A stretch of DNA of 64,000 nt from Haloarchaeobius sp. HME9146 (GTDB lineage: Archaea > Halobacteriota > Halobacteria > Halobacteriales > Natrialbaceae), in the NCBI RefSeq assembly GCF_025399835.1, contig NZ_JAODVR010000001.1:2170001-2234000 (forward strand), read 5' to 3'. The position numbers were made by a program, and so were the translations under genes. Of the stretch, positions 1 to 64,000 are shown in pieces; position 1 is the stretch's first letter; every line of letters starts with the position of its first letter. Under the pieces are notes generated by a model, which ran no database searches, was not told the origin of the DNA, and was given only the letters and a program-made list of their open reading frames with translations.

Positions 1-577
1 CGACGCCGGCGAGGGCGGCCCAGCGACGGCTCGCAGTGGCTTCGTCTGCCCGGACCGCCCGGACGTAGCCGAGCGCGAACAGCAGGTTCAGGAACGTCGT
101 CGGGGCGTACGGGAGGAAGAGACTGGACGCGAGCAGGAACATCGGCGAGAGCACGAGCAGGATGCCCGCGAGGACGCCGACCCGGCGGTCGAACGCCTCG
201 GTCCCGAGGGCGACCACCAGCGCGACGTTCCCGGCCGCGACGGCGGCGAGGGCGAGTCTCGGCACGCCGACGGCCAGCCCGAGCGCGAACATCCCGGCCG
301 GGACAGGTGCGTACTTCGGGTACATCGCGCCCTCGTCGACGACGAAGAACCACGGGCGGAACTCGTCGGCGAGTCCCGCCGGTGGGTAGTGCTGGAACTG
401 GCCGTCGAGCAGGAGCGCGGCCTGCTGGAGGTAGACCCCCTCGTCGTGGTTCAGGGAGTGGTACGGAAAGAGCTCGCTCGCGACGAGGAAGACGACGGCC
501 CCGGCCAGGAGGGAGAGCAGGAGGGTCGGGACGTACCGGGTCGCGAGAACGGTCCGGAGCCTGTCGACCCGTGCCAT
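1..577 (-). CDS. GT-C membrane glycosyltransferase, PMT/ArnT-like (partial, 3' end outside window)
   Basis: The frame opens with ATG at 577 and runs off the left edge, so only about 192 N-terminal residues are visible. It has a first membrane helix at about residues 15-34, then a loop with NHDEGVYLQQA at about 45-55, followed by further hydrophobic helices. An Asp/Glu pair in the first outward loop is the catalytic signature of GT-C enzymes (PMT, ArnT) that move sugars from polyprenyl phosphate carriers. The start lies 4 bp after the stop of the ABC ATPase, so it is probably the last gene of the iron-transport operon. Family level is inferred from this motif and topology; donor and acceptor are unknown. 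Confidence 0.7.
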   Translation of the reverse strand, partial: MARVDRLRTVLATRYVPTLLLSLLAGAVVFLVASELFPYHSLNHDEGVYLQQAALLLDGQFQHYPPAGLADEFRPWFFVVDEGAMYPKYAPVPAGMFALGLAVGVPRLALAAVAAGNVALVVALGTEAFDRRVGVLAGILLVLSPMFLLASSLFLPYAPTTFLNLLFALGYVRAVRADEATASRRWAALAGV

Positions 578-581
578 CGAT

Positions 582-1742
582 TCAGTCGTCCGCTTCGGCG
601 TAGTTCCCGGACTCGTCCACCTTCGGGAACCACGCGAGTTCGTGGTCGGCGGTCAGGTCGACCCGGACCCGCTGGTCGAGGTCGACCTGGTCGGTGTGAT
701 TGTGCATGCACTCGAGCACGTCGCCATTGTCGAGTTCGACCCGGTAGAGGATGGTCGGGCCGAGGTAGCGCCGGTAGATGACGCGCCCGTTCGATTCGGC
801 CCCGTCACAGGGGGCCGCACTGATGTCGTCCGGCCGGACGAGCACGTCGAGCGTCGTCCCATCGTACTCCTGGGCGAGACCGTGCATGATCTCGCGGTCG
901 ACGGTGCCGATGCCGGTCTCGACGGCCTCGCCGCGGAGGAAGCCCGAGAGGAAGGAGGCGTGACCCAGGAAGCCCGCGACGAAGCGGGACTCGGGGTGCT
1001 GGAACACCTGTTCGGGGCGACCGACCTGTTCGAGGTCGCCGTCGTTCATCACGGCCACGCGGTCGGAGATGCTCATCGCCTCCTCCTGGTCGTGGGTGAC
1101 CGAGATGGCGGTGACGCCGGCCTCCTTGAGGATGCGGCGCACCTCCTCGCGCATCTCGACGCGGAGGTCCACGTCGAGGTTCGAGAACGGTTCGTCGAGC
1201 AGCAGGATGCGCGGTTCCGGGGCGAGCGAGCGCGCCAGCGCGATGCGCTGTTGCTGGCCGCCCGAGAGCTCGTCGGGGTAGGCGTCGGCATGGGAGTGCA
1301 GGCCGACGAGGTCGAGCATCTCGTCGACCCGTTCCTGCTTCTGTGCCTCGTCCATGTCCTTCAGCCCGAAGCCGACGTTCTCACGAGCGGTCATGTGCGG
1401 GAACAGCGCGAACTCCTGGAAGACGACGCCGACGCCGCGCTTCTCGGGACTGACGAACGAGCCGTTGCCCGAGACGGCCGACCCGTTCAGGTTCACGGTG
1501 CCGCCGTCGGGGCGTTCGAGGCCCGCGACGAGCCGGAGCGTCGTGGTCTTGCCACAGCCCGACGGCCCGAGCATGGTGAGAATCTCGCCCTCGCGGACCG
1601 ACAGCGAGAGGTCGGTGATGACGTCCTCGGAGCCGTAGGATTTGGAGACGCCGTCCAGTTCCAGGACGGTCTCCGAATCCTCTACCGAGGGGCGGTCGTA
1701 CACGGTCTCGACGTCTGCAGTGATGGTCGCGTTACTTGACAT
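582..1742 (-). CDS. Fe3+-type ABC transporter ATP-binding protein (FbpC/PotA class)
   Basis: This 386-residue ATPase powers the permease encoded just upstream. Walker A is GPSGCGKTT (about residues 58-66), the signature is LSGGQQQRIALARSL, and Walker B is ILLLDEPFSNLD. The last 110 residues or so look like the TOBE regulatory domain usual in this class, giving a normal length. The start overlaps the permease stop by 11 bp, which implies translational coupling. The transported ion is inferred from the neighbouring binding protein and the metal-type operator, not from the ATPase itself. Confidence 0.9.
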   Translation of the reverse strand: MSSNATITADVETVYDRPSVEDSETVLELDGVSKSYGSEDVITDLSLSVREGEILTMLGPSGCGKTTTLRLVAGLERPDGGTVNLNGSAVSGNGSFVSPEKRGVGVVFQEFALFPHMTARENVGFGLKDMDEAQKQERVDEMLDLVGLHSHADAYPDELSGGQQQRIALARSLAPEPRILLLDEPFSNLDVDLRVEMREEVRRILKEAGVTAISVTHDQEEAMSISDRVAVMNDGDLEQVGRPEQVFQHPESRFVAGFLGHASFLSGFLRGEAVETGIGTVDREIMHGLAQEYDGTTLDVLVRPDDISAAPCDGAESNGRVIYRRYLGPTILYRVELDNGDVLECMHNHTDQVDLDQRVRVDLTADHELAWFPKVDESGNYAEADD

Positions 1743-3342
1743 CGTATCCCTCCTGGGAGAGTATCACGAAGATGGAGACGGCGGACACGCCGAGCAGGAT
1801 GAGCGCGGGCACCGCGGCGTCGTAGAACGCCTGGTTGCGGTGGGCCTGCCAGATGTGCGTGACCACGGTCTCGTAGCCGGTCGGCCGGAGCATCAGCGTC
1901 GCAGGGAGTTCCTTCATCGTCGTCAGGAACACCAGCGCCGCGCCCCCGAGCAGCCCCGGGGCCGCGAGCGGGAGCGTGATGGACCGGAACGCGCCGACCG
2001 AGGACCGACCCAGCGTGCGGGCGGCCTCGGGCAGCGACGGGTTGACCTGCAGGAACGACGCCCGGGTCGACCCCACCGACTGGGGCAGGAACCGGACGAC
2101 GTAGGCGAACACGAGGATGGGGAGCGTGTGGTACAGGTCGGTGAACGAGCGGGTGGTGATGAACACGAGCGCGAAGCCGATGACCACGCCGGGTGCCGCG
2201 TAGCCGACGTAGCTCAGGCGCTCCATTATCGCGCCCGCTCTGGTGTCGTGGCGCGCCGAGAGGTAGGCGATGGGTAGCCCGGCGAGCGTCGCCACGAGCG
2301 CCGCGCCGATGGAGAGCGAGATGGAGTTCGTCAGGTACGAGAACTCGAACGGGAGCCGCCAGTTCGAGGTCGGCCCGCGGAGCAGCCACCCGACGAGGAT
2401 GACGACCGGGACCACGAGCGCGACCGTGACGATGGACCCACAGAAGCCGAGCGCAGGCCACTTCCAGCGGCCGAGACGTGCCTTCGAGGCCCGCCCGCCC
2501 TGGCGGCCACTCGTGAACTTCTCGTTGCTGCGCAGTCGGCTCTCGACGCCGAGGATGAACACGGTGACGACGAGCAACTGGATGGAGAGCAACGCGGCAA
2601 GTCCCATGCTCCCGGTGTCGGTCTCGGACTTGATGACGGTCGTGAACACGGGGTAGCGCATGATGGCCGGGGTCCCGAAGTCCGACAGGGCGTACAGGGC
2701 GGTCAGCAAGGACCCGGCCGCGATGGCTGGCCTGAGCTGCGGGAGGACGACCCGGCGGACCGCCTCCAGTCGCGTGTGCTGGAGGGTGCGGGCCGCGTCG
2801 ACCAGCGAGGTGTCGACCGTCTTCAGGCTGGCGCGGGTGGTGATGTAGACGTACGGGTACGTGTAGAGCGTCAGCACCAGCACCGCTCCTTCGAGGCCCT
2901 TGATGGCCGGAAGTGACTCGACGCCGAGCGGGGCGAGGATGCCCTGAAGTTCGCCGTGGCTGCCGAACGCCGCAGTGAACACGAACGCGCCGATGTAGCT
3001 CGGGATGACGAGCGGCAGGGTCACGAGGATGGTCCAGAGCCGTCGTCCGGGCAGGTTCGTCCGGACGGTGAGGTACGCGAGGGGGACGCCGATGACCACG
3101 GAGAAACCGGTCACACCGGTGATCATCACGGCGGAGTTGACGAACACCGAGACGGTGGTGTCGGCGAGCAAGAGGTCGAGTGCGGTGCCCGAAGAGACCT
3201 CGCCGACCGCGACGAACAGCCAGAGCAGGGGGGCGACGACGGCCGCGGCGACCGCCGCGCTCGCCAACGTCAGCCCGAATGGGTACGAACCGCTCTGTGC
3301 GCCGTCGTTCGTCGCGGTCGCGTCGGTCTCTTCGACTGTCAT
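1732..3342 (-). CDS. Fe3+-type ABC transporter permease, fused two-domain FbpB class
   Basis: The 536-residue protein holds two consecutive binding-protein-dependent permease domains with about twelve membrane helices, the usual form for FbpB/SfuB/ThiP-type permeases. The N terminus is a short acidic cytoplasmic tail before the first helix at about residue 24. EAA-loop-like segments occur in both halves (for example SLVDAARTLQHTRLEAVRRV and SLPEAARTLGRSSVGAFRSI). It lies 15 bp downstream of the binding-protein gene and overlaps the ATPase gene. Iron is the most likely substrate; thiamine or another metal is possible for this family. Confidence 0.9.
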   Translation of the reverse strand: MTVEETDATATNDGAQSGSYPFGLTLASAAVAAAVVAPLLWLFVAVGEVSSGTALDLLLADTTVSVFVNSAVMITGVTGFSVVIGVPLAYLTVRTNLPGRRLWTILVTLPLVIPSYIGAFVFTAAFGSHGELQGILAPLGVESLPAIKGLEGAVLVLTLYTYPYVYITTRASLKTVDTSLVDAARTLQHTRLEAVRRVVLPQLRPAIAAGSLLTALYALSDFGTPAIMRYPVFTTVIKSETDTGSMGLAALLSIQLLVVTVFILGVESRLRSNEKFTSGRQGGRASKARLGRWKWPALGFCGSIVTVALVVPVVILVGWLLRGPTSNWRLPFEFSYLTNSISLSIGAALVATLAGLPIAYLSARHDTRAGAIMERLSYVGYAAPGVVIGFALVFITTRSFTDLYHTLPILVFAYVVRFLPQSVGSTRASFLQVNPSLPEAARTLGRSSVGAFRSITLPLAAPGLLGGAALVFLTTMKELPATLMLRPTGYETVVTHIWQAHRNQAFYDAAVPALILLGVSAVSIFVILSQEGYDVK

Positions 3343-3357
3343 AGTGGGGGGAAGCCC

Positions 3358-4545
3358 CTACACCTGGATACCGACCTCACGCATGAGGTCGATGGTGGGC
3401 CCGATGTCCGAGAGCTTCGCGAGGTCGAAGTCGGGCGTGTTGAGTTCGTCGACGGGGGGCAGGTCGCCGACGGGGTTCACTTCGGGGATGACGGGGTACT
3501 CGAATGTACGAGTTGCGAAATACTCCTGTGCCTCGGCGGAGAGCAGGTGGCGGACGAAGTTGACCGCAGTCTGCCGGTTTTCGGCCGTCTGGTCGCCGTT
3601 CTCCGAAGTGTCGACGACGGCCGCACCGGCCACGTTGAAAATCGCCCCTGCGTCGTTGTTCGTGAACGCAGTCGCGATGGGCGCGTCCTCGTTACCGTCG
3701 AGGACACGCTGGATGTAGTAGTGGTTCGCGAACCCGGCGTCGAGGTCGCCGTTCGCGACCGCGCGGGAGACGATGAACTCGTCGGGGTAGCGCTCGACAC
3801 CCGCATCGAGCATGCCCTGGAGCCACTGTTTGGTCTCCTCGCGGCCGTTCATCACACGCATCGCGGTGACGAACGCCTGGAAGGAACCGTAGCCCGGGGC
3901 CCAGCCCATCGACCCATCGAAGTCGGGGAACGCGAAGATGTCGTCCGGAATCTCGGACTCCGAGTACGCGTTCGTGTTGTACGGGATGGTGCGGGCGCGG
4001 CCGGAGGTGCCGGTCCACTCGCCGTCGTTGTTGCGGTACTGCGTCGGGACCATCTCCTGGACGTCCTGCGGGAGCGCGACGGTCCGGTTCTCGTTCGCGA
4101 GCAGGCCGAGGGCCCCCGCGTTGACCGAGAACAGCACGTCTGCTTCGGTCGCCGCGCCGGCCGTCGTGATCTTGTTCGCCAGCGCGTTGGAGGAGTCGTA
4201 GCGGGTGTTGATGGTGAAGCCGTCGTACAGGCCCTCGATGTACTCGATGAGGGTGTTGACGAGGGGCTTGCCCCGGCCGGAGTAGAGCGTGAGGGTGCCC
4301 GAGAGGTCGGGCATCTCCGACATCGGCGTCCCGCCCGGCGCGGGACGTCCTTCCATACCGGAACCGACGGAGCCGAGCTCACCGCCGCCGGTCTCGCTGT
4401 CGGTCGGTTCGGTCGTGTCGGTCGAGTCGCTTCCCGAATTGAGACACCCCGCGACTGTCGTGACGCCGGTCGCCGCCGCGGCTGCGAGGAACCGCCGACG
4501 GTTCACGCTGGAGCCGGACGAGTCGCTATCGTCGAAATCTCTCAT
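3358..4545 (-). CDS. Iron ABC transporter substrate-binding lipoprotein (FbpA/FutA-like)
   Basis: This 395-residue exported protein begins with a Tat motif (RRRFLAAAAATG) and a lipobox ending in VAGC at about residue 34, followed by a Thr/Glu/Asp-rich linker, so it is probably a membrane-anchored lipoprotein on the cell surface. The mature part begins GTLTLYSGRGKPLV and carries NHYYIQRVL at about residue 250. The paired tyrosines match the iron ligands of FbpA/FutA proteins. It is the first gene of the operon with permease and ATPase. The TATA box and a 16-bp inverted repeat sit immediately upstream of the start, which indicates metal control. Confidence 0.9.
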   Translation of the reverse strand: MRDFDDSDSSGSSVNRRRFLAAAAATGVTTVAGCLNSGSDSTDTTEPTDSETGGGELGSVGSGMEGRPAPGGTPMSEMPDLSGTLTLYSGRGKPLVNTLIEYIEGLYDGFTINTRYDSSNALANKITTAGAATEADVLFSVNAGALGLLANENRTVALPQDVQEMVPTQYRNNDGEWTGTSGRARTIPYNTNAYSESEIPDDIFAFPDFDGSMGWAPGYGSFQAFVTAMRVMNGREETKQWLQGMLDAGVERYPDEFIVSRAVANGDLDAGFANHYYIQRVLDGNEDAPIATAFTNNDAGAIFNVAGAAVVDTSENGDQTAENRQTAVNFVRHLLSAEAQEYFATRTFEYPVIPEVNPVGDLPPVDELNTPDFDLAKLSDIGPTIDLMREVGIQV

Positions 4546-4552
4546 ACTTAGG

Positions 4553-4568
4553 TTTAGGCCGCCCTAAA
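4553..4568. promoter_or_regulatory. Candidate metalloregulator operator, 16-bp inverted repeat (site 1)
   Basis: The plus strand reads TTTAGGCCGCCCTAAA, a 6-bp perfect inverted repeat (TTTAGG/CCTAAA) around a 4-bp centre. It lies between the TATA-like box and the start codon of the binding-protein gene, over the expected transcription start. The half-site resembles operators of DtxR/SirR-type metal repressors in haloarchaea. The same 16 bp recur in inverse orientation at 5794-5809. Confidence 0.75.
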
Positions 4569-4570
4569 TC

Positions 4571-4579
4571 ATTTATAGC
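4571..4579 (-). promoter_or_regulatory. TATA box of the iron transporter operon
   Basis: On the minus strand this reads GCTATAAAT, about 25-30 bp upstream of the ATG at 4545. That spacing predicts a leaderless or nearly leaderless transcript, common in haloarchaea. The inverted repeat at 4553-4568 falls between box and start, so a bound repressor would block initiation. Confidence 0.6.
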
Positions 4580-4614
4580 TGCCGATTCGGTGTCGTGTTT
4601 TCGTGCCATGAGTA

Positions 4615-5775
4615 TCAGTCGTCTGCAGGGACCGCGGCAGGTTCGTGGCCCGGAACCGCGGACAGTTCGTCGAGGCAGTCCAGCCAGTCCAGACAGTACT
4701 CGCCGACGTGGTTGAGGAAGTCGCCGTTCTGGTACGCGTCGAAGTCACCCTCCGCGAGGGCGTCGGCCATCGCGGCCATGACCTCGGCGTAGGTGTCGGC
4801 GTCGTCGCCGACCGGGTCGACGACCTCCCAGAAGTGCTCGTTCAGTTCGAGCCCTGCGACCTCGTTGTGCAGGTCGTCGAACGTCGAGCGCGGGGCCTTG
4901 TTGTGCTCACACAGCGGGAACCCGTTGAGGATGCGGCCGCCGAGCACGTCGCAGGCGCGCTTGAGGAAGACGCCCGACCAGATGTCGTCGAAGCGGCCGA
5001 CCTCCCACGGGTTGTCGTCCATCGGCGTCTGGTAGAACGCGGGGACGACCTCGCGGCGGAACGCGAGGTTCATCGAGCAGACCGTGAGGTAGTTCCGGCG
5101 GGCCGCGACGAAGTTACGGTCGAAATCCTCGTTCCCGGTCCGGGTCTGGGCCTGCCCCTGCAGGTCGCCGTCCATCAGGATGCGGACGGCGTCGAGGTCG
5201 GGGACGTTCGTCCAGAGACCCTGGGAGGCGACGACGTTCGAGACCTCCTCGGTCCCGGTCTCGATGTCCTCGTGCATCGCCGCGTAGGGGTACCCGCGCG
5301 GGTAGAGGTCGTGGTCGCTCTGGTAGAGGACGTTGACCCACTGCTCGTCGGAGCTGACGGACTCGACCTCGCCCTCGTACTGGAGGTTCGCGAGGTGCTG
5401 TCCGAAGAAGTCCTGGTCGTCGTGGGGGAGCGTGTCGTCGTCGATGAAGACGCCGAACTCGAAGTCGTTCGCCCACAGGTAGAGCAGCCCGAACGAGGTC
5501 TGGGCGTGACTCGCCGCGGGGACGAGGTGACTGTACTCGGAGATGCCCTGTTCGGCGTACCACTCCTCGCGGTCGGACTCGTCGAAGACGCGGCCCGAGA
5601 CGTCGAGGTCGTCAAGCATCGCCTGCATCTCGTCGGTGTCACAGAAGTCCTCGGTCACGAGGACGACGTGGAGTCGGTCGGTGTCGAAGCCGTGGTCGCG
5701 GGCGTTCTCGATGTACGCACGCATGCACTCGTACTCCCTGATGGTGGGGACGATGACGCAACAATCCTCAGTCAT
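4615..5775 (-). CDS. GT75 / reversibly glycosylated polypeptide (UDP-arabinopyranose mutase-like) family protein
   Basis: The 386-residue soluble protein resembles plant RGP/UAM proteins along most of its length. It opens with IVPTIREYECM, has a nucleotide-sugar-type FIDDDTLP at about residues 110-116, then RGYPYAAMHE (from about 160), SQGLWTNVPDLDA, CSMNLAFRREV and GRFDDIWSGVF, all in the family order. In plants an Arg in the RGYP region is reported to be the reversible self-glycosylation site; the equivalent here is Arg160. It has no signal or membrane segment, so it should act in the cytoplasm on nucleotide sugars. The start is 19 bp from an operator identical to that of the iron transporter, so its expression is probably metal controlled. 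The archaeal substrate is unknown. Confidence 0.75.
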   Translation of the reverse strand: MTEDCCVIVPTIREYECMRAYIENARDHGFDTDRLHVVLVTEDFCDTDEMQAMLDDLDVSGRVFDESDREEWYAEQGISEYSHLVPAASHAQTSFGLLYLWANDFEFGVFIDDDTLPHDDQDFFGQHLANLQYEGEVESVSSDEQWVNVLYQSDHDLYPRGYPYAAMHEDIETGTEEVSNVVASQGLWTNVPDLDAVRILMDGDLQGQAQTRTGNEDFDRNFVAARRNYLTVCSMNLAFRREVVPAFYQTPMDDNPWEVGRFDDIWSGVFLKRACDVLGGRILNGFPLCEHNKAPRSTFDDLHNEVAGLELNEHFWEVVDPVGDDADTYAEVMAAMADALAEGDFDAYQNGDFLNHVGEYCLDWLDCLDELSAVPGHEPAAVPADD

Positions 5776-5793
5776 TCGTTGTTAGTGGCTGTG

Positions 5794-5809
5794 TTTAGGG
5801 CGGCCTAAA
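5794..5809. promoter_or_regulatory. Candidate metalloregulator operator, 16-bp inverted repeat (site 2)
   Basis: The sequence TTTAGGGCGGCCTAAA is the exact reverse complement of the operator at 4553-4568. It lies 19 bp upstream of the GT75-family start codon. Two identical 16-mers at the promoters of two consecutive genes are unlikely by chance and point to one shared regulator. No dtxR/sirR-type gene is in the window. Confidence 0.7.
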
Positions 5810-5916
5810 AGCTTGTCTATCCCGGTCGATAGCGGGTGTGCGGTCGCTCGACGGGTGGTTGCTCGTGCGACCCAATCGCCAGCAGGAAGGGGAATCCGCG
5901 GGGGTTCAGACCGACC

Positions 5917-6804
5917 TCACCACTGCGCGACCACGTCCGGGATACAGCCGACGTCCGGCTTGTAGTAGTCGAAGTGGCTGGGGACGTAGTCCACGTTGTG
6001 GTCGTCGTAGTTGCCCGGTTCGGTGCCCTCACAGCCCTCCTCGCCGACTGCGGAGTCCCATTCCGCGGAGGTGTACGCCCAGTTGAGCACGTCGTCCTCG
6101 TCCTTCCAGAAGTTGTCCACCTGCCCGACCGCGCTCGCGATGTCCGGCCCGTAGCGTCCGCCGGTCGAGACCGCGTCGTTGTCGGCGGCACCGCCGAGCA
6201 GTGAGAGCGAGTCGATGTAGTCCGTGACGCCGGAGGCATTCAGCACCTCGATACAGCGCAGGGCGACCCGCGCTCCCAGCGAGTGCGCGATGAGCCGGAT
6301 ACGCGTGTCCGGGTTGCGGTTCCGGTACTGGTAGATGAAGTTGGCGAGCTTCTTCCCGTTCTCCTCGGCGATCTCCGTCGAATCCCACCAGCCGAACACG
6401 CTGGAGTCGGAGTCCCACGAGAACCCGATGACCGGGTGCGGGTACCCGTTGTTCCGGAGCGATGTCTTCGACTCGCGGAACCCCTGGACGGCGCTGTCGG
6501 AGTCGTTCCGCCATCCGTGGACGTGGACGAGCAGTTCCTCGGGCGCGGCCGTGTCCCAGCCGGGAATCGAGCCGCGGATGTCGTAGTCCCACTCGGTGTG
6601 CCCGTCGGTGAGGTAGACCGAGCCGTACCAGGTGATGTCGTAATGCCCGCGCGTGGAGACGTGCGGGAACGTGGCCGCGGCCGCGGTGCCCGATGCGGCC
6701 GTCGTGAGCCCGGCACCGAGCGCTGTGGCCCCGGCGGCGCGCAGGAATCGCCGTCTGGTCGAACACTGTGCGTCATGCCCTCGTTTGCCATGCCCGTGTG
6801 ACAT
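5917..6804 (-). CDS. Tat-exported alpha/beta hydrolase, DUF900-like
   Basis: The start at 6804 is chosen because a TATA-like run (ATTTAAAATT on the minus strand, about 6826-6836) lies about 25 bp upstream; GTG 6819 and ATG 6810 are alternatives. The roughly 295-residue product has a Tat signal (TRRRFLRAAGATALGAG) with an Ala-rich cleavage region but no lipobox Cys, so it is probably secreted. LLVHVHGWRND and IAHSLGARVA are the oxyanion-region and nucleophile-elbow (Ser) motifs of alpha/beta hydrolases. A His near the C terminus (DDHNVDYVPSHFDYY) could complete a triad. Substrate is not evident; esterase or lipase-like activity is an inference. Confidence 0.75.
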   Translation of the reverse strand: MSHGHGKRGHDAQCSTRRRFLRAAGATALGAGLTTAASGTAAAATFPHVSTRGHYDITWYGSVYLTDGHTEWDYDIRGSIPGWDTAAPEELLVHVHGWRNDSDSAVQGFRESKTSLRNNGYPHPVIGFSWDSDSSVFGWWDSTEIAEENGKKLANFIYQYRNRNPDTRIRLIAHSLGARVALRCIEVLNASGVTDYIDSLSLLGGAADNDAVSTGGRYGPDIASAVGQVDNFWKDEDDVLNWAYTSAEWDSAVGEEGCEGTEPGNYDDHNVDYVPSHFDYYKPDVGCIPDVVAQW

Positions 6805-6948
6805 TACCATCCATTGCACAGAGAATAATTTTAAATCTACCGGCAGTGCTATTTTATAAAATTTAACGACGTTGTGAGTAAATGTTTCACTGACAGTATC
6901 CGAGGGGAGTACGGCTCAGGGAGGACTACGAAAGGTCGAGAGCGGCCG

Positions 6949-7599
6949 TCACTCGGACGGCATCTCGTCGATGAGGACGACCGCTTCCCCATCGATGATG
7001 ATCGTGTCCGCGCTCACGTCCTCGACGATGGTCGAGAGCCGGTACTGGCCGTTACCCAGCACTTCGAGCACCTCGACGGTCGCGGTGAGGCGGTCACCGA
7101 TGCGGACCGGTGCCTGGAACTCCACGTCCTGGGACAGGTAGATGGTCATGCCCGGCAGGCGCGCGAGGGCCGCGCTGATGAGCCCGGCCGCGAGCGTGCC
7201 GTGGACGATCCGTCCCTTGAAGCGGCTTCCCTTGGCGAACTCCTCGTCGAGGTGGAGTCGGTTCGTGTCGCCACTCGCGTTGGCGAACTCCCGGACGTCG
7301 TCCTCGTCGATGACCTTCGAGAACTGCACGTGGTCGCCGACGGTCAGGTCAGCCGGGTTGTCGACGGTGCGCTCGAACGTCCAGCCGGCCTCCTCGTAAC
7401 CGAGGGAGGGGATGGTGCTCTCGAGTATCTCCGTGTCGTCTTTTCTGTCCCGCATCCGCGCGGCGGTTGCGGGGTTGAACGCCGCGAACGCAGCTCGATT
7501 GGCTGCGGTGGCACCCATGAACGCGCTTTCCGCGAATTGTGTCCACGCGCTCGCCATCGCAGTGAGGGGGGATGTGGCGTCGCTAGTTCGTTCGCTCAT
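6949..7599 (-). CDS. phaJ: (R)-specific enoyl-CoA hydratase, MaoC type, with N-terminal helical extension
   Basis: The C-terminal part (from about residue 88) is a hotdog-fold MaoC hydratase with SGDTNRLHLDEEFA and GRIVHGTLAAG, which contain the catalytic Asp/His pair of PhaJ enzymes. It would hydrate 2-enoyl-CoA to (R)-3-hydroxyacyl-CoA, the monomer used by PHA synthase. The first 85 or so residues are an extra Ala-rich helical segment not present in short bacterial PhaJ (216 residues here). The gene is divergent from phaR. TCATAATTA on the minus strand (7621-7629) is a suitable TATA box, making the transcript probably leaderless. Confidence 0.85.
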   Translation of the reverse strand: MSERTSDATSPLTAMASAWTQFAESAFMGATAANRAAFAAFNPATAARMRDRKDDTEILESTIPSLGYEEAGWTFERTVDNPADLTVGDHVQFSKVIDEDDVREFANASGDTNRLHLDEEFAKGSRFKGRIVHGTLAAGLISAALARLPGMTIYLSQDVEFQAPVRIGDRLTATVEVLEVLGNGQYRLSTIVEDVSADTIIIDGEAVVLIDEMPSE

Positions 7600-7720
7600 T
7601 CTAGCCTCCGTAGGACGCAGGTAATTATGACTCCTTTGCCTCTCTGGTCGCTGAGCCGTCCATTTTCGGTCATTTTGTTGTATAGCCCCGTTGGGGAATA
7701 CGCTGTCATCTCTACCATAG

Positions 7721-7770
7721 ATTGGTTCTCGTTGGTATTGAATGGTTCTCAGCGGAAACCTTAAGTTCTC
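7721..7770 (+). promoter_or_regulatory. phaR promoter with three GTTCTC hexamers at 20-bp spacing
   Basis: GTTCTC occurs at 7725-7730, 7745-7750 and 7765-7770, that is, exactly every 20 bp, about two helical turns. The first two copies extend to TGGTTCTC. The TATA-like CCTTAAG (7759-7765) lies between copies two and three and is about 27 bp from the phaR ATG at 7791. Same-face phasing across the TATA box suggests an operator, with PhaR itself the obvious candidate since PhaR represses its own operon in Haloferax mediterranei. Confidence 0.55.
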
Positions 7771-7790
7771 CGCCGTAATATGTTCTGTTG

Positions 7791-8117
7791 ATGACGGACG
7801 AATCGCCGAAGATGCCCTGGTCGCCCTTCTTCATGCAGCAGATGCAAGAGCAGATGCAGGAGGCAGGAGAGCAGATGATGGGCTCGCCGCAGGAGCTGTG
7901 GAAGCAGTTCTTCACGGCGGACGCTGGCGCGTCGGACACGATGTCCGACCTGACGGCGATGAGCCGCGGTACCGCGATGTTCAAAACGCGGGTCCAGAGC
8001 GGTGGGCGCATCAGCATCCCCGACGCAGAGCGTGAAGCGCTCGACATCGGGGAAGGCGATATCGTCCAGACAATCGTCATCCCGGTCAAACGCCAAGAAC
8101 GTGATTCCAATGAGTGA
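7791..8117 (+). CDS. phaR: PhaR: AbrB/SpoVT-domain regulator of PHA granule genes
   Basis: The start is ATG 7791; a TTG one codon earlier is less likely. The 108-residue product has two parts: an N-terminal Met/Gln-rich amphipathic helix (PFFMQQMQEQMQEAGEQMMG) that looks suited to a granule or protein surface, and a C-terminal swapped-hairpin AbrB-type DNA-binding domain (about residues 62-100; RVQSGGRISIPDAEREALDI). This matches the haloarchaeal PhaR known to bind its own promoter and sense granules. The stop overlaps the phaP start by 8 bp, so the pair is co-translated. Confidence 0.85.
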   Translation: MTDESPKMPWSPFFMQQMQEQMQEAGEQMMGSPQELWKQFFTADAGASDTMSDLTAMSRGTAMFKTRVQSGGRISIPDAEREALDIGEGDIVQTIVIPVKRQERDSNE

Positions 8118-8580
8118 AACCCAATTCCAGAACCCGATGAAGCCCGTCTTCCAGATGCAGCGCGCCATGCTCGAGCAGAGCCAGAAAGCAACACACGACG
8201 TCATCGAGGCCCAGAAAGAGGCCGTCCACCAGATGACCGACTCGATGGAGAACTTCCAGAAGCTCTCCGAGCAGAACACCGACCTCTCGAAGAAGGCCGT
8301 CCACGCCTACTTCGACGCCGTCGAGTCGATGATGCCGGAAGGCAGCGTCGACTTCGAGGAGTTCGAGGCCGCCCTCGACGACCAGTACGACGCGCTCTCC
8401 GAGAGCCAGGTCCAGATGATGGACGCCGCCCTCGACGCGATGAAGGAAGGAACCAAGGCGTTCGACGACTACGCTGACAGCTACGCCGACGCCGTCGACA
8501 CCTCGTTCGACAACTTCCTCGACGCCCACGAGCGCATGGAGGGCAACCTCGAGGACGTCACCGAGGACGTCGCTGCCTGA
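8110..8580 (+). CDS. phaP: Phasin, PHA granule-associated structural protein
   Basis: The start at 8110 overlaps the phaR stop (ATGAGTGA). The 156-residue product is almost entirely helical with heptad-like spacing, rich in Glu, Asp, Gln and Met and lacking Cys, as in haloarchaeal phasins. Phasins coat PHA granules and limit their coalescence. Position between phaR and phaE supports the call. No catalytic motif is visible. Confidence 0.85.
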   Translation: MSETQFQNPMKPVFQMQRAMLEQSQKATHDVIEAQKEAVHQMTDSMENFQKLSEQNTDLSKKAVHAYFDAVESMMPEGSVDFEEFEAALDDQYDALSESQVQMMDAALDAMKEGTKAFDDYADSYADAVDTSFDNFLDAHERMEGNLEDVTEDVAA

Positions 8581-8624
8581 ATCGACGGTTCCTTTTATAA
8601 CCAACCAACCCAATCTTTCCGACA

Positions 8625-9179
8625 ATGACAGATTCATACCCCGAAGCCGCGGTACCGACAGACTGGAACGACTTCGTCGCGCGAATGAACGAACAGTTCT
8701 TCGATGCGATGGAGAAGAACATGGAAGCCCAGGCCGAGTTCGTCGAGCAGTGGTCACAGACTGTCGACGGCGAGGGGATGGGTGAGATGAACTTCGGCGA
8801 CGGCGTCGAGGGCTACAAGCGCGCCTACGAGGCGTGGATGGAAGCCGCCGACCAGATGGTCGAGCGCGCGAGCGACTCCATGGAGGGCGAGGACGTCGAG
8901 TTCGAGGAGTTCCGTGACATCTGGCTCAACACCGCCAACAAGGCGTTCAAGGAGGTCATGGACACGACCGCCTTCGCCGCCTGGACCGGTTCCTCGGTCG
9001 GCCAGATGCTCGAGATGCAACAGCAGGCCGACGAGGCTGCCGAAGACACCCTCCACACGCTCGGCTTCGCGACCGAAGGCGACGTCGAGGAGATCGGCGA
9101 CCGCCTCGTCGAGCTCGAACGCCGCCAGCACGCCGTCGAACAGAAGCTCGACCGCGTCCTGGAGCACCTGGAGGAGTAA
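8625..9179 (+). CDS. phaE: PHA synthase subunit PhaE (class III)
   Basis: The 184-residue protein has aromatic-rich helices ([36 protein letters not shown]) and ends in a leucine-rich coiled coil ([21 protein letters not shown]), the usual form of archaeal PhaE, which lacks much of the bacterial PhaE N terminus. PhaE has no catalysis of its own and activates PhaC. It has its own TATA box (CTTTTATAACC, about 8591-8601) about 28 bp upstream, and phaC begins 1 bp after its stop codon. Confidence 0.88.
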
Positions 9180-9180
9180 G

Positions 9181-10548
9181 ATGCAGAACCCGTTCGCAGC
9201 GACACTCGATATCCAGCGGAAGGCGTGGGAGAACGCCGCCGAACTCGCCGACAAGGCCAAGAACGCCCCCGATAGCGCCGAGACCTTCCAGGAGGTCGAG
9301 GTTGGCCAGACGCCCAGCGAGGTCGTCTACGAGGAGAACAAGCTGAAGCTGCTCCACTACGAGTCCCGCACCGAGGAACAGCACGACGTGCCCATCCTCA
9401 TCGTGTACGCGCTCATCAACCGGCCGTACATCCTGGACCTCCAGCCCGACCGCTCGGTCATCCGGACCCTCCTCGACAACGGCTTCGACGTGTACATGAT
9501 CGACTGGGGCGAGCCGTCGAACCTCGACCGCTCGCTCACCCTCGACGACTACGTCAACCGCTACATCGACAACTGCGTCGACGAGGTCCGCGAGCGCTCC
9601 GGCCAGGATTCGATCAACATCCTCGGCTACTGCATGGGCGGCACGATGTCGACCATGTACTCCGCGCTCCACCCCGAGAAGGTCCACACGCTCGCGCTCA
9701 TGGCCGCGGGGCTGTGCTTCGCCGGCGACGCCGGCGTGCTCGAGCTGTGGGGTGGCGAGGACTACTACGACCCGGAGAAGGTCACGGACACCTTCGGCAA
9801 CGTGCCCGCGGAGTTCCTCGACATCGGGTTCGCGCTGATGGACCCCGTCCAGAACTACGTGACCAAGTACGTCCGCCTCTACGAGAACGTCGAGGACCAG
9901 GACTTCATCGAGAACTTCGCCCGTATGGAGGAGTGGCTCGGTGACGGTATCGACGTGGCCGGCGAGACGTACAACCAGTTCATCAGCGACGTCTACCAGG
10001 ACAACAAGCTCTACGAGAACGAGCTCTACCTCGGTGGCGAGCACGTCGACATCGACAACATCACGATGCCCGTGCTCCAGATCGTCGCGGAGTACGACCA
10101 CCTCATCCCGCCGACAGCGTCCAAGCCGTTCAACGAGGCGGTACCGAGCGACGACAAGACCATCCTCGAGTTCCCGACCGGGCACATCGGTATGTCCGTC
10201 TCCTCGCGGAGCCACGCCGAACTGTGGCCGGACGTCTGCGAGTGGTTCGAGGACCGCATGGTCGAGGACACCGGCGAGGCCGACGCGGAAGCCATTGCCG
10301 ACGAACTGGCAGAGGAGGAGGCCACCGAGGACGAGTCCGTCGAAATCGAGGTCGAGGGGACCGACGAACCTGACCTCGAGGTCATCGACGGTATCGGCCC
10401 GTCGTACGCCGAGCGCCTCCGCAAGGCAGGTATCGAGTCCATCGCCGCGCTCGCGGCCGCCGACGCCGACGAGCTCGCGGCCGAGACCGACGTCAACCCG
10501 CAGCGCGTCCAGGACTGGATCGCCCAGGCGACGGACCTCGCCGAGTGA
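9181..10548 (+). CDS. phaC: PHA synthase catalytic subunit PhaC (class III) with C-terminal helix-hairpin-helix domain
   Basis: The 455-residue enzyme polymerises (R)-3-hydroxyacyl-CoA on granules. The lipase-like box GYCMGG gives nucleophile Cys151; Asp306 (AEYDHLIPP) and His335 (TGHIGM) complete the triad. After the synthase core (to about 362) comes a Glu-rich linker and then a helix-hairpin-helix-like domain (about 395-452: [20 protein letters not shown]), the fold usually found in DNA-binding or protein-docking modules. Haloarchaeal PhaC proteins are known for long C-terminal extensions. phaE and phaC form an operon with a 1-bp gap. Confidence 0.93.
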
Positions 10549-10651
10549 TACAGCGGGTCGACCGGGATACCGGAACTCCCTGACCGGGGCCACTCCGGGT
10601 GGCGATCTGACCCACCACGGACCGCCGCCGGGGTGACGGTTGCTATCATTA

Positions 10652-10672
10652 ATTCCTGAGGAATACTTAAGG
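10652..10672 (+). promoter_or_regulatory. Probable phaB promoter with a small inverted repeat
   Basis: ATTCCTGAGGAAT (10652-10664) is a 5-bp inverted repeat around TGA and abuts ACTTAAGG (10665-10672), a TATA-like box. Initiation about 25 bp later would leave an 80-nt leader before the start chosen for phaB, unusual beside mostly leaderless genes. Confidence 0.35.
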
Positions 10673-10775
10673 TGCTTTTCTACGACAGTTCCCCTACGGA
10701 CGGACGGCTCAGGTCTCGAGCTTGCATACACAAGCCCGGACGTCACCTGTCGCCGTCTCCGCGAGGTACTCATAT

Positions 10776-11519
10776 ATGTCAATGGACGGACGCACGTGCG
10801 TCGTAACAGGCGCAGGACGTGGTATTGGAGCAGGAATCGCAGAGCATCTCGGGAGCCAGGGTGCGAACGTCGTCGTGAACTATCGCTCGTCGGGTGGCGG
10901 CGCGGACGAGGTCGTCGACCACATCGAAACCCTCGGTGGCCAGGCCATCACGTCGCAGGCCGACGTGACCAGTCTCGACGAGGTCGAGGCCATGCGCGAA
11001 CAGGCACACGAGGCCTTCGGGCCCATCGACGTGCTCATCAACAACGCCGGCATCACGAAGGACACCCGCTTCGTGAACATGTCCCGCGAGGAGTGGGACC
11101 AGGTTATGGACGTCAATCTCGGTGGGATGTTCAACTGCACGAAGACCTTCTACGACGACATCTGGGAGGCTTCCGAAGGACGTCTCATCAACATCTCTTC
11201 CATCGTGGGAAAGCAGGGGAACTTCGGGCAGGCGAACTACGCCGCCGCCAAGGCGGGCATGTTCGGGTTCACCCGGACCATCGCCATCGAGCTCGCCTCC
11301 GGCGGGTCGACCGCGAACTGCGTCGCGCCCGGGTTCACCCGGACGGATATGCTCGAAGAGGTCCCGGACAACGTCAAAGACCGAATCGTCTCCCAGATTC
11401 CGCTGGGTCGGTTCGCGGAGATCGAGGACATCGCCCATCTCGTGGGCTACATCGCCAGTGAGAACTCGTCGTACATCACGGGTGAGGTCATCGACGTGAA
11501 CGGTGGGATGGACCTCTAG
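10776..11519 (+). CDS. phaB: NADPH-dependent acetoacetyl-CoA reductase / FabG-like SDR (PhaB)
   Basis: The start at ATG 10776 (or 10782) puts the Rossmann motif TGAGRGIGAG near residue 10. This is a classical 247-residue SDR with NNAG, catalytic Ser in NISSIVG and YxxxK as YAAAK. The final segment ITGEVIDVNGGM is typical of FabG/PhaB. It would reduce acetoacetyl-CoA to (R)-3-hydroxybutyryl-CoA for PhaEC. The PHA role rests on position directly after phaC; on sequence alone 3-oxoacyl reductase for other substrates is possible. Confidence 0.85.
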   Translation: MSMDGRTCVVTGAGRGIGAGIAEHLGSQGANVVVNYRSSGGGADEVVDHIETLGGQAITSQADVTSLDEVEAMREQAHEAFGPIDVLINNAGITKDTRFVNMSREEWDQVMDVNLGGMFNCTKTFYDDIWEASEGRLINISSIVGKQGNFGQANYAAAKAGMFGFTRTIAIELASGGSTANCVAPGFTRTDMLEEVPDNVKDRIVSQIPLGRFAEIEDIAHLVGYIASENSSYITGEVIDVNGGMDL

Positions 11520-11585
11520 ACCACACAGGAACGTACCACTCGTCCGGTCGCTGCCGTCATCCGACGGCGAACGTCGCACGTCTTT

Positions 11586-12761
11586 TCAGTCATGTCTCGT
11601 CGAGGAGCCGGTCCCTTCGAGAGTGCCAACTCGGTTCCCGGCCGACGCGACACCGTCGACCCAGGCGTCCCACGCCGGCCGAGGGGAGCCGTCCGCCCGC
11701 CGAAGGCTCATCGTCTCGAACGCCGTCGGGGTGCCGGGCTGGTCGTACACGAACGACCAGATGGCGAGCGCGAGATCCACGTCGGCCGTCAACTCGAACA
11801 GTCGCTCGACGTACCTGGCCTGTTTCGCCTCCGAACTCTCCCAGCCCTGGACGACGGTCTCGGCCGTCCACCCCGTCTCGGTGATGCCGACCGGCCGGTC
11901 GACTCGGTCGAAGACGCTCGTGTAGTAGTCGTCCGGGATGTCGGCGGGGTCCGTGTAGATCATTCCGGGGAACGTCGTGAACGTGAACACGTCCACGCTG
12001 GGGAAGACGTCGAGGAGTTCCCAGTTCGCGTCGTCCGGGTCGTTCTCCCCGCCGAAGATGCCACCACGGAGCCCCCGAAGGCGTTCCAGTTGGAACCCGA
12101 CCCCGACCGTGGTCTCCGGGACGGCGTCCTTCACCGCTTGCGCGGCGACCTTGACCAGCGTCACGTAGCGTTGGAAGGCGTCGGGATTCTCTCGGTAGAA
12201 GGTATCCACCTCGACGCCGAGGCCGAGGAAGGCAGGGCGGTGCTCGATGGCGAAGGCGCGGGCGAGTTCGACGTTCTCCTCGATGGTCTCCTCGGTCAAT
12301 GGCCGGTTGAGTTCACCGGAGGAACCGGCGAAGACGTTCACCTCGACGACAGGGGTGTAGTCGAACTCTCCGGCGAGTCGTGCGACCGCGGTCCCACCAC
12401 TCTCGGGGTTGCCGAGTTCTGCCCACGGCCCGCCCGAGCGAACCAGGGTCCCGGTCTCGCTCGCCCTGTCGAAGAACTCGGTGAAGTCGTCGCCCGAGTA
12501 GCTCCGGGGGGAGAGGGCGACGCCGTAGTTCGTCCGGTCCAGCCGGAGGGGCCGCGAGACCGGTTCGTCCCCGGTCGTCGTCTCCTCGGGGGTATCGTCC
12601 GCGGGCGCATCGGTAGTCCCTGGTGTGGCCGTCTGCGCCGCCGTCCCGGTGCCGGTGGACGTCGGTGTGTCGGTCGGCTGTCCCTCGGTGCTGGGCCCGC
12701 CCTGGTTGCACCCCGCGACGCTCGTCGCGGCTGCCAGCGCGAGGAACCGGCGTCGATTCAT
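11586..12761 (-). CDS. Tat lipoprotein with a glycoside hydrolase-like TIM-barrel domain
   Basis: The 391-residue protein begins with a Tat motif (NRRRFLALAAAT) and lipobox VAGC at about residues 15-18, then a Thr/Pro-rich linker of about 55 residues. The rest reads as a TIM-barrel of GH-A clan type: GLGVEVDTF offers an acid/base Glu after strand 4 and VGITETGWTAE a nucleophile Glu after strand 7, with AIWSFVYDQPG near the end. It probably cleaves or binds surface glycans. The specific GH family is not clear to me, and a catalytically inactive relative is possible. Confidence 0.6.
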   Translation of the reverse strand: MNRRRFLALAAATSVAGCNQGGPSTEGQPTDTPTSTGTGTAAQTATPGTTDAPADDTPEETTTGDEPVSRPLRLDRTNYGVALSPRSYSGDDFTEFFDRASETGTLVRSGGPWAELGNPESGGTAVARLAGEFDYTPVVEVNVFAGSSGELNRPLTEETIEENVELARAFAIEHRPAFLGLGVEVDTFYRENPDAFQRYVTLVKVAAQAVKDAVPETTVGVGFQLERLRGLRGGIFGGENDPDDANWELLDVFPSVDVFTFTTFPGMIYTDPADIPDDYYTSVFDRVDRPVGITETGWTAETVVQGWESSEAKQARYVERLFELTADVDLALAIWSFVYDQPGTPTAFETMSLRRADGSPRPAWDAWVDGVASAGNRVGTLEGTGSSTRHD

Positions 12762-12826
12762 GCCTCACTCACGGGTAGCGAGAGCATAGCTTCGACGGGG
12801 TATGGTGTGGGGGGCGACTACCTGAC

Positions 12827-12891
12827 GGGCTGCAGGACGGTCATGGCGGGCTGTTTGACGGTCACCGACCTGGTGGGCTGCTTGACGGTCA
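12827..12891. repeat. Three direct repeats GGGCTG-N3-GACGGTCA downstream of orc1
   Basis: Units start at 12827, 12848 and 12875 (spacing 21 and 27 bp). Units two and three share GGGCTG(T/C)TTGACGGTCACC. The third overlaps the last codons and stop of the orc1/cdc6 gene. They differ from the origin repeats upstream of that gene; their role is unknown. Confidence 0.6.
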
Positions 12892-14115
12892 CCGGATACC
12901 GTTCAGGTTCGCGACCGTCCGGAGGTCCGAGAACCGCTCTTGCATGTCGAGTTCGTCCTCCAGTGCCGTGAGCGCGGACTCCAGGGGGACGTCGAGTTCG
13001 TACGAGTAGAAGTTCCCGCGCGACCCGGAGCGGTTCTCGCGCGCGGTGAGGATGCCGAGCATCCGGAGGTCGGAGAGGTGGTTGTGGACCGACCGCTGGG
13101 CGAGGCTGTCGACGCCGTAGCCGTCGCAGATGTCGAGGTACCGGTTGTAGATGGCCCGGGACCGCTCGGGGGTGTCGCCCTCGGCAGCGATGGAGACGAC
13201 CGCGAGCAGGGTGAGATGCCCGTGCTGGGTGAGCTGGCGGATTCCCTCCTCGACGCGCTCGCGTTCAAGGACGTGGCGGGCCTCCTCGACGTGGGTCTCG
13301 GTGACCGTGTCGTCGTCCGCGTTCTCGGCCTGCTCTGCGGCGAGCAGCAGCAGGTCGAGCGCCTGTCGGGCGGAGCCGCGGTCCTTCGCGGCGAGCGCGG
13401 CACACAGTCGGATAACCGCATCGTCGTAGGTCCCGTCACGCAACGCGATGTCCGCGCGCGAGGAGAGGATGTTGTTCAGCTCCTGGGCGTTGTACGGCGG
13501 GAACTGCAGTTCGCGTTCACAGAGCGTGTCCTGCACGCGAGGGTCGAGCTGGTCGCGGAACTTGAAGTCGTTCGAGATGCCGATGATGCCGACCTTCGCC
13601 TCGGTGAGGTCGCCCTTCGAGCGGGCTCGGGGGAGCTCGTAGAGGAGTTCGTCGCGCTCGCCGATGGAGTCTATCTCGTCGAAGATGAGGAGGATGGTCC
13701 CGCCAAGCTCGTCGAGTTCGTCGTAAAGCTTGTTGAACACGGTCTGCTGGGGGTAGCCCGTCGTGGATATCTCCGCCCCGTCTGGGCGGAGTTCGTTGAC
13801 GAGTTCGACCGCGACCTGGTAGGAGGAGGAGAGGGGTTTGCAGTTGAGGTTGATGACCGAGAGGTCGATGTCCTCGTAGTCGTCCGCGTCCTCCTGCAGC
13901 AGGTTCATCAGGTACTCGGTGACCGCGGTCTTGCCGACCCCGGTGTTCCCGTAGAGGAAGATGTTGTTCGGTTCCCATCCGTCGATAACCGGTTGGAGCG
14001 CGTCCATGTAGGCCTCGATCTCTTCGTCACGCTCCTCGATGCGGTCGGGCTGGTAGCTCTCCCGCAGGGCGTCCTTGTTCGCGAAGATGGCGCGCTTGCG
14101 CTCGAACCGGCGCAT
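12889..14115 (-). CDS. orc1/cdc6: Orc1/Cdc6-family replication initiator
   Basis: The 408-residue AAA+ protein has Walker A GNTGVGKT (about residues 56-63), Walker B LLIFDEID (about 140-147) and sensor 1 IGISN, followed by the lid region and a C-terminal winged-helix domain (about 310-395), the normal Orc1/Cdc6 plan. It recognises origin repeats and loads the MCM helicase. TATA (CTTTTATACCC on the minus strand, about 14136-14146) lies about 25 bp upstream, and an origin-type repeat begins directly above it. It is next to a repeat-rich region, as expected for a cognate initiator-origin pair. Confidence 0.95.
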   Translation of the reverse strand: MRRFERKRAIFANKDALRESYQPDRIEERDEEIEAYMDALQPVIDGWEPNNIFLYGNTGVGKTAVTEYLMNLLQEDADDYEDIDLSVINLNCKPLSSSYQVAVELVNELRPDGAEISTTGYPQQTVFNKLYDELDELGGTILLIFDEIDSIGERDELLYELPRARSKGDLTEAKVGIIGISNDFKFRDQLDPRVQDTLCERELQFPPYNAQELNNILSSRADIALRDGTYDDAVIRLCAALAAKDRGSARQALDLLLLAAEQAENADDDTVTETHVEEARHVLERERVEEGIRQLTQHGHLTLLAVVSIAAEGDTPERSRAIYNRYLDICDGYGVDSLAQRSVHNHLSDLRMLGILTARENRSGSRGNFYSYELDVPLESALTALEDELDMQERFSDLRTVANLNGIR

Positions 14116-14145
14116 ACCAACCGGGTGTCACTCCGGGTATAAAAG

Positions 14146-14495
14146 AACCTCCATTGCAAGTGATTCAAGTGTTTCATGTGAATTTACACGGTCGTCACTG
14201 AGCAGCGTGCTAGCACAAAACACAGACACACAGACACCACTTTTTCATGTGAAGCTAGAGTGAGAGAGTCTAGTAGTAGAACAACACACCACCGTTTCTC
14301 GTGAAGCGACGACATGTGCAGGTGAGGGTACGGGTGGAGACCGGTTGTAGTACAGGGACTGGTGGGGTCGACTGGTGGTACATGCGAGAACAGCTGATGA
14401 GTGTCATAGTCGTACGAGTCCTGACCTGTCTGGCCCGCTGAATCAGTACTCTCACGCTCTCCCGGTCTGAACACACACCACCATTACAAGTGAAG
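14146..14495 (-). repeat. Origin repeats, left set (minus orientation)
   Basis: Copies at about 14146-14164 (CCTCCATTGCAAGTGA), 14234-14254 (ACACCACTTTTTCATGTGAA), 14285-14306 (CACCACCGTTTCTCGTGAAG) and 14474-14495 (CACCACCATTACAAGTGAAG), with a weaker one at 14166-14182. They match the reverse complement of TTCACTTGCAAYAGTGGTG with a few changes in the centre. The conserved ends are CACCAC and GTGAA. Confidence 0.75.
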
Positions 14496-14630
14496 ATAGT
14501 AACGTGAGCGCTTCTGAAGGCTTCTATTCCTCGCCCAGTCTCTCGAAGCAAGGAAGAGTCTGTGCGCACGTATGGTACCAACCCACACCCACACACCTCA
14601 GTACCCCTCCCCACCCCCTCTCGTTCACCG

Positions 14631-15303
14631 CTTCACTTGCAACAGTGGTGTCTGTGTGTCGCTCACCACTCGAACCGTGTCGGGAATGGTTCACTTGCAA
14701 AGATGGTGTCTCCCTCCCGGCACCCCCCTCTCACACCCCGCCATTCACTTGCAACAGTGGTGTCTCTCTCCCCCACCGACCGAACCTCTCGTGCCGGCAC
14801 AGTCACTTGCAACGGTGGTGGGGGGACCCCTGGATCGATGGACCGGTTCACTTGCAATAGTGGTGTGTGTGGCTGGTAGGAGGTGTGTGTCGCGGTCCTG
14901 GGTTCCACTGGTTCACGTGCATCGGTGGTGGGGGTCCGGCGAGCCGATGGTGGCGAGACAGATGGATAATCGATAGTGAGCCACGTGGTCGAACCCAGCG
15001 GGCCACCCGGTCGAACCCAGTTTCTCAACGTGGTCAAACACAGTATGTCAGCGTGGGTGATTCGAGTGAGTTGACCGCTCCTCTTCACAGAGTCCTCGGT
15101 CGGAGCCGACGCGGTCGGACCCGACGTTCGGAGCGTGCAGACGTTGGTGAGGAAAGCTGTTCTGTCGGTAGCACCATCCCACCCGAATTCGTCCACACGA
15201 TCGCGTCTTCCGCGCCGACGAAGATTCGACCATTGCACCCTGCCCGCCGGGTGAACGAACTGCAAACAGCGCACTGGCCGTTCACTTGCAATAGTGGTGT
15301 GTG
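14631..15303 (+). repeat. Origin repeats, right set (plus orientation)
   Basis: Copies begin at about 14632, 14690, 14744, 14802, 14847, 14912 and 15281. Best matches read TTCACTTGCAACAGTGGTGT or TTCACTTGCAATAGTGGTGT. The first six lie 45-65 bp apart; the last stands 370 bp further right. Most are followed by GT- or G-rich sequence. Such clustered direct repeats fit cooperative Orc1/Cdc6 binding. Confidence 0.8.
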
Positions 15304-15485
15304 GGTGTCGGTGAACCTCGTTCCGTGCCGCCCAATCGCGACCGTCCATTCAGCGAATCGTGGCGAAGTCTGCCCCGACCACCATTATCACTCAAGCGCC
15401 TGTTTCGGTGAGAAAGCCATCGCCGACACGGGCGAATATCCCGAGGTGGCAAAGCACTAAATCGTTGCCCTGAGACACGACGAGT

Positions 15486-16643
15486 ATGGAACGCGTAGCA
15501 GTCATCGGCGCGTCGATGACCCAGTTCGGGAAGCGTGACGCGTGGATACAGGAGTTGCTCGCGCAGGCGGGCGAGGAGTGTCTCGACGACGCGGGGGTCG
15601 ACCCCAACGACGTCGACCACCTCCTCGTCTCGAACATGGCCAGCGGGGAGTTCGAGGGTGCGACAGGCATCATGAACGCGCTCGCGCAGGACCTCGACCT
15701 GCTCCCGGCGTACACCCAGCGCGTCGACCAGACCTCGTCGTCTGGCGGTGCCGGCATGTACGCCGCGTGGCAGTCGGTCGCCTCGGGGGCGTCGGACATG
15801 ACGCTGCTCGTCGGCGGGGAGAAGATGACACACAAGACGACCGAGGAAGCGACGGACGTCATCGCCTCCATCACCCACCCGACCGAGTACAAACACGGTC
15901 TCACGCTGCCGAGCTTCGCCGGGTTGACCGCGCGACACTACCTGGAGAAGTTCGACGCACCCCGCGAGTCGCTCGCGAAGGTCGCCGTGAAGAACCACAA
16001 GAACGGACTGGCCAACCCACACGCCCAGTTCCGCAAGGAGGTCGACGTCGAGACGGTCATGGAATCGCCAATCGTCGCCGACCCGCTCCGACTCTACGAC
16101 TTCTGTCCCATCACGGACGGGAGCGCGGCCCTGATGTTCTGTCCGGAGTCGGTCGCCCGCGAGTACACCGACGACTACGCCATCGTCTCGGGCGTCGCAG
16201 GCGCGACGGACACCCACGTGGTCCACCAGCGCGAGGACCCGACGGTCATGGGCGGCGTCGTCGAGAGCGGGAAGCAGGCCTTCAAGATGGCCGGGCTCAC
16301 CCCCGACGACGTCGACGTGGCCGAACTCCACGACATGTTCACCATCCTCGAGTTCCTCCAGATGGAAGGCCTCGGCTTCGCCGGACAGGGTGAGGCGTGG
16401 GAACTCGTCGAGGAGGGCTACACCGAGATGGACGGCGAACTACCCATCAACACCTCGGGCGGTCTCAAGTCGAAGGGACACCCACTCGGTGCCAGCGGTG
16501 TCGCACAGGGCTACGAGATATACAAACAGGTCGTCGGCGACGCCGGCGAGCGACAGATCGACGACGCCGAGGTCGCGCTGGCGTGTAACGTCGGCGGCTT
16601 CGGGAACTGTGTCATCACCACCATCATGGAGGCAGCACAATGA
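15486..16643 (+). CDS. Haloarchaeal-type beta-ketothiolase, alpha (catalytic) subunit
   Basis: The 385-residue thiolase-superfamily protein condenses acyl-CoAs to beta-ketoacyl-CoA, the first PHA step. It begins VAVIGASMTQFGK and contains ELHDMFTILE, KSKGHPLGASG with an active-site His at about 337, and CNVGGFGN near the end. At the usual nucleophile-cysteine position the sequence is VDQTSSSGGAG, so Ser84 replaces Cys. Haloferax mediterranei two-subunit ketothiolases (PhaA, BktB) also use a Ser-type triad, so this is a family feature. The OB-fold partner gene overlaps by 4 bp. SCP-x-like thiolase of other function is the alternative. Confidence 0.85.
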   Translation: MERVAVIGASMTQFGKRDAWIQELLAQAGEECLDDAGVDPNDVDHLLVSNMASGEFEGATGIMNALAQDLDLLPAYTQRVDQTSSSGGAGMYAAWQSVASGASDMTLLVGGEKMTHKTTEEATDVIASITHPTEYKHGLTLPSFAGLTARHYLEKFDAPRESLAKVAVKNHKNGLANPHAQFRKEVDVETVMESPIVADPLRLYDFCPITDGSAALMFCPESVAREYTDDYAIVSGVAGATDTHVVHQREDPTVMGGVVESGKQAFKMAGLTPDDVDVAELHDMFTILEFLQMEGLGFAGQGEAWELVEEGYTEMDGELPINTSGGLKSKGHPLGASGVAQGYEIYKQVVGDAGERQIDDAEVALACNVGGFGNCVITTIMEAAQ

Positions 16644-16999
16644 CGATGGACGCCTACCAGTACGAGGACGGAACGATTCAGTACCCCGGCCACCCCATCG
16701 GCCCGGGTGGACAGGAACCGGTCGGCACGGTCGACCTGAGCGAGTACACCGCGGAGATAATCACGTGGACGGTCAGCGCGGCCACGCCGCCGGGCGTCCG
16801 CGCCCCGAACCCGCTCGCCATCGTCGAGTTCGACGTCGACGGCCAGTCGGTCCGCGCCATCGGCCAGCTCACGACGGACGAGGTCGAGACCGGCGACAAG
16901 GTCGAGCCGGTGTACGTCGAGGAACTCCGCGACCCGGACGCGGGCATCCGCGAGCCCGCGAGCCAGGACTGGGACGGCTACCGGTTCGAACCGGTCTGA
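16640..16999 (+). CDS. Beta-ketothiolase beta subunit, OB-fold (DUF35-like)
   Basis: ATG 16640 overlaps the alpha-subunit stop as ATGA. The 119-residue protein is all-beta in character, with YTAEIITWTVSA, PLAIVEFDVDGQSVRAIGQL and ETGDKVEPVYVEEL, as expected for an OB-fold DUF35 partner of archaeal thiolases. The beta subunit is required for activity of haloarchaeal ketothiolases. It lacks the zinc-binding cysteines found in some DUF35 proteins. It is followed by a short hairpin and direct repeats. Confidence 0.85.
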   Translation: MTMDAYQYEDGTIQYPGHPIGPGGQEPVGTVDLSEYTAEIITWTVSAATPPGVRAPNPLAIVEFDVDGQSVRAIGQLTTDEVETGDKVEPVYVEELRDPDAGIREPASQDWDGYRFEPV

Positions 17000-17000
17000 T

Positions 17001-17064
17001 CGGTCGAGTCCGACCGGTCAACCCAGGGTAATCGAGTTCGGGCGGTCAACCCTGCGTAATCGAG
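17001..17064. repeat. Hairpin and 22-bp imperfect direct repeat after the thiolase operon
   Basis: CGGTCG-AGTC-CGACCG (17001-17016) can form a 6-bp hairpin. It overlaps the first of two direct repeats at 17015-17036 and 17043-17064 (CGGTCAACCC...GTAATCGAG), which differ at two positions. The place, between the thiolase stop and a convergent gene, fits a transcription end region, but there is no T-run. Confidence 0.5.
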
Positions 17065-17117
17065 AACGGAAAATCGAGTCTGCGTCGAGGCATCCTGGAC
17101 ACCACTCGGCTGCACGA

Positions 17118-17840
17118 CTACTTCTGTACGAACGTCGGTTGCGGGACCTGCCAGTCGATATCGACGAGCCGCCGCGGGGTTCCGCGAGCGCCCCGGCGGC
17201 TCACTATCTCGAAGGTGCGGTTCTCGCTCTCCGGCGTGAACAGCGCGGCAGCCATAATCTCGGCCACGTCCCTGCGAGGGATGGTCCCAGAGACGGTGTC
17301 GCCGCCCTCGCCGACGAGTACGTCACCCCGCGCAGGCGCGTTGGTCAGTCCGCCGGGTCGCAGGATGGTGTACGCCAGTCCGGACTGGCGCAGGTGTCGC
17401 TCGGAACGGTCCTTCGCGTCCAGCACCCGGCCGAGGAGCAGTCTGAACGGGAACGGCATCTTGGGCTCCGAGGTGCCGACACCGATGGACGACTCGTAGA
17501 CGAACCGCTCGACACCCGCCTCGGCAGCCGCATCGACGAGGTTGATGACGCCCTCGCCGTCGACGAGGTCACCGCCGAAGAACAGCTTCGGCCCCGGCGC
17601 GGTCCCGACGGCACAGACGACCGCATCGACCCCCTCGACGGCCATCGCGGCGTCGTCGGGGTACAGCAGGTCGCCGACCACGACTTCGTCTGCGCCCTGG
17701 ATTCGAAGGGTCTCGACCGTCTGTGGCGAGCGAGTGAGCGCGCGGACCCTTATGCCCGCATCGAGGAGTACGTCGAGGAGTTCGCGGCCGGTTCCGCCGC
17801 TCGCACCGGCGACGAGGACAGTCAGCTCTGCTGGGTTCAT
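17118..17840 (-). CDS. NAD(P)-binding atypical SDR oxidoreductase (NmrA/SDR_a5-like)
   Basis: The 240-residue protein starts with a Rossmann motif TVLVAGASGGTGRELL and continues VRALTRSPQTVETL, AMAVEGVDAVVCAVGT and FVYESSIGVG, then LAYTILRPGGLTN, a pattern typical of atypical SDRs (SDR_a5/NmrA-like). It lacks the classical YxxxK. It binds NAD(P)H and may act as oxidoreductase, epimerase or redox sensor; nothing nearby indicates a substrate. It is convergent with the thiolase operon. Confidence 0.75.
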   Translation of the reverse strand: MNPAELTVLVAGASGGTGRELLDVLLDAGIRVRALTRSPQTVETLRIQGADEVVVGDLLYPDDAAMAVEGVDAVVCAVGTAPGPKLFFGGDLVDGEGVINLVDAAAEAGVERFVYESSIGVGTSEPKMPFPFRLLLGRVLDAKDRSERHLRQSGLAYTILRPGGLTNAPARGDVLVGEGGDTVSGTIPRRDVAEIMAAALFTPESENRTFEIVSRRGARGTPRRLVDIDWQVPQPTFVQK

Positions 17841-17931
17841 ACCACTATAGACGGTCTCCTGGGGTATCTGGTTTGTGCGCGCACAGTACGGGTCGCAGGT
17901 CGCACACGCTACCGGACGCGACCGGTGCAGG

Positions 17932-18105
17932 TCAGGTAGAGACCAGTTCGGTGACGAACTTCGTGGTGACGTACTCCAGCAGGTCCAGCACGTCTGCGAT
18001 GCCTGCCTGCTCGGAGACGACCGCCGGAATCCCGATATCGCCGGAGAGTAGTCGCCCGGACTCAGCCTCGAGGAGTAGTCGCCCGGACTCGGACTCCAGG
18101 GCGGT
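17932..18105 (-). pseudogene. Gene fragment with internal 27-bp duplication, no start codon
   Basis: An open minus-strand frame of 57 residues ends in a stop at 17932-17934 and is closed upstream by TAG at 18106-18108, with no ATG, GTG or TTG inside. The C-terminal half (IPAVVSEQAGIADVLDLLEY, then VTTKFVTELV) looks like true protein sequence with haloarchaeal codon bias. An exact 18-bp repeat (18046-18063 and 18073-18090, period 27 bp) duplicates ESGRLL. I read it as the 3' end of a decayed gene; a very short undetected gene is less likely. Confidence 0.4.
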
Positions 18106-18134
18106 CTACAGCAGCGACAGCGTCAGCATCAGCA

Positions 18135-18989
18135 TCAGCGGTTTTCGTCACCCTCGTCGGAGCTCCCGCCGTCGGGTGAGTCGTCGGTATCTGTGGTGTC
18201 GCCCCCGTCGGCGTCGTTGTTTTGGGCTGCGTCGTCAGGATGGACTGCGTCGTCGGGGTGGGAGGAACTGTCGGCTCCGGTGTCCTCCCCATCGGCGGTC
18301 GCTTCGTCGTCGTCGTTCCCGTACCGTTCTTTCAGCGTCTCGAGTTCGGCGTCGACGTCTATCTCGATAGGTTCGTCCGTCTCGTCTGTGTCAGCGTCCT
18401 TCGCCTCGTCTTCACCGGCGGATTCCGTCCCGTCGTGGACGTCGGCTGCGTCCGTGGAGTCACCGCCGTCCCTGCGCGAATCGTACTCGTCGAGCGAGTG
18501 GTCCTCGCGTCGAGCCCCGCTAATCTCGCGCTGTATCTCCTCACGCAGCGACCGGGCTTCTTCGAGGATGCCCGCGGCCGTCTCGTTCTCGGGGAGTTCG
18601 GTGCCTTCGAGGACGGACTGGAGCTCGGTCAGGGCGTCGCTGACCCGGCTCAGGGTCTCGCGGCTGACGGATTCCGCGCGGGAGCGTGCAGAGTCACCGG
18701 CTTTCCGGCCGCGCTCGCTGGCCCGGCGACCGCCCTCTGCGAGCCGGATGGCCCGCTGGAGCGCCTCGAGGAGCTTGATGTTGGTCTCGAGGATGGCGAT
18801 GGTAGCAGGGATGGCGACCTCGTCCGCGAACTCCATGAACTCCCGCGGTGTGGGGGGCCGAGGGATACCGAGCGGGCCGCGGGGAGGACGTGGGCCGCGG
18901 CGGTCGAGTTCGGCACGTAACTCGCGGAGTTCTCGGGCGAGCGCTGCAGCGTCGTCTGCCAGCTCGCGGTCGTCCGGGGAATCGCTCAT
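18135..18989 (-). CDS. Haloarchaeal conserved hypothetical protein (DUF7547-like)
   Basis: The start is ATG 18989, giving 284 residues; the frame stays open far upstream but codon use there is poor. The N-terminal half is helical, with an acidic Arg/Glu coil, then a Pro-rich RGPLGIPRPPTPREFMEFAD and AIPATIAILETNIKLLEALQ, which could be an amphipathic membrane-contact helix. The last 110 residues are a hyperacidic, low-complexity tail rich in Asp, Gly and Ser, presumably disordered. The arrangement is typical of haloarchaea-only families. Function is unknown. Confidence 0.7.
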   Translation of the reverse strand: MSDSPDDRELADDAAALARELRELRAELDRRGPRPPRGPLGIPRPPTPREFMEFADEVAIPATIAILETNIKLLEALQRAIRLAEGGRRASERGRKAGDSARSRAESVSRETLSRVSDALTELQSVLEGTELPENETAAGILEEARSLREEIQREISGARREDHSLDEYDSRRDGGDSTDAADVHDGTESAGEDEAKDADTDETDEPIEIDVDAELETLKERYGNDDDEATADGEDTGADSSSHPDDAVHPDDAAQNNDADGGDTTDTDDSPDGGSSDEGDENR

Positions 18990-19241
18990 ACCCTCCCGTT
19001 CTCGCGTAAGCGACAAAAACTGCACGACAGGCGACCCCGGCCCACGGAGTACCGCGTTTCGCGCAGTGACATCGGCGAGACAGGTCGAACGGGCCGATTC
19101 GTCGCAGAAGATGACACTGGTCCAACATTGTTGGAAGTCCGGATAGCATCTAGAAACGCGGGGGTTCGGACGATGACGGGTTATTATCCTAAACCGCCAG
19201 CCACAATATTTATTATATACTATTTCGTCTTTTGTGAAAGA

Positions 19242-19922
19242 ATGAGGACCGAGCACGGTGGGGGCGTCCCGGAGTCCACGGCGTTCGCCCAGACACTGTC
19301 GGCGCTCAAGGAGGACGGGAGCAGCATCCTCCTGGTCGGTCGCACGAGTTCGCAGGCACACAAGGGTGCCTGCCGCCGACTCATGGGCGACGACGGCGAC
19401 GAGCCACGCCAGCGCCTCTACGTGTATACCCTCGACAACGAGAGCTGCGGCCACGGGCCGGACGCCACCACCGTCGGCAGCACGAAACTCGTCAGCCAGG
19501 TGACCGAGGACGGCACCTCGTCCAGCCCTGCAGTCGGCCCGGACGTGGACGAGACCATCGTCCGCCCGGAGCTCCTGAGTACGCTCGGCACCGAGGTCAT
19601 CGATGCCATCGACGACCTCGCCGAGGACGACCCCACACCGGGGGAGTTGCGACTCTGTTTCGACTCGGTCACACCGCTCCTTCGCGAACACAAATCACAG
19701 AACGTCTTCCGCCTTCTCCACATGGTCACGTCCCGAATCAGGCAGGAGCAAGGGATGGGTCACTTCCACCTGCCACTCGACCGTGACAGCGACTACGTCA
19801 GGTTACTCGAACCCCTGTTCGATGCCGTCGTCGAGGTCCGCCGCGACGAGGAGACCGAGACGCTCGAACAACGCTGGCACCTCCGGGACCGCGACGCCGA
19901 CAGCGGCTGGATTCCACTCTGA
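19242..19922 (+). CDS. DUF7504-like haloarchaeal protein (degenerate RecA-type fold)
   Basis: The start at ATG 19242 is chosen because an AT-rich TATA region (ATATTTATTATATAC, 19207-19221) lies about 25 bp upstream; the frame is open further upstream but has no promoter. The 226-residue product shows SSILLVGRTSSQAHKGACRR, matching haloarchaeal DUF7504 proteins, which look like ATPase folds that lost the Walker A Gly-Lys-Thr. Later LRLCFDSVTPLL and VFRLLHMVTSRIR fit the central strands and helices. Such proteins are often signalling-associated; the function here is unknown. Confidence 0.7.
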   Translation: MRTEHGGGVPESTAFAQTLSALKEDGSSILLVGRTSSQAHKGACRRLMGDDGDEPRQRLYVYTLDNESCGHGPDATTVGSTKLVSQVTEDGTSSSPAVGPDVDETIVRPELLSTLGTEVIDAIDDLAEDDPTPGELRLCFDSVTPLLREHKSQNVFRLLHMVTSRIRQEQGMGHFHLPLDRDSDYVRLLEPLFDAVVEVRRDEETETLEQRWHLRDRDADSGWIPL

Positions 19923-19955
19923 GCCGGCGAAGTTGCACGGGGGGCCGGGAGCTGC

Positions 19956-20342
19956 TTACGCGTTCGCTTCGATGAGGTCGACGAGCGCCGACTTCTCCTG
20001 CACGCCGACGAGTCGCTCGACGAGTTCGCCGTCAGCGTAGAGGAACAGCGTCGGAACGCCGCGGATACCCTCTCCCTGGGCGAGCGACTGGAGTTCGTCG
20101 ATGTCGACCTTGGCGACCACACCGGCGGTCTCCTCGGCGATCTCGGCGACGATCGGCTCCAGCATCTTGCACGGGCCACACCAGTCGGCGTAGAAGTCCA
20201 CGAGGACCACGTCGTGCTCGGCGACCAGCTCCTGCAGGTGGCTCTCGCTCTCGACGTGAACCGGTTCCGACGGCGACCCGACGTCACGCGACTCCTCGGT
20301 ATTTCCGGCTTGAACGTCTTCGTGGCCATCAGATTCACTCAT
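19956..20342 (-). CDS. Thioredoxin (first of two in the window)
   Basis: The 128-residue protein has an acidic N-terminal extension of about 25 residues and then a thioredoxin fold with VDFYADWCGPCKMLEP (active-site CGPC at about 62-65) and the cis-Pro loop GIRGVPTLFLY. It would reduce protein disulfides in the cytoplasm. It is divergent from the large acidic membrane protein, with a 16-bp palindrome between them. Confidence 0.92.
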   Translation of the reverse strand: MSESDGHEDVQAGNTEESRDVGSPSEPVHVESESHLQELVAEHDVVLVDFYADWCGPCKMLEPIVAEIAEETAGVVAKVDIDELQSLAQGEGIRGVPTLFLYADGELVERLVGVQEKSALVDLIEANA

Positions 20343-20435
20343 ACCCCGTGCTAAGCAGAGTCGTGGTATAACCGTTTCTCGCGGTGTCGGTGGGGTCGCA
20401 CGACCGTTCGCAGGTGTCCTTTATGTACGTTACAG

Positions 20436-20451
20436 CGCTCGATATCGAGCG
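20436..20451. promoter_or_regulatory. 16-bp perfect palindrome between divergent genes
   Basis: CGCTCGATATCGAGCG is fully self-complementary. It lies 93 bp from the thioredoxin start and 44 bp from the start of the 731-residue protein. A dimeric regulator site is the simplest reading. No second copy was seen in the window. Confidence 0.45.
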
Positions 20452-20495
20452 AACCACTATGTCGAGACTCCTCGTACGCGTGATAAGAAGTACCT

Positions 20496-22691
20496 ATGGT
20501 CGAAGCCTCGGTGGAGCTGTTGGCGAGTATCGCCGTCACCGTCCTCCTCATGCTGGTCTTCCTCGGCGTCGTGGTAGCCTGGGACATCGCCCTGGCCCTG
20601 CGTGACGTCGCAGAGAAGATCGATTCGCTGGAAGACGACGTGGACGAAGACCTCGGAAAGGTGGACGGGACACTCACCCGCATCCACGACCGGATGAGCG
20701 AGGTCGCCGCCGCCCAGCAGAAGCAGTTCGAGGGGGCGCGGAGTGCCCAGTCGGAGTACCCGCAGGGGGCTGAGTACCCACAGGGCGACCTCCGCGGTGT
20801 CGCGGGCCGGCAGAACGCCCAGCAGAACACTCCGCACGGGCAGACGATGAACCCACAGTCTCCGTTCGGGGCTCGGTCGAACACTCGGGCTTCCGGCTCG
20901 GGCAGAACCCACAACCCAATCGGGGTCGGAGCCCCCAGCCGACGATCGGCCGGTGCCTCAGTGGGTCGGACTGGGAAGTCACAGTGGTCACCGGACGGCC
21001 CCATCGGCAGCTTCCAGATAGCCGACCGAACCATGACGCGGAAGGAAGCGGACTCTCACGGTCTCGACGCGTCGACGGTGGGCGACGTGAGTTCTGAAGA
21101 CGGGGCAGACGAAGCCGAGGACGACGCGGAGGAGGCAGACGATGCGGAGGAAGCAGACGACGCAGCCACCGAGGCCGACACCGACGGCGAGGAGGACGAC
21201 GATTCGGTCTCGACCGAGGACAGGTCTGGCGAGGATGACGGCCCTGCCGAGGATGGGTCTGTAGCTGGTAATTCCGACGACGAAGGTGCCGCGAATGACT
21301 CTGCAATCGAGAACCCTGCGGAGGTCTCCGACGGTGAATCCAGTGAGGCCCCCGGTGCCGACGTGACCGACCGAGCCGAGGGAGCAGTCAGCGGGCTCGA
21401 AGCGGGCAGCGATGCGGCCGAAGCAGGAGAAGACAGCGGCGAGACTGCGGTCGCGACCGACGGGGACGTCGCTGCCAGTGACGCCGGTGACGCCAGTGAC
21501 GCCGGTGACGCTGAGGTCGATGCGGTAGTCGGTGACGCTGGTGACACGGAAGAAGCCGACGACGACGGCGAAACCCAGCGAGACTCGTCGGAGGGAGAGG
21601 CAGCAGGAGAAGGGCCAGCAGAGGACGGCGATGCCGTGGCCGACACCGACGACGATTCTCCCGAAGAGATACAGCCCGACCGTTCGGCCGCCAGAGCAGT
21701 CCAGAACTTCGGCCAAGATGCACGGACGAACCGGCGGTTCGGTCGTGAGCAGACCGGAGCACAGGCTGTCCAGTCCGGCAGGCAGGACACGCCAGACGGA
21801 GTAGACTCCGCAGAGACCGACGCACCGACTGCTGGTGAGGACCCCACCGACGACACCGACGACGTAGAAACGCAACTCGACTCGCAGGAGCCTCCAGCCA
21901 CTCCATCCGACGACGATTCGAACGTCGGTCGCTTCGAAACCGACGCCGAGGAACCGTGGTACCGGACCACGCTGACCCATCTAGGGACGGCTGACACGGA
22001 CGAGGAAACGCGAGTGGAGGACGGTGGCGACACCGAACCGGAGGAGTCAGTCGACGCAGCCGACGATTCCGGGACGACGCGTGCGTCGTCCGACGGCGGG
22101 ACCGTGGCAGCAAGCGATGGTGTCGAATCGGTCGAGGCCGCCGCAGCGACGGTACTGACGGAGGCCGACACGGGCGAGAGCGATGAGACTGACGTGCCCA
22201 CCGAGACCGATTCGACTCCCGATTCGGAACCCGAGGAAACGACCGACGACGCGGGCGACCGGGGCATCGCAGACCTCGTCAACCAGGAGCTCACCTCGTT
22301 GACCCAGGAGGTCGGGGGGACCAGCATCTCACCGGACGTGAGCGAGCTGCCCCTCCAGCAGGCGACAGCGGAACTCGACGACACCAGCTACGCCTTCCCG
22401 CTCTCTGGGCAGGCGTTCGGGGTCACCGCCACGGCCGAGCGAGAGGTCGTGACCCTCCGGTTCACGCCCGAGGACGAGCTGGAAGTCGAGGGTGCGCGAG
22501 AGCGACTCCTTCGGTACCAGCTCCGGAACTACCTCGATGATGCGGACACCGGGCACGCCGAGGTGCTCGTGGACGACGGCGACCTGGTACTAGAGATACC
22601 CGGTGCGACCCCGGAATCGCTGGATAGCTGGGTCGACGCGATGATACAGATCGTCGACCGGACGCTGTACCTGACCGGCAGCGACGACTGA
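20496..22691 (+). CDS. Large membrane-anchored hyperacidic protein of unknown function
   Basis: The 731-residue protein starts with a membrane helix (about residues 7-29, LLASIAVTVLLMLVFLGVVV), then a coiled coil (IDSLEDDVDEDLGKVDGTLT). Residues from about 200 to 585 form a hyperacidic low-complexity region rich in Asp, Glu, Ala, Gly, Ser and Thr, with a basic/Gln island around 395-430. The last 100 or so residues are a globular alpha/beta domain (VVTLRFTPEDELEVEGARER, then VDAMIQIVDRTLYLTGSDD). The coding frame is clearly real from codon bias and the structured ends. I do not recognise the family; a tethered C-terminal domain on a long disordered spacer is the visible design. Confidence 0.7.
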   Translation: MVEASVELLASIAVTVLLMLVFLGVVVAWDIALALRDVAEKIDSLEDDVDEDLGKVDGTLTRIHDRMSEVAAAQQKQFEGARSAQSEYPQGAEYPQGDLRGVAGRQNAQQNTPHGQTMNPQSPFGARSNTRASGSGRTHNPIGVGAPSRRSAGASVGRTGKSQWSPDGPIGSFQIADRTMTRKEADSHGLDASTVGDVSSEDGADEAEDDAEEADDAEEADDAATEADTDGEEDDDSVSTEDRSGEDDGPAEDGSVAGNSDDEGAANDSAIENPAEVSDGESSEAPGADVTDRAEGAVSGLEAGSDAAEAGEDSGETAVATDGDVAASDAGDASDAGDAEVDAVVGDAGDTEEADDDGETQRDSSEGEAAGEGPAEDGDAVADTDDDSPEEIQPDRSAARAVQNFGQDARTNRRFGREQTGAQAVQSGRQDTPDGVDSAETDAPTAGEDPTDDTDDVETQLDSQEPPATPSDDDSNVGRFETDAEEPWYRTTLTHLGTADTDEETRVEDGGDTEPEESVDAADDSGTTRASSDGGTVAASDGVESVEAAAATVLTEADTGESDETDVPTETDSTPDSEPEETTDDAGDRGIADLVNQELTSLTQEVGGTSISPDVSELPLQQATAELDDTSYAFPLSGQAFGVTATAEREVVTLRFTPEDELEVEGARERLLRYQLRNYLDDADTGHAEVLVDDGDLVLEIPGATPESLDSWVDAMIQIVDRTLYLTGSDD

Positions 22692-22752
22692 ACGGCATGT
22701 CGCGGTCGTCCGGTTCCGAAAGGCCGAGGTACCCTGACGGCGGAGGGCCGGT

Positions 22753-23151
22753 ATGCGCGAGGACCCCTTCGTCGTCGATATCGATATGCGGTACAACGAC
22801 GTGGACCTGCTGGGCCACGTGAACAACGCTATCTACGTGAGCTATCTCGAGGAGGCGCGGGTGGAGTACCTCCCCGAAGTACTGGGCGACACCGACGCGC
22901 TCGACGGTGTCATCGCCAACCTGGAGATCGACTACCACCGGCCCATCACGCTGGAGGACGACGTCGAGGTCGCCATCGCCATCACCGAGGTCGGCAACTC
23001 GACGCTGCACTTCGAGTACGAGGTCCGTGCGTCGGGCAAGGTCGCCGCGACCGCGACGACGGTGCAGGTCGCCTACGACGCCGAGGCCGAGGAATCCCGT
23101 GAACTTCCCGAGGCGTGGAAGCAGCGCGTCCGCGAGTTCGAGGGACTCTGA
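22753..23151 (+). CDS. Acyl-CoA thioesterase, 4-hydroxybenzoyl-CoA thioesterase family
   Basis: The 132-residue single hotdog domain opens with VDIDMRYNDVDLLGHVNNAI and YVSYLEEARVEYL; the Asp in RYND and the following HVNN are the usual signature of YbgC/4HBT thioesterases. It hydrolyses acyl-CoA esters; the substrate cannot be told from sequence. It may be transcribed with the preceding acidic protein gene (61-bp gap) but shares no obvious function with it. Confidence 0.85.
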   Translation: MREDPFVVDIDMRYNDVDLLGHVNNAIYVSYLEEARVEYLPEVLGDTDALDGVIANLEIDYHRPITLEDDVEVAIAITEVGNSTLHFEYEVRASGKVAATATTVQVAYDAEAEESRELPEAWKQRVREFEGL

Positions 23152-23221
23152 GCAGGGGCAAGGGTCGGTCAGCTGCCACACGGAACGACAGGTTTTCGGC
23201 GGCCCCAGCCGAGGTTCGCCT

Positions 23222-23965
23222 GTGCGAATCGAGAACAGTTTCATCCCGGTTCGGGGTGTGGGCGAGCAGACGGAGCGAAAGCTGTGGCGGTCGGGCGTGA
23301 CCCACTGGGACGACTTCGACGGGTCGGTCGTCGGGCCGACGACGGCGGACCGAATCGAGGCGTTCATCGACGAGGCGAGGGACCGGCTGGCACGCGAGGA
23401 CACCCGTTTCTTCGGGGAGGCGTTCCCCAACCAGGAGAGCTGGCGGCTCTACGAGAACTTCCGTGACCGGACCTGCTTCTTCGACATCGAGACCACCGGC
23501 CTGTCGAAGGAACGCGACCGTGTGACGACCGTCTCGTTCCACCAGGGCGACGAGACCACGACGCTGGTCCAGGGCGACGACCTGACCGCCGAGACCCTCA
23601 GTGAGCAGTTCGAAGACGCCGCGCTGATGGCGACGTTCAACGGCGCGCGCTTCGACGTGCCGTTCCTCGAGACCTCCTTCGACGTGGACCTCGACCTGCC
23701 CCACATCGACCTCATGTACCCGTGTAAGCGCATCGGGCTCGATGGCGGGCTGAAGACCATCGAGAAGGACGTGGGAATCGCCCGTGACGGCCCGGACATC
23801 TCGGGACGCGATGCGGTCCGGCTCTGGAACGAGTACGAGCGCGGGAGCCAGGAGGCGCTCGACACGCTCGTCGAGTACAACCGCGACGACACCCGGAACC
23901 TCCAGACGCTGATGGACATCGTCTCGGACTCGCTCCACGCGGACGTGTTCGAGGCGGAGCAGTAG
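23222..23965 (+). CDS. YprB-like ribonuclease H-fold DEDD exonuclease
   Basis: GTG 23222 is chosen as start because the protein then begins MRIENSFIPVRGVGEQTERK; no ATG serves. The 247-residue product starts with a helix-hairpin-helix-like segment (GVGEQTERKLWRSGVTHWDD), then the exonuclease core with FFDIETTGL, ATFNGARFDVPFLE and YNRDDTRNL, giving the Asp-Glu-Asp-Asp metal ligands of the DEDDy group (with Tyr in the last motif). Single-strand nuclease activity is expected from the family; its biological role is unknown. Confidence 0.8.
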   Translation: MRIENSFIPVRGVGEQTERKLWRSGVTHWDDFDGSVVGPTTADRIEAFIDEARDRLAREDTRFFGEAFPNQESWRLYENFRDRTCFFDIETTGLSKERDRVTTVSFHQGDETTTLVQGDDLTAETLSEQFEDAALMATFNGARFDVPFLETSFDVDLDLPHIDLMYPCKRIGLDGGLKTIEKDVGIARDGPDISGRDAVRLWNEYERGSQEALDTLVEYNRDDTRNLQTLMDIVSDSLHADVFEAEQ

Positions 23966-23975
23966 AAGAGAGCGA

Positions 23976-24416
23976 TTACCGGTTCGATTCGACGTACGCG
24001 ACCGCTTCTTCGGCCGTCTCAACCTCGTCGAGGCCCGGGACATCGTGCGTGTTCAGGCCGACGACCGGACGGTCGTACACCTTCGAGAGGGCGATCTCCG
24101 AGAGGGTCCCCCACGCCCCGTCGATGGCGATGACGGCGTCACCGTTCATCGCGACCAGCGAGTTCCGGGCGTGGCCCATCCCGGTCGCGATGGGGATGTC
24201 GATGTAGGCGTTCGCGCCGTCGTAGTTCTCGCCGGGCAGGATGCCGATGGTCGTGCCGCCGCCGTTGTTCGCACCCTCGGCGACGGCGCGCATCACACCG
24301 GTCAGCCCGCCACAGATGACCGTGTGGCCCCGCTGGCCGAGGCGGTAGCCGACCTCCTCGGCGATGTCGTACGATTCGTCCGCGACAGAACTCCCACCGA
24401 TGACGCTGACTCGCAT
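23976..24416 (-). CDS. LOG/SLOG-family protein (TIGR00725-like)
   Basis: The 146-residue Rossmann-like protein has VSVIGGSSVADE, then HTVICGGLTGVMRAVAEGA and AIDGAWGTLSEIALS, the GGxxGVM and GxWGTxxE patterns of SLOG/TIGR00725 proteins. Relatives include cytokinin-activating phosphoribohydrolases and nucleotide-binding molybdenum cofactor carrier-like proteins. In LOG enzymes the motif is PGGxGTxxE; here PGG is replaced by DGAW, so enzymatic activity is uncertain. Confidence 0.8.
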   Translation of the reverse strand: MRVSVIGGSSVADESYDIAEEVGYRLGQRGHTVICGGLTGVMRAVAEGANNGGGTTIGILPGENYDGANAYIDIPIATGMGHARNSLVAMNGDAVIAIDGAWGTLSEIALSKVYDRPVVGLNTHDVPGLDEVETAEEAVAYVESNR

Positions 24417-24448
24417 ACCCGAGACGCTGCGGTGGAGTACTACGACTG

Positions 24449-24901
24449 TTACGAAAGACAGGCGCAGTCGACCGATTCTGGGTCACAGACCGCGGCACTG
24501 GAGTTCGATTCACACGCATCGCCGTCCCGGCACGCGTCCGTGGGACACTCGACCTGCTCCGTCGCGGCTTCCAGGCTCCGGAGCGCGGTTGCCACGTGTT
24601 CCCCGCCCGTGGTGAGTCGATACGACGTCGATGGCGGCGAGGTGGCCTGGACACGACGTTCCACCAGCCCCGAGCACTGCAGTTCGTCGAGCCGCCGCGA
24701 GAGCATGGTCGCGGTCATCCCCTCGAGTTCGGATTCCAGCTCGGAGAACCCGCGCGGGCCGTCGTCCAGCAGGCGGACCACGTGGAACGACCACTTGCGC
24801 CCGAGCAGCTGTCGGATGGCGTGCCAGCGCGTCTCCCAGTCGACACCGATCGGCGGCGACTCGTCCCGGGAGACCGCCGGTTCGCCGTCTCTGTCGTCCA
24901 T
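24449..24901 (-). CDS. HxlR-type winged-helix transcriptional regulator with Cys-rich C-terminal tail
   Basis: ATG 24901 gives 150 residues. The core (about 20-110) is a HxlR winged helix: LLGRKWSFHVVRLLDDGPRG, then FSELESELEGMTATMLSRRL and LVERRVQATSPPSTSYRLT. HxlR proteins respond to electrophiles or redox state. Unusually, the last 33 residues hold six cysteines (CPTDAC, GDAC, AVC, DCAC), a possible metal or Fe-S binding or redox-sensing tail. It is divergent from a membrane protein gene with a 330-bp region between. Confidence 0.85.
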   Translation of the reverse strand: MDDRDGEPAVSRDESPPIGVDWETRWHAIRQLLGRKWSFHVVRLLDDGPRGFSELESELEGMTATMLSRRLDELQCSGLVERRVQATSPPSTSYRLTTGGEHVATALRSLEAATEQVECPTDACRDGDACESNSSAAVCDPESVDCACLS

Positions 24902-25042
24902 GTCTCCCCTGTACGCTTCGTGCCCACAAAATGGGTGGTGCCGACTTTCGGCGGCGATAGTTCGGACCAGATTGGGGAGTCTGCAGCCCTGTTTACGCCG
25001 ATTCGGCGCCATCGTCGAACTGTATGGTACGACCCAACTGTA

Positions 25043-25099
25043 ACTGCTGTTGCGAGACAGTGTCGAACTGCTGTTCGACATCGACCGACGACTGCTGTT
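25043..25099. repeat. Three ACTGCTGTT repeats at exact 24-bp period
   Basis: ACTGCTGTT occurs at 25043-25051, 25067-25075 and 25091-25099. It sits in the middle of the 330-bp gene-free stretch 24902-25231, between the divergent HxlR gene and the membrane protein gene. The rest of that stretch shows only a TATA-like CTTTATCTG (25201-25209) before the membrane protein start at 25232. A multi-site operator is the likely reading. Confidence 0.5.
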
Positions 25100-25231
25100 C
25101 CCCGACCATCGTGGTGATTCCAGCGGGGTGCTGTCGGCCTGCCGACGCCGACGCCACCGCCTGCTGCTGTCGCAGTACCGACTGACGAAAGCATCGTTGA
25201 CTTTATCTGTTTTCTTTCAAACCGTAATCAT

Positions 25232-26131
25232 ATGGGAGCTATCGCAGCTGCGAAACACGCCGGACAGTCGTTGATACGGAATCCGGTCATCTTCGTGGCG
25301 ACGCTCGGTCTCGCGCTCGTCCAGGTCCCCCAGCAGGTCCTCCAGTACAGTGGGCTCACCATCGCCGGGTCGCTGTACAGCTTCGCGACGCTTGCGATCG
25401 CACCGCTGTTCACCGCCGGCATCCTCTCGATGGCGTACGAGGGGATGGACGACAGCACCTCGCTTGGGACGTTCGTCGATGGTGTCAGGGAGCACTATCT
25501 GACGCTGTTTCTCTCGACGGTGCTGTACTCGGCCATCTTCGTCGCGGTCGGTATCGCGGCGATGTTCCTCGCGCTGTTCGTCGGCGTGTTCGCGTTCGGC
25601 GTGAGTGCCGCGGCCGGGAGTGCAGGGCTCGTCGGCCTGGGTCTCTTCGTCGTGTTCGTCGCCGTCATCGCCCTCGCCATAATCGCCCTCTCGATGGTGC
25701 TCCAGTTCTACGCGCCGGCGGTCGTCGTCGACGACGCCGATATCGGCGAGTCGTTCAAACGAAGCTATCGGTTCGCGACGGACAACCTGGCCAGTGTCGT
25801 CGGGTTCTCCATCATCAAGGCGATTCCCGGCCTGTTCGCAGGGGGTGCGGCCGTCGCGCTGGTGCTCACCCGCTACTACGAACAGCTGGCTGGCGAGGGA
25901 TTCGCCGGTGCCCCTGCCACGACGGGGGCGACGATGGGGGCGGGGGCGCTCTACAGTGGGCTCTCGGTCACGACGTTCGTGGCCATCGTGGTGTTGGGTA
26001 TCGCCTCGACCGTCCTGCTCAGTGCGTTCACCCAGACGTATCTGGTGACCTTCTACGTCGAACAGACCGACAGGGAGCAGCGTGGTGTTCGCGGGTACGA
26101 GGAGGAGTACGACCTGCCGTCCGGCTACTGA
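25232..26131 (+). CDS. Multi-pass membrane protein, DUF7847/DUF4013-like
   Basis: The 299-residue protein has about six hydrophobic helices in two groups (residues 20-75, 95-155 and 185-275). Near the centre is VVDDADIGESFKRSYRFATD, the pattern of cytoplasmic loop seen in archaeal DUF4013-like membrane proteins. A TATA-like element lies about 25 bp upstream of the ATG, so the transcript is probably leaderless. Function is unknown. Confidence 0.75.
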   Translation: MGAIAAAKHAGQSLIRNPVIFVATLGLALVQVPQQVLQYSGLTIAGSLYSFATLAIAPLFTAGILSMAYEGMDDSTSLGTFVDGVREHYLTLFLSTVLYSAIFVAVGIAAMFLALFVGVFAFGVSAAAGSAGLVGLGLFVVFVAVIALAIIALSMVLQFYAPAVVVDDADIGESFKRSYRFATDNLASVVGFSIIKAIPGLFAGGAAVALVLTRYYEQLAGEGFAGAPATTGATMGAGALYSGLSVTTFVAIVVLGIASTVLLSAFTQTYLVTFYVEQTDREQRGVRGYEEEYDLPSGY

Positions 26132-26150
26132 GCAGCGTTTCCCGGACGAT

Positions 26151-26549
26151 TCAGGCCGCGGCTTCGACCGCGGCGACGAGTTCGCTCTTGTCCTTCAGGC
26201 CGACGAGGCGCTGGACCGGTTCGCCGTCTTTGAACACGAGCATGTTGGGGATGCTCTGGACGCCGAACTGTCCGGCGAGCTGTTGCTGCTGGTCGACGTT
26301 CACCTTGAGCACCGCGGCGTCGGTCTCGGCGGCGACCTCTCCGATGAACTCGCCGAGCGCGATACACGGGCCACACCAGTCGGCGTAGAAGTCCACGAGG
26401 GCCACGTCGTACGTGTCGACGAGTTCCTGGAAGTGGTCAGGGCTGTCGACCTGCACCGGTTCGTCCGGGGACTCTGCGCCGTCCTGCTCGGAGATGAGCT
26501 GTTCTCGTTTCGATTCGCGGATATCATCGAGTTCGTCGGTGGACGTCAT
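26151..26549 (-). CDS. Thioredoxin (second in the window)
   Basis: ATG 26549 gives 132 residues; the frame extends upstream without a better start. After an acidic, charged N-terminal helix of about 35 residues comes a thioredoxin domain with VDFYADWCGPCIAL (CGPC) and GVQSIPNMLVFKDG with the cis-Pro. The two thioredoxins here share the extension plus the PVxVxSxxHxQELV lead-in and are probably paralogues; they differ after CGPC (KMLEP against IALGE). Confidence 0.9.
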   Translation of the reverse strand: MTSTDELDDIRESKREQLISEQDGAESPDEPVQVDSPDHFQELVDTYDVALVDFYADWCGPCIALGEFIGEVAAETDAAVLKVNVDQQQQLAGQFGVQSIPNMLVFKDGEPVQRLVGLKDKSELVAAVEAAA

Positions 26550-26738
26550 TACAGACTGAAGTACGACCCGAGGGTACAAAACGGTTTTGGGAATTTGAAA
26601 CAATACTACCCTACCGAGACAGTCCGAAGAAGGCTAACGGGCACGAAAAAGAAATTGGTTGTGCCCATCTCTAGCAATACTTTTGGTGCTCTCGGGCGTA
26701 CAGTCACGCATGGGTAGACGATACACTGGTGGTCTGGG

Positions 26739-27992
26739 ATGACGGCAGCCGCCGACGCGGTGGTCGCAGCGGCCACCGACACCGACCCGCTGGTCGACCG
26801 TGCGCTCGACCTGCTGGCGTTCGAGACACAGAATCCGCCCGGGGAGACCGCCGCACTGGTCGACCATCTCGAGGAGTTCTTTGCAGACCTGGGCTACCGG
26901 ACGACACAAGTCGTCGCCGACCCCGCGAAGCCGAACCTGCTCGCGACCCTGCCCGGCGCGACCGACACGACGCTCTGCTACATGGGCCACGTCGACACCG
27001 TCCCGTTCGACCCCCACGACTGGACCCGGGACCCGCTCGGCGAGTACGACGACGTGGAGCAGCGTATCTACGGCCGCGGCGCGACCGACATGAAGGGGCC
27101 GCTCGCGGCCATGCTGGAGACTGCTCGGGCCTTCGCCGAGGCCGACGCGGACCCACCCGTCACGCTCCAGTTCGCCGTGGTCAGCGACGAGGAGACCGGC
27201 GGTCACGCCGGGGTTCGCGCAATGGTCGAACGTGACGCCATCGCGGCCGACGGCTGCATCATCGGCGAGACGACCTGCGAGAACGGCCGGCACTCCGTCA
27301 CGGTCGCCGACAAGGGGAGCATCTGGCTCACGCTCGCCGCCTCCGGCGACGCGGCCCACGGCTCGCGCCCGATGTTCGGAACCAACGCCATCGATCGGCT
27401 CTACAGCGCCATCACCGACCTGCGACGCTATCTCTGTACCGTCACCTTCGAGACCGACCCCGAAGTCACAGACGTGGTCGAGGAGTCGGTCGAGTACTAC
27501 ACGCCGAGCCTCGGTGCTGATACCGCCGCGAACCTGTTCGCCCATCCGACCTGCAACCTCGGGACCATCGAGGGCGGCGAAGCCATCAACACGGTACCCG
27601 AGAACGCCCGGGCGAAACTCGACGTGCGACTCTCACCCGGTGTCGATACCTCGGCCGTCATCGAGACCATACGGGCCCGGCTGGACGACCACGAGGGCGT
27701 CGTGGTCGCCGACTGCGACTGGAGCGTCGGGAGCTTCACGCCGACCTCGGACCCGCTGGTTCCCGCGGTCGCCGAGACCGCCGAAGCCGTGACCCAAACC
27801 CGCGTGTTCCGGCGCTCGGCGACGGGTGGCGGCGACGCGAAGAAGCTCCGCAACGCGGGGATTCCCACGCTCGAGTTCGCCCTCGGGACCGACACGGTCC
27901 ACGGCGTCGACGAGTTCACGACCGTCGCGGCGTTGCGGGGGAACGCAGAGATCTACGCTCGGGCGGCCTTTGCATTCGCCGAACGGCTGTAG
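26739..27992 (+). CDS. M20-family metallopeptidase (ArgE/DapE/ACY1 class)
   Basis: The 417-residue protein has the zinc ligands of M20 enzymes in order: MGHVDTVPF, GRGATDMKGPL, SDEETGGHAG with the catalytic Glu pair, IGETT, and a late VHGVDEFT. A dimerisation domain lies in the middle (about 185-300; ADKGSIWLTLAASGDAAHGS). It would hydrolyse an N-acyl amino acid or small peptide amide bond. Among archaeal members ArgE, DapE and LysK-type roles occur; the neighbours do not decide between them. Confidence 0.88.
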   Translation: MTAAADAVVAAATDTDPLVDRALDLLAFETQNPPGETAALVDHLEEFFADLGYRTTQVVADPAKPNLLATLPGATDTTLCYMGHVDTVPFDPHDWTRDPLGEYDDVEQRIYGRGATDMKGPLAAMLETARAFAEADADPPVTLQFAVVSDEETGGHAGVRAMVERDAIAADGCIIGETTCENGRHSVTVADKGSIWLTLAASGDAAHGSRPMFGTNAIDRLYSAITDLRRYLCTVTFETDPEVTDVVEESVEYYTPSLGADTAANLFAHPTCNLGTIEGGEAINTVPENARAKLDVRLSPGVDTSAVIETIRARLDDHEGVVVADCDWSVGSFTPTSDPLVPAVAETAEAVTQTRVFRRSATGGGDAKKLRNAGIPTLEFALGTDTVHGVDEFTTVAALRGNAEIYARAAFAFAERL

Positions 27993-28022
27993 TCGCGGAA
28001 CGAGTGTAGCCTCAGAACGGTT

Positions 28023-28313
28023 CTAGCTCTGGCTCTCGCCTTCGGCGTCGGTGCCGATGGCCTGATCGCTGTCGCCGCGCACAGCTTCCCAGAGGAACAG
28101 CCCCGAGACGATAGCGAAGACGAAGCCGACCGTCTGGAGGAGGTACGTCCAGGGGCCACCCGCCGTCACGCCGAGGACGAGCAGCGATAGCAGGAACGTG
28201 ATGGCGATGAGCCACCGTCGAATCGAGTAGAGGAGGGCGTCGGTTTGCACAGGTCGAGTTTCGGACACTAGCGTGTCAATGTTTTGCCTCCAGGTCGTGG
28301 CAACCGTTGGCAT
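28023..28313 (-). CDS. Small two-helix membrane protein, unknown function
   Basis: The 96-residue protein has a polar N terminus, two hydrophobic helices (about residues 34-50 and 57-76) and a short acidic tail ending EGESQS. Codon use fits the genome. No family is recognised. It is convergent with the M20 peptidase gene and follows the PQQ-repeat lipoprotein gene upstream edge closely. Confidence 0.6.
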   Translation of the reverse strand: MPTVATTWRQNIDTLVSETRPVQTDALLYSIRRWLIAITFLLSLLVLGVTAGGPWTYLLQTVGFVFAIVSGLFLWEAVRGDSDQAIGTDAEGESQS

Positions 28314-28322
28314 CTGACAGCC

Positions 28323-29636
28323 TCATTTTCCTGTGAGGGCCCAGACATCACCGTCCCGTGTCCCGACTAGCACCGTCCCGTCGACCACGGTCGGTGTGTT
28401 CGTCCAGGACGAGAAGACCTGTGTCCAGCGCTGTTTTCCATCGCTGGCACGGATGCAGTGGACAGTACTGCTTCGCCCACCCAGATACACGGAGCCATCA
28501 GCGACCGTCGGGGGAGAAACGACCCACCCTGCCGTCTCGTATCGCCACTGCTCGCTGCCGTCGTCGGTCGACAGTGCGTGGATTGCTTGCGTCTCTCTGG
28601 GAGCGACGTAGACACTGCCGTCGGCGACGACGGGTGCCTGGGTCGAACTGACCCGGCCCGGAAGGCTCCGTCGCCATTGCTGTGTCCCATCGGCTGCATC
28701 GATGGCGTAGAGCGTCGGGTCACCGCTCCCGCCTGCCAGACCGGACATCGCATAGACGGTCCCATCCGCATACGACGGATGGCCGGTTGGACCATCGAAC
28801 GTCCACTTCGTCCCGCCGGTCACCTTGTCGAGCGCGACGATCCGGGCCTCCATCATACTGCCAGCGAACAGGGTATCATCGTTGGCTGCGAGTGCAGGAG
28901 CCGCAATCTTTCGAGACCAGCTGACGGAACCGTCCGTCCTGTTGACGGCGAATACCGTCCCACGTCCGAGATACACCGTGTCTTCGTCGACTACTGGTGT
29001 CGTATGGATATTTCGGCTAGCCTGCTGGAATACCCATTCTTCTTCGCCGGTCTCTGCGTTCAGGGCGTATAGAAACCCACCTGAGCCCTCAGCAAAAACC
29101 GTCCCGTCAGCCACCGTCGGGGTGCACTTTCGCCGGGGATCTGACACTGTCGCGGTTGCGTCGTCATTAGAGAACCGCCACTGCTCCTTGCCAGTACTGG
29201 CGTCCAACCCGTAGACACGACCGTCCTGACTGGAACAATAGACCATCCCATCAGCAACGACAGGGTTGAAATTCGACCACTCCTGTTTCTCGCTCTCCGC
29301 CGTCGAGAACCGCCAGGCTGGTTTCACACCAGCTGTCGGGCCAGTCGTGGACTGGTGGTAGCCGTCGTTGCCGTTGTTGTACTGGAACTGTGGCCATCCT
29401 CCGTCGATGGAGAGCGACTGGTACGTCTTCGTCGACGTATCGGAGGTACCGGAGTCGGGACTGTCGGTCTCCTTCGACTCGGTGGCTGTCGCACTCTCGG
29501 TTGTCGTCTCAGAGATTGTCTGCGTTGACTCGGTCGCTGTCCTGCTGGTCGTGGTTTCGGACCCACCGGATCGAAGTCGAAGACACCCTGTCGAAAGCCC
29601 CATCGCACCCACAGTCAAGAATCGTCTCCTTCGCAT
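28323..29636 (-). CDS. Tat lipoprotein with PQQ-like beta-propeller repeats
   Basis: The 437-residue protein starts with RRRRFLTVGAMG and lipobox LSTGC at about residue 18, then a Thr/Ser/Glu-rich spacer of about 60 residues. From about 80 on there are roughly seven repeats with the pattern ALDxxTGxxxW (for example VYGLDASTGKEQWRF, VFAVNRTDGSVSW, IHALSTDDGSEQWRY), the BamB/PQQ-type propeller. Surface scaffold or redox-cofactor binding is possible. Its third positions look less GC-rich than those of neighbouring genes, which may indicate later acquisition. Confidence 0.82.
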   Translation of the reverse strand: MRRRRFLTVGAMGLSTGCLRLRSGGSETTTSRTATESTQTISETTTESATATESKETDSPDSGTSDTSTKTYQSLSIDGGWPQFQYNNGNDGYHQSTTGPTAGVKPAWRFSTAESEKQEWSNFNPVVADGMVYCSSQDGRVYGLDASTGKEQWRFSNDDATATVSDPRRKCTPTVADGTVFAEGSGGFLYALNAETGEEEWVFQQASRNIHTTPVVDEDTVYLGRGTVFAVNRTDGSVSWSRKIAAPALAANDDTLFAGSMMEARIVALDKVTGGTKWTFDGPTGHPSYADGTVYAMSGLAGGSGDPTLYAIDAADGTQQWRRSLPGRVSSTQAPVVADGSVYVAPRETQAIHALSTDDGSEQWRYETAGWVVSPPTVADGSVYLGGRSSTVHCIRASDGKQRWTQVFSSWTNTPTVVDGTVLVGTRDGDVWALTGK

Positions 29637-29704
29637 TGTGTCAATACTCTTGAAACAGATACAATAAACTACTGGGGGCGGAACGGTGTCGTCTTGCCAC
29701 CGAA

Positions 29705-30709
29705 TCAGGCACTGCTCGGGCGTTCGGTCTCACCCTCGGCCTCGCCTCCTGCCTCGTCCCCGATTCGCAGCGCCTCGTGGTACGCGTCCTGGTACCGTGA
29801 GAGCTTCCGGAACAGCACCGTCAACAGGACGCCGTCGTACACCAAGATGAACGCGACGAACACCGGCAAACCGAACGGGATGACCCGCGGGAGGTACGAC
29901 ACCAGCGTGTTGTAGAGGCCGTGGACGAGCGCGGCGATGAGCAGGCCCTTCACCACGATCGGACCGCGGTTCTCCGGGTTGAACTTCGCCAGCCCGAGGT
30001 AGTACCCGGCGAACGCCGAGTAGATGACGTGGCCCGGCCCGGCGAGCAGGCGGACGCTCGCGATGTTGATGGTCGACGGGACGACGTTCACCCCGACCGA
30101 CGCCACCTCCAGGTACACACGCGTGATGTAGATGGCGTTCTCGATGGTCGCGAACCCGAGGCCGGCGACCGCACCGTACACTGCACCATCGATGACCGCG
30201 TGAAACTCGATGCTCCGGAAGGCGTACAGCCGGACCGCGAGCCACTTCACCAGCTCCTCGACCGGACCGACCACGAGGAAGAAGTAGAGTGCGAGTCCGA
30301 CGACCGGAATCAGCCCGAACAGTCCGCTGAGAGCCGTGTTGACGATGGCTGCGAACCCGGCGAACAATACCCCGAGGACGAACGTCATCACCAGCGAGCG
30401 CAGCGATTGTCTGAGTGTCGGGTCGTCGTACCAGATGTACCCGACGAGCAAGGCCGCCGGCACGACCGACAGGAGCGTCAACCCGCCCAGCAGGGGGTTC
30501 CGGACGACGGCGAACCCGGTGAGTGCGAGCTGTGCGACGATGATGAGCACCGCCGTGAACACGAGCAAGAGCCGCGAACTCATCTTCAACAGGCCGGTGA
30601 GCCGAACCGAGACCGTATCGAGCAGTGTCCGTTCGTCCCAGGTCGCGATGTCGTAGAGGTCGCGACTGCGCCCCATGACCCGTTCGATGGGGTCTTGTCC
30701 CTCAGTCAT
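29705..30709 (-). CDS. PrsW-family intramembrane metalloprotease
   Basis: ATG 30709 (MTEGQDPIE) is chosen, with a TATA-like ACTATTATAC on the minus strand about 25 bp upstream (30731-30740); the frame also reads on to 30757. The 334-residue protein has seven to eight membrane helices and the PrsW motifs GPVEELVKWLAV (EExxK), FATIENAIY and two later histidines (GPGHVIYSAFAG, AALVHGLYN). Bacterial PrsW cleaves an anti-sigma factor; haloarchaeal targets are unknown. Confidence 0.85.
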   Translation of the reverse strand: MTEGQDPIERVMGRSRDLYDIATWDERTLLDTVSVRLTGLLKMSSRLLLVFTAVLIIVAQLALTGFAVVRNPLLGGLTLLSVVPAALLVGYIWYDDPTLRQSLRSLVMTFVLGVLFAGFAAIVNTALSGLFGLIPVVGLALYFFLVVGPVEELVKWLAVRLYAFRSIEFHAVIDGAVYGAVAGLGFATIENAIYITRVYLEVASVGVNVVPSTINIASVRLLAGPGHVIYSAFAGYYLGLAKFNPENRGPIVVKGLLIAALVHGLYNTLVSYLPRVIPFGLPVFVAFILVYDGVLLTVLFRKLSRYQDAYHEALRIGDEAGGEAEGETERPSSA

Positions 30710-30812
30710 ACCCACGAATTCTGCGACCGGTCGTATAATAGTGTGTGACGGCTCCACATTCGCCGGATGGTGTGACCGTCAACTCTTCGCCCTAAGGAGG
30801 CCTCGGAGTGAT

Positions 30813-30972
30813 GAGCCAGGAGTGGGAGTTCGAACCACGGTCGCTGCGCTTGCGCTTCGTTCACGGCTTCGCCGTTCACACACGCGGTTCTCGCGCTGCT
30901 CGAACCGCGCTATCGCTCCCTGATTCGAATCCCACCGTCAGCTCTTCGTTCTCACTAGCGTTCGAACAGAAG
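30813..30972. repeat. Partial tRNA-Thr 3'-end copy and structured spacer (possible att scar)
   Basis: GAGCCAGGAGTGGGA at 30813-30827 is identical to 30972-30986, the last 13 bases of the tRNA-Thr gene plus flank, and both continue with a T-loop-like TTCGAACC. The 145-bp spacer contains further T-arm-like sequence (ATTCGAATCCCACC, 30923-30936) and an inverted GCTCTTC/GAAGAGC pair (30941-30947, 30969-30975). Duplicated tRNA 3' ends mark integration events, and no integrase gene remains. Confidence 0.5.
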
Positions 30973-31046
30973 AGCCAGGAGTGGGATTCGAACCCACGAA
31001 GTCTCGATTACAAGTCGAGTGCATGAACCGCCCATGCTCTCCTGGC
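30973..31046 (-). tRNA. tRNA-Thr (anticodon TGT)
   Basis: The minus strand folds as a standard cloverleaf: acceptor GCCAGGA/TCCTGGC (7 bp), anticodon loop CTTGTAA between paired CGA-type stems, and T-arm GTGGGTTCGAATCCCAC. The anticodon TGT reads ACA and other Thr codons. The discriminator base is T, as for archaeal tRNA-Thr. No intron is seen and CCA is not encoded. Confidence 0.93.
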
Positions 31047-31060
31047 AGGCGTTCCGTACG

Positions 31061-31549
31061 TCAGTCGTGGCCCTTCGGGTTAGTATCACTTTCGACTCCG
31101 ACTCGCTTTTCCATGACGACGCGGTGGTCGTGATAGCCTGCCCGCTCGTAGAATTCGCGGGCCTCGGTGTTCTTCGCCATCACCTCAAGTTGGACGACGT
31201 CCGCGCCGCGCTCGCGGAGTTGTTCTTCGGCGGCGTCGAGCAACGCCGACCCGCGCCCTGCCCCGCGGTACTCGGGGACGACGTAGAGGTTCTGGATGAC
31301 CCCGCGAGTCACATCGACCTCGAGGTCAGCGCTGGTTCGCTCGAACATCACGAAACCGACGATGCGGTCGTCGACCCGGTCGACCAGTACGTCGCCGTCG
31401 ACGATGTGGTGGGCGAAGTGCTGGGAGAGGAGGTCGCGGTTCGCATCGGGGAGAATGGCGCTCCCGTGGGGCCGTTGTTCGGTCGCGAGGGCGACCCACT
31501 GGTCGGTGAGGGTGTCGAGGTCGGTGAGCGTCGCGGGCTCAATCGTCAT
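31061..31549 (-). CDS. GNAT-family N-acetyltransferase
   Basis: ATG 31549 gives 162 residues and overlaps the phosphoglycerate kinase stop by 11 bp, so it is likely co-translated. Motif A is IQNLYVVPEYRGAGRGSALL, with the acetyl-CoA pyrophosphate loop RGAGRG, followed by VMAKNTEAREFYERAGY, the C-terminal signature of RimI-like GNAT proteins. Substrate is unknown. Confidence 0.88.
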   Translation of the reverse strand: MTIEPATLTDLDTLTDQWVALATEQRPHGSAILPDANRDLLSQHFAHHIVDGDVLVDRVDDRIVGFVMFERTSADLEVDVTRGVIQNLYVVPEYRGAGRGSALLDAAEEQLRERGADVVQLEVMAKNTEAREFYERAGYHDHRVVMEKRVGVESDTNPKGHD

Positions 31550-32750
31550 GCGAACGCCGGAGGGCCTCGACGGCCGGGAGTTCCCCGTCCGTGAGCATCC
31601 GGAGACACGCACCGCCACCGGTCGAGAAGTGGCCGAAACGTTCCTCGAGCCCGAACTTGCGGATGGCGGCTGCGGTGTCGCCACCGCCGACGATACTGTC
31701 CGGCACGCCCCCGGCGGCCGCGTACAGCTCACGGGTCCCGTACTCGAACAGGGGTTCCTCGAACACGCCCGCGGGCCCGTTCAGGATGACCGTTTCGGCG
31801 TCCTCGAGGATGGAACGGTACACCTTGAGCGTCCCCTCGCCGATGTCCATGGCCGCTTCACCGGGATTGCCCGGGAGGGCGTTCATGCCTATCTCGCGGC
31901 GCTCTCCGTCCCGTTCGACGGCCACGTCCTGTGGGAACCGGATGCGGTCGCCGTGGGCGTCGAGCAGGTCGGCGGCACGGTCGATCTCGTCCCAGTAGCC
32001 CTGGTCCATGATGAACTCCATGCTGGTGTCGCCGAGGTCGACGCCGTCGGCCGCGAGGAAGACGTTACCGACGACACCGGCGGTCAGCACGGTGTCTGCG
32101 AGGTCGTTCTCCAGGACGGACCAGGCCACGTCGATGGAATCGGGGACCTTCGCGCCCCCGAGCACGTACACGCGTGGGCGGTCAGTCGATTCGATGTCAC
32201 CGAGCACGTCGAGTTCGCGCTCCATCACGCGCCCGGCGTAGCTCGGGAGTCGTTCAGGGAACCCGACGAGCGACGGCTGCGAGCGGTGTGCGGCCGCGAA
32301 CGCGTCGTTGACGTAGGCGTCGAGGACCGGGACCAGCCCCTCGACGAGGTGGGTCTGGCTCGCTTTCGCGGGGTCGAACTCCATGTACTCCTCGGCGTAG
32401 AAACGGGTGTTCTCGAGGACCACGGCCTCGCCCGAATCGAGGGCGGTGACGGCGTCGCGAGCCGCCGACGAGAAGGTGGCGTCGACGTACGAAACGGGGT
32501 AGTCGAGCATCTCGTCCAGGCGCTCGGCGTGCGCCGCGAGCGTCTCGAAGTCGTCCCCACCGGGGCGACCCTGGTGGGCGAGGATGGCGAGACGAGCGCC
32601 GCGCTCGAGGAGCTCCGACAGCGTCTCTTCGTGGGCCTGGAGCCGCGCGTCGTCGGCCAGGCCACCGTCGGACAGCGGACTATTGATATCGACCCGTACC
32701 CCGACCCGACGGTCGGCGACCGTGAGGTCATCGAGGGTCCCTACCGGCAT
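31539..32750 (-). CDS. pgk: Phosphoglycerate kinase
   Basis: ATG 32750 gives the normal 403-residue length. The N-terminal substrate-binding domain shows RVGVRVDINSPL and HQGRPGGDDFETL, with ENTRFYAEE; the nucleotide half has YVLGGAKVPDSI and the C-terminal GGGDTAAAIRKFG and FGHFSTGGGACLRML loops. It converts 1,3-bisphosphoglycerate and ADP to 3-phosphoglycerate and ATP in the lower glycolytic/gluconeogenic pathway. The downstream acetyltransferase gene overlaps. Confidence 0.96.
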   Translation of the reverse strand: MPVGTLDDLTVADRRVGVRVDINSPLSDGGLADDARLQAHEETLSELLERGARLAILAHQGRPGGDDFETLAAHAERLDEMLDYPVSYVDATFSSAARDAVTALDSGEAVVLENTRFYAEEYMEFDPAKASQTHLVEGLVPVLDAYVNDAFAAAHRSQPSLVGFPERLPSYAGRVMERELDVLGDIESTDRPRVYVLGGAKVPDSIDVAWSVLENDLADTVLTAGVVGNVFLAADGVDLGDTSMEFIMDQGYWDEIDRAADLLDAHGDRIRFPQDVAVERDGERREIGMNALPGNPGEAAMDIGEGTLKVYRSILEDAETVILNGPAGVFEEPLFEYGTRELYAAAGGVPDSIVGGGDTAAAIRKFGLEERFGHFSTGGGACLRMLTDGELPAVEALRRSHDD

Positions 32751-32970
32751 GTGTCGGGATGTGCGGGGGCCGGTGAAAGAGTTTTCTTTGTCGGCCGAAT
32801 CACGTCGCCCCTTGTGATTCATACTAACATTTGCCACACGTACAGGAACACCCAATATCGACCGACAACGGTGACTCCTGCGGTCATTATGTACGCGTAT
32901 GAACGGGTGGGCGAAGGTGAAAGGTTTAATAGCTACTGGGAGAGCCTCTTTAGCGTGTTGAGGGGTATCA

Positions 32971-34095
32971 ATGACCGAGTCTAACTCAAATATTACCCGT
33001 GGATGGCGCTTCATCGCCGACCGTCCCGCAGCCATGATTGCGCTGCTGGTCGGGGTCCTTCTGTTCGTAGACCTCCTGATGAAGCTCGTCACTGCGGGTG
33101 ATGACGTAACAATCGCGCTGTTTCTGACGTTCGTGTGGCAGGGCATCGTGATTGGGTTGGTGTACGGCCTCGCCGGCATCGGCCTCTCCATGACGTACAG
33201 TATCTTGAACTTCGCCAACTTCGCACACGGCGACTACATCACGAGTGGCGCGTTCGGCGGGTGGGCCGCGACGTTCGTCGTCGCAGGCCTCGGCAGCCAC
33301 GCCTTCGGCGACCTCGTCCTCGTGGGTGCGAACCGGATTCCCGGGACGGCGATCGGTATCGACATCGTCCAGACCCCGCTCGCCATCCTCATCGGGCTGG
33401 TGTTCGCGGGCCTACTGACGGTGGCACTGGCGCTGGTCATCGACCGCATCGTCTACAAGCCGATGCGTGGCCAGGAGGGAATCGCCCTGCTCATCGCGAG
33501 CGTCGGTGTGGCGTTCGCGCTGCGCAACCTGCTCCTGTTCGTCTTCGGTGAGGCCAACCTCTCCGTCGCGAACAACACGCCGGGCAAGATCGCAGTCGCG
33601 GTCCCCGGCGGCACCATCAACGCGAACTACCACGAGATCGTCCTCGTGGTGGCAGCCATCATCCTCATGCTGACGGTCCACTACCTGCTCCAGAGCACGA
33701 AGCTCGGGAAGGCGATGCGTGCGATGTCCGACAACGAGGACCTCGCCCGCGTCACCGGTATCCCGACCGAGCGGGTCGTCAAGTTCACGTGGATAATCGG
33801 CGCGGCGCTGGCAGGGATGGCTGGCTTCCTCTTGACGCTGGAGTCGACCACGCTGGTCTACACGCGCGGGTGGACGCTGCTCCTGTTCATCTTCGCGGCC
33901 GTCATCCTCGGTGGTATCGGTTCGACGTACGGGGCCATCTTCGGCGGCCTCATCATCGGCCTGACCGAGAAGATGTCGCTCATCTGGTTGGGTGCAGAGC
34001 TGAGTGACATGTCTCGGGCAGCCGCGTTCGTCCTGATGATTCTCATCCTGCTCTACCGCCCGCAGGGACTGTTCTCCGGGAGGTCGACCGCATGA
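32971..34095 (+). CDS. livH: Branched-chain amino acid type ABC transporter permease LivH
   Basis: The 374-residue membrane protein has eight or so helices and the LivH/LivM permease pattern, for example GIGLSMTYSILNFANFAHGD and ALRNLLLF, with the long insertion NEDLARVTGIPTERVVKFTW marking the cytoplasmic loop that contacts the ATPases. It is the first gene of livHMGF. A TATA-like TTTAATAG (about 32924-32931) lies about 40-45 bp upstream of the ATG. Substrate could be branched-chain amino acids, urea or other amides. Confidence 0.9.
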   Translation: MTESNSNITRGWRFIADRPAAMIALLVGVLLFVDLLMKLVTAGDDVTIALFLTFVWQGIVIGLVYGLAGIGLSMTYSILNFANFAHGDYITSGAFGGWAATFVVAGLGSHAFGDLVLVGANRIPGTAIGIDIVQTPLAILIGLVFAGLLTVALALVIDRIVYKPMRGQEGIALLIASVGVAFALRNLLLFVFGEANLSVANNTPGKIAVAVPGGTINANYHEIVLVVAAIILMLTVHYLLQSTKLGKAMRAMSDNEDLARVTGIPTERVVKFTWIIGAALAGMAGFLLTLESTTLVYTRGWTLLLFIFAAVILGGIGSTYGAIFGGLIIGLTEKMSLIWLGAELSDMSRAAAFVLMILILLYRPQGLFSGRSTA

Positions 34096-35498
34096 GCGAC
34101 GACAATCCACATCCGGACGCCATGACGACCGAGCAGGCCGCAGAGGCCGAGGAGAACCGCGAAGCCGGCAACATCTTCGACAAGCACTTCGACTCCGACC
34201 TGACGATGGTCGTGTCGACGGTCGTCGCACTGTACGCCGTCTTCATCTTCTTCGGCATCCTGCTCGGCAACGACATCAACGGGCAGTTCAACGCGCTCCA
34301 GCAGCTGACGTTCCTCATCACGGTGTACGTCATGCTCTCGCTGGCGCTGAACCTGCACTGGGGCTACACTGGCCTGTTCAACATCGGTATCGCGGGCTTC
34401 ATGGCCGTCGGCGCGTACACGTTCGCCATCGCCACGGCGTCGCCGACGCCGGCGAACGCGTCCGACATCCCCGGCCTCGGCCTGCCGTTCTTCGTCGGTA
34501 TCATCCTGGCACTCGCCGTGTCGGGACTCGTCGGATTCATCGCCGCGCTCCCGGCGCTGCGACTCCGCGCCGACTACCTCGCCATCGTGACCATCGCACT
34601 CTCCGAGATCATCCGCTTCGGACTCAAGTCCAAGGCGCTCTCGCAGTTCAGCATCCTCGGTATCGAGATGGGGACCGGTGGTGCTGGTGGCATCAGTGTC
34701 GACAAGCCACCGTCCCGCGTGCTCATCACTGACGGCATCGGGGCCATCCCCGGACTGAGTGCCCTGGTGGACGCGTTCATCTCCATCGGGACGTCCATCG
34801 GCGTCAACCGCTCCGTGATGGTCTCCATGCTGTACACGGGTGTGCTCATCCTCGTCGCGGCCGGCTTCTACTGGCTGCTCGTCCGCATCGGCTTCTCGCC
34901 GTTCGGCCGGGTCCTGAAGGCCATCCGTGAGGACGAGGACGTCGCGAACGCGCTCGGCAAGGACACGGCCAACTTCAAGATCAAGGCGTTCGTCGTCGGC
35001 TGCGCCCTCATGGGGCTCGTCGGCGTCCTCTGGTGGGCAAACGCCGGCTTCATCAACACGGAGCCGTTCAAGCCGAAGACGACGTTCTTCATCTGGATCG
35101 CGCTCATCATCGGTGGCTCCGGGTCGACGACCGGCTCGGTCATGGGCGGTGTCTTGTTCATCGGGACGCTGTACCAGGGTCCCATCACCTTCGTCGGCAT
35201 CGTCAAGGAGGCGTTCGGCATCCAGGGCAGCGGCCCCGGGACCATCGTCGATGCCTTCGCACTCGTCCTGCAGGGACAGGTGATGCCCCTGTTCGAGTAC
35301 ATCATGGCGAACATCGAACCACTCCGGCTGGTACTGATGGGGGCCGTCCTCATCTGGTTCATGCAGAACAAGCCGGACGGCTTACTGGGTGACCGCAAGG
35401 AGCTGGCGACATCGCTGGACCCGCGGAAGGTCACCCGCCCGCCGTCCAAGGCAGCCGCTACGGACGGTGGCGTCGACGGAGGTGAAGACAATGAGTGA
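34092..35498 (+). CDS. livM: Branched-chain amino acid type ABC transporter permease LivM
   Basis: The 468-residue permease starts 4 bp inside livH (ATGA overlap). After a 30-residue acidic N-terminal tail it has about ten membrane helices with LNLHWGYTGLFNIGIAGFMA and ALRLRADYLAIVTIALSEII, typical of LivM. The coupling loop is AIREDEDVANALGKDTANFK. A short hydrophilic C-terminal tail follows, longer than in bacterial LivM. Confidence 0.9.
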   Translation: MSDDNPHPDAMTTEQAAEAEENREAGNIFDKHFDSDLTMVVSTVVALYAVFIFFGILLGNDINGQFNALQQLTFLITVYVMLSLALNLHWGYTGLFNIGIAGFMAVGAYTFAIATASPTPANASDIPGLGLPFFVGIILALAVSGLVGFIAALPALRLRADYLAIVTIALSEIIRFGLKSKALSQFSILGIEMGTGGAGGISVDKPPSRVLITDGIGAIPGLSALVDAFISIGTSIGVNRSVMVSMLYTGVLILVAAGFYWLLVRIGFSPFGRVLKAIREDEDVANALGKDTANFKIKAFVVGCALMGLVGVLWWANAGFINTEPFKPKTTFFIWIALIIGGSGSTTGSVMGGVLFIGTLYQGPITFVGIVKEAFGIQGSGPGTIVDAFALVLQGQVMPLFEYIMANIEPLRLVLMGAVLIWFMQNKPDGLLGDRKELATSLDPRKVTRPPSKAAATDGGVDGGEDNE

Positions 35499-36324
35499 GA
35501 CCGAACCACCGGCCGACCAGAAGAGTCTCGGCCTCGACAAGGACATCGGCGACGACTTCGCCGACCTGCCGCTTCGCATCGACGGACTACAGAAGTCCTT
35601 CGGCGGGATTAACGCCGTCAACGGCGCAACGTTCGACGTCGAGAAAGGCACCCTGACGGGCCTCATCGGCCCGAACGGTGCCGGGAAGTCGACGACGTTC
35701 AACCTCATCACGGGGTTCATCGAACCCGACGACGGGACGGTCACGTTCAACGGCGAGGACGTCACGGGCGTCGCGCCCCACGAACTCGCGGACCGCGGGC
35801 TGGTCCGGACCTTCCAGATCGCCCGCGAGCTCTCGGACATGACCGTCCTCGAGAACATGATGCTCGGCCCGCAACACCAGTACGGTGAGGAGATGTGGCG
35901 GTCCGTCTTCCGGCGCAGCGAGACCATGCAACACGAGGAGGCGGTCCTCGAGCGTGCCTGGGAGATGCTCGACTTCTTCGAGATCGAGCACCTCGCCAAC
36001 GAGTACGCGGGCAACCTCTCCGGCGGCCAGCGCAAGCTGCTCGAGATGGCGCGTGCGCTGATGACCGACCCGGACATGCTCCTGCTCGACGAGCCGTTCG
36101 CCGGGGTCAACCCCTCTCTCGAGAACCGGCTGTTGACACACATCCACGAGCTGCGCGAGCAGGGCTACACGTTCCTGCTCGTCGAACACGACATGGACCT
36201 CATCATGGAGAACTGCCGGCGGGTCATCGTGCTCCACCAGGGGCGCGTGCTCGCCGACGGGACGCCCGACGAGATCCGCTCGAACGAGCAGGTCATCGAG
36301 GCCTACCTCGGAGGTGACGTCTGA
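35491..36324 (+). CDS. livG: Branched-chain amino acid type ABC transporter ATP-binding protein LivG
   Basis: ATG 35491 overlaps the livM stop by 8 bp; the product has 277 residues. Walker A is GPNGAGKST, the signature LSGGQRKLLEMAR, Walker B LLLDEPFAGVNP, and the switch His is in LVEHDMDLIM. The tail after the switch (VLADGTPDEIRSNEQVIEAY) is the LivG type. About 30 acidic residues precede the ABC domain, an addition relative to bacterial LivG. Confidence 0.93.
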   Translation: MSETEPPADQKSLGLDKDIGDDFADLPLRIDGLQKSFGGINAVNGATFDVEKGTLTGLIGPNGAGKSTTFNLITGFIEPDDGTVTFNGEDVTGVAPHELADRGLVRTFQIARELSDMTVLENMMLGPQHQYGEEMWRSVFRRSETMQHEEAVLERAWEMLDFFEIEHLANEYAGNLSGGQRKLLEMARALMTDPDMLLLDEPFAGVNPSLENRLLTHIHELREQGYTFLLVEHDMDLIMENCRRVIVLHQGRVLADGTPDEIRSNEQVIEAYLGGDV

Positions 36325-37031
36325 TGTCGAAGCTACTGAACGTCGCCAACCTCGACGCGGGGTACGGCGACCTCCAGATCCTCACGGACGTGGACATGTT
36401 CGTCGAGGACGGCGAGTACGTCACCATCGTCGGCCCGAACGGGGCCGGGAAGTCCACCGTGATGAAGTCCGTCTTCGGGCTCACCACGTACATGGGCGGT
36501 GACATCGACTTCGCGGACGAGGATATCTCCGGGCTGAACCCCGAGGAGATCATCCACCACGGACTCGGCTACGTCCCACAGAACGACAACGTGTTCGCGA
36601 ACCTCACCGTCGAGGAGAACCTCGAGATGGGGGCGTACATCCTCGACGAGGTGCCACAGGACGCGATGCGGGCGGTGTACGACCGCTTCCCCATCCTCGA
36701 GGAGCGCAAGGACCAGAAGGCCGGGACGATGTCCGGCGGCCAGCAGCAGATGCTGGCGATGGGTCGTGCGCTCATGCTCGAACCCGACCTGCTCATGCTC
36801 GACGAACCGTCGGCCGGGCTCGCGCCCGACCTCGTCGACGACATGTTCGACCGCATCGACGACATCAACGACGCCGGCACGGCCATCCTCATGGTCGAGC
36901 AGAACGCCAAGGAGGCGCTTCGCCGGTGTGACCGCGGCTACGTGCTGGTGCAGGGCCAGAATCGCTACATGGACGACGGCGACGTGCTGTTGAACGACGA
37001 CGACGTCCGCCAGCAGTTCCTCGGCGGCTGA
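36324..37031 (+). CDS. livF: Branched-chain amino acid type ABC transporter ATP-binding protein LivF
   Basis: The 235-residue ATPase begins on the last base of the livG stop (TGATG). Walker A is GPNGAGKST, the signature MSGGQQQMLAMGRAL, Walker B LLMLDEPSAGLAP, and the switch region is LMVEQNAKEALRRCDRGYVL, the LivF form. It completes the permease-ATPase set; the binding protein is encoded convergently. Confidence 0.93.
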   Translation: MSKLLNVANLDAGYGDLQILTDVDMFVEDGEYVTIVGPNGAGKSTVMKSVFGLTTYMGGDIDFADEDISGLNPEEIIHHGLGYVPQNDNVFANLTVEENLEMGAYILDEVPQDAMRAVYDRFPILEERKDQKAGTMSGGQQQMLAMGRALMLEPDLLMLDEPSAGLAPDLVDDMFDRIDDINDAGTAILMVEQNAKEALRRCDRGYVLVQGQNRYMDDGDVLLNDDDVRQQFLGG

Positions 37032-37053
37032 GTCGGCTCCCGAATCGACGACG

Positions 37054-37061
37054 TTCTTTTT
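37054..37061 (+). terminator. T-rich terminator of the liv operon
   Basis: TTCTTTTT begins about 23 bp after the livF stop. Oligo-T tracts without a required hairpin end transcription in archaea. Confidence 0.45.
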
Positions 37062-37122
37062 CGTGGTCGCTCACACACTGAGCGGGTCGCTCGCGTCTCG
37101 TGAGAGGATAGAGGCTTACGTG

Positions 37123-37176
37123 AACTGCTCCGGAACTTCTTCCGAACCTCTCCGGAACTGCTCCGGAACTGCTGGC
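37123..37176. repeat. Tandem 11-bp repeat, about five units
   Basis: Units AACTGCTCCGG (37123, 37156), AACTTCTTCCG (37134), AACCTCTCCGG (37145) and a partial AACTGCTGGC (37167) follow one another without gap. One unit is close to one turn of the helix. The array lies between the convergent livF and livK ends, so it is not an obvious promoter element. Confidence 0.6.
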
Positions 37177-37223
37177 CTGCCTCGGCGACTCGGGAGATGC
37201 CTCTGGGCGGGAGTAGCGTCGCG

Positions 37224-37229
37224 AAAAAA
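37224..37229 (-). terminator. T-run terminator of livK
   Basis: Six A on the plus strand (T6 on the transcript strand) lie 16 bp beyond the livK stop. Confidence 0.45.
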
Positions 37230-37244
37230 TCGTGGAACGTTTGC

Positions 37245-38504
37245 TCAGGCGCTGAAGTTGATCGTGTCCGTGACCTCGATGCCGGAGTCCGAGTCGGGTG
37301 CGAACTTCCAGACGGAGTAGGTCACGGCCTTCATGTCGCCGTTGTCGTCGTAGTCGACGGCGCTGGATGCGCCGGCGTACTGCACGTCGTCGCCATCCAT
37401 CGCGGCCTGGACACCCTCCGCGAGGTTGCTCGCGGTGACCTCCATGCCGCCGGGGTTGGCGACTGCCTGCATGTTGTCGCGGACGACCGAGCCCGAGTTC
37501 TCGCCACCGGCGGCGTTCGCGAGGATGAGCGTCGCGGACGCGTCGTAGGCGTGCGCGTTGAAGATACCGGGTGCGCGGCCGTACTCCTCCTCGTAGAGGT
37601 TGGCGAACGCGTCTGCGGCCGGGCCGGACGGCTGCGGTGCCGTCCCGGTGACGTTCTCCATCGGGTTCCCGATCTTCTCCTGCATGGCGGGGTCCTGGAG
37701 ACCGTCCGTCACGAGGATCTGCTCCTCGGAGCCGTCGCCGGCGAAGTCGGCGTAGTAGTCCTTGAACAGCTGGACACCGGAGGCCGGGTAGCCGATGACG
37801 ACCAGGAGGTCCGGGCCGTCGGTGAGTGCCTGCCGGAGCTTCGAGCTGTAGGAGGACTGCTCCTTCTCGAAGGCGACCTGCTTCTGGACCGAGCCGCCCT
37901 CGTTCTTGAACGCGTCCGCGAAGGACTGCGAGAGGAGCTGGCCGTAGTCGTTGTTGACGTACAGCGTCGCGGCCGAGGAGGCACCGATCGAGCTGGTGCC
38001 GACCTGCGCCATGACCTGACCCTGCAGCGCGTCACTCGGCGCGGTGCGGAAGATGTAGCCGTCGTCCTCGAGCGTGGTGACGCTCGGTGAGGTGGACGAG
38101 GGCGAGCAGCCGACGACCTCGTTCGGGATGAACACCTGGTTCGACACCTGGATGTTCACACCGGACGACGCCGGGCCACACACGCCGGGGTAGCCGGCGT
38201 TGACGAGCGTGTTCGCCGCGTTGATACCCGTCTGCGGCGACGTCGCGGTGTCCTCGACCTGGAAGTCGATTGTCGTCCCGAAGTCGTCGTTGTTGTTGAG
38301 CTGCTTGCCCGGGAGCGTCGCCCCGTCACGGATCGGTTGCCCGACCGAGGAGAGGTCGCCCGTAACCGGCATCAGTACACCGTACTTGATTTCACGGCTG
38401 CCGCCGCCGCCACCACCGAGACCACCGACACATCCGGCGAGTCCAGCAATACCAGCGAGACCGGCACCCTTCAGTACATCCCGTCGTTGGATATTCCGTG
38501 CCAT
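37245..38504 (-). CDS. livK: Branched-chain amino acid type ABC transporter substrate-binding lipoprotein LivK
   Basis: The 419-residue exported protein has a Tat-like signal (QRRDVLKGAGLAGIAG) and lipobox LAGC at about residue 25, followed by a Gly linker. The mature domain begins IKYGVLMPVTGDLSSVGQ, the usual opening of periplasmic-binding type I amino acid receptors, and continues GVCGPASSGVNIQ and LYVNNDYGQLLSQSFADAF. It faces livHMGF convergently and has its own strong TATA box (GTATATTTATAAC on the minus strand, 38528-38540) about 25 bp upstream. Confidence 0.92.
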   Translation of the reverse strand: MARNIQRRDVLKGAGLAGIAGLAGCVGGLGGGGGGSREIKYGVLMPVTGDLSSVGQPIRDGATLPGKQLNNNDDFGTTIDFQVEDTATSPQTGINAANTLVNAGYPGVCGPASSGVNIQVSNQVFIPNEVVGCSPSSTSPSVTTLEDDGYIFRTAPSDALQGQVMAQVGTSSIGASSAATLYVNNDYGQLLSQSFADAFKNEGGSVQKQVAFEKEQSSYSSKLRQALTDGPDLLVVIGYPASGVQLFKDYYADFAGDGSEEQILVTDGLQDPAMQEKIGNPMENVTGTAPQPSGPAADAFANLYEEEYGRAPGIFNAHAYDASATLILANAAGGENSGSVVRDNMQAVANPGGMEVTASNLAEGVQAAMDGDDVQYAGASSAVDYDDNGDMKAVTYSVWKFAPDSDSGIEVTDTINFSA

Positions 38505-38568
38505 GGTAGCGGTGTACTTACTACTGTGTTATAAATATACCTGCCCGCCGGCGGCCGTGCTAACTCAG

Positions 38569-38574
38569 AAAAAA
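38569..38574 (-). terminator. T-run terminator of the CBS-domain gene
   Basis: Six A on the plus strand give T6 on the transcript, 21 bp past the stop of the CBS-domain gene, between it and the livK promoter. Confidence 0.45.
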
Positions 38575-38594
38575 GCACACCGATGTGCGAACGA

Positions 38595-39158
38595 TTACAC
38601 CTGTCGACAGTTCTGGCAGACGAGCTGCCCGTTCGCGTCGTGAAGCGAATCCGCGAGCGACCCACACAGTTCACAGACGCCCTGTGAGCCGTACTCGTCG
38701 GTGTCTCCGCCGTTCGCCGCGACGGTCGCCTCGGTCGCGGTCGTGCCCGTGACGTCGTCCAGTGAGCGGGTTTCCCGCAAGGGGCCGGTGGCGTCGATGA
38801 CGTCCCGTTCGCTCAGGACGCCGAGGATATCGTCCGAATCGGTGACCAGCAGGTTGCGTATCTCCTCGCGCGACATGCGGTCTGCGGCCGCCGCGAGCGA
38901 TTCGTCCGCGCCGATGGACACCACCGGTTCCGACATCAGGTGGTCGACCGTCGTGGTCTCCGGGTCGAGGTTCTCTGCGACCATCCACAGCACGTCACGC
39001 TCGGTCATGATGCCGACGGGGTCGCTCCCCCGCATCACGAGCACGCTGCCTACTCCTTCGTCGCGCATGAGCCGAACCGTACTCAGGACGGTGTCGGACT
39101 CGCTGACGCCGACGTATTCGCGCGTCGTTACGTCGCGAATCGACACGTCTCGTTCCAT
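38595..39158 (-). CDS. Tandem CBS-domain protein with C-terminal zinc ribbon
   Basis: The 187-residue protein has two CBS motifs (about 10-60 and 75-125; DEGVGSVLVMRGSDPVGIMT and EEIRNLLVTDSDDILGVLSE), which usually bind adenine nucleotides. After a linker a zinc ribbon follows, with CELCG and CQNC about 20 residues apart. The combination suggests a nucleotide-sensing regulator that contacts DNA or protein through the ribbon. A TATA-like ATTTTATAC lies about 25 bp upstream, so it is probably leaderless. Confidence 0.85.
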   Translation of the reverse strand: MERDVSIRDVTTREYVGVSESDTVLSTVRLMRDEGVGSVLVMRGSDPVGIMTERDVLWMVAENLDPETTTVDHLMSEPVVSIGADESLAAAADRMSREEIRNLLVTDSDDILGVLSERDVIDATGPLRETRSLDDVTGTTATEATVAANGGDTDEYGSQGVCELCGSLADSLHDANGQLVCQNCRQV

Positions 39159-39233
39159 ATGGTAATAGTTAGCACTGTGCGTATAAAATCTACCCCCGCC
39201 AACCTTATCCCTCCGCCGAGCGAACGTCTCCGG

Positions 39234-39992
39234 TCAGTCGAACTCGACGCTCGTGCCGTGTGCGCGACACTCTTCGAGGGCGTGCTTGGCGGCGAAGCCG
39301 GCATCGTGAGCGTGCCGACCGGTCCCCACGCCGACCTGGAGGTCGACGCCGGTCTCTTCGAGGACGTGGTCGATGGCGTCCCGGTACTCGGCCTCCCCGA
39401 GGTCGGGACAGGTCGCGATGATGTTGTCCCCGCCGACGAAGAACGAGAGCGAGTCGTGTGCCTGGCGCATGTAGCGCATCAGCGAGGCGTACGCCTGCTC
39501 GATGTGGATGAACGAGTCGAACGCGTGGTGTTCGTCGGTGTACTTGCCGGTGGCGTCGATGACGTCGAAGTGGGCGATCTGGACGTCGTCGGGCGTGCGG
39601 AACTCCTCTTCGATGACGCGACCCTTCAGAATCTCCCGGCGGGACTTGTCCTGGGCGCTGCCGGCGTCCTGCAGGAGTTCGGTGGCGTCCGCGAGCGCCT
39701 GGGCCGGGTTCGTCCCGGTCGCCACGGCGAAGCTGATGCTGACGGGGTAGCGGTTACTCACCGATTCCTGGATGAGCGCGTGGTCGTCCATGTCGAGGCC
39801 GTTCGTGACCGCGACCATGTTGTCGAAGCGCGTGAAGAAGACGTAGCCGTCGCGGTTCCCGACGAGCTGGGAGAGGTCGGCGTAGAGGCGCGACTGGAGC
39901 GTCTGGAGGTCGACCTCGCGTCGTGGCTCGGGGGTGACCGTCCACGGCCCGTAGTTGTCGATCTGGATGAGACTGACCTGCGTGTTCGTCAC
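39234..39992 (-). CDS. GTP cyclohydrolase III (archaeal, GTP cyclohydrolase IIa)
   Basis: The 252-residue protein matches the archaeal family: it opens TQVSLIQIDNYGPWTVTPEPR and has VGNRDGYVFFTRFDNMVAVT and, in the second half, SLSFFVGGDNIIATCPDLG. The GDN/FDN-like motifs are shared with the nucleotide cyclase-like fold of this enzyme. It opens GTP to formylamino-pyrimidine 5'-phosphate in the archaeal riboflavin and F420 pathway. A TATA box (about 40018-40026) fits a leaderless transcript. Confidence 0.9.
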   Translation of the reverse strand: MTNTQVSLIQIDNYGPWTVTPEPRREVDLQTLQSRLYADLSQLVGNRDGYVFFTRFDNMVAVTNGLDMDDHALIQESVSNRYPVSISFAVATGTNPAQALADATELLQDAGSAQDKSRREILKGRVIEEEFRTPDDVQIAHFDVIDATGKYTDEHHAFDSFIHIEQAYASLMRYMRQAHDSLSFFVGGDNIIATCPDLGEAEYRDAIDHVLEETGVDLQVGVGTGRHAHDAGFAAKHALEECRAHGTSVEFD

Positions 39993-40075
39993 TGTTGGAC
40001 GGTCCTAGCGAGCGCGAGCGTATAAGTGAATCTGAACCGGACGAGTGCGGTTCGTGGTTGCTTCCGGCGCTCCGG

Positions 40076-40402
40076 TTACGCGTGCTTGATGTTCGATTCG
40101 CCCGCCTTGGGGTGGAACTCCCAGAAACCGCCCGAGCGCATGGCTTTGCCGACGCCCTTGTGGAACGAGACCATGTCCTCGTACTCGTCGTCGGTGACGT
40201 GCTCGAAGATGTCGGCGACGCTGACGACGCGCTTGGAGTTCAGTCGAACCGGCTCGTCACCGTGCTCGGAGACGTAGTCGGCGGTCTTCAGCGGGAAATC
40301 CTCCTCCTCGTCGAGCTTCTTCGCGAGGATCGCCATCCCGTACTTGCGCATTCCCTCGCTACCCTCCTCACCGTCGGGGTCGTGGGGCCACTGGTTGCTC
40401 AT
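40076..40402 (-). CDS. Haloarchaeal conserved protein (DUF5785-like)
   Basis: ATG 40402 gives 108 residues beginning MSNQWPHDPDGEEGSEGM. It has no membrane segment and ends in GFWEFHPKAGESNIKHA. The sequence YGMAILAKKLDEEEDFPLKT and the FEHVTDDEYEDMVSF region look like a small helical haloarchaea-only protein that I associate with DUF5785. Function is unknown. Confidence 0.75.
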   Translation of the reverse strand: MSNQWPHDPDGEEGSEGMRKYGMAILAKKLDEEEDFPLKTADYVSEHGDEPVRLNSKRVVSVADIFEHVTDDEYEDMVSFHKGVGKAMRSGGFWEFHPKAGESNIKHA

Positions 40403-40539
40403 ACCCGGTCCTGTGGACGGAACCCGCAAAAGGATTTCTGATGTGGTCGTCGGTCACAGGGGGCGGGCGGTCGCCGTCACGCTCGCGACAGCCGCGAGCA
40501 GTCGGGCTTTATGTCGCCGCCGTGATAACCGTCGGAGCG

Positions 40540-41598
40540 ATGGACCTCCGTCGCGTCGTCGGCTGGCCGCTGGTCACGGCGGTCGTCGCTGCGGCCTGCT
40601 TCTTCCTCGGCATCAGACTGCTGAGCACGGCGACCGGAGTGCTCGCACCCGGTATCGAGCCGGTCCTCGGGCGGGCCATCCGCGGTGACCTCTCCGCGGT
40701 CGGGACGAGCTGGCTGGTCTCCTACGCCGTGTTGAACGGGTCGGTTGTCGCAGCCGTGTCGGTGACGCTCACCCACTCCGGGCTGCTCGGCGTCTCGGAA
40801 CTGTTCGCGGCTATCGTCGGGAGCCGGCTCGGGGCGTCGGGGGTCGTCATCGTCCTCGGCGTGTTCGAGTACGTCCAGAAGGAGTCCTACTCGCTGCGGG
40901 ATGCGACCTCACTCGGCGTGCTCTCGGCCATCGTGACGTTCGCCCTGTTCGTCCCCGTCACCGCCGGAGGGCTCCTCGGCTACTGGCTCGGGGACCCGAC
41001 CGCCGCGTTCGTCGGGGCTGTCCCGTCCTTCGGCATCGGGCAAGACGGACCCGTGACGACGGCCGTCGAAGCGCTGGTCGCTCTGCTCGGGCCACACCTT
41101 GGTGCGCTGGTCGCGGTTGCACTCCTGTTCGGGAGCTTCCGGCTGTTCGACCGGGCGCTCTCTGCGGTCGAGACCGACCGGTTCCGGGAAGCAGTTGTCC
41201 CGCTCGCCCGGCGACCCTGGGCGACGATGCTCGTCGGGTTCGTCCTCACCTCGGTGACGACGAGCGTCGCCTTCTCCGTGGGGGTGTTCGTCCCGCTGTA
41301 CAACCGGGACTTCTTCGAGCGCGACGAACTCGTCCCGTACCTGCTCGGGGCGAACGTCGGGACGATGAGCGACACGTTGCTGGTGGCGGTCGTGCTCGAC
41401 TCGGCGGTCGGGGTGGTCACCGTCGTGCTGGTGATGGCCACCACCGGGCTGCTGGTGGTCCTGTTCGTGGCGACGGGTGGCCGGTTCACGTCGCTCGTCG
41501 AGGCTGCTGACGAGAGGGTGCGAGGTGACCCGCGGACCTACGCCTGGTTCGTCGCTGGACTGGTACTCCTGCCCGTGCTGCTGGTGCTGGTCGGGTGA
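40540..41598 (+). CDS. Na+/phosphate cotransporter-like membrane protein
   Basis: ATG 40540 is chosen since a TATA-like CTTTATG lies about 28 bp upstream; the frame reads on to 40441. The 352-residue protein has about nine membrane helices. Two related segments, each ending in a re-entrant-type loop (LLGVSELFAAIVGSRLGA and ELVPYLLGANVGTMSDTLL), resemble the inverted repeat of the Na/Pi-cotransporter family (NptA/PhoU-type symporters). The QSS motif of that family is replaced by sequences such as TSVTTSVAFSV. Substrate is uncertain. Confidence 0.65.
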   Translation: MDLRRVVGWPLVTAVVAAACFFLGIRLLSTATGVLAPGIEPVLGRAIRGDLSAVGTSWLVSYAVLNGSVVAAVSVTLTHSGLLGVSELFAAIVGSRLGASGVVIVLGVFEYVQKESYSLRDATSLGVLSAIVTFALFVPVTAGGLLGYWLGDPTAAFVGAVPSFGIGQDGPVTTAVEALVALLGPHLGALVAVALLFGSFRLFDRALSAVETDRFREAVVPLARRPWATMLVGFVLTSVTTSVAFSVGVFVPLYNRDFFERDELVPYLLGANVGTMSDTLLVAVVLDSAVGVVTVVLVMATTGLLVVLFVATGGRFTSLVEAADERVRGDPRTYAWFVAGLVLLPVLLVLVG

Positions 41599-41606
41599 GG
41601 ACCGAC

Positions 41607-42149
41607 TCAGCCGGCACAGGAGATGCTCGTCGTGGCGACGCTCGAGCCGTTCACCGTCACCGACAGTCGGTCGAGGCGGCCCGAGCAGGTGACGACACCC
41701 CAGGCCGCGAGCCGGTCCTGTTCGCCGATTCGCACCGCGAAGACGGCGGTTCTGGCGGCTTCCACGTCGAGTGCTTGCACCGACCACTCGGGCTGGCCCG
41801 AGAAGACGAGACGGTCAACCTGGTGGTCACGGTCGGGGACCGTCACCGCGCTGGCACCCGATTCCGGGCCGTAGGTTACCGAAGTTCCGTCCTCGGGAAT
41901 CGAGCGGATCTCGGTGCTGCCGTTCACGTAGGTCACCCCGAAGTCCCCCGCTGGCTCCGAGAGCAGGTAGACGTTCGCGGCGACGCTCTGGGTGCTGTTT
42001 CCGGTGACGGCGACGGTCACGTCCTGTCCGTCGGTCGAGGGCGATGGGTCGCTGGCGGTGAAGCCGAGGCAGCCGGTGGAGAGCGAGACGACGAGCAGGA
42101 GGACGAGGGCGCGAGAGACATCTCGTCGGGGCGGGATGGCGCGGCGCAT
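41607..42149 (-). CDS. Surface lipoprotein of unknown function
   Basis: The 180-residue protein has a basic N terminus, a hydrophobic stretch (ALVLLLVVSLSTG) and lipobox STGC at about residue 27. The Arg pair is not followed by a clear Tat motif, so Sec export is likely. The mature part is beta-rich with repeated Val/Ser/Thr strands and contains two late cysteines (VVTCSGR, SISCAG) that could form a disulfide outside the cell. Family is not recognised. Confidence 0.65.
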   Translation of the reverse strand: MRRAIPPRRDVSRALVLLLVVSLSTGCLGFTASDPSPSTDGQDVTVAVTGNSTQSVAANVYLLSEPAGDFGVTYVNGSTEIRSIPEDGTSVTYGPESGASAVTVPDRDHQVDRLVFSGQPEWSVQALDVEAARTAVFAVRIGEQDRLAAWGVVTCSGRLDRLSVTVNGSSVATTSISCAG

Positions 42150-42233
42150 GCATCCAACGAACTCCAGTGCCGGACGTATGTATCCCGTCCTTCAGCAGTC
42201 CGGGTCAGAACAGAGGCGGGTGCGAGAAGTCGG

Positions 42234-43427
42234 TCAGTCGTCGCCGCGGGCCGTCGCCGCGCCGTCGCCGTTCTCCCCGCCGGTCCCGAGCAGTTCGTCG
42301 CGGTGTTCGTCGAGCAGGGGTGCGCGGCCCTGGGGGCCGGTCGGGGTCTCCGAAAACTTGATGGGGCAGCCAGCGACCGTCACGTCGCGGTCTGCGCCGG
42401 GCTGTTCGACGTCGGCGAGCATCTCGCGGGCGTGGATGTGCGGGTCGTCGAAGATGTCGGCGGTGTCCTGCACCGGCGCGACCGGGACCCGGCCTTCCAG
42501 CGCGTCGACGATGTCGTCTTCGGTGTGTTCGCGGGTCCAGGCCGCGATCTCCGCCCTGAGGCTGTCGCGGTTACGCAGGCGCGAGGCCGCGTCCGGGTAG
42601 TCCGCGACGAGGTCCGGGCGGTCCATCGCGTCACACAGGGCGCGCCAGTGGCCGTCGGAGAAGGCCGCAATAACGACGTGCCCGTCGGCCGCCTCGAACG
42701 AGTTGTAGGGGAACAGCGTCGGGTGGGAGTTCCCCTGTCTGGTCAGGACCTCGTCGGTGTAGGAGTAGTAGTAGGCGGTGCGCTCGCACATCGACACCAT
42801 CGCGTCGTACATCGCGGTGTCGACGTACTGGCCCTCACCCGTGCGCTCGCGGTGGTGAATCGCCCCGAGGATGCCGACCGCGTTGAGCACGGCGGTGAAG
42901 AGGTCGCCGATGCCGGGCCCGACCTTCGTCGGCGGGCCGTCCTCCTGGCCGGTTATTTCCATCACGCCGCCGAGCGCCTGCGCGATGAGGTCGAAGCTCG
43001 GCTGGCCCTGGCGGTCGGTTTCGCCCGTGCGGGGGTCACCGAAGCCGCGGATGGAGGAGTAGACGAGTTCGGGGTTGTGTTCTTTGAGCGTCTCGTACCC
43101 CAGTCCGTACTTCTCCATCGTGCCAGCGCGGTAGTTCTCGACGACCACGTCGGCTTCCTCGACGAGCGAGAGGAAGTCCTGCCGGTCGCGCTCGTCGCCG
43201 AAGTCGAGTTCGAGCGAGCGCTTACCGCGGTTCACGGACTGGAAGTAGCCGCCGTAGGCCTCCTCGTCCGGCCCCTCGCAGAACGGGGGGTTCGACCGGA
43301 TGAGGTCGCCGCCGGGTCGCTCGATCTTCACCACGTCCGCGCCCATATCGGCGAGGAGCATGGTACAGTACGGCCCGGCGAGGACCTGTGTGCAATCGAC
43401 GATTCGAAGGTCCGAAAGCGCACCCAT
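42234..43427 (-). CDS. mct: Succinyl-CoA:mesaconate CoA-transferase (class III CoA-transferase)
   Basis: ATG 43427 gives 397 residues starting MGALSDLRIVDCTQVLAGPY, the usual N terminus of CaiB/BaiF class III CoA-transferases; ATG 43475 is an alternative. LADMGADVVKIERPGGD and VGPGIGDLFTAVLNA follow, the latter holding the catalytic Asp. It passes CoA from succinyl-CoA to mesaconate. The function is assigned from its place beside the glutamate mutase operon, divergently transcribed; the fold alone only says CoA-transferase. Confidence 0.85.
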   Translation of the reverse strand: MGALSDLRIVDCTQVLAGPYCTMLLADMGADVVKIERPGGDLIRSNPPFCEGPDEEAYGGYFQSVNRGKRSLELDFGDERDRQDFLSLVEEADVVVENYRAGTMEKYGLGYETLKEHNPELVYSSIRGFGDPRTGETDRQGQPSFDLIAQALGGVMEITGQEDGPPTKVGPGIGDLFTAVLNAVGILGAIHHRERTGEGQYVDTAMYDAMVSMCERTAYYYSYTDEVLTRQGNSHPTLFPYNSFEAADGHVVIAAFSDGHWRALCDAMDRPDLVADYPDAASRLRNRDSLRAEIAAWTREHTEDDIVDALEGRVPVAPVQDTADIFDDPHIHAREMLADVEQPGADRDVTVAGCPIKFSETPTGPQGRAPLLDEHRDELLGTGGENGDGAATARGDD

Positions 43428-43579
43428 GACCGTCACGTCCACGCCTCCGGGGCTAAAACCTTCCGGATAAATCATGAAGGTGTGGTTAGTGTCTCCATGT
43501 CTGTATAAGGTGTTTAGGGAATATTATCATGAAAAACCATTATCTTTAACTATCGTTCATGCAACTCACTGAATACCAC
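43428..43579. promoter_or_regulatory. Divergent promoter region of the methylaspartate cycle genes
   Basis: The 152-bp interval is AT-rich compared with its surroundings. On the minus strand GATTTATCC (43464-43472) and CCTTATACAG (43501-43510) can serve mct, and on the plus strand ATATTATC (43521-43528) and CTTTAACTA (43544-43552) can serve glutamate mutase. Paired boxes may correspond to the alternative start codons on each side. Confidence 0.5.
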
Positions 43580-44020
43580 ATGCCCCCGACAGTCATACTC
43601 GGTGTCATCGGCTCCGACGCACACGTCGTCGGTATCACCATCCTCGACCAGGCCCTCTCCGCAGCAGGGTTCGAGGTCGAGAACCTCGGCGTCCAGACCT
43701 CCCAGGAGGACTTCGCCGCAGCCGCGAAAACTCACGACGCCGATGCTGTACTCGTCTCCTCGCTCTACGGGCACGCCGAGCAGGACTGCCAGGGCTTCCA
43801 CGAGCTGCTCGCCCGCGAGGGCATCGACGCCACCACGTACATCGGTGGTAACCTCGCCGTCGGGCAGGACGACTTCGAGCAGACACGCGAGACGTTCCGC
43901 GCACTCGGCTTCGACCGCGTCTTCGACTCGGAGACGACGCCGGAAGAGGCCATCCGCGCGCTCGAACGAGACCTCACATTCACGACACGCGACCGGGAGG
44001 CCGACACGGTCCAGGCTTGA
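43580..44020 (+). CDS. glmS: Glutamate mutase (methylaspartate mutase) S subunit, cobalamin-binding
   Basis: ATG 43580 (MPPTVILGVIGSDAHVVGIT) is preferred over ATG 43559 as it fits the family N terminus and the nearer TATA box. The 146-residue B12-binding protein has DAHVVG (His ligand to cobalt), SSLYGH and IGGNLAVG in the normal order. With the E subunit it rearranges L-glutamate to (2S,3S)-3-methylaspartate. The stop is followed after 5 bp by the E-subunit start. Confidence 0.92.
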   Translation: MPPTVILGVIGSDAHVVGITILDQALSAAGFEVENLGVQTSQEDFAAAAKTHDADAVLVSSLYGHAEQDCQGFHELLAREGIDATTYIGGNLAVGQDDFEQTRETFRALGFDRVFDSETTPEEAIRALERDLTFTTRDREADTVQA

Positions 44021-44025
44021 GTTAG

Positions 44026-45504
44026 ATGTTACGCGACGAACGCATTCCATCCGACGAGTTGCGACGAATCGACGACCGAATCCGGGACGACTGGCCCACC
44101 GGCCAGGCAGTCGACTTTCAGGAGGCCATCGCCTACCACGAGTCCCTGCCCGCGCACAAGCGCTTCGCCGATGTGCTGGAGTCCGCGGACCGCCCGCTGC
44201 TCCAGCCACGCGCCGGCGTCCCCCGGATCGACGACCAGGTCCACCTGCTCCGCCACCTCCACGAGGACGGGGCTGCCGACCTGCTCCCGACGACAATCGA
44301 CTCCTACACCCGTGACAACCAGTACGCGAAGGCGGAGGAGGGCCTGGAGAAGGCCCGCGAGACCGACGAGGACACCCTGAACGGGTTCCCGGCGGTCAAC
44401 CACGGGGTCGAGGGCTGTCGCGAGCTCATCGAGCGCGTCGACGCGCCCATCGAGGTCCGGCACGGGACACCCGACGCCCGGCTCCTGGCCGCCGTCACCT
44501 TCGCCGGCGGCTTCCAGAGCTTCGAGGGCGGCCCCATCTCGTACAACATCCCGTACACCAAGGAGGCCGGCCTCGCCGAGACCATCGAGCACTGGCAGTA
44601 CGTCGACCGCCTGGCGGGCGCGTACACCGAGCGCGGGGTCACCATCAACCGCGAGCCGTTCGGGCCCCTGACCGGGACACTCGTCCCGCCGAGCATCGCC
44701 ATCGCCATCGGACTGGTCGAAGGCAAGCTCGCGGCGACCCAGGGCGTCAAGAGCCTCACATTGGGCTACGGTCAGGTCGGCAACGTCGTCCAGGACGTCG
44801 CCGCCCTGCGTGCCCTGCGCAAGCTCGGGAACGAGTACCTGCCCGACGACGTGACGGTCACGACCGTCTTCCACGAGTGGATGGGTGGCTTCCCGCCGGA
44901 CGAGGCCCGCGCCAACGGCGTCATCGGCCTCGGCGGGACCACGGCCGCCATCGCGCAGCCGGACAAGGTCATCACGAAGTCACCCCAGGAGTTCCAGGGC
45001 GTCCCGACCAAGGAGGCCAACGCGGCCGGCCTTCGCACCACTCGCCAGCTCATCGACATGGTCGTCGAGCAGGACCTCGTCCTCGACGGGGTCGACGAGG
45101 AACAGGACCTCATCGAGCGCGAGACCTGGTCGCTCATGGAGTCCATCGAGGAACACGGCGACGGCGACGTCGCCCGGGGCACCGTCGAGGCGTTCTCGAC
45201 GGGTGCGCTGGACGTTCCCTTCGCCCCCAGCGACGCGGCCGATAGCGCGGTCCTCCCGGCCCGCGACGACGACGGCCGAGTCAGAATCTTCGAGTGGGGT
45301 AATCTCGCCATCGAGGACGACATCAAGGAGATCCACGCGGCCCGGCTCGACACGAGAGCCGAGACCGAGGGCAGACAGCAGTCGTTCCGGATGGTCGCCG
45401 ACGACGTCGACGCCATCAGCGACGGGAAGCTCATCGGACGGCCGACGGGCGGGAAGCGTCGCAACGGCGGCGGGCCGAACGGAGGTGAGACCCGTGCGGA
45501 TTGA
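44026..45504 (+). CDS. glmE: Glutamate mutase (methylaspartate mutase) E subunit
   Basis: The 492-residue catalytic subunit is near the usual length. It shows LQPRAGVPRIDDQVHLLRHL, AGGFQSFEGGPISYNIPYTK and EPFGPLTGTLVPPSIA, all characteristic of GlmE, and forms the TIM barrel that holds adenosylcobalamin with the S subunit. The C-terminal 25 residues are a Gly/Arg/Asn-rich tail that runs into the start of mal. First step of the glutamate-to-mesaconate branch of the methylaspartate cycle. Confidence 0.95.
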   Translation: MLRDERIPSDELRRIDDRIRDDWPTGQAVDFQEAIAYHESLPAHKRFADVLESADRPLLQPRAGVPRIDDQVHLLRHLHEDGAADLLPTTIDSYTRDNQYAKAEEGLEKARETDEDTLNGFPAVNHGVEGCRELIERVDAPIEVRHGTPDARLLAAVTFAGGFQSFEGGPISYNIPYTKEAGLAETIEHWQYVDRLAGAYTERGVTINREPFGPLTGTLVPPSIAIAIGLVEGKLAATQGVKSLTLGYGQVGNVVQDVAALRALRKLGNEYLPDDVTVTTVFHEWMGGFPPDEARANGVIGLGGTTAAIAQPDKVITKSPQEFQGVPTKEANAAGLRTTRQLIDMVVEQDLVLDGVDEEQDLIERETWSLMESIEEHGDGDVARGTVEAFSTGALDVPFAPSDAADSAVLPARDDDGRVRIFEWGNLAIEDDIKEIHAARLDTRAETEGRQQSFRMVADDVDAISDGKLIGRPTGGKRRNGGGPNGGETRAD

Positions 45505-46762
45505 ACGGGTTCGCGCGATTCCGGCGGTCTCGGGGTTCTTCTTCGACGACCAGCGCGCCATCAAGCAGGGCGCGGAACACGACGGCTTCGCCTACACCGG
45601 CGAGCCCGTGACGCCCGGCTTCGACGAGGTCAGAGAAGCTGGCGAGGCGCTCGTCGTCGAACTCGAACTCTCCGATGGCACCGTCGCCACCGGGGACTGC
45701 TGTGCGGTCCAGTACTCCGGGGCCGGCGGGCGCGACCCGCTGTTCCGGGCAGACAGGTACAGGAACGTCGTCGAGGGAAGCGTCGCCCGCGAGTTGCGAG
45801 GGCGCGACCCGAGCGAGTTCGGGCCCAACGCGGCTGCCATCGAGGCGCTGCCAGGGGCCGCATCCGACGGCGACCAGCTCCACACGGCAGTCAGATACGG
45901 CGTTTCGCAGGCCCTGCTGGACGCGGCGGCCCGCGTCCGCGGGGAGACGATGACCGAGGTCATGGCCGACTCCCTGGGAACCACGCCCGCGACGGAGCCG
46001 ATTCCGGTCTTCGGGCAGTCGGGCGACGACCGCCGGGTGAACGCCGAGAAGATGATGATAAAGGGCGTTCCCGTCCTGCCCCACGGCCTGTTCAACTCGG
46101 TCGAGAAGCTCGGGGAATCGGGCGAGAACCTGCGCGAGTACATCGAGTGGCTCGCGACCCGGGCACCGGAACTCGGCCCCGACGACTACGACCCGACCAT
46201 CCACATCGACGTGTACGGCATCATCGGCGAGGTGTTCGAGGCACCGTTCGACCGCGCCGAGGTGACCGACTACTTCGCCTCCCTCGAAGCCGCCGCCGGC
46301 CCCTTCGATTTACAGATAGAGGGGCCGATGGACGAAGGGAGCCGCGAGGCGCAGATCCACGCGATGGCCGAACTTCGCGATGGGCTCCGCGACGCCGGAG
46401 TCGGCGTCGACATCGTCGCCGACGAGTGGTGCAACACCTTCGACGACGTGCGCGCGTTCGTCGACGCTGGCGCGGCCGACCTCGTGCAGGTGAAGACGCC
46501 CGATTTAGGTGGCATTCAGCGCTCCGGGCAGGCGGTCCGGTACTGCGAGGGCACCGACACCCGGGCGTACCTGGGCGGCACCTGCAACGAGACGGTGACC
46601 TCGGCGCGTGCCTGCGCGCACGTCGCCCTCGCCACCGACGCGGCCCAGACCCTCGCCAAGCCCGGGATGGGCTTCGACGAGGGCTTCATGGTCGTGACAA
46701 ACGAGATGCGCCGGGCACTCGCCCGGATGCAACCCGCACCCGAGGCACCGGCGGACGACTGA
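45494..46762 (+). CDS. mal: Methylaspartate ammonia-lyase
   Basis: GTG 45494 is the best start (MRIERVRAIPAVSGFFFDD); it overlaps the E-subunit gene by 11 bp. The 422-residue enolase-superfamily protein has HIDVYGIIGEVF, LQIEGPMDEGS, IVADEWCNTFDD and VQVKTPDLGGI, which carry the metal-ligand Asp/Glu residues and the catalytic Lys. It deaminates 3-methylaspartate to mesaconate. Length and motif order match the known enzyme. Confidence 0.95.
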   Translation: MRIERVRAIPAVSGFFFDDQRAIKQGAEHDGFAYTGEPVTPGFDEVREAGEALVVELELSDGTVATGDCCAVQYSGAGGRDPLFRADRYRNVVEGSVARELRGRDPSEFGPNAAAIEALPGAASDGDQLHTAVRYGVSQALLDAAARVRGETMTEVMADSLGTTPATEPIPVFGQSGDDRRVNAEKMMIKGVPVLPHGLFNSVEKLGESGENLREYIEWLATRAPELGPDDYDPTIHIDVYGIIGEVFEAPFDRAEVTDYFASLEAAAGPFDLQIEGPMDEGSREAQIHAMAELRDGLRDAGVGVDIVADEWCNTFDDVRAFVDAGAADLVQVKTPDLGGIQRSGQAVRYCEGTDTRAYLGGTCNETVTSARACAHVALATDAAQTLAKPGMGFDEGFMVVTNEMRRALARMQPAPEAPADD

Positions 46763-46794
46763 GGACTTCGAAATCGCAGCAGACGCAGACGACA

Positions 46795-47862
46795 ATGGAT
46801 TACACGGACACAGAGACGTTCCAGACGATACTCGAACAGACGGAGACACGAGAGAAGGGCAACTGCTTCGACGACTTCACCGAAGGGCAGACCATCGAAC
46901 ACGCCCCCGGCCTCACCCTCTCGAACTACGCGAACGAACTGTGGGCGAGCCAGACGCTCAACCACGACCCCATCTACTGGCGGACCGACGCCGCACAGGC
47001 AGTCGGTTTCGAGGAACCGCCGGTCCACCCGGACTACCTCGTGGCGGCCGTGATGGGCCCCACCGTCGAGGACCTCTCCGAGAAGGGCGGCTACTTCCTC
47101 GGGCGCACGAACCTGCGGTACCACGAGCAGGACGTTGCCCCGGGGACCGAACTCCGGGTCTCCTCGACCGTGCAGAGCAAGAAGAGCTCCTCGTCCCGGC
47201 CCGAGTACGGCATCGTGACGTGGGAGACCGAGGGGACCGACGCCGAGACCGGCGAGACCCTGCTCAGCTACGAGCGCACCAACATGATTCCGCGCCGGGA
47301 GCCGATGGCGACCGACGGTGGCACGGCAACCGACGGTGGGACCGTCACGGAAGACCCGGAGAACGGCGACGATGACACGCCCAGCGAGTTCATCACGCCC
47401 GAGGGCCCCTACTTCGAGGACTTCCAGGCGGCCCTCGACGAGGCCGACGACCGCGACGCCGCGGTCGCCTACCGCCACGAGCGCGGCCGAACCATGGACG
47501 ACGTGATGGTCGCCACGCTCCCGCTGATGACGCTCAACACGGCGAAACAGCACCACAACGTCGACGTGATGGCCGACTCGCCGTCGGGCGACATCGTCGC
47601 CTACGGGGACGTGACGCGGTCGGTCGCGCTCGGGCACGCCCGCTCGGACGAGGCCACCTACCGCGAGATCGGCTGTGACGACGAGCGCTTCCACACGTTC
47701 GTCACGCCCGGCGACACCGTCTACGGCTTCACCCGGGTACTCGACACGGGCGAATCCGACGCGACTGCCGGCACCGTCACGTTCGAACACATCGCTTTCA
47801 ACCAGCGCGACGAGCCCGTCTACTCGGGTACCCGCCGCGCCCGCATCCAGACGAGGAACTAA
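46795..47862 (+). CDS. mch: Mesaconyl-CoA hydratase (double hotdog MaoC-type)
   Basis: ATG 46795 gives 355 residues starting MDYTDTETFQTILEQTETRE. Two hotdog domains are joined by a Thr/Gly/Asp linker (about residues 175-198) with a duplicated ATDGGT. LTLSNYANELWASQTLNHDP in the first half and YGDVTRSVALGHARSDEATY in the second carry the hydratase features. It hydrates mesaconyl-C1-CoA to beta-methylmalyl-CoA. The operon position between mal and the lyase fixes the role. Confidence 0.9.
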   Translation: MDYTDTETFQTILEQTETREKGNCFDDFTEGQTIEHAPGLTLSNYANELWASQTLNHDPIYWRTDAAQAVGFEEPPVHPDYLVAAVMGPTVEDLSEKGGYFLGRTNLRYHEQDVAPGTELRVSSTVQSKKSSSSRPEYGIVTWETEGTDAETGETLLSYERTNMIPRREPMATDGGTATDGGTVTEDPENGDDDTPSEFITPEGPYFEDFQAALDEADDRDAAVAYRHERGRTMDDVMVATLPLMTLNTAKQHHNVDVMADSPSGDIVAYGDVTRSVALGHARSDEATYREIGCDDERFHTFVTPGDTVYGFTRVLDTGESDATAGTVTFEHIAFNQRDEPVYSGTRRARIQTRN

Positions 47863-47864
47863 CC

Positions 47865-48905
47865 ATGCCAGGACTCGCACGCACCTTCCAGACCGCACCG
47901 GCCGCCGTCCCCCGCGACAACACGGCGAAGTATCTCGACTCCGCACTCGGCGCGGAGGGCTTCGAAGCCCCCGACTGGCTCGTGCCAGACCTCGAAGACG
48001 GCACCGCGCCGGACATGAAGGCTGAGGCGCTGGAGAACGTCATCGACCGTCTCCCCGGGCACGCCGATTCGTTCCCCGGTGAAATCTGGCCCCGCGTGCA
48101 GTGGGCCTACGACTCTGAGGCCGCCCGCGAACAGGGCCGCGAGGAGATTCACCGGCTCGTCAGCGAGGTCGGCGAACACATCGACGGCGTGGTCGTCCCG
48201 AAGGTCGGCCGCCTGGAGGACGTGAAAGACGCCGCCGGTGTCGTCGCCGAGGCCGAGCGCGAGTTCGGGTTCGAGGACGGCGCTATCGGGCTCTCGGTCA
48301 TCATCGAGACGGCCCAGGCGCGCTCGGACCTGCGGGAGATCTCCCTGTTCGGCCACGATTCCCGCCTCACCGGGCTCGTCTTCGGCCCGGTCGACTACAC
48401 CGCCGAGCTGGGCGGGCGCGACATCGGTTCGGGTCGCCCGCGGTGGGACGGCCTGCTCGAAGCCATGTCGAACGAGGCGAGCGCGAACGACCTCGTCGCC
48501 ATCGGCGGTCCCTTCGACCACCTGTTCAAGGAACGCGCCGGCATCACGTTCTACAACGCCGACGGCTACGCCGACCAGGTCGAACACGAGGCCCAGCTCG
48601 GCCTCGACGGCTCGTGGTCACTGTACCCCAAGCAGACGGCCCAGGCGAACCGCATCCACATGCCGACCACCGAGGAACTCGAACGGAACGTCCACAAGAT
48701 AGAGGCGTTCCAGGAGGCCAAGGCCGGCGGAACCGGCGCGGTCACCGTCGACGGGCAGATGGTCGACGAGGCGACGTTCAAGAACTTCGTGAACACGGTC
48801 GAGACCGTCCGCGAGATCGACGAGGCACACCCCGACCAGACGAGCGAGATGTACGACGAGACGTTGCTCGAGCGGGCGCTGACCGTGGATACGTCGTGGG
48901 AGTGA
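47865..48905 (+). CDS. HpcH/HpaI-family lyase: beta-methylmalyl-CoA (malyl-CoA) lyase, CitE-like
   Basis: The 346-residue TIM-barrel protein starts 2 bp after mch. It contains LVPDLEDGTAPDMK, DGVVVPKVGRLEDV, LSVIIETAQARSD and LVFGPVDYTAELG, the CitE/Mcl signatures with the metal-binding Glu and Asp. It would cleave beta-methylmalyl-CoA to glyoxylate and propionyl-CoA. Whether it also handles malyl-CoA, as Mcl does, cannot be told here. It is the last gene of the operon. Confidence 0.9.
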   Translation: MPGLARTFQTAPAAVPRDNTAKYLDSALGAEGFEAPDWLVPDLEDGTAPDMKAEALENVIDRLPGHADSFPGEIWPRVQWAYDSEAAREQGREEIHRLVSEVGEHIDGVVVPKVGRLEDVKDAAGVVAEAEREFGFEDGAIGLSVIIETAQARSDLREISLFGHDSRLTGLVFGPVDYTAELGGRDIGSGRPRWDGLLEAMSNEASANDLVAIGGPFDHLFKERAGITFYNADGYADQVEHEAQLGLDGSWSLYPKQTAQANRIHMPTTEELERNVHKIEAFQEAKAGGTGAVTVDGQMVDEATFKNFVNTVETVREIDEAHPDQTSEMYDETLLERALTVDTSWE

Positions 48906-48908
48906 CCG

Positions 48909-49256
48909 TCAGGACTCCAGCGACTTCTTGAGCAACTCGACGTTCCGCTTGTTCCCCTTCCACATCGCGTCGAAGGCATCACCCACGACCGGAATCGCAC
49001 CCACGCCCGCGTCGACACCCACGTTCCCGAGCATCCGCACCAGCGTCAGCTTCGGCACGCCGGCCCGGTACGCCTCGGCGACGATGTAGAGCGACACGGC
49101 GGCGCTGGCGGCGTCCCCGACACCCGGAACCAGCCCGACCAGCGGGTCGAGCCCGATGCGGATGTTCGTGCCAGGCACCCTGAAAGCGTCGTCGAGCAGG
49201 TCCGCGACCAGTTCGGTCCGTCGGACCGCCGGGTGAGACGAAGACGTGTCTGTCAT
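48909..49256 (-). CDS. DUF4112 membrane protein
   Basis: The 115-residue protein fits DUF4112: VPGTNIRIGLDPLVGLVPGV, GDAASAAVSLYIVAEAYRAG and GAIPVVGDAFDAMWKGNKRN, with two weakly hydrophobic helices. It is convergent with the methylaspartate operon (3-bp gap). Function is unknown in the family. Confidence 0.88.
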   Translation of the reverse strand: MTDTSSSHPAVRRTELVADLLDDAFRVPGTNIRIGLDPLVGLVPGVGDAASAAVSLYIVAEAYRAGVPKLTLVRMLGNVGVDAGVGAIPVVGDAFDAMWKGNKRNVELLKKSLES

Positions 49257-49317
49257 GCTGTACTAGTCGTCGCCAGTCGATATATCTCTGTGGCTGGCCG
49301 GACCTGCCGGAGCGTGC

Positions 49318-51567
49318 TCAGGGCATCTCCACGCCCGTGAACTCGAAGCGCGCGCCGCCATCGGGGCTCTCCGCGATGGACACGTCCCAGCCGTGGGCCT
49401 CCGCGACGTTCTTGACGATGGTGAGCCCGAATCCCGTGCCACCGTTGGCGGTCGAGTACCCGGACTCGAACACCTTGTCACGGAGGTCGGGTGGGATACC
49501 CGGGCCGTCGTCCTCGATGAAGAACCCACCCTCCAGCGGGCCGACCCTGACGACGGCAACCTCGTCATCGGCGTCTCCGTCGCAGTCGTCGCCTCCATCG
49601 ACCTCGGCGCCGTGTTCGAGCGCGTTCCGGTACAGGTTCTCGACGAGTTGGCCCAATCGCCCCTCGTCCGCCCGTATCGTCTGCTCGGTCTCGACCTGCA
49701 GGAGGGCCTCGTTCGTGCTCGCGCTGATGTTCTGCCAGCACCGCCGGGCGAGCGCGCCAAGGTCGACGTCGTCGGTCTCGTCGATGCTCTGTCCCTGCCT
49801 GGCGAGGGTGAGGAGGTCCTCGATGAGCGACTCCATGCGGTCGTGAGCCCGGTCGATGGCGGCCAGGTGTTCGGTGTCGCAATCGTCGCTCGCGAGTTCC
49901 GTATGCAGGGCGGCGACGGTCAGTGGTCCCCGGAGGTCGTGGCTGACCACGCTCGCGAACTCCTCGAGGTGCTCGTTCTTCCGTTCCAGCTCCCGCTGGC
50001 TGGCGAGTTCGCGGAGGGCCGTGGCGACGCTCTGCCCGAGGATGGTGACGAGCGTGACGTCGGCGTCGTCGAAGGTGCGCTCCTTGGCCGCGCCACAGGA
50101 CAGCACGCCGAAGCGTGCCAGCGGAACGATGACGGTCGAATCGACGGGGATATCCGCGGCCAGTCGCTTCCGGTTGAGGCACTCGAAGACCTTCGTCTCG
50201 CCCGCCTCGAACAGGTCCCAGAGCCAATCCCCCCGGGGATGCGTCGGTTGCTCGGCCTCGACCTCCTCCAGCAGCTCCCGGTGTTCGTCCGTCTGGGCGA
50301 CCAGCTCGAGGGCGGTCGCGTCGTCGTTCACGAACCAGACCGTCGGCATCGGATAGCCCAGCAGCCGCTCCGCGGCGTCGACGGCGATGTCGGCGATCTC
50401 CTGCTCCGTCTCCGCCTCGAGCAGGCGCTGGGTCGCCCCGTGCAGGGCTTCGACCTGTTCTGCCCGTCGCTCGCGCTCGGTCACGTCCAGTTTCGATGCG
50501 ACGATGTGGGTGACCTCGCCGTCGACGACGACCGGCGCGAGCTTCGTCTGGTAGGTCCGCCTGCCGCCGGGAAGTTCCAGCGTTTCCCTGAACGTCAGCG
50601 GCTCCTGGCGCTCGTAGCACTCCCGGTAGTTCGCCTCGAGGGTCGTCCCGGGCTCGGGGCCGAGCACGTCGCGGGGCGTCTTTCCACAGGCGGCCTCGCT
50701 GCTCACGCCGAACATCGCCTCGACGACCGGGTTGAGCTGCTGGAACCGGAAGGCCCGTCCCTCGTCGCTGTCGATGAGTGCCAGCCCCGCCTGTGCGTTC
50801 CTGAACACCGTCTCGAACTCCTCTTTGAGTTCCTCCAGCTCGCGCTGCTGTCGCTTGCGGTCGGTGATGTCCGTGCTGAGACCGACCAGTCCTTGCAATT
50901 CCCCGTTCTCGTCGAAGTACGGGAACTTGTTGTCGAGGAAGACGTGCTCCTCACCGTCGATGTACTGGGTCGCCTCGCTGATGCGGTTCTCCTTACCAGC
51001 TAGCACCCGTTCGTCCATCGTCCGGATCTGTCGTGCACTCTCGGCGTCGAAGAGGTCGAAGTCGGTCTTCCCGATTATCTCGTCGGCAGCCATGTCGAAG
51101 TAGTCCGCGCCGTGCTCGTTGATGAAGCGGTACCTTCCCTCGACGTCCTTGACGTAGATGGCTTCGAGCGCGTTCGAAACGATGGCGTCCAGCCGTTGCT
51201 CCTGACGCTTCCGATTCGTCACGTCCCGTGTGCTGACAATCAGTTCGTCCGCCGACCTGTCGGCGGGACGTTCGGTCCGGACGGATTCGAGCCAGCGCCA
51301 CGACCCGTCGCGATGCCGGAACCGGTACTCCACCGAGTCCACCGCTTCGGGTTCCTCCAGCGCTTCCTGCAACGCCTCTCTGACACGGTCCCGGTCGTCC
51401 GGATGCACGAACATCAGGGCGTTCTTCCCGATCAGCTCCTCCCTGTCGTAGCCGAGTATCCGCTCGACCGACGGGCTCTGGTATTTGACGATACCCGTCG
51501 AGTCGATGACCGTGACGATGTCGGTCGTGTGCTGTAAGATCAGTTCATCCTCCCGGGCCCAACTCAT
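49318..51567 (-). CDS. PAS-PAS-PAS-GAF sensor histidine kinase
   Basis: ATG 51567 gives 749 residues; the frame extends upstream to 51600. There are three PAS domains (about 8-120, 125-240 and 255-370; each with PAC-type ends), a GAF domain (about 385-530), a HisKA helix with SVVSHDLRGPL as phospho-acceptor His (about 560) and a HATPase domain with NLYRNALEHG and EDDGPGIPPD, GTGFGLTIVKN. There is no membrane helix, so it senses a cytoplasmic signal, perhaps through bound ligand or redox state. No response regulator gene is adjacent. Confidence 0.92.
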   Translation of the reverse strand: MSWAREDELILQHTTDIVTVIDSTGIVKYQSPSVERILGYDREELIGKNALMFVHPDDRDRVREALQEALEEPEAVDSVEYRFRHRDGSWRWLESVRTERPADRSADELIVSTRDVTNRKRQEQRLDAIVSNALEAIYVKDVEGRYRFINEHGADYFDMAADEIIGKTDFDLFDAESARQIRTMDERVLAGKENRISEATQYIDGEEHVFLDNKFPYFDENGELQGLVGLSTDITDRKRQQRELEELKEEFETVFRNAQAGLALIDSDEGRAFRFQQLNPVVEAMFGVSSEAACGKTPRDVLGPEPGTTLEANYRECYERQEPLTFRETLELPGGRRTYQTKLAPVVVDGEVTHIVASKLDVTERERRAEQVEALHGATQRLLEAETEQEIADIAVDAAERLLGYPMPTVWFVNDDATALELVAQTDEHRELLEEVEAEQPTHPRGDWLWDLFEAGETKVFECLNRKRLAADIPVDSTVIVPLARFGVLSCGAAKERTFDDADVTLVTILGQSVATALRELASQRELERKNEHLEEFASVVSHDLRGPLTVAALHTELASDDCDTEHLAAIDRAHDRMESLIEDLLTLARQGQSIDETDDVDLGALARRCWQNISASTNEALLQVETEQTIRADEGRLGQLVENLYRNALEHGAEVDGGDDCDGDADDEVAVVRVGPLEGGFFIEDDGPGIPPDLRDKVFESGYSTANGGTGFGLTIVKNVAEAHGWDVSIAESPDGGARFEFTGVEMP

Positions 51568-51860
51568 TACTCTACGGTAATATTGTAGACAAGAGAGCAT
51601 AAACTGCGTGCAGGGAGAATAAGCTCGTTAGAGCGTTGCTATATACAGAATACAAACTTTTGTCTGCCTATAGACTATCCGACTTTCTCACTATCAGACC
51701 GTTTCGGTCCCCCGGTTTCTGGTGGTGTCGGTCACGGCTGGATGTGGGCACCAGTCCCGGGTTCCAGCACCTGAAATCTGGACCGCTGCCCGGGGGAGCC
51801 GGACTGGACTGGGAGCCGCCAGAATCTACGCATTGCTCCTCGTGAATCTTCGTGAGAATG

Positions 51861-51943
51861 CGGTGGGACTGGGATTCGAACCCAGGAGGCCGAAGGCCAC
51901 CTGCTTTCAAGGCAGGCGCGTTAGTCCACTCCGCCATCCCACC
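51861..51943 (-). tRNA. tRNA-Ser (anticodon TGA)
   Basis: The minus strand gives acceptor GGTGGGA/TCCCACC, an anticodon loop CTTGAAA within the stem CCTGC/GCAGG, a long variable arm of class II type (TGGCCTTCGGCC) and T-arm CTGGGTTCGAATCCCAG. Discriminator is G as for Ser. The anticodon TGA reads TCA. It is 83 nt without encoded CCA or intron. Confidence 0.92.
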
Positions 51944-51984
51944 ACGGTCGGGAGTATCTGCGGAACCGTCTAAGACCTGTCGGT

Positions 51985-52743
51985 CTATTCGCGGACGAGT
52001 TCCAGGTCGCCGTCGTCCGCGACCACCGTCAGACCACGATCCTCGATGAACTCGGTGGTGTGGGGTGGGACGATTCGGCCCGCGCGCCGCCGGGCGCGGA
52101 GGATGGAGACGACCGAACAGAGGTCGTCGCCGGTCTCGACAGTCTCGTAGTTCGGGAGGAAGTCCACCTCGAGGTCGGCGTCGCGGGCGCGGGCGGTGAG
52201 CGTCTCGACCACCGGCGAGGCGAACGCGCCGTCGAAGTCGATGGGTTCGCAGAAGGCGCTCCCCCAGACGCGGCCGTCGCTGGCCGGGCCCAGCACGACA
52301 TCGGAGCGCCGGAGCTTCATCGAGGCGTTGTCGATGTCCTTCCGGCCGGCCAGCGGGGCAGTCCCGTCGAGAACGAGGACGGAGGCGTGGTCCTCGCGGT
52401 CGAGGAGGTGCGTGACGGTGTTGCCGACGCGGCCGTCGTAGGTCGAGCCGACCTGCACCTCGAAGCGCGTCTCGTCGGCGCTGCCGAGGGCGTCCGCGGC
52501 GACGGCGCGAACCTCGGCTTCGGCCTCGCCGTCCGCTTTCGAGAACTCGTCCGGGAGGAGGTCCTCGTCGCGGTAGTTCACCAGGAGTTCGCCACCGCTC
52601 TCGGCGGCGGCGAATAGCGTGTCGGCGAGCATGGCCCGGTAGCAGTCGGCGGCGTCTTCGGCCGACAGGGGCGTCTCCTCGGCGAGTCGGGGCAGCACGA
52701 GGCCCTCGCGTGGGGGGTCGGCGAGGACGACCACGAGTGTCAT
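51985..52743 (-). CDS. DUF2064-like protein (GT-A/nucleotidyltransferase fold), uncertain
   Basis: The 252-residue protein begins TLVVVLADPPREGLVLPRLA and has SVLVLDGTAPLAGRKDIDNA and LRRSDVVLGPASDGRVWGSA, resembling the D-x-P and D-x-V-L-G-P-x-x-D-G patterns of DUF2064/CofC-like GT-A fold proteins. The catalytic Asp of those enzymes is not securely placed. No signal or membrane segment is seen. Assignment is at fold level only. Confidence 0.6.
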   Translation of the reverse strand: MTLVVVLADPPREGLVLPRLAEETPLSAEDAADCYRAMLADTLFAAAESGGELLVNYRDEDLLPDEFSKADGEAEAEVRAVAADALGSADETRFEVQVGSTYDGRVGNTVTHLLDREDHASVLVLDGTAPLAGRKDIDNASMKLRRSDVVLGPASDGRVWGSAFCEPIDFDGAFASPVVETLTARARDADLEVDFLPNYETVETGDDLCSVVSILRARRRAGRIVPPHTTEFIEDRGLTVVADDGDLELVRE

Positions 52744-52856
52744 ACCACCATCTGCCGTCGCGGGAGCCTTGAACCCGCCGCTTCGGGCCGAGGGACACGC
52801 GGCGGAGCCGAGACCGACCGTGCGGACTTATGTGGGACCAGCCCGTTGGATATCGC

Positions 52857-53075
52857 ATGAACTGGTTGAAAGTTCTCGGCGTGCTGGTGCCCCTGGGAAT
52901 CCTCGCGGCGGGCCTCGGCTCGCTCGCGACACTCGGCACGAATCTCGAACCCCTGACCGACGTGCTGTCGCTTCCGGCCGTCGCGGTCGGCTTCCTCATC
53001 GTCGTCGCCGTCATGGGTGCGGTGTCCGTCGTCGGCGCTGGCTCGAAGGAGTGGCGCGCGAACACGTACTGGTAA
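52857..53075 (+). CDS. Small two-helix membrane protein
   Basis: ATG 52857 is chosen as a TATA-like ACTTATG lies about 28 bp upstream; ATG 52830 would overlap that box. The 72-residue product has two hydrophobic helices (about 5-25 and 40-62) and a short polar C terminus. It is convergent with the UDG gene. Function is unknown; codon bias supports a real gene. Confidence 0.6.
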   Translation: MNWLKVLGVLVPLGILAAGLGSLATLGTNLEPLTDVLSLPAVAVGFLIVVAVMGAVSVVGAGSKEWRANTYW

Positions 53076-53089
53076 GCGAGAAAACGCGG

Positions 53090-53710
53090 CTACCTGCTTC
53101 TGCGACCCTTGGTCTGGCGGTAATCGGAGGCCATCAGTTTCGCGAACGCCTCGACGAACGTCTGGGTCTCGTCCTCGTCCTGTTCGTCGGGGGCGATCAT
53201 GGGGACCAGTTCGAAGCCACGACCCCGGAAGCGCTCCCCGTGGTCGTCGTACACGTCGAACTTCTCGGCCGCCGTGGTCGTGTACTCGGTCGCGATCTCG
53301 GCGAGAGCGCGCTCGCCCACCGGAACGATGACCTCCGGGTTTATCATCCGAATCTCCGCGTTGAGGTAGGGTTCACACGTCGCGATCTCCTCGTCGGTCG
53401 GGGCGCGTTCGGGGTCCCGACACCGGGTGAGGTACGTGACGAACACGTTCGCAAGTTCGGGCTCGTCGGGGTCGCTGTCGGCCCGGCAGAGCATGAGCCG
53501 CCGGAGGATGGAGAGGAAGGTCTCGTCGCGGGCGAAGGGAACACCGGCGTGCTCGGCGTCGGCCGACGGTCGCTCCCCCACGAACAGGAAGTCCGCACCC
53601 ACGTCGCCGTAGCCGTGGACGACGCGCTCGCGGGGCCCGCAGAGGTCGCAGTTCTCGCAGTTCTCGTCCATCCCGAACGGGTTGGCGAGGTCGTCCTGGT
53701 TAGCGTCCAC
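53090..53710 (-). CDS. Uracil-DNA glycosylase family 4-like (Fe-S) protein
   Basis: The 206-residue protein opens with CENCDLCGPRERVVHGYGDV and ADFLFVGERPSADAEHAGVP, the family 4 UDG features (GxxPGxxE-like active-site loop varied to GERPSADAE), then YLTRCRDPERAPTDEEIATC. The cysteines CxxC near the start plus CRDPE and ATC would hold the 4Fe-4S cluster. The varied motif may mean altered base specificity. It removes uracil from DNA if active. Confidence 0.82.
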   Translation of the reverse strand: MDANQDDLANPFGMDENCENCDLCGPRERVVHGYGDVGADFLFVGERPSADAEHAGVPFARDETFLSILRRLMLCRADSDPDEPELANVFVTYLTRCRDPERAPTDEEIATCEPYLNAEIRMINPEVIVPVGERALAEIATEYTTTAAEKFDVYDDHGERFRGRGFELVPMIAPDEQDEDETQTFVEAFAKLMASDYRQTKGRRSR

Positions 53711-53816
53711 GTCGAGAGCCAGGGCAGGTGGGTGGGTAAGCGCTTCGGAGCGCAGGAGGCCGGAGCCCCGACCACGGAAGGTTTATGTCGGGTTGCTGCC
53801 AACTTCTGGCAGAGCG

Positions 53817-53906
53817 ATGCTATCCGTCTCTCGTACAGCAGTCTGCTTCGTCGCTGGCTTCGCACACGTCGGCGGCAATACACCGTCGGAGGTGACCGGC
53901 CGATGA
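53817..53906 (+). CDS. Possible short upstream ORF overlapping htpX start
   Basis: A 29-codon frame (MLSVSRTAVCFVAGFAHVGG...) begins about 37 bp after a TATA-like GTTTATGT (53781-53788) and ends with TGA inside the htpX start as ATGA. The overlap would couple translation. There is no homology evidence, so it may be only leader sequence. Confidence 0.3.
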   Translation: MLSVSRTAVCFVAGFAHVGGNTPSEVTGR

Positions 53907-54898
53907 GCACGGCGACGGGCACCGACCGCGGCCTCGTGGTTCGGATGGTGCTGACGCTGGCCGTGGTCGCAGCCCTTCCCGTGGTGTTCCTCTATGGGCT
54001 GCTGACGGTCCCGTTCGCAGTCCTGTCACTGCTTGGGCGGCATCAGGGCGCGGTCGTCCCGGCCATCTCCCCGCTTGTCGTGGGCGGCGTCGCCGCGGCC
54101 GCCCTGGTGATACAGTACCTCGTCGGGCCGTCGCTGGCGTTGCGCCTCGGCCACGCGCGACCCGCCGACGAGGAGGAGTATCCGCGACTCCACGCCTCGG
54201 TGGGGCGCATCGCCCAGCAACTCGACATCCCGAAGCCAGCGGTCCGGGTCGTCGACTCCCGTGCCCCGAACGCCTTCGCGGTCGGTCGGACCCCCTCGAA
54301 CGCCTCGATCGCTGTGACCGACGGGCTGCTCGACACCCTCGACGACGAGGAACTCGACGCCGCGGTTGCCCACGAACTCGCCCACGTCCGGAACCGCGAC
54401 GCCGCGCTGATGAGCGTCGCGTTCCTCGTCCCGACGGTCGCGTTCTTCGTCGCGAAACTCGTGAGCACGGTGTTCAACGGGCTCGGCCACGTCTGGATAA
54501 TCCCCGGCGACGACGACTCCGGTGGCGTCCTCGTCGCCATCGCCGCGATCATCCTCTCGCTCTTGCTCATGGGTGTCCTCGCGGTCGTCTTCTGGGCGGC
54601 CGGCTTCCTGAGCTACCGGCTGCTCTCGCGCTATCGGGAATATGCCGCCGACCGGGCCGCGGCCGAGGCGACCGGGAACCCGGGCGCGCTCGTGAGCGCC
54701 CTCACGACCATCGAGAACGGGATGGAGCGGGCCCCGGAGCGCGACCTCCGGGAACTCGACGGCGGTGAGAGTGCCCTGTACATCGTCCCGCTCTCGGCCG
54801 AGATGGTCGAGGAGAAGTCGCTGGTCAGTCCGAAGGTGTTCCCGTCGTCGCACCCGCCGACGAAGGAGCGAATCGAACGGTTGCGCGAACTGGTCTGA
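53903..54898 (+). CDS. htpX: HtpX-like membrane zinc metalloprotease (M48)
   Basis: ATG 53903 gives 331 residues. There are two N-terminal membrane helices (about 15-35 and 50-75) and two more after the catalytic motif. The zinc motif is AVAHELAHVRNRD (HExxH), with the third ligand Glu in YREYAADRAAAEATG. RVVDSRAPNAFAVGRTPSNA is the M48 lead-in. It should cleave damaged membrane proteins at the cytoplasmic face. A long leader with a small upstream ORF is possible. Confidence 0.9.
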   Translation: MSTATGTDRGLVVRMVLTLAVVAALPVVFLYGLLTVPFAVLSLLGRHQGAVVPAISPLVVGGVAAAALVIQYLVGPSLALRLGHARPADEEEYPRLHASVGRIAQQLDIPKPAVRVVDSRAPNAFAVGRTPSNASIAVTDGLLDTLDDEELDAAVAHELAHVRNRDAALMSVAFLVPTVAFFVAKLVSTVFNGLGHVWIIPGDDDSGGVLVAIAAIILSLLLMGVLAVVFWAAGFLSYRLLSRYREYAADRAAAEATGNPGALVSALTTIENGMERAPERDLRELDGGESALYIVPLSAEMVEEKSLVSPKVFPSSHPPTKERIERLRELV

Positions 54899-54908
54899 TT
54901 TCCTGGCG

Positions 54909-55160
54909 CTATCGGCCGAGGCCGCCGCGTTCGATGACGTCGAGGATGAACTTCACGTTCCGCAGAATCTCTTCCGGAGAGGTGTCCTCGTTCTCGTCGT
55001 AGAGGTCGCTGGTCCGGTAGAGGATGTTCGCGAGCTGGTCCGACTCGGTGCTCTCGGCCCGAATCTCGTCCGCGATCTCGCGGAGGAACCGGACCTTCTC
55101 CGGGTCGGGTTCGAACTCGCGGTCGGGGCTGTCCTTGGAATCAGCCGGGTCGTCGCTCAT
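54909..55160 (-). CDS. Haloarchaeal conserved small protein next to mrp
   Basis: The 83-residue acidic protein has no membrane segment and mostly helical character (KVRFLREIADEIRAES, ILRNVKFILDVIERGG). Its ATG overlaps the mrp stop by 4 bp, so it is translated together with the P-loop Fe-S carrier. I do not recognise a named function; a partner role with Mrp is an inference from coupling alone. Confidence 0.7.
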   Translation of the reverse strand: MSDDPADSKDSPDREFEPDPEKVRFLREIADEIRAESTESDQLANILYRTSDLYDENEDTSPEEILRNVKFILDVIERGGLGR

Positions 55161-56200
55161 CGGCTGTTGACGTGCTGCTGGCGCTTGACGAACCCGACGT
55201 TGTCCGCGACGGCCTCCGTGATGTCACGGAACGCCTGCCCCGTCTCGTTGTCGTGGTCGAGCACCACGGGCTTACCCTCGTCGCCGCCGGTCCTGACCGC
55301 GGGGTCGAGCGGGACCGACCCGAGGAACGGCATGTCGTGGGCGTCGGCGAACTTCTGGCCCCCGCCTTCGCCGAAGATGGCGTGCTCGCCGCCGCAGTCG
55401 GGGCACTTGAACGAGCCCATGTTCTCGGCGATGCCCAGCACGACGGTGTCGTGCTTGCCGAACATCTCCAGGCCCTTGCGGGCGTCGTCGAGTGCGACCT
55501 CCTGCGGGGTCGTGACGATGACGCTGCCGGTGACGGGGACGGTCTGGAGCAGCGTCAGCTGGGTGTCCCCGGTGCCCGGTGGCAGGTCGATGACCATGTA
55601 GTCGAGGTGGCCCCACTCCACGTCCTCCCAGAGCTGGGTGAGGACCTTGTGGACCATCGGGCCGCGCCAGATGACGGGGTCGTCCTCGCCGACCAGGAAT
55701 GCCATCGACATGAGCTTCATCCCGTACTTCTCCGGGGGCACGAGCTTCTCGTCCTTGGTCGCGCCCGGCGGCTCGTCGGCGTCGACCATCCGCGGGACGT
55801 TCGGACCGTACACGTCGGCGTCGAACAGGCCGACGCGTGCGCCCATGTCAGAGAGGCCAGCGGCGATGTTCACGGCCATCGTCGACTTGCCGACGCCACC
55901 CTTGCCGGAGGCGACCGCGATGACGTTCTCCACGTTCGGGAACACCTGCTCGTCGCCGGAGAGGCCGGTGTCGGTCTTCGCCGAGAGGTCGATGTCGAGG
56001 CCGGTGTCTGCGAGGACCTCGCGGACCTCGTTGGCCAGGTCTGTCTCGATGGGAGAGTAGGGTGCGCCGAGGGCGAGCGAGATGTGTACCTCGTCGCCGT
56101 CGACCTCCACGTCGTTCACGAGTCCGAGCGAGACGATGTCGTCGCCCAAAGCCGGGTCCTCGACCTGCCGGAGCCGGTCGAGAATCGCGTCTGCGTCCAT
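55157..56200 (-). CDS. Mrp/NBP35 family P-loop Fe-S cluster carrier ATPase
   Basis: ATG 56200 gives 347 residues. The N-terminal 85 residues form a MIP18/DUF59-type domain (RLRQVEDPALGDDIVSLGLV). The ATPase has deviant Walker A ASGKGGVGKST, FDADVYGPNVPRM, and IDLPPGTGDTQLT. CPDCG at about residue 263 supplies the CxxC for a bridging Fe-S cluster. It transfers Fe-S clusters to target proteins in the cytoplasm. The downstream 83-residue gene overlaps. Confidence 0.92.
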   Translation of the reverse strand: MDADAILDRLRQVEDPALGDDIVSLGLVNDVEVDGDEVHISLALGAPYSPIETDLANEVREVLADTGLDIDLSAKTDTGLSGDEQVFPNVENVIAVASGKGGVGKSTMAVNIAAGLSDMGARVGLFDADVYGPNVPRMVDADEPPGATKDEKLVPPEKYGMKLMSMAFLVGEDDPVIWRGPMVHKVLTQLWEDVEWGHLDYMVIDLPPGTGDTQLTLLQTVPVTGSVIVTTPQEVALDDARKGLEMFGKHDTVVLGIAENMGSFKCPDCGGEHAIFGEGGGQKFADAHDMPFLGSVPLDPAVRTGGDEGKPVVLDHDNETGQAFRDITEAVADNVGFVKRQQHVNSR

Positions 56201-56537
56201 GGCCGGGTGTCGGGGCGAGCGAGCGAAAAGGATTGTGTTACACGGTCCCTTCGTTGCCACGACTGTGTGGGGTGTTACCACTGTTCAGTTAGTTTGATGT
56301 GAAATGGGTGATATGTACTGGTAGAGGCAGAAAGATGCGTACCCTCCACTTCGCACTCGCCTGATTCTCTCGGCCGCCCAGTCCGGGCGGCACGGGTCGC
56401 GCCCACCGTGGCCATAGCCGCAGCACCGCGGCTATCTCAGCCAAGCCACCACCTGACTGCCCGTTCACACCGACGAGCCGGTCGTATCGACTGCAGACCT
56501 CCACCCTGTACCACACCACAGGACACGAAACACGACG
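56201..56537. other. 337-bp divergent intergenic region with one hairpin
   Basis: No gene is supported in this stretch between mrp and the ABC exporter. An inverted repeat ATAGCCGC-AGCACC-GCGGCTAT spans 56414-56435 (8-bp stem, 6-base loop). No clear TATA box for the exporter is visible; the 120 bp before its ATG are CA-rich. Confidence 0.5.
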
Positions 56538-58424
56538 ATGACAGATTCGACATACGGAGACGAAGACGACGACACATTCGACGAACAACGAGCCCGCGTC
56601 GACCGCCCGATGGTCCGCCTGTTCCGCGAGTACGGCCGCGAGCACTGGGTCGCTATCGTCGGCGGCATCCTCATGGGAATCGCCGCCCACACGATGGCCC
56701 TGCTGCCGACGTACGTCCTCGCCGAGACCATCGACGCGGTCTTCATGCAGACGAAGCCGCAGTACTCGCTCCCGCTGGTCCCCCAGTGGCTCGTCCCGGC
56801 GAGCCGGACCGGTCAGTTCTGGTTCTCGGTCGGTCTCGTGGGGTTGACCTACCTGAGCTCGACCGTGTTCACCTGGCTGATGGGGCTGGGACTGAACTCC
56901 TTCGCCCAGTCCGTCCAGCACAACGTCCGGGCCGATAGCTACGACGCCATGCAGCGACTCGACTACGAGTTCTTCGCCGACAAGCAGACTGGCGAGCTCA
57001 TGAGCGTCCTGAACAACGACGTGAACCGCCTCGAGCAGTTCCTCAACGGCGGTCTCTTCATCGCCACGATGCTGCTGGTCAACGTCGGCGTGACGGCGGT
57101 ACTGCTGGCGTACCTCCAGTGGCAACTCGCCCTGCTGACGATGGTCACGGTCCCGGTCATCGGGCTGTTCACCTACAAGTTCGTCCAGACCATCCAGCCG
57201 ATGTACTCCGAGGTCCGCTCGACGGTCGGTCAGCTCAACTCCCGCCTGGAGAACAACCTCGGCGGTATCGAGGTCATCAAGGCGAGCACGACCGAGGACT
57301 TCGAGGCCGACCGCGTCACCGACGCCTCCCAGGAGTACTACGACAAGAACTGGAACGCCATCACGACGCGCGTGAAGTTCTTCCCTGGCCTCCGATTCAC
57401 CGCCGGTATCGGCTTCGTGCTGACGTTCGCCGTCGGCGGCCACTGGGTCCTGACGGGACAGGCCCCGCCGCTGATGAGCGGGACGCTTCGCGTCGGTACC
57501 TTCGTGGCGTTCGTCTACCTCGGCCAGCGGTTCATCTGGCCGATGAGCCAGTTCGGTGAGCTGGTGAACCTCTACCAGAACGCCCGCGCCTCGGCCGAGC
57601 GCATCTTCGGCCTGATGGACGAACCCAGTACCCTCGGTGGCGGCGAGGACCTCCCCGAACTTACCGTCGAGGACGGCACCGTCGCGTACGACCACGTCAC
57701 CTTCGGCTACGACGACGACGAGACCGTCCTCGAGGACGTCTCCTTCGACGTTTCCGGCGGGGAGATGCTGGCGCTGGTCGGCCCGACCGGGGCCGGCAAG
57801 TCCACCGTGCTGAAGCTGCTGCTCCGCCTCTACGACGTGAACGACGGCAGCATCAGCATCGACGGCCAGGACATCCGTGACGTTTCGCCCGAGAGCCTCC
57901 GCGATTCAGTCGGCTACGTCAGCCAGGACACCTACCTGTTCTACGGGAGTGTCCGGGACAACATCGCCTACGGCAAGTTCGACGCGACCGACGAGGAGAT
58001 CGAGGCTGCCGCCAGGGCGGCCGACGCCCACGAGTTCATCAGCGACTTCGAAGACGGCTACGACACCGAGGTCGGTGAACGCGGCGTGAAACTGTCGGGT
58101 GGCCAGCGCCAGCGCATCGGCATCGCCCGGGTGCTGCTGCGCGACCCCGACATCCTCCTGCTCGACGAGGCGACCTCGGACGTGGACACCGAGACCGAAC
58201 TCCGCATCCAGGAGAGCATCGAGAACCTGGTGGCCGACCGCACCGTCATCGCCATCGCGCACCGGCTCTCGACGGTGAAAGACGCCGACCAGATACTCGT
58301 ACTGGAAGACGGTGCCGTCGAAGAGCGCGGCACCCACGAGGAACTGCTCGAGACGGACGGCACCTACGCCGACCTCTGGGGTGTGCAGGCCGGCGAGCTG
58401 GAGACGATTCCCGGCATGGCGTAA
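56538..58424 (+). CDS. ABC exporter, fused membrane and ATPase domains (MsbA/LmrA type)
   Basis: The 628-residue half-transporter has an acidic 25-residue N-terminal tail, six membrane helices (about 40-330) and a C-terminal ATPase with GPTGAGKST, LSGGQRQRIGIARVLL, ILLLDEATSDVDTET and IAHRLST. The helix loop SYDAMQRLDYEFFADKQTG and the coupling segment fit type IV exporters. It would work as a homodimer to export a lipid, drug or peptide; the substrate is not indicated by neighbours. Confidence 0.92.
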   Translation: MTDSTYGDEDDDTFDEQRARVDRPMVRLFREYGREHWVAIVGGILMGIAAHTMALLPTYVLAETIDAVFMQTKPQYSLPLVPQWLVPASRTGQFWFSVGLVGLTYLSSTVFTWLMGLGLNSFAQSVQHNVRADSYDAMQRLDYEFFADKQTGELMSVLNNDVNRLEQFLNGGLFIATMLLVNVGVTAVLLAYLQWQLALLTMVTVPVIGLFTYKFVQTIQPMYSEVRSTVGQLNSRLENNLGGIEVIKASTTEDFEADRVTDASQEYYDKNWNAITTRVKFFPGLRFTAGIGFVLTFAVGGHWVLTGQAPPLMSGTLRVGTFVAFVYLGQRFIWPMSQFGELVNLYQNARASAERIFGLMDEPSTLGGGEDLPELTVEDGTVAYDHVTFGYDDDETVLEDVSFDVSGGEMLALVGPTGAGKSTVLKLLLRLYDVNDGSISIDGQDIRDVSPESLRDSVGYVSQDTYLFYGSVRDNIAYGKFDATDEEIEAAARAADAHEFISDFEDGYDTEVGERGVKLSGGQRQRIGIARVLLRDPDILLLDEATSDVDTETELRIQESIENLVADRTVIAIAHRLSTVKDADQILVLEDGAVEERGTHEELLETDGTYADLWGVQAGELETIPGMA

Positions 58425-58519
58425 CCGGCCACGCCGCGGCAACCGGGTAACCATATTCGATTACATTCTCCCTTGCCTGGACACCGAACTTAATAACATA
58501 GACTCACAAGGGTTGGTAC

Positions 58520-59518
58520 ATGCTGACAGACGAGTTCGGTCGCGAGGTCACCGGGGTCCGGGTCTCCCTCACCGACCGGTGCAACTTCGATTGCGTCTAT
58601 TGTCACAACGAGGGGTTGGGTGACACGCGGGGGCCGATGGACCCGCAGGACGGCGAGATGAGCGCGGACGACGTGGTCCGGTTCCTCGAGGTGGTCGCGG
58701 AGTTCGGCGTGGACAGCGTGAAGTTCACCGGTGGCGAGCCGATGCTCCGCCAGGACCTGGAGGAGATAATCCGGCGGACACCCGACTCGATGGAGGTCTC
58801 GATGACGACCAACGGGACGTTCCTGCCCGGCCGTGCGGAGGACCTCGTCGACACCGGCCTCGAACGCGTCAACGTCTCGCAGGACGCGATGGAGCCCGAG
58901 GCGTTCGCCGAGGTGACCAAGTCCGGTGCCTACGACCGCGTCATGGAGGGCGTCGAGGCAGCTCTCGACGCCGGCCTCGACCCGGTGAAGCTCAACATGG
59001 TCGTGTTCGAGCGAACCGCCGGCTACGTCCCGCAGATGGTCGACCACGTCGCCGAGAACCGCGGGCTCCAGCTCCAGCTCATCGAGTACATGCCCGAACT
59101 CACCGGCAACCCCGAGTGGGCCATCGACATCCAGCGCGTCCACGACTGGCTGGCCGAGCAAGCCACGGAGATAGAGCACCGCGAGATGCACGACCGACGA
59201 CGGTACTGGATCGGCGGCACCAAGGCCTCCGGTGAGGGCGGCATGGTCGAGATCGTCGACCCGGTCGAGAACCCGACGTTCTGTGCGAACTGCCACCGCG
59301 TTCGAGTCACCCACGACGGGTTCCTCAAGGGCTGTCTGAACCGCAACGACGACCTCAAGCCGATGGGTGAGATGACGAAACCCGAGATTCGCGAGGCGTT
59401 CCGGATGACGGTCGCCGAACGCGTCCCGTACTACGGCGAGTACATGGTCCGCAACGGTGACGGCGAGTGGGAAGTGAATGACAAGTACATCGACGCACCC
59501 CCGCAGACCGGCGACTGA
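58520..59518 (+). CDS. moaA: GTP 3',8-cyclase MoaA (radical SAM), molybdenum cofactor synthesis
   Basis: The 332-residue protein opens [20 protein letters not shown] with the radical SAM motif CNFDCVYC, then [17 protein letters not shown] (GGEP) and [11 protein letters not shown]. The C-terminal second Fe-S site has [18 protein letters not shown], as in MoaA. It turns GTP into the 3',8-cyclo intermediate. A TATA-like CTTAATAAC lies about 30 bp upstream. The GG-type C terminus of bacterial MoaA is replaced by a longer tail. Confidence 0.93.
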
Positions 59519-59887
59519 GTGGCACTACAGGCGGCGTCGCTCGGTAATGAAGCCCGATTCGTTCTGCTTCGGTCGGCGGAGACTTTCTGGAGTAGCTGGC
59601 TGGTTGAATCCAACTGGCTGATTGAATGCTGCCTGAATATTCCAGTTCGCGCGTGCGCGAGCGAGGGAACTGCCGATGAGCAGTCGCCACACCCGGTCCC
59701 CGGCACCTGACACTCCGAAACCGGCCGACGAGGACCCCGTCTTCCCCACGCCATCCCCGATACTGTCACACCGTGCCACTCGAACTGCGTTCCGTTGCCC
59801 TTAAGTACTGTACGAGAATACGTGTGAACGCAATACGCTGCAGGGGCGCTGGGTCCCGAGTCCGAGAGGGCGAAGATAGACAATCGA
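59519..59887. other. 369-bp gene-free stretch before tRNA-Ser
   Basis: No gene is supported. It holds a near-direct repeat CTGGCTGGTTGAAT/CTGGCTGATTGAAT about 20 bp apart (59600-59640 region), a CGCGCGTGCGCG palindromic patch at about 59647-59658, and a TATA-like CCCTTAAGTAC (about 59799-59809) that may serve the tRNA-ribosomal protein transcript. Confidence 0.45.
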
Positions 59888-59972
59888 GTTGTGGTAGCCA
59901 AGCCTGGCCCAAGGCGCAGGGTTGCTAACTCTGTGGCGTCAAGCCTCCGGGGTTCGAATCCCCGCCACAACG
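59888..59972 (+). tRNA. tRNA-Ser (anticodon GCT)
   Basis: Acceptor GTTGTGG/CCACAAC, anticodon loop TTGCTAA within stem CAGGG/CTCTG, an extended variable arm of class II type, and T-arm CGGGGTTCGAATCCCCG are present. Discriminator is G. The anticodon GCT reads AGC and AGT. The gene lies 87 bp upstream of rps13, so it may share a transcript with it. Confidence 0.92.
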
Positions 59973-60059
59973 TCGGACCTTTCACACCGGCAATTGGGCA
60001 CGGTGTGAGTCTTCCAACCAGACCGGAAGTGCATCGAGCACTTCCTCCACATATCACAC

Positions 60060-60575
60060 ATGAGTGCAGAAGAACCACAGGGCGAACAAGAGGACGAGGA
60101 CCTTCGGTACTTCGTCCGCATCGGGCAGACAGACCTCGATGGGACGAAGACGGTCGAACGTTCGCTCATCGAGATGAACGGCATCGGCCGACGGACGGCA
60201 CGAATCGTCGCCGAGGAAGCCGGCGTGGACCGTAAGGCCACGTTCGGTCTCCTCGACGAGGACGAGATCGACGCCGTCGTCGAAACCGTCGAGAACTACG
60301 CCGACCAGGTTCCCGAATGGCTCACCAACCGCCAGAAGGAGTTCTACAGCGGCGAGACCAACCACGAGGTCGGCAACGACCTCAACATGGCTCGTCGTCA
60401 CGACATCAACCGGATGAAGATGATCGACTCCTACAAGGGCGTCCGTCACAAGAAGGGACAGAAGGTGCGCGGTCAGCGCACGAAGTCCACCGGACGTACG
60501 GAAGGGACCATCGGCGTCAACGTCGAAGAGATCCGCGAAGAACAGGCCGCTGAAGAAGCGGAGGGTGACGAATAA
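60060..60575 (+). CDS. rps13: 30S ribosomal protein S13
   Basis: The 171-residue protein has an acidic halophilic N terminus and then [37 protein letters not shown] and [20 protein letters not shown], the archaeal S13 pattern. It binds 16S rRNA at the subunit head. A Glu-rich C-terminal tail is added. First gene of the rps13-rps4-rps11-rpoD set; its stop overlaps the rps4 start by one base. Confidence 0.97.
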
Positions 60576-61096
60576 TGGCACTCGGAAGCAACACCAAGCT
60601 CTACGAGACGCCGAACCACCCCTTCCAGGGCGAGCGTATCAGCGAGGAACACAGCCTCGTCGACCGCTACGGCCTGAAGAACAAGGAGGAGCTCTGGCGA
60701 GCACAGTCCGAACTGCGCGACTACCGCCGCGAGGCGCGAAAGCTGCTCGGACAGTCCCAGTCGCTCGAGGAGGCAGAGGAGAACGCAGTCGACTTCCTCA
60801 ACCGCCTCAAGCGCATCGGCATTCTCAGCGAGGAGGACCAGCTGGACGCCGTCCTCGCACTCGAGATCTCGGACATCCTCGAGCGCCGGCTCCAGACTGT
60901 CGCCTACCGCAAGGGTCTCGCGAACACGACCCAGCAGGCGCGACAGTTCATCGTCCACGGGCACATCACCGTCGACGGCGCTCGCGTGAGCGTCCCCTCG
61001 TACACGGTCGACGTGTCCGAGGAGGATTCCATCGCCTTCGACGAGAACAGTCCGCTCGCAGACGAACTTCACCCCGAACGTGCGGAGGGTCAATAA
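60575..61096 (+). CDS. rps4: 30S ribosomal protein S4
   Basis: The 173-residue protein starts on the last base of the rps13 stop. It has [20 protein letters not shown] and an S4 RNA-binding domain at about 100-165 ([20 protein letters not shown] then [14 protein letters not shown]). It is a primary 16S rRNA binder in assembly. Length fits archaeal S4. Confidence 0.97.
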
Positions 61097-61489
61097 ATGG
61101 CAGAAGAAGCTAACGACAAGTGGGGAGTCGCCCACGTCCACGCATCGTTCAACAACACCGTCATGACCGTGACAGACCTCACGGGTGCGGAGACCATCGC
61201 GAAGTCCTCCGGCGGGACTGCTGTCAAGCAGAACCGTGACGAGGCGTCGCCCTATGCGGCGATGCAGATGGTCGAGTCCATCGCGGACGAGATCCGCGCA
61301 GCTGGCATCGAAGGCCTGCACGTCCGCGTGCGTGGCCCCGGTGGCAACCTGCAGAAGTCCCCCGGACCGGGTGCGCAGGCAGCGATTCGCGCACTCGCTC
61401 GCGAGGACTTCGAGATCGGCCGTATCGAGGACGTCACGCCGATCCCGCACGACGGCTCCCGAGCACCCAAAGGAAAAGGCGGGTTCTAA
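61097..61489 (+). CDS. rps11: 30S ribosomal protein S11
   Basis: The 130-residue protein begins immediately after the rps4 stop and shows [40 protein letters not shown] and [20 protein letters not shown], ending with the Lys/Gly-rich KGKGGF typical of S11. It lines the platform of the small subunit. Confidence 0.97.
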
Positions 61490-61492
61490 GCC

Positions 61493-62239
61493 ATGGACGA
61501 GGACTACGAGGTCGAGTTCGTCGAACGCGGAGAACGCAAGGCACTGTTCCTGGTGCGTGGCGTTACGCCCGCGTTCGCCAACGGTATCCGTCGCGCGATG
61601 ATCGCGGACGTGCCGACGCTGTCGATAGACGAGGTCCGTGTCATCGAGAACTCCTCGGTGATGTTCGACGAACAGATCGCACACCGGCTCGGGCTGATTC
61701 CGCTGACCACGCCGGAAGGCGAGTTCGACGAGGACGACGTCATCACCCTCTCCATCGACGTTGAGGGACCGGCGACGGCGTACTCGGGCGACCTGGTCAG
61801 CGCAGACGGGATGGTCCAACCGGCGGACCAGAACGTCCCTATCATCGACCTGAAGGACGACCAGCGGCTGGAACTCGAAGCCGACGCGGTCCTCGACACG
61901 GGTAAGGAACACGCCAAACACCAGGGCGGCGTCTCGGTCGGCTACCGACACCTCCAGCATGTGGAGGTCGTCGGCGACGCGGCCGAGTTCGAGGAGGAAG
62001 AGCCGAACATCATCCGCGGTGTCGTCGAGATCGACGGCGAGCTCGTCAACACCGCAGAGTTCGACAACGACCTCACCAAGAAGTTCCCCGGCAAGGAGCT
62101 GGAAGTCACCGACGTCGAGAAGGCATTCGTCTTCCACGTCGAGACGGACGGGTCCATGACGGTCGAGGAACTCGTTACCCGCGCCACCGACTCGATCGAG
62201 GCACGGGCGACGGAACTGCAGGACGCAGTAACGCTATAA
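61493..62239 (+). CDS. rpoD: DNA-directed RNA polymerase subunit D (Rpo3)
   Basis: The 248-residue protein has [20 protein letters not shown] near the start and [19 protein letters not shown], the alpha/RPB3-type dimerisation motifs, and the late [14 protein letters not shown]. It pairs with subunit L to seed polymerase assembly. There are no cysteines, so the Fe-S cluster found in some archaeal D subunits is absent, as in other halophiles. Confidence 0.97.
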
Positions 62240-62292
62240 TAGACACGTGACCCTTTCCAACCACACCCTGACGGACGCAGACCCCGCACTCA

Positions 62293-62336
62293 GCGCTGGC
62301 TCCGGCCAGCGCGGAGTGGCGAGCGAAGTCGCTCGC
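62293..62336 (+). promoter_or_regulatory. Two consecutive hairpins between rpoD and tRNA-Leu
   Basis: GCGCTGGC-TCCG-GCCAGCGC (62293-62312) and GCGAGCGA-AG-TCGCTCGC (62319-62336) are perfect 8-bp stems. They may act as RNA processing or pausing signals that separate the rpoD mRNA end from the tRNA. Confidence 0.5.
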
Positions 62337-62412
62337 GTCGGGCGAACGCGGTCGATAATCGAAAGTGGTTTGAAGGGGGGCACGGAACAAGGTAGTACCC
62401 GCAAGGGTGCGA

Positions 62413-62497
62413 GCAGGGATAGCCAAGTCTGGCCAACGGCGCAGCGTTCAGGGCGCTGTCCCATAGGGGTCCGCAGGTTCAAATCCTGCTCCCTGCA
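62413..62497 (+). tRNA. tRNA-Leu (anticodon CAG)
   Basis: Acceptor GCAGGGA/TCCCTGC, anticodon loop TTCAGGG within stem CAGCG/CGCTG, class II variable arm (TCCCATAGGGGTCC) and T-arm GCAGGTTCAAATCCTGC are present; discriminator is A. The anticodon CAG reads CTG, the most used Leu codon in such GC-rich genomes. It sits inside the ribosomal protein/RNA polymerase cluster. Confidence 0.93.
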
Positions 62498-62529
62498 TCA
62501 CTTCTCTCACAACTATCAGGAGGAAAGCA

Positions 62530-62880
62530 ATGAGTAAGACGAATCCGAGGCTCGGCAGTCTCATCGCCGAGCTGAAGTCGGTGTCTCGTACAGAAGACGC
62601 TGACGTCTGGAGCGACGTCGCAGATCGACTCGAGAAACCACGGCGGACACACGCCGAGGTCAATCTTGGTCGAATCGAGCGCTACGCACGCGAAGACGAG
62701 ACGGTCATCGTCCCGGGGAAGGTCCTCGGGTCCGGTGCCCTACAGAAGTCCGTGACGGTTGCGGCCGTCGACTTCTCCTCGTCCGCGAAGACCAAAATCG
62801 AACAGGTCGGCGAAACGCTCGATTTAGAACAGGCAATCGAACAGAACCCCGAGGGTTCGAACGTCCGGGTGATCCGATGA
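62530..62880 (+). CDS. rpl18e: 50S ribosomal protein L18e
   Basis: The 116-residue protein begins [20 protein letters not shown] and has [20 protein letters not shown] and the Lys-poor halophilic surface typical of haloarchaea. It is the archaeal/eukaryotic L18e (L15-like fold). The start is 32 bp after tRNA-Leu; the stop overlaps rpl13 by 4 bp. Confidence 0.96.
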
Positions 62881-63317
62881 GTCTCGCAGAATTCGACGCA
62901 GACGTCGTCGTGGACGCCCGTGACTGCATCATGGGTCGCGTCGCGTCCCAGGTCGCAGAGCGCGCACTCGACGGCGAGACGGTCGCCGTCGTCAACGCGG
63001 AACAGGCCGTCATCACCGGCTCGAAGGACGACATCATGTCGGTCTACGAGAAGCGGGTGGAGGTCGGCTCCGACCAGGGACCGTACTACCCCAAGCGGCC
63101 GGACCGCATCTTCAAGCGGTCCATCCGCGGGATGCTCCCGTACAAGCAGTCCTACGGCCGCGAGGCGTTCGAAGGCGTCCGCGTGTACGTCGGCAACCCG
63201 TACGAGGACCAGGACGCAGAGATCCTCGACGGTACGTCGCTGGACCGACTGTCGAACATCAAGTTCGTCCAGCTGGGCGAAATCTCGGAGAAACTGGGTG
63301 CTAACGTCACATGGTAA
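62877..63317 (+). CDS. rpl13: 50S ribosomal protein L13
   Basis: The 146-residue protein has [40 protein letters not shown] and [20 protein letters not shown], the archaeal L13 signature. It overlaps rpl18e by 4 bp and rps9 by 7 bp, so the set is translationally coupled. Confidence 0.96.
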
Positions 63318-63706
63318 CCAACACGTCCGGAAAGAAGAAGACGGCAATCGCCCGCGCGACCGTCAAGGACGGCAAGGGTCGCGTTCGAATCAACTCCAAG
63401 CCGGTCGAACTCGTCGACCCGGAGATCTCGCGACTGAAGATGCTGGAGCCGTTCCGCATCGTCGACGATGTCCGTGACGACATCGACGTCGACGTTCGCG
63501 TCTCCGGTGGTGGCATCAGCGGACAGGCAGACGCCGTCCGCACCGCCATCGCGCGTGGTATCGTCCAGCACACTGGCGACGCCGAACTCCGCGACGCGTA
63601 CATGGAGTTCGACCGTTCGCTGCTCGTCAACGACGTGCGCCAGTCCGAACCCAAGAAGTGGGGCGGCCCCGGCGCTCGTGCCCGCTACCAGAAGTCCTAC
63701 CGCTAA
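63311..63706 (+). CDS. rps9: 30S ribosomal protein S9
   Basis: The 131-residue protein shows [40 protein letters not shown] and the C-terminal [14 protein letters not shown], whose basic tail reaches the P-site tRNA. The start overlaps the rpl13 stop by 7 bp. Confidence 0.97.
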
Positions 63707-63718
63707 GGTGATCAAACC

Positions 63719-63913
63719 ATGATGGTACCAGTCCGGTGTTTCACGTGCGGCAACGTCGTCGGTGAGCACTGGGAGGAGTTCAAAGCGCGAACGCGCGAAG
63801 GCGAGGAAGACCCGAAAGAGGTGCTCGACGAGCTGGGCGTGGACCGGTACTGCTGCCGGCGCATGCTCGTCTCGCACAAGGACCTGGTCGACATCGTCTC
63901 CCCCTACCAGTGA
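63719..63913 (+). CDS. rpoN: DNA-directed RNA polymerase subunit N (Rpo10)
   Basis: The 64-residue zinc-bundle protein has [17 protein letters not shown] and [17 protein letters not shown]; the four zinc ligands are CxxC plus CC. The start is ATG 63719 or the next ATG at 63722. It links the D/L platform to the large subunits. Its stop overlaps the rpoK start (TGATG). Confidence 0.97.
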
Positions 63914-64000
63914 TGCCACGACAACGTTACAATCGGTACGAGAAGGCTCGCATCCTCGGCGCTCGAGCGCTGCAGGTGTCGTACGGGGCACCAGTCCTCA
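63913..64000 (+). CDS. rpoK: DNA-directed RNA polymerase subunit K (Rpo6), partial
   Basis: The frame starts on the last base of the rpoN stop and runs off the right edge. The 29 visible residues include [19 protein letters not shown], the conserved [13 protein letters not shown] segment of Rpo6/omega homologues. It stabilises the largest polymerase subunit. The order rpoN-rpoK is normal in archaea. Confidence 0.9.

Follow-up and report, generated by a model that had tools for sequence, protein, structure and literature searches.

In Haloarchaeobius sp. HME9146 we identified a gene cluster in which a ferric-iron-binding protein gene and a GT75-family gene each have a 16-bp palindrome in the promoter, and in which a convergent hexose transferase gene carries a related site of its own. 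These palindromes are likely to be the operators of an iron-loaded DtxR-family repressor, so that low iron would induce ferric uptake together with a glycosylation route that uses dolichyl-phosphate sugars. For repressor binding, the iron response, the order of the enzymes and the sugar, this proposal draws on what is established for the respective families. An earlier note on this DNA had pointed to the palindromes at the GT75 and ferric-binding genes; the present analysis goes further in placing GT75 in a conserved iron-box cluster with a seemingly complete glycosylation pathway.

The window, the 64-kb stretch of DNA that was analysed, covers positions 2170001-2234000 of the larger replicon of this 4.19-Mb haloarchaeal genome. 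Iron box 1, TTTAGGCCGCCCTAAA (4553..4568, no strand assigned), is found at the ferric-binding protein gene between its TATA box (TATAAA, 4572..4577, minus strand) and its start codon (4543-4545, minus strand), ending 7 nt upstream of the latter and giving the minus-strand order TATAAA-tga-[box]-cctaagt-ATG; TATAAG or TATAAA occurs at the same place in relatives. Iron box 2, TTTAGGGCGGCCTAAA on the plus strand (5794..5809, no strand assigned), lies in the GT75 promoter, overlaps the expected TATA position and ends 18 nt upstream of the GT75 start codon (5773-5775, minus strand). The earlier note had described an inverted 16-bp repeat at two promoters, the first copy between TATA box and start, and had likened it to DtxR-family sites. 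Both locations were correct, the sites are exact reverse complements of each other, and the position relative to the TATA box and the start codon is as described. The likeness also holds, as the inner 14 bp match the IdeR/DtxR consensus. This binding site was redefined as the 14-bp consensus TTAGGNNNNCCTAA from crystal structures and EMSA (PMC8464063), and its core is present in both window sites. Within the 16 bp shared by the two sites, the information lies in the half-sites, which are fixed in relatives; the centre differs there between GT75 and ferric boxes. Since half-sites are fixed and centre bases vary, the identical centres in the window are a coincidence, and a special pairing of the two boxes through their centres was ruled out. 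No further site with up to three mismatches to the 16-mer was present in the window (shuffles, mean 0.06).

To describe the box across genomes, we defined it as TTTAGG-N4-CCTAAA and used the same pattern reversed as control. The HME9146 genome contains 9 exact boxes, where about 0.005 would be expected from the dinucleotide composition, and no exact copy of the reversed control. Random occurrence, which the earlier note had named as a refutation of its reading, is thus not what is seen. Across 61 genomes (our own and 60 relatives), 380 exact boxes were found compared to 13 for the control, and 57 of the 61 genomes have at least one. In 60 unrelated loci, the background of sites with one mismatch or none is one per 212 kb. 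Of the search proposed in the earlier note, with up to two mismatches, the exact and one-mismatch sites discriminate, but at two mismatches the genome yields 24 sites and the reversed control yields 47. Perfect palindromes are able to form hairpins, and the boxes could in principle be RNA hairpins, terminators or chance matches. This is hardly credible given the excess of exact sites, the conservation of half-sites around variable centres, a position that coincides with the expected start of transcription or lies upstream of it, and the 33-36 bp spacing kept by twin boxes before siderophore-type binding protein genes. Among 47 distinct pairs of boxes at most 45 bp apart, 36 show this spacing. 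Twin boxes often have siderophore-type binding protein genes downstream and often a TATA-like stretch between the members of the pair (examples are C2:648410/648446 and C2:654331/654367 in L019, and loci L066, L071, L076, L081, L082, L101 and L103).

A census of the genes that follow exact boxes, taken in HME9146 itself and in nine genomes from related families, gave 92 proteins. Siderophore-type binding proteins (Peripla_BP_2) make up 18 of the 92, followed by RGP/GT75 (9) and ferric-type SBPs (8); the remainder include ABC ATPases, GT2 proteins, FAD-dependent oxidoreductases and one DtxR-family gene, and an aminotransferase gene of the siderophore-synthesis kind also stands behind a box. The clustering upstream of iron genes that the earlier note had asked about is thus seen, with ferric and siderophore uptake genes prevailing behind boxes across haloarchaea. 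The census also supplies a list of further putative iron-box targets. Haloarchaeal proteins with DUF7551/DUF7552 and DUF7553 recur beside boxes in different genomes (L016:7148 and L016:7214, corresponding to C1:264147 and 264213; L070:2508; L023:6629-6679, corresponding to C1:2981628-2981678; L083:2550) and are candidate new members of the iron regulon. One exact box (L018:6057, C1:2749056) is located 10 nt upstream of a gene for a small Rieske-domain protein, and another (L017:6711, C1:2370710) has no obvious gene start next to it but lies in the vicinity of a Dps/ferritin-like gene.

The DtxR family also includes manganese sensors, and the boxes could be operators of a family member responding to manganese or some other metal, or of a regulator from outside the family, in which case the cluster would not be primarily iron-responsive. 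One haloarchaeal SirR is reported to respond to Mn(II) and to repress metal ABC transporters (PMC3600143), and one of the DtxR genes of HME9146 adjoins a metal ABC permease gene. We nevertheless consider this explanation quite improbable, because in genome after genome the box precedes genes for ferric-binding and siderophore-type binding proteins, it precedes the aminotransferase gene mentioned above, and a ferR regulon signal (Leyn and Rodionov, 2015, cited in PMC11349517) is reported ahead of the fhu operons of Haloferax volcanii. The iron box is very probably this ferR signal. HME9146 encodes three full DtxR-family proteins, and in two of the three the recognition helix keeps the proline and threonine with which IdeR contacts its box (PMC8464063). 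None of the three genes is itself preceded by a box. Likewise, in 60 DtxR-gene loci, comprising orthologues of two of the HME9146 paralogues, no box was found at 59, the one exception being a weak site (L177). Because the DtxR genes lack boxes of their own, the box cannot be assigned to one regulator via autoregulation, and this route was ruled out. An extra DtxR-family paralogue of 138 aa in another genome (G056:C8) is flanked by exact boxes (L100:2505 and L100:3103), suggesting that this paralogue, unlike the standard DtxR genes, is autoregulated.

The association of the box with GT75 was analyzed in two samples; in the first, a box was scored when it lay in the 150 nt upstream of the gene and had one mismatch or none. 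In the first sample, 38 GT75 loci (37 from relatives and our own), all 31 genes with at least 65% identity carry the box, 26 of them exactly, compared to none of the 7 genes with 59-62% identity, which lie outside the iron cluster. In the second sample, drawn by family search, the box is present at 25/25 GT75 genes with an adjacent ferric-binding gene and at 0/5 without this neighbour, including one (L190) with 69% identity to the HME9146 protein. The Fisher values (8e-8 and 7e-6, respectively) overstate independence, as the genomes are related. The promoter of the ferric-binding gene has a box in 25 of 30 homologous loci, and no box was found at the operon-internal GT-C (0/29) and ATPase (0/16) genes. 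Control of GT75 by the box therefore appears, as far as sequence can indicate, to be deeply conserved. Alignments anchored on the box revealed three promoter arrangements, each stable across genera. At the ferric gene, TATAAG or TATAAA stands directly 5' of the box, and in most cases the start codon follows a few nt 3' of it. At GT75, the box is at TATA distance, usually after GACA, and no separate TATA was seen in this alignment. At the hexose transferase gene, the box lies in many loci just 5' of a TATA-like stretch. Judged by position, a protein bound in any of the three layouts would block TBP/TFB or the polymerase.

The GT75 gene (4615..5775, minus strand) encodes a predicted GT75/RGP-family NDP-pyranose mutase-like protein of 386 aa. 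The family assignment made in the earlier note is borne out by the Pfam RGP profile (E 8.7e-16, 58.5 bits against a cut-off of 23.8), by sequence similarity to the GDP-pyranose mutase MtdL (E 2e-22), by a predicted fold like that of MtdL (TM 0.80; model pLDDT 84), and by the remaining catalytic residues. The residues important in MtdL, among them an arginine whose plant counterparts become glycosylated, were defined previously (PMC9937993). Invariant in 22 homologues are the DXD motif (D112-D114), Arg160, which corresponds to this arginine, Asp193, Ser234, Arg261, the catalytic Asp264 and His291. Two residues that are essential in MtdL but do not define the family, D87 and Q229, are replaced by His90 and Met235, both invariant here, so that substrate or activity may differ from MtdL. 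HME9146 has no other RGP gene, and of 242 genomes from the class 196 contain the GT75 family. A second, full-length RGP protein in another haloarchaeal genome (L178, G065:C2:1525556-1526527) is much more typical, scoring 452 bits against Pfam RGP; it is 26% identical to the window GT75, and its gene adjoins glycosyltransferase-like genes.

The cluster reads, 5' to 3', box, GT75, box, ferric lipoprotein, permease, ATPase and GT-C, with the boxed GT2 gene convergent to it. The GT-C glycosyltransferase gene (C1:2168430-2170577, minus strand) has its 5' part in the window (1..577) and encodes a PMT-like protein of 715 aa with DUF7846, according to Pfam, AlphaFold and Foldseek. Its AlphaFold model (pLDDT 85) has ArnT as best Foldseek match (E 5.9e-07), followed by OST, ALG9, AftA and Pmt4, and the sequence stays below the Pfam cut-offs for PMT (21.7 vs 22.7) and PMT_2 (21.6 vs 26.1). 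We predict from the model that it is a GT-C superfamily enzyme with DUF7846, and do not assign it to PMT. The GT2 protein (238 aa), whose gene lies outside the window with its own one-mismatch box at C1:2167522, passes the NF041391 profile for dolichyl-phosphate hexose transferase (400.7 bits vs 375).

Co-occurrence was examined in 40 genomes picked by GT75, 20 with and 20 without the gene. The GT-C gene is present in 20/20 GT75-positive and 0/20 GT75-negative genomes. The same distribution (20/20 and 0/20) was found for orthologues of the hexose transferase (68-100% identity), the GT75-negative genomes having only paralogues of 30-37% identity. All 20 GT75-negative and 13 of the 20 GT75-positive genomes belong to the family of HME9146, indicating that the co-occurrence is not simply a deep-lineage split. 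The natural reading of these gene contents is that GT75, GT-C and the hexose transferase act in one pathway. It is rather unlikely that GT75 and its partners are iron-regulated merely through their operon or neighbourhood with the ferric transporter, with a function unrelated to iron. GT75 directly precedes the ferric gene and shares its strand, which makes read-through likely, and GT75 homologues away from iron genes do exist. Those distant from ferric genes, however, have no box, whereas in the cluster GT75 and the hexose transferase gene on the opposite strand each have their own conserved box. Moreover, the order GT75, ferric gene, GT-C is kept at those loci of relatives where permease and ATPase lie elsewhere, so that the ferric gene remains between the two glycosylation genes when its transport partners move.

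Additional genes accompany the cluster in other genomes. A UPF0104 gene precedes GT75 in some lineages, with a box in 10/10 cases. Because boxed UPF0104 genes flank GT75 in these genomes, HVO_1859, a UPF0104 gene that is 11.6-fold up in iron starvation (PMC11349517), was at first taken as support; it was dropped, as its neighbours encode a thiamine-phosphate kinase and an M50 protease. In many lineages a gene pair for Gluconate_2-dh3 and a GMC oxidoreductase, often boxed, occurs in or near the GT75 cluster (L021:6625, corresponding to C1:2109624; L093:10066; L102:2540; L105:2565). A sugar oxidase that is secreted and iron-controlled could generate carboxylate ligands for iron.

The ferric transporter consists of a ferric-iron-binding lipoprotein of the FbpA/HitA type (3358..4545, minus strand, 395 aa; PDB 7w3w, E 8.7e-55; invariant NHYY), a fused double ABC permease (1732..3342, minus strand, 536 aa; two stretches of Pfam BPD_transp_1) and an ABC ATPase with a TOBE domain (582..1742, minus strand, 386 aa; Pfam ABC_tran and TOBE_2). 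The stalk of the lipoprotein contains a GSG motif in 26/26 aligned GT75-linked ferric proteins. The motif is absent from the stalk of several close relatives in genomes without GT75, L211 being an exception. The GSG stalk is suggestive of a glycan acceptor but was dropped as proof of one. A dedicated system for glycosylation under iron starvation, formed by the GT75, hexose transferase and GT-C module, might place a sugar, possibly a furanose, on the ferric lipoprotein, perhaps at the stalk GSG, or on the S-layer, and so aid capture or retention of ferric iron at the surface. We regard this proposal as doubtful though possible, and the assignment of the acceptor as speculative.

The proposed mechanism would operate as follows. 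When iron is plentiful, the Fe(II)-loaded DtxR-family repressor would occupy the boxes and occlude the pre-initiation complex, covering the TATA position at GT75, sitting between TATA and start at the ferric-binding gene, and lying just upstream of TATA at the hexose transferase gene. When iron is short, the boxes would be vacated, and the ferric ABC transporter and the glycosylation module would be expressed. GT75 would then interconvert the pyranose and furanose forms of a nucleotide-activated sugar, the hexose transferase would charge dolichyl phosphate with a sugar, and the GT-C enzyme would move this sugar to an acceptor outside the cell; the UPF0104-type membrane protein of some lineages is a possible flippase. 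The mechanism suggests that cells alter their surface sugars when iron is scarce.

The operator type is already known, and the regulon very likely is as well. A glycosylation pathway inside an iron regulon was not found in a literature search that left out the main haloarchaeal DtxR regulon studies, and GT75 may have been listed before as a predicted or ChIP target. Under this proposal, iron sensing in archaea would be tied to the glycosylation of proteins or of the surface by an operator whose conservation spans most haloarchaeal genera, and the GT75 proteins of haloarchaea would gain a testable physiological role. Halobacterium salinarum is a genetically tractable model, and as both cluster and boxes are present there (L042), the idea can be tested directly.

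Each component resembles a known system. Like MtdL, hyg20 and the plant UAM/RGP proteins (PMC9937993), the HME9146 GT75 has the Pfam RGP domain, the fold and most catalytic residues of the family, but it resides in an iron-box cluster rather than in an antibiotic or cell-wall pathway. The GT-C protein shares with the polyprenyl-phosphate sugar users ArnT, PMT and AftA the GT-C fold and, within its first outer loop, an invariant DE pair, and differs in having 12-14% identity, a score below the Pfam PMT cut-off and an extra C-terminal DUF7846. The lipoprotein matches FbpA/HitA in sequence and in having an invariant Tyr-Tyr pair where the ligands usually lie, and is distinguished by a variable, acidic, Ser/Thr-containing stalk with the invariant GSG. 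The candidate operator has the same core half-sites and 4-bp centre as the actinobacterial IdeR/DtxR iron box, which is likewise found at promoters of iron-uptake genes (PMC8464063), but shows an extra conserved T/A on each side (TTTAGG..CCTAAA) and sits at archaeal TATA/BRE promoters. Based on the three DtxR-family proteins and the boxes at siderophore-type and ferric uptake genes, the regulon is very probably the same as the haloarchaeal DtxR-family regulons described for Idr1/Idr2, SirR, TroR and ferR, from which that of HME9146 would differ in containing a putative glycosylation module.
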